From NCBI GenBank assembly GCA_022561955.1, contig JADFQF010000083.1, positions 1 to 6,468 on the forward strand: DNA of 6,468 bases, written 5' to 3'. Positions 1 to 6,468 of this stretch are shown piece after piece. The notes below the pieces were generated by a model. The model did not search any database, was not told the DNA's origin, and worked only from the letters and a program-made list of their open reading frames with translations. Within the stretch, counting starts at the first letter, position 1; every line of letters starts with the position of its first letter. The position numbers and the translations under genes are program-made. Source of the DNA: Chloroflexota bacterium (GTDB lineage Bacteria; Chloroflexota; Dehalococcoidia; SAR202; UBA11138).

Positions 1-2
1 GT

Positions 3-1892
3 TCCGTTGAATCGACGTTGCTTGCCGACGCCGTGCAGCGCAGGCCAGACAGCAAGCCTGCGCCAGACTTCGAGCGCCCCGCCAAAGCGAGGACGGTCCT
101 GACCAGGGTACGGGAGAAGCTGGTCCGAAAGCCGAAGACTTCCAAGCCCAAGGCCTCGACCGCAGACCAACAGGTCCCGCAAGAAGCAGCAGCGTCTGCG
201 GAGATTGACAAAAAGCCTACGGAAGCCGCAGGCGAGAAGAGCGCGTCGACCGTGAGGCGCACGCTTGACGCCGGCTCGACGATGCCCTCTTCCATGAGCG
301 GCTCCCCGGCCGGAGAACAAGATATTTCGAGCGACAAGGTGGACGGCGCTCAGTCGGGCCTGCTCTCGCAGCCGATGATGGAGCACAGGGCTGACAGGCA
401 AGAGCCCCTTCGCCGCAGCTCGAAGGACACGGGCGCGGACGAAAACGCTCCCGGCGGCAAACAGTCGGCCCGAGTCGAGAGGTCGGAGGCACCCCCCCGC
501 AGCCTGGGAGAGGTATTTCATAAATCCGAAGACGCTACCCCGACGGCGCAAGACCGCAGGCCAGGTGACGGAGGGCGATCTCTTATTTCCCAGGCCGCTC
601 GCGGGATAATGCTCGGAGCGCAGCGCCTCGTCTTCAGGTCCGCTCCCTCTACCTCGGCAGAGACACCGGCGTTGGCGGGCGGTCAGGCAAAGGCATCTCC
701 GCCAAAGAAGCGTGCCACGCCTCCCGACGCCAGCCAAAGGGAGACCGACGCTCCCCGCGAAACGATGCCGGCTTCAGTGCTTCAACGCGCTGAAGGAACG
801 GCGCCTACACGGAAAGGAATCGTCCACAGAAGGCAAGCGGACAATGCCCCAACCGACGGCGTTGTCGACCGTGCGATTGCAGCCAGGTCACAGACTCGAC
901 CCATTGGCTCGACCGGGGCGGACGCGCTCTCCTCTGCGACGGGAGCGATCAGCAGTTTCCAGGCCTTGAAAAGCATCGTCTCCCGGAAGGCAGCTATAGA
1001 ACCAGGCAGTTCAGTGTCGGCGGAAGAACCCGCAGACCCACGAGCTCCCACTTCGGCAAAAGAGCGCAGCAATGTTCGTTCCGCGCGGGAGCTGCTCCAT
1101 CGAAAGACAGCCGATAGTCCTGCGGAATCAGTCAGCCAAGGTGAGGCGCTCGGTCAGGCGACTCTGAGTTCGCGGTTGGTGCGATCCTCTGAGCGGGGCG
1201 ACGTGAAATCCGAGGATGGGGCCGACGTGCTTCGCTCCGACGGTGACGGCAAGTCTGGGCAACCTACAGCCAGGCCCCGAAATTCGTTAAACCACACGCC
1301 GCAGGCCCAGCGAAGAACACAGCCTGCCTCGACGAACGCACCATTGCAGCGCGCGACGGCAGACACGACAACGTTGATGAGCAAGATAGGCCGGAGTCCC
1401 AACGGCTCCGGGCCCGATGAGACTCTAACGGAATCGGAGACTGGGCGAAATGAAGCCGCGGCGAAAGGACTTGGCAGAAAGCTCGGGGCGATGGTCCATA
1501 AGCGGGAGTCGCACGGCCTGGTCCGTGAAGACGCGCCGCACGTCGGCCCCGCACGACCCTCCAAGGCATCCCGAGCCGCCGACACCAACGCACCCGCCGT
1601 ACAGAGGACTTCGACGGCCAAAGCGCCGGCGTCTTTTCAGGGCAGAGCGGTCCACCGTACACCAATGGTCGGCGTATCAGCGACGACTCAGAACGGGGCC
1701 ATCTCGCGGGTGGTTGAGCAACCGGACCAGACGACGGCGGCAGAGCTCGACGAAACGGAAGAGCCGCTCTATAAGAAATTCACACCGAAGGATATCGAAT
1801 TCCTTAGCTCAAAGATGTTCACGTACATCAAGCGCAGACTCAGCGACGATCGTGAGAGGCACGGGCGGCCCGGCTTTTCCATGTGGTCGTAG
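3..1892 (+). CDS. Disordered repeat-motif protein of the eCIS operon, 5'-partial
   Basis: I do not recognise this protein as a named family. The frame is open to the left edge with no stop before the TTG at 18, so the true start probably lies outside the window; at least 629 residues are encoded. Almost the whole length is rich in Ala, Ser, Thr, Pro, Arg, Glu and Gly with few aromatic residues, as expected of an intrinsically disordered chain. There is no signal peptide or membrane segment in the visible part. A short motif of two aliphatic residues followed by Gln/His and Arg/Lys recurs throughout (VLQR, IVHRR, LLHRK, PLQR, MVHKR, AVQR, AVHR). The last 44 residues (1758-1889) differ: they are charged, contain Phe, Tyr and Trp, and look helical (core FLSSKMFTYIKRRLSDDRER). 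My recollection is that proteins ending in a similar basic helix occur in other eCIS loci, but I could not check this. The position, directly upstream of the LysM tube gene, corresponds to the Afp6/Pvc6 slot, yet this protein is far larger. A role as an assembly factor, tether or cargo adaptor is inference only. Coding is supported by the frame staying open for 1.9 kb and by tight coupling to the next gene. Confidence 0.8.
   Translation, partial: SVESTLLADAVQRRPDSKPAPDFERPAKARTVLTRVREKLVRKPKTSKPKASTADQQVPQEAAASAEIDKKPTEAAGEKSASTVRRTLDAGSTMPSSMSGSPAGEQDISSDKVDGAQSGLLSQPMMEHRADRQEPLRRSSKDTGADENAPGGKQSARVERSEAPPRSLGEVFHKSEDATPTAQDRRPGDGGRSLISQAARGIMLGAQRLVFRSAPSTSAETPALAGGQAKASPPKKRATPPDASQRETDAPRETMPASVLQRAEGTAPTRKGIVHRRQADNAPTDGVVDRAIAARSQTRPIGSTGADALSSATGAISSFQALKSIVSRKAAIEPGSSVSAEEPADPRAPTSAKERSNVRSARELLHRKTADSPAESVSQGEALGQATLSSRLVRSSERGDVKSEDGADVLRSDGDGKSGQPTARPRNSLNHTPQAQRRTQPASTNAPLQRATADTTTLMSKIGRSPNGSGPDETLTESETGRNEAAAKGLGRKLGAMVHKRESHGLVREDAPHVGPARPSKASRAADTNAPAVQRTSTAKAPASFQGRAVHRTPMVGVSATTQNGAISRVVEQPDQTTAAELDETEEPLYKKFTPKDIEFLSSKMFTYIKRRLSDDRERHGRPGFSMWS
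33..1661 (+). repeat. Degenerate ϕϕ(Q/H)(R/K) protein-level motif repeats
   Basis: Within the first gene about twelve short motif copies occur, starting near 33 (VQRR), 252 (VRRT), 513 (VFHK), 627 (LVFR), 777 (VLQR), 819 (IVHRR), 975 (IVSRK), 1092 (LLHRK), 1344 (LQRAT), 1491 (MVHKR), 1596 (AVQRT) and 1647 (AVHRT). Several are followed by a small Ala/Thr-rich stretch such as TADS or TADT, and some are preceded by a short possible amphipathic helix (for example before 627, 975 and 1491). The spacers run from about 14 to 87 residues and are irregular. The copies are not obvious DNA repeats, since codons differ from copy to copy, so the conservation appears to act on the protein. That this is a functional linear motif is inference. 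Confidence 0.5.
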
Positions 1893-1900
1893 GGAAGGAA
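1892..1900 (+). promoter_or_regulatory. Ribosome binding site of the LysM tube gene
   Basis: The sequence GGGAAGGAA begins on the last base of the upstream stop codon and ends seven bases before the ATG at 1908. It supports that start and suggests translation of the two genes is coupled. Confidence 0.75.
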
Positions 1901-1907
1901 TTTTTAA

Positions 1908-2579
1908 ATGGTAACTCAGCCACCGAGTGGGGAGCTGGCAAAGGCAACAATAACGAATCTCGACGACCCCGGCGCTAAGGCGATCGAGGTCTTGTTCAAC
2001 CCGACCGAGTACTCCGTGAGCAAGTCCAACACGTGGCAGCAGGTGAAGGTCGTGGGCTCCAACGTTCCTCGGCTCGAATTTACCTCGGGCGGCGCCACGA
2101 GCCTGAGCATGAACCTCATGTTCGATACCTACGAGAGCGGCGAAGACGTCCGCGATTACACGGGCAAAATCTACGATCTGACCAAGATAGAACCCAAGAC
2201 CGTGGACAAGACCTCCGGCGTGGGGCGTCCACCCAAATGCATGTTCAGCTGGGGGAAGACCTTCAATTTTCCCGCCGTGATAAAGAGCGTGAGCGTTCAA
2301 TACACGTTGTTCAAGTCCGACGGCACTCCCGTTCGCGCCAAGATGAGCCTGAGCCTCGAGGAGTGCGAGGACGATACGAAGAAGGCGGCACAGAACCCGA
2401 CATCTCAAGGGACCATGGGCGAGACCGTCTACGTCGTAAAACCGGGCGACACCATAGATTGGATCGCTCATGAAGAGCTTGGAGATTCGGCTCTATGGCG
2501 GCACATAGCCGACGACAACAATTTGGACAATCCCATGAACCTGCGACCGGGACAGGTCCTGGGCATCAGCATACCGTAA
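1908..2579 (+). CDS. CIS tube-fold protein with C-terminal LysM domain (Afp7/Pvc7-like)
   Basis: This 223-residue protein probably forms the ring that joins the baseplate hub to the first layer of the inner tube. Residues about 10-155 are the CIS tube-type domain. Its hallmark FNPTEY is at residues 30-35, followed by a Trp (W43), an MNLMFDTYE strand, a KCMFSWG segment (about 110-116) and a C-terminal beta strand ending SLSLEE. After a linker of about 20 residues comes a LysM domain at about 174-222 (VYVVKPGDTIDWIAHEELGD, then WRHIADDN, NP and LRPGQVLGI), which is complete. In phage and eCIS particles this LysM-type domain is used for baseplate assembly and not necessarily for binding peptidoglycan. 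The length matches family members of roughly 220-240 residues. No signal peptide is seen, consistent with cytoplasmic assembly. The ATG is set by a good ribosome binding site 15 bp after the previous stop; the next gene starts 14 bp downstream. The family assignment is strong; the exact ring position is inferred from Afp/PVC structures. Confidence 0.93.
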   Translation: MVTQPPSGELAKATITNLDDPGAKAIEVLFNPTEYSVSKSNTWQQVKVVGSNVPRLEFTSGGATSLSMNLMFDTYESGEDVRDYTGKIYDLTKIEPKTVDKTSGVGRPPKCMFSWGKTFNFPAVIKSVSVQYTLFKSDGTPVRAKMSLSLEECEDDTKKAAQNPTSQGTMGETVYVVKPGDTIDWIAHEELGDSALWRHIADDNNLDNPMNLRPGQVLGISIP

Positions 2580-2583
2580 GGAC

Positions 2584-2590
2584 GAGGGAG
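2584..2590 (+). promoter_or_regulatory. Ribosome binding site that decides the VgrG-like start
   Basis: GAGGGAG lies three bases before the ATG at 2594 (six bases if its GAGG core is the pairing segment). It favours 2594 over the in-frame ATG at 2495, which lies inside the LysM gene, has no comparable site and would add 33 residues unlike the family's N-terminus. Confidence 0.75.
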
Positions 2591-2593
2591 AAT

Positions 2594-4456
2594 ATGACCA
2601 CTGAAATCGCCGCATCAATTTTGGAAGTTAAGGTCGGCGGCTCGCTGTTGCAGCAAGCGCTGAGAGACTCGTTGAACGATACCGAGATCCAAAACGACCT
2701 CTATCTGCCCGACGTAGCAACAATGCGCTTTCACTTGAGCTCTCTAAGCAGACTCGGTTTGGACAATGATGTCGAGGCCGTGAGTGAAGCTTTTCCTATT
2801 GGCAAGGAAGTAGAGATCTCAGAGAGGAAATTGGGTGAGAGCGAGAGTAACGTCTTATTCGAGGGCGAGGTCACGTCTTTCTCCTTAGACTTCAAGTCCA
2901 TGATGGACGAGAGCCCGATGACCGTCGTCGTGCAGGCCCATGACAAGTCTCATCGAATGCACCGCGCAAAGAAGACCAAGACGTATCTCAACAAGAAGGC
3001 CTCCGATATCGCGAACGAAATAGCCCGTGAGCATGGCCTGACTCCGAAGGTCGACAGCACGAGCCAGGTCTACGAGCACCTCTTCCAGGCCAACATAACG
3101 GACTCGCAGTTTCTAAAACAGCTGGGCGACCGGGAAAACTGTGAGGTATATGTCAGCCAGGGAGAGCTACATTTCAAGAAACACCCCTCTACACCGGTTA
3201 GCGCCGGGGAGTTGAAATGGGGGAAAGAGCTGATGCAGTTCCGGGTGAAGTCCACCACGGCTTTTCAGATATCAGAGGTAGAGGTCGGGGGCTGGGACGT
3301 AATGAAGAAGGCGCCCATCACGGGAAGCGCGAAGTCTTCCAAGGTCCCCTACAAGATAGGAGAGGGCAAATCGGGTCCCGATATATCCAAGGCGGCCTTC
3401 GGCAATTCAATGGTGAAGATAGTTGACGTTCCCGTCGCCACCCAGGGCGAGGCGGACACGCTGGCCAAGTCGCTGGCGGAACAGGGCGCGAGAGACCACC
3501 TCTACGCCGAAGGAGTTGTCGCCGAGGGAATGGGCCAGATATTGCCGGGCAAGTCAGTGGACATTAAGGGGGTCGGCAGTACCTTCGACGGAAAGTACTT
3601 CATCACATCCACAACACACCGGTTCTCAGGAGACGAAGGCTACACGACGGCGTTCGAGGCAGGCAGCCGCCGACCCGGCACGCTTCTGGAGGCCGCGGGG
3701 GGCGGGGGTCAGTCAACATCTGTCGTCCACGGCTTTAACGGCGTTGTAGTGGGCCTCGTGACCAACAACAACGACAGCGAGAAGAAGCTCGGCAGGGTCA
3801 AGGTGAAGTTCCCCTGGTTGGATGACAATCAGGAGAGCCACTGGGCCCGCATCGCCACTCCCGACGCCGGTCCCGGAAGAGGGATGATGTGGATCCCGGA
3901 AGTGAATGATGAGGTCCTCATCGCCTTCGAGCACGGCGACATCAACAGGCCGTACGTCCTGGGAGGGTTGTGGAACGGGAAGGATGAGATGCCGGTCCCG
4001 CTGAGCGATGCCGTCGGAAGCGACGGCAAGGTGAATCAACGAATCATCAAGTCCCGGTCGGGCCACGTCATCATAATGGACGATACCCAGGGCAAGGAGT
4101 CCATCACGATACGCGACAAGACCGAGAAGAATGAGATCGTCATCGATTCCGCTAAAAACACCATATCCCTCAGGGTCGACGACGCGATTAGCGTGGAGGC
4201 TAAGGGCAAGATCACGTTCAAATCTTCGATGGACGACTTCATCATCGAATGTAAGAACTTCAAGGTGAACGCGCAGCAGAACAGCGAGATAAAGGCGAAC
4301 GCCAAGATTCTGGTGCAGTCCTCCGGGCAGCTCGAGATGAAGGGCATGCAGGCCACCCTGGAGGGCACGGTGAAGGCCGAGGTCAAGGGCGCGATGGTCG
4401 GTGTCGTCGGACAGACTCTGACCGAGATCAAGGGCATGATAGTCAAGATTAATTAG
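2594..4456 (+). CDS. VgrG-type baseplate hub and spike protein (Afp8/Pvc8-like)
   Basis: This 620-residue protein should trimerise to form the central hub and the membrane-piercing spike. Residues about 1-365 are the hub, of the phage late control gene D (gpD) type: an N-terminal SILEVKVGGSLLQQAL strand, a central NITDSQFLKQLGDRENCEVY segment (about 167-186), and an end piece with VDIKGVGSTFDGKYFI and a TTHRF turn. A Gly-rich linker (AAGGGGQ) leads to the gp5-type OB fold at about 377-465, marked by GRVKVKFPWLDD, SHWARIATPDAG, GMMWIPEVNDEVLIAF and RPYVLGGLWNG; the last three are classic VgrG signatures. From about 478 to 620 runs a beta-helix-like tail of alternating short hydrophobic and charged strands (HVIIMDD, ESITIRD, EIVIDS and so on), ending in MIVKIN. 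Nothing follows the beta helix, so there is no fused effector or PAAR domain. The two-domain fusion is seen in both eCIS hubs and T6SS VgrG; the neighbours favour eCIS. The start is chosen from the ribosome binding site and the family N-terminus. Confidence 0.94.
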   Translation: MTTEIAASILEVKVGGSLLQQALRDSLNDTEIQNDLYLPDVATMRFHLSSLSRLGLDNDVEAVSEAFPIGKEVEISERKLGESESNVLFEGEVTSFSLDFKSMMDESPMTVVVQAHDKSHRMHRAKKTKTYLNKKASDIANEIAREHGLTPKVDSTSQVYEHLFQANITDSQFLKQLGDRENCEVYVSQGELHFKKHPSTPVSAGELKWGKELMQFRVKSTTAFQISEVEVGGWDVMKKAPITGSAKSSKVPYKIGEGKSGPDISKAAFGNSMVKIVDVPVATQGEADTLAKSLAEQGARDHLYAEGVVAEGMGQILPGKSVDIKGVGSTFDGKYFITSTTHRFSGDEGYTTAFEAGSRRPGTLLEAAGGGGQSTSVVHGFNGVVVGLVTNNNDSEKKLGRVKVKFPWLDDNQESHWARIATPDAGPGRGMMWIPEVNDEVLIAFEHGDINRPYVLGGLWNGKDEMPVPLSDAVGSDGKVNQRIIKSRSGHVIIMDDTQGKESITIRDKTEKNEIVIDSAKNTISLRVDDAISVEAKGKITFKSSMDDFIIECKNFKVNAQQNSEIKANAKILVQSSGQLEMKGMQATLEGTVKAEVKGAMVGVVGQTLTEIKGMIVKIN

Positions 4457-4511
4457 CACCGTTCGATATGTTTACGGACTGCCGCAATGCAGAAGAAGGA
4501 AGACGAAAGAT
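4457..4511 (+). other. 55-bp gap between hub and gp25 genes
   Basis: This is the widest spacer in the window. It holds the ribosome binding site of the next gene but no convincing terminator: the only inverted pair noticed, CCGT with ACGG, is four base pairs long. I see no PAAR gene, which is too large for this space, and no clear promoter. Read-through transcription is therefore likely. Confidence 0.5.
4496..4500 (+). promoter_or_regulatory. Ribosome binding site of the gp25-like gene
   Basis: AAGGA sits in a purine-rich run (4491-4510), eleven bases before the ATG at 4512. The spacing is a little long and the rest of the run could contribute. The next in-frame ATG is at codon 29, inside the conserved region, so 4512 is the best start. 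Confidence 0.55.
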
Positions 4512-4925
4512 ATGAACTCGCCGGATAGAAGCAGAAACTTCCTGGGTCAGGGATGGACGTACCCTCTGGGCGTGGACGGGACCGGCGGCATAGCGATGTC
4601 CAGGGGCGAGAACGACATCGAGAACTCCATTCTCGCAATTCTGGGCACGGCCAAGGGCGAGCGCGTGATGCGTCCGGACTTTGGCTCATCCATCCACGAT
4701 TTTATCTTCGCGCCGAACAACGCGACGACACACGGGCTTCTCAGCTACCACGTCCGCGACGCCCTGGGATTCTGGGAGCCTCGAATCGAGGTGACGGACG
4801 TAGATGTGGCGGCGGACGAGCTGAATCCGAGCCGCGTGCTTATCAACATCGGCTACACAGTCATTACCACCAACGACAATCGAAACCTGGTCTATCCCTA
4901 CTACCTGATTCCCCTGGAGGAATAA
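4512..4925 (+). CDS. gp25-like baseplate wedge protein (GPW/gp25 family; Afp9/Pvc9-like)
   Basis: This 137-residue protein is a baseplate wedge subunit. In T4-type and eCIS baseplates gp25 starts sheath polymerisation, because its fold resembles the sheath handshake domain. The N-terminal FLGQGWTYPLGV (10-21) matches the G-x-GW-x-x-P lead-in usual in eCIS members. The family core is plain: IENSILAILGTAKGERVMRP with GERVMRPDFG at 49-58, which holds the conserved Glu-Arg and Phe-Gly pairs, then HVRDALGFWEPRIEVTDVDV (W88, EPRI 89-92), and a closing beta strand rich in Tyr. The length is typical (about 130-145). The stop is only three bases before the next gene's ATG, and the end of this gene carries that gene's ribosome binding site, so wedge subunits are likely made in a coupled ratio. 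No signal peptide is present. The family call is firm. Confidence 0.95.
   Translation: MNSPDRSRNFLGQGWTYPLGVDGTGGIAMSRGENDIENSILAILGTAKGERVMRPDFGSSIHDFIFAPNNATTHGLLSYHVRDALGFWEPRIEVTDVDVAADELNPSRVLINIGYTVITTNDNRNLVYPYYLIPLEE
4916..4921 (+). promoter_or_regulatory. Ribosome binding site of the gpJ-like gene
   Basis: GGAGGA is a near-perfect Shine-Dalgarno sequence seven bases before the ATG at 4929. It lies inside the last sense codons (Leu-Glu-Glu) of the gp25-like gene, which ties the two genes together and is the strongest such site in the window. Confidence 0.85.
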
Positions 4926-4928
4926 GTC

Positions 4929-6468
4929 ATGGTACTACCAGTCCCAAACCTGGACGACCGTACGTTCCAGGACATCGTGAACGAGGCCCGTCGGAGGATC
5001 CCGCTCTACTGCCCGGAGTGGACGGACCACAATCTCAGTGACCCCGGCATTACGCTGATCGAGCTCTTCGCATGGATGACCGAGATGATCATCTACAGGA
5101 TGAACAAGGTGCCGGACAAGAACTACGTCAAGTTCCTGGAGCTGATAGGCGTGGAGCTCGCGCCCGCGGCCTCCGCATCCACGGAGGTAAGCTTCCTGCT
5201 TTCGGCCTCACAGCCCATTGCAGTCACCATACCCCAGGGGACCGAGGTCTCCACCGTCCGTACCGAGACCGAGGACGCCATCGAGTTCACGACCCTGGAG
5301 GATGTGCGAGTCGAGCCCGCGGACCTACAATACCTCCTGATCAGCGACGACGGCTCGGAGTTCGACGACCGACTCCCCGTACTACGGGACTGGGAGGGCA
5401 TGGTGGGCATGCCGGGAGAGCAGGGCCGCAGAATCAACCTCTTTGCCGATGCGCCCTTTCCGGGCAACGCCTTTTACCTCGGCTTCGGCAATAGCCTTCA
5501 GCGCGCCATAATGTCCGTCTCGCTGGGCTGCTCGGAGCGTGCGGCGCCGGGGATAGTGCCCACGAATCCGCCTTTGCGCTGGGAATATTGGAACTCCGAG
5601 ACGCAAGACTGGGCCGAATTTCAGAAGAGTCGAGATGCCGAGGCATGGCTCGAAGAGGACGGCACGCGAGGGCTGAATGCCCCGGGCAACGTTGTGTTGC
5701 ACCTGCCGGGAAAGGCCGGTACATCCGTCATCGGACTCAGGGAGGCGAACTGGATCAGATGCGTGGTCGTTCAGGGAACGGCGGAGACTGGGTCCTACGA
5801 GGCGTCGCCACAGATCGGCACTGCGTCGGCCACGAATCTTGGTGGCGTCGCCCTGGCCGCCAACACTACTTCGTTCGAACACGAGGTGCTGGGCACCGGC
5901 GACGGCTCGTCCGGGCAGATCTTCACCGTGGGCCAGCTGCCGGCACTGCCCTTGGGACCCGAAGAGACCGTAGAGGTGGAGCTGGAGGACGGGTCGGGCT
6001 GGGACCTGTGGGAGCAGGTCTCCGATTTCGCGGCCTCGAGCCACGAAGACAAACATTTCACATTCGACGCCGTATCGGGCGAGGTAAGATTCGGTCCCGT
6101 GATAAGGACACCCAGCGGCGAGGAGAGGCAGTACGGCGCGGTTCCCCCGGCGGGCATGTCCATCGGACTCACGTCATACAGGTTCGGCGGCGGACCCAAC
6201 GGCAACGTGGGCCCGGATACACTGACCGCCCTGAAATCCTCGATACCCTACGTCGCTTCCGTCACGAATAGACGGGTGGCCAGCGGCGGAGTAGACCCCG
6301 AGGGCATCGAGTACGCCAAGATGCGAGGGCCCCAGACCTTGCGTACCGGAAACCGCGCTGTCACCGAAGAGGACTTCGAGCACCTCGCCAGGGAGGCGTC
6401 GCCCTCGGTGGTCAGGGCCAGATGCATACAGCCGAGGGAGGTAGGCACCGAAGGCGACCCGCTTCCAG
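4929..6468 (+). CDS. gpJ-like baseplate wedge protein (Afp11/Pvc11-like), 3'-partial
   Basis: The frame runs open from the ATG at 4929 to the right edge, giving 513 residues of a protein that continues outside the window. It belongs to the putative baseplate assembly (baseplate J-like) proteins, the large wedge subunits that link the hub to the sheath and to the outer baseplate. Residues 1-80 hold the family's conserved N-terminus: LDDRTFQDIVNEARRRIPLY, then WTDHNLSDPGITLIELFAWM (about 36-55), EMIIYRMNKVPDKNYVKFLE and LIGVEL. A beta-rich middle follows with STEVSFLL and ITIP-like strands (VTIPQGTEVST), a Trp-rich stretch (LRWEYWNSETQDWAEF) and VSGEVRFGP. From about residue 450, GGVDPEGIEYAKMRGPQTLR and RAVTEEDFEHLAREASPSVV mark the start of the most conserved J-like core. 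No in-frame stop or frameshift is seen. A second, usually larger, J-like gene (Afp12-like) would be expected downstream. The family is clear; the one-to-one match to Afp11 is inferred from gene order. Confidence 0.93.
   Translation, partial: MVLPVPNLDDRTFQDIVNEARRRIPLYCPEWTDHNLSDPGITLIELFAWMTEMIIYRMNKVPDKNYVKFLELIGVELAPAASASTEVSFLLSASQPIAVTIPQGTEVSTVRTETEDAIEFTTLEDVRVEPADLQYLLISDDGSEFDDRLPVLRDWEGMVGMPGEQGRRINLFADAPFPGNAFYLGFGNSLQRAIMSVSLGCSERAAPGIVPTNPPLRWEYWNSETQDWAEFQKSRDAEAWLEEDGTRGLNAPGNVVLHLPGKAGTSVIGLREANWIRCVVVQGTAETGSYEASPQIGTASATNLGGVALAANTTSFEHEVLGTGDGSSGQIFTVGQLPALPLGPEETVEVELEDGSGWDLWEQVSDFAASSHEDKHFTFDAVSGEVRFGPVIRTPSGEERQYGAVPPAGMSIGLTSYRFGGGPNGNVGPDTLTALKSSIPYVASVTNRRVASGGVDPEGIEYAKMRGPQTLRTGNRAVTEEDFEHLAREASPSVVRARCIQPREVGTEGDPLP

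Follow-up and report, generated by a model that had tools for sequence, protein, structure and literature searches.

A predicted-disordered protein with a conserved C-terminal helix, encoded before the LysM gene of CIS clusters, as a candidate tape-measure-like lumen protein

Introduction

Myophage tail genes are arranged in the order sheath, tube, chaperones, tape measure and hub. For the tailocin diffocin, the available part of the report (PMC10996793) describes a tape measure that is a trimer, meets the spike with its C-terminal helix and extends over 1388 Å in the lumen. Accounts of CIS particles, in the excerpts at hand, describe Alg6 as a trimer that occupies the tube-facing cavity of the spike and is required for assembly; the Anabaena plug as having a flexible loop that reaches into the lumen; and Cgo1 and Cgo2 as lumen cargo in AlgoCIS. 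In the accessible passages of the respective reports, the clusters of S. coelicolor, S. venezuelae, S. lividans and H. borinquense are presented as having no tape measure, and that of H. borinquense as having no plug either; the S. coelicolor particles analysed in one such report were of identical length, with 60 tube layers.

Here we describe a long protein encoded at the start of the window, i.e. the whole 6,468-nucleotide stretch of Chloroflexota DNA analysed, and follow its relatives across CIS clusters. The protein consists of a predicted-disordered arm and a conserved C-terminal helix, and may belong to the lumen of the tube.

Results

The first frame of the window is open at the 5' end and thus represents a 5'-truncated gene (Table 1). 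Its stop lies 15 nt from the start of the LysM gene, and the two may be translationally coupled; Pfam assigns the genes that follow on the same strand to LysM tube, VgrG-like spike, gp25-like and baseplate J-like proteins, i.e. to the eCIS operon recognised in the preliminary description. The gene before the arm lies outside the window, and the slot was therefore read from the best relative, L001 (JADFKI010000067, a Chloroflexi MAG), the LysM protein of which is 96% identical to that of the window. The arm ORF of L001 is complete (1160 aa counted from the first TTG) and stands between a gp19-like tube gene and the LysM (Cis7) gene, which is the position of the plug gene and agrees with the Afp6/Pvc6 slot proposed beforehand. 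Neither Pfam nor PHROG families matched the window protein at E<=1, its long region included; Rfam gave no match at the gathering threshold; and the DNA repeats inside the arm gene are just short two-copy ones.

Table 1. Coordinates of features in the window, in L001 and in loci with short helix proteins
Feature	Location	Strand	Basis or remark
Arm-plus-helix protein gene	3..1892	+	629 codons within window; 5' end outside
Predicted-disordered low-complexity arm	3..1784	+	AlphaFold2 ten-residue block means 32-53; composition
Nine [VIL][QHR]R motifs	33..1658	+	33-41, 252-260, 408-416, 780-788, 822-830, 1095-1103, 1344-1352, 1599-1607, 1650-1658
Conserved C-terminal helix (residues 595-620), proposed spike anchor	1785..1862	+	
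15-nt gap with GGAAGGAA ribosome-binding-like stretch ahead of LysM gene	1893..1907	+	Read directly
Cis7/Afp7, CIS tube plus LysM protein	1908..2579	+	PF19266 1.3e-32, PF01476 2.3e-5
Cis8/Afp8 spike (VgrG-like)	2594..4456	+	PF04717 3.7e-29, PF05954 1.5e-10
Cis9 gp25-like protein	4512..4925	+	PF04965 6.9e-25
Cis11-type baseplate J-like protein	4929..6468	+	PF04865 3.6e-12; 3' end beyond window
L001 tube gene	517-978		
L001 arm gene	1012-4494		
L001 LysM gene	4507/4510		
Short like-helix protein, L035	6460-6645		
Short like-helix protein, L051	6634-6849		
Short like-helix protein, L013	6632-6952		
Short like-helix protein, L017	6633-6974		
Short like-helix protein, L066	4664-4864		
Short like-helix protein, L011	3546-3851		
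Short like-helix protein, L030	2473-2757		

The frame is a real gene and no chance frame, because dN/dS between the window and L001 is 0.59 across the 563 codons of the arm compared and 0.12 across the final 45 (LysM, 0.06; spike, 0.17), at an arm identity of 65% with four indels. Three further pairs gave 0.66, 0.22 and 0.43 in the arm, with 0, 0.01 and 0.10 in the final 45 codons; in three of the four pairs compared, dN of the C-terminal helix is about zero.

Composition and modelling both point to a disordered arm. Aromatic residues make up 0.9% of the first 584 positions and P/A/G/S/T/Q 54.6%, with cysteine absent, compared with 7.6% aromatic residues and 40.4% P/A/G/S/T/Q in LysM of the same window, and the arm is rich in proline; the TOP-IDP scale was used alongside composition. 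AlphaFold2 with a five-row alignment placed 562 of the 629 residues below pLDDT 50 and returned one confident helix (Table 1); the model shows, besides end helices, three helices of 13-20 residues, mostly of low confidence, and no long helical or coiled-coil structure was predicted in the arm. With five rows, such low confidence supports disorder and is no proof of it; composition agrees. A model of the last 60 residues (72-row alignment) contains the same helix at residues 26-51, with a mean pLDDT of 96 in the best ten-residue block. The long low-complexity, aromatic-poor protein, its predicted disorder and the conserved folded module at its C-terminus, all suggested in the preliminary description, are thus each upheld.

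The net charge of the arm is just slightly positive (42 of 68 arms), and an electrostatic match of the arm to a negative lumen proved weak. A lumen of 90.2 x 3.6 nm would be about half occupied by three chains of 1160 aa; packing of three arm chains would thus be possible, which proves nothing.

The long arm is usual in related CIS clusters. A scan for LysM relatives gave 300 matches, from which 80 genome loci were kept and joined by one locus of a viral collection; an ORF that ends beside LysM with a matching C-terminal helix (E<1e-4) was present in 71 of these 81 loci, or in 42 of the 52 that had supplied no seed to the helix profile (29 of the 81 had). A second set was drawn from 201 genomes of the phylum of L021, inferred to be Chloroflexota, as the 30 best LysM matches, one per genome, at least three of which also belong to the first set: 27 of the 30 loci encode an arm-plus-helix protein, directly before LysM in 19 and one gene further up (arm, tube, LysM) in eight, two of these eight matching the helix weakly (E 0.17 and 0.75); in the remaining three, no helix ORF was seen within the 1.5 kb examined. 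Twenty actinobacterial stretches together with L122 yielded 18 arms of 597-1395 aa; L205 showed none, and the stretches of L190 and L194 are too short to show one. Arm lengths run from about 200 to 1896 aa. The comparison of the gene before LysM across eCIS loci therefore places the arm repeatedly in the same position, and the one-off enlargement of Afp6 that had been envisaged for this locus gives way to a recurrent protein.

Annotation can miss arm genes. In L122 (Streptomyces clavuligerus plasmid, 1258-5409), an open arm frame of 1383 codons is annotated over its last 216 nt alone; in L082 (Haloferax larsenii plasmid, 1851-8819), an open frame of 2322 codons precedes LysM, and the last 534 nt (178 codons) alone are annotated.

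Other loci differ in their arrangement. In L054 (15170-20360, a Deinococcales MAG), some 5 kb past the LysM gene of the locus, a chaperone gene precedes an arm-type frame of 1450 codons that contains an eCIS-core-like domain, and the two are perhaps part of a second CIS. The plasmid CIS of Treponema succinifaciens (L124, 5525-6609) has tube and LysM genes with nothing annotated between them, and a chaperone was not found there. In the Deinococcus cluster L128, the slot holds a 344-codon unclassified frame.

Arms share a recurring tripeptide motif. In an unguided count of tripeptides over 68 arms, IQR (46 vs 4.3 expected) and VQR (66 vs 9.1) ranked first; the generalised [VIL][QHR]R occurred 308 times vs 95 in shuffles and was significant in 30 of the 68, compared with 677 vs 626 in 462 downstream frames of at least 200 aa from the same loci, spurious frames included. 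The window arm has nine such motifs vs 1.2 expected, a count reached by none of 2000 shuffles, and motif residues are kept in L001 more often than the rest of the arm (24/27 vs 325/536; Fisher p 0.002). In the 18 actinobacterial arms, which lay outside motif discovery, [VIL][QHR]R was found 242 times vs 21 expected and [VI]QR 181 times vs 3.2, with significance in 17 of the 18; here the motif reads approximately P-[PA]-V-Q-R-[AT] and is distributed over the whole arm. Longer arms carry more motifs, with rho 0.67 (p 0.002) among the 18 actinobacterial arms and 0.44 among the first 68. Spacing is more even than chance in the actinobacterial arms (CV 0.70 vs 1.02) and shows little extra evenness in the first set (1.24 vs 1.33).

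Repeats of other kinds were seen in single arms. That of L002 (1-2241) consists of some ten tandem copies of a unit of about 21 residues around ATTIHRKA or ATTIRRKA, i.e. around the motif; those of L011 (5747-9964) and L030 (4244-9934) contain, by eye, several copies of a unit marked by an LDWVAG-like signature; and DWV occurs 12 times in five arms.

A tail-assembly-chaperone gene accompanies the arm. The label rests on the match of one member to phrog_508 'tail assembly chaperone' (L004, E 1.8e-5) and on the PGAP name 'phage tail assembly protein' in two (L083, L123). The gene precedes the arm in every one of the 62 arm loci that extend more than 2.5 kb further upstream, which represent 59 LysM clusters at 90%, or in 55 of 55 once the seven loci that supplied the chaperone profile are set aside; a DUF6760-like gene is upstream in 52 of the 62. 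Among actinobacterial arm loci it was found in 17 of 18, the exception being L196, which brings the total to 79 of the 80 arms examined. It was found in none of ten clusters with DUF5908 (six, all with about 8 kb upstream), another small gene (three: L084, L127, L129) or nothing (L124) in the slot, and not in L128. Six loci (L036, L042, L054, L074, L077, L205) have the chaperone and no helix-profile ORF directly before LysM; in L036, L042, L074 and L077 that place is taken by an ORF of 191-1423 aa. Counted over LysM clusters at 90% identity, with L128 taken as non-arm and those six loci left out, the association gives a Fisher p of 5e-13, which overstates the case because clusters within a clade are not independent events.

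Gene order in the relatives is sheath-tube-chaperone-DUF6760-arm-tube-LysM, or has the last tube before the arm; in L001, the end of a chaperone gene and a DUF6760-like frame lie ahead of the tube gene. In these relatives (the window itself begins inside the arm gene) the arm is encoded between tail-assembly chaperones and hub genes, so that by analogy of gene order its position is that of the phage tape measure gene.

The slot before LysM is otherwise held by DUF5908. Among 398 genomes of the phylum of L079, inferred to be Pseudomonadota, seven have a DUF5908 protein (one below the family cut-off), in every case on the same strand and within 500 nt before LysM. A profile of six DUF5908 proteins (A4) retrieves Algo6 (7aef), Anabaena Asl3322 (7b5h) and a Photorhabdus chain (9qgm), with SalCis6 (9rce) as a weaker match at E 0.015; DUF5908 is therefore the plug family. 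An arm-plus-helix protein occurs together with DUF5908 in none of 156 LysM loci, many of which have little upstream sequence. DUF5908 was found at E<=0.001 in none of 32 genomes of first-set loci, a search with no positive-control match, and in none of 151 genomes of a sample sharing genomes with the Chloroflexota sample, in which the controls were silent and which is uninformative on Bacteroidota.

The arm and DUF5908 share this slot, and homology between them is undetectable by sequence. The alignment of the arm helix to DUF5908 reached a probability of 0.4% (hhalign); neither the window protein nor that of L001 matched DUF5908 or any Pfam family at E<=1; and PDB searches with the helix profiles A2 and A3 (E<=10) returned none of the plug chains retrieved by A4, so that homology of the helix to solved plug structures was not found at this level. 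Two small Chloroflexota proteins, P0135 and P0136, join an MPI/MPV start to an arm-type helix (hhalign 93%, E 3.7e-7), and their start shows no significant match to DUF5908 (1.8%). With regard to the combination of N-terminal strand and C-terminal helix, the helix is predicted in the arm protein, L001 has no MPIEI-type start and the N-terminus of the window protein is missing.

Searches for further relatives of the helix returned little else. Residues 500-629 of the window protein, compared by phmmer with full-length candidates, found the window's own protein alone; among short proteins, profile A2 gave ten matches, one of them the window's own, that by eye resemble C-terminal pieces of arms. 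In several arm clusters a second short protein with a like terminal helix is encoded upstream of the arm (Table 1), and a plug mixing short and long chains is conceivable.

An eCIS_core-like (PF13699) domain, counted with a home-made profile (E<=1e-4) over the 62 arm loci with full upstream sequence, lies inside the arm in 16 of them (13 LysM clusters), and Pfam confirms it in four (L006, L017, L020, L053); it is absent from the 5'-cut window protein and from the complete one of L001. Stand-alone eCIS_core ORFs, 24 in all, likewise carry more copies of the arm motif than expected (80 vs 26.7, significant in eight).

Discussion

Given that the arm gene occupies the tape-measure slot, that the available passages present the clusters named above as having no tape measure and that the S. 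coelicolor particles described there are uniform, we read the arm as a tape-measure-like lumen protein; these arms come from relatives, and the clusters of the published strains themselves are not their source. That the arm is a disordered, lumen-resident, tape-measure-like CIS protein anchored at the spike has, in our judgement, slightly more in its favour than against it. The C-terminal helix, probably trimeric, would dock at the spike/LysM hub in the cavity that faces the tube, the site of Alg6 or of the C-terminal helix of a tailocin tape measure; the long arm would reach up through the lumen as the tube assembles, and the repeated [VIL][QHR]R motifs may serve as contact points; the tail-assembly chaperone encoded upstream, usually with its DUF6760 partner, may keep the arm soluble and bring tube subunits; and on firing the arm would exit through the tube, carrying the eCIS core domain along in about a quarter of the relatives. 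On this reading the arm may also take part in setting tube length. Among the functions suggested in the preliminary description, that of a lumen filler or assembly scaffold comes close to this reading.

The lengths involved can be set side by side. By our own arithmetic, the diffocin tape measure (1388 Å, modelled end at residue 817) spans about 1.7 Å per residue; at this scale the nine arms nearest the Streptomyces clavuligerus one (1015-1395 aa) would cover 173-237 nm, and the published 60 layers, at 90.2 nm per 22 layers, amount to about 246 nm, a rough fit between arms from relatives and a tube measured in S. coelicolor.

Several results count against a tape measure. No PHROG tape-measure family matched the window protein or five long relatives; coiled coil is not predicted; seven related pairs gave no sign of indel balancing to keep length; and the shortest arms, of about 200 aa, could not span a known tube as helix. 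The arm of L196, for which no chaperone was found, the chaperone loci with no helix-profile ORF, and L128 were counted on the same side. In the accessible text of the published reports, sheath length is heterogeneous in H. borinquense, a second study of S. coelicolor gives a mean of 295 nm with empty sheaths of varying length, and the proteomics of S. coelicolor particles names sco4242, sco4256 and sco4251 and not the gene expected to be the arm. The missing family match and coiled coil, the short arms, the absence of indel balancing, the heterogeneous sheaths and the proteomics therefore keep alive, as an unlikely yet serious alternative, a spike-anchored cargo or cargo adaptor with no part in length setting, the arm and motifs of which would carry or recruit effectors in the lumen. 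Such a role would suit the fused eCIS_core-like domain, which is typical of lumen cargo, and the enrichment of the arm motif in stand-alone eCIS_core ORFs; moreover, according to the published excerpt, binding of a DUF4157 protein of S. lividans to tube initiator, hub and spike proteins has been assayed. It leaves unexplained, however, why clusters with an arm also have the chaperone and those with a small gene in the slot do not, and why most arms carry no recognisable domain. Because roughly one arm in four contains the core domain, a single chain can serve as cargo as well.

It is improbable that the protein is an enlarged Afp6/Alg6 plug, i.e. a nucleation module with a flexible extension that has little function of its own. 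The shared slot, the mutual exclusion of arm and DUF5908 and the composite P0135 and P0136 are what such an origin would lead one to expect, but neither the helix nor the MPI/MPV start is detectably homologous to DUF5908; furthermore, the arm is under purifying selection in all four pairs and its motifs are kept, and it is therefore not functionless. We give still less weight to an assembly-only scaffold absent from the mature particle, or to an outside tether: a transient scaffold could well be disordered and linked to a chaperone, and the available S. coelicolor proteomics text is silent on the expected arm gene, but the core domain fused in relatives argues for a place in the cargo space of the particle. 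That the low-complexity frame has no protein product at all can practically be dismissed, the omission of most of the arm frame from two public records (L122, L082) being outweighed by dN/dS below 1, by the conserved helix and by the occurrence of the same motif in arms from different phyla.

A lumen-resident, tape-measure-like arm admits a wider proposal, which we advance tentatively and with more doubt than belief: one overlooked protein would be both the plug and the tape measure that a share of CIS has seemed to lack, as a disordered beads-on-a-string chain in which spaced [VIL][QHR]R motifs, instead of a coiled coil, gauge the tube, one helix anchors at the spike and phage-type tail-assembly chaperones tend the chain. 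The kind of protein, a lumen protein anchored at the hub, is known already; new is a disordered, motif-repeat version that replaces the small plug and travels with tail-assembly chaperones, for which no earlier report was found in the open-access literature. The recurring motif and the accompanying chaperone gene are likewise new as far as that literature shows. The phage tape-measure gene order thus occurs in kinds of cluster that the available passages present as having no tape measure, and the conserved chaperone-linked ORF in the slot of the relatives makes the question of what sets tube length without Afp14 directly testable. The motif common to arms and eCIS_core ORFs offers one candidate means of retaining proteins inside the tube.

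Phage tape measures resemble the arm in being long proteins encoded after the tail-assembly chaperones and before the hub. They also share with it a C-terminal helix, which lies at the spike in the diffocin protein as described in the accessible text (PMC10996793) and is proposed to do so in the arm; the diffocin trimer, however, is for the most part coiled coil and has predicted transmembrane helices, whereas the arm is predicted to be disordered. Afp14/Pvc14, the tape measure of AFP and PVC, compares with the arm, by description only, in its proposed job of setting tube length, and is reported absent from Streptomyces and haloarchaeal clusters in the passages at hand. The Alg6/Cis6/Afp6/Pvc6 plug (DUF5908, PF19265; PDB 7aef, 7b5h, 9qgm, 9rce) shares with the arm the slot before LysM and a C-terminal helix, and is found in clusters without an arm; unlike the arm, the seven proteins seen here are small and begin with an MxIEI-type strand, and their clusters, unlike arm clusters, lack the chaperone wherever about 8 kb upstream could be read. 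DUF4157/eCIS_core effectors (Cgo1 and Cgo2 of AlgoCIS) have a disordered N-terminal part like the arm, according to the published excerpt, and eCIS_core ORFs in the loci examined carry the [VIL][QHR]R motif, whereas the window and L001 proteins have no core domain. Finally, Tme of Streptomyces davawensis (PMC11126660), compared by description in the available text, differs from the arm in its C-terminal endonuclease domain, coiled coils and transmembrane helices and is published as an effector; it has a DUF4157 domain, co-eluted with spike and tube initiator and, like the arm, is large, predicted disordered for much of its length (about 70% in Tme) and encoded just upstream of the baseplate genes.
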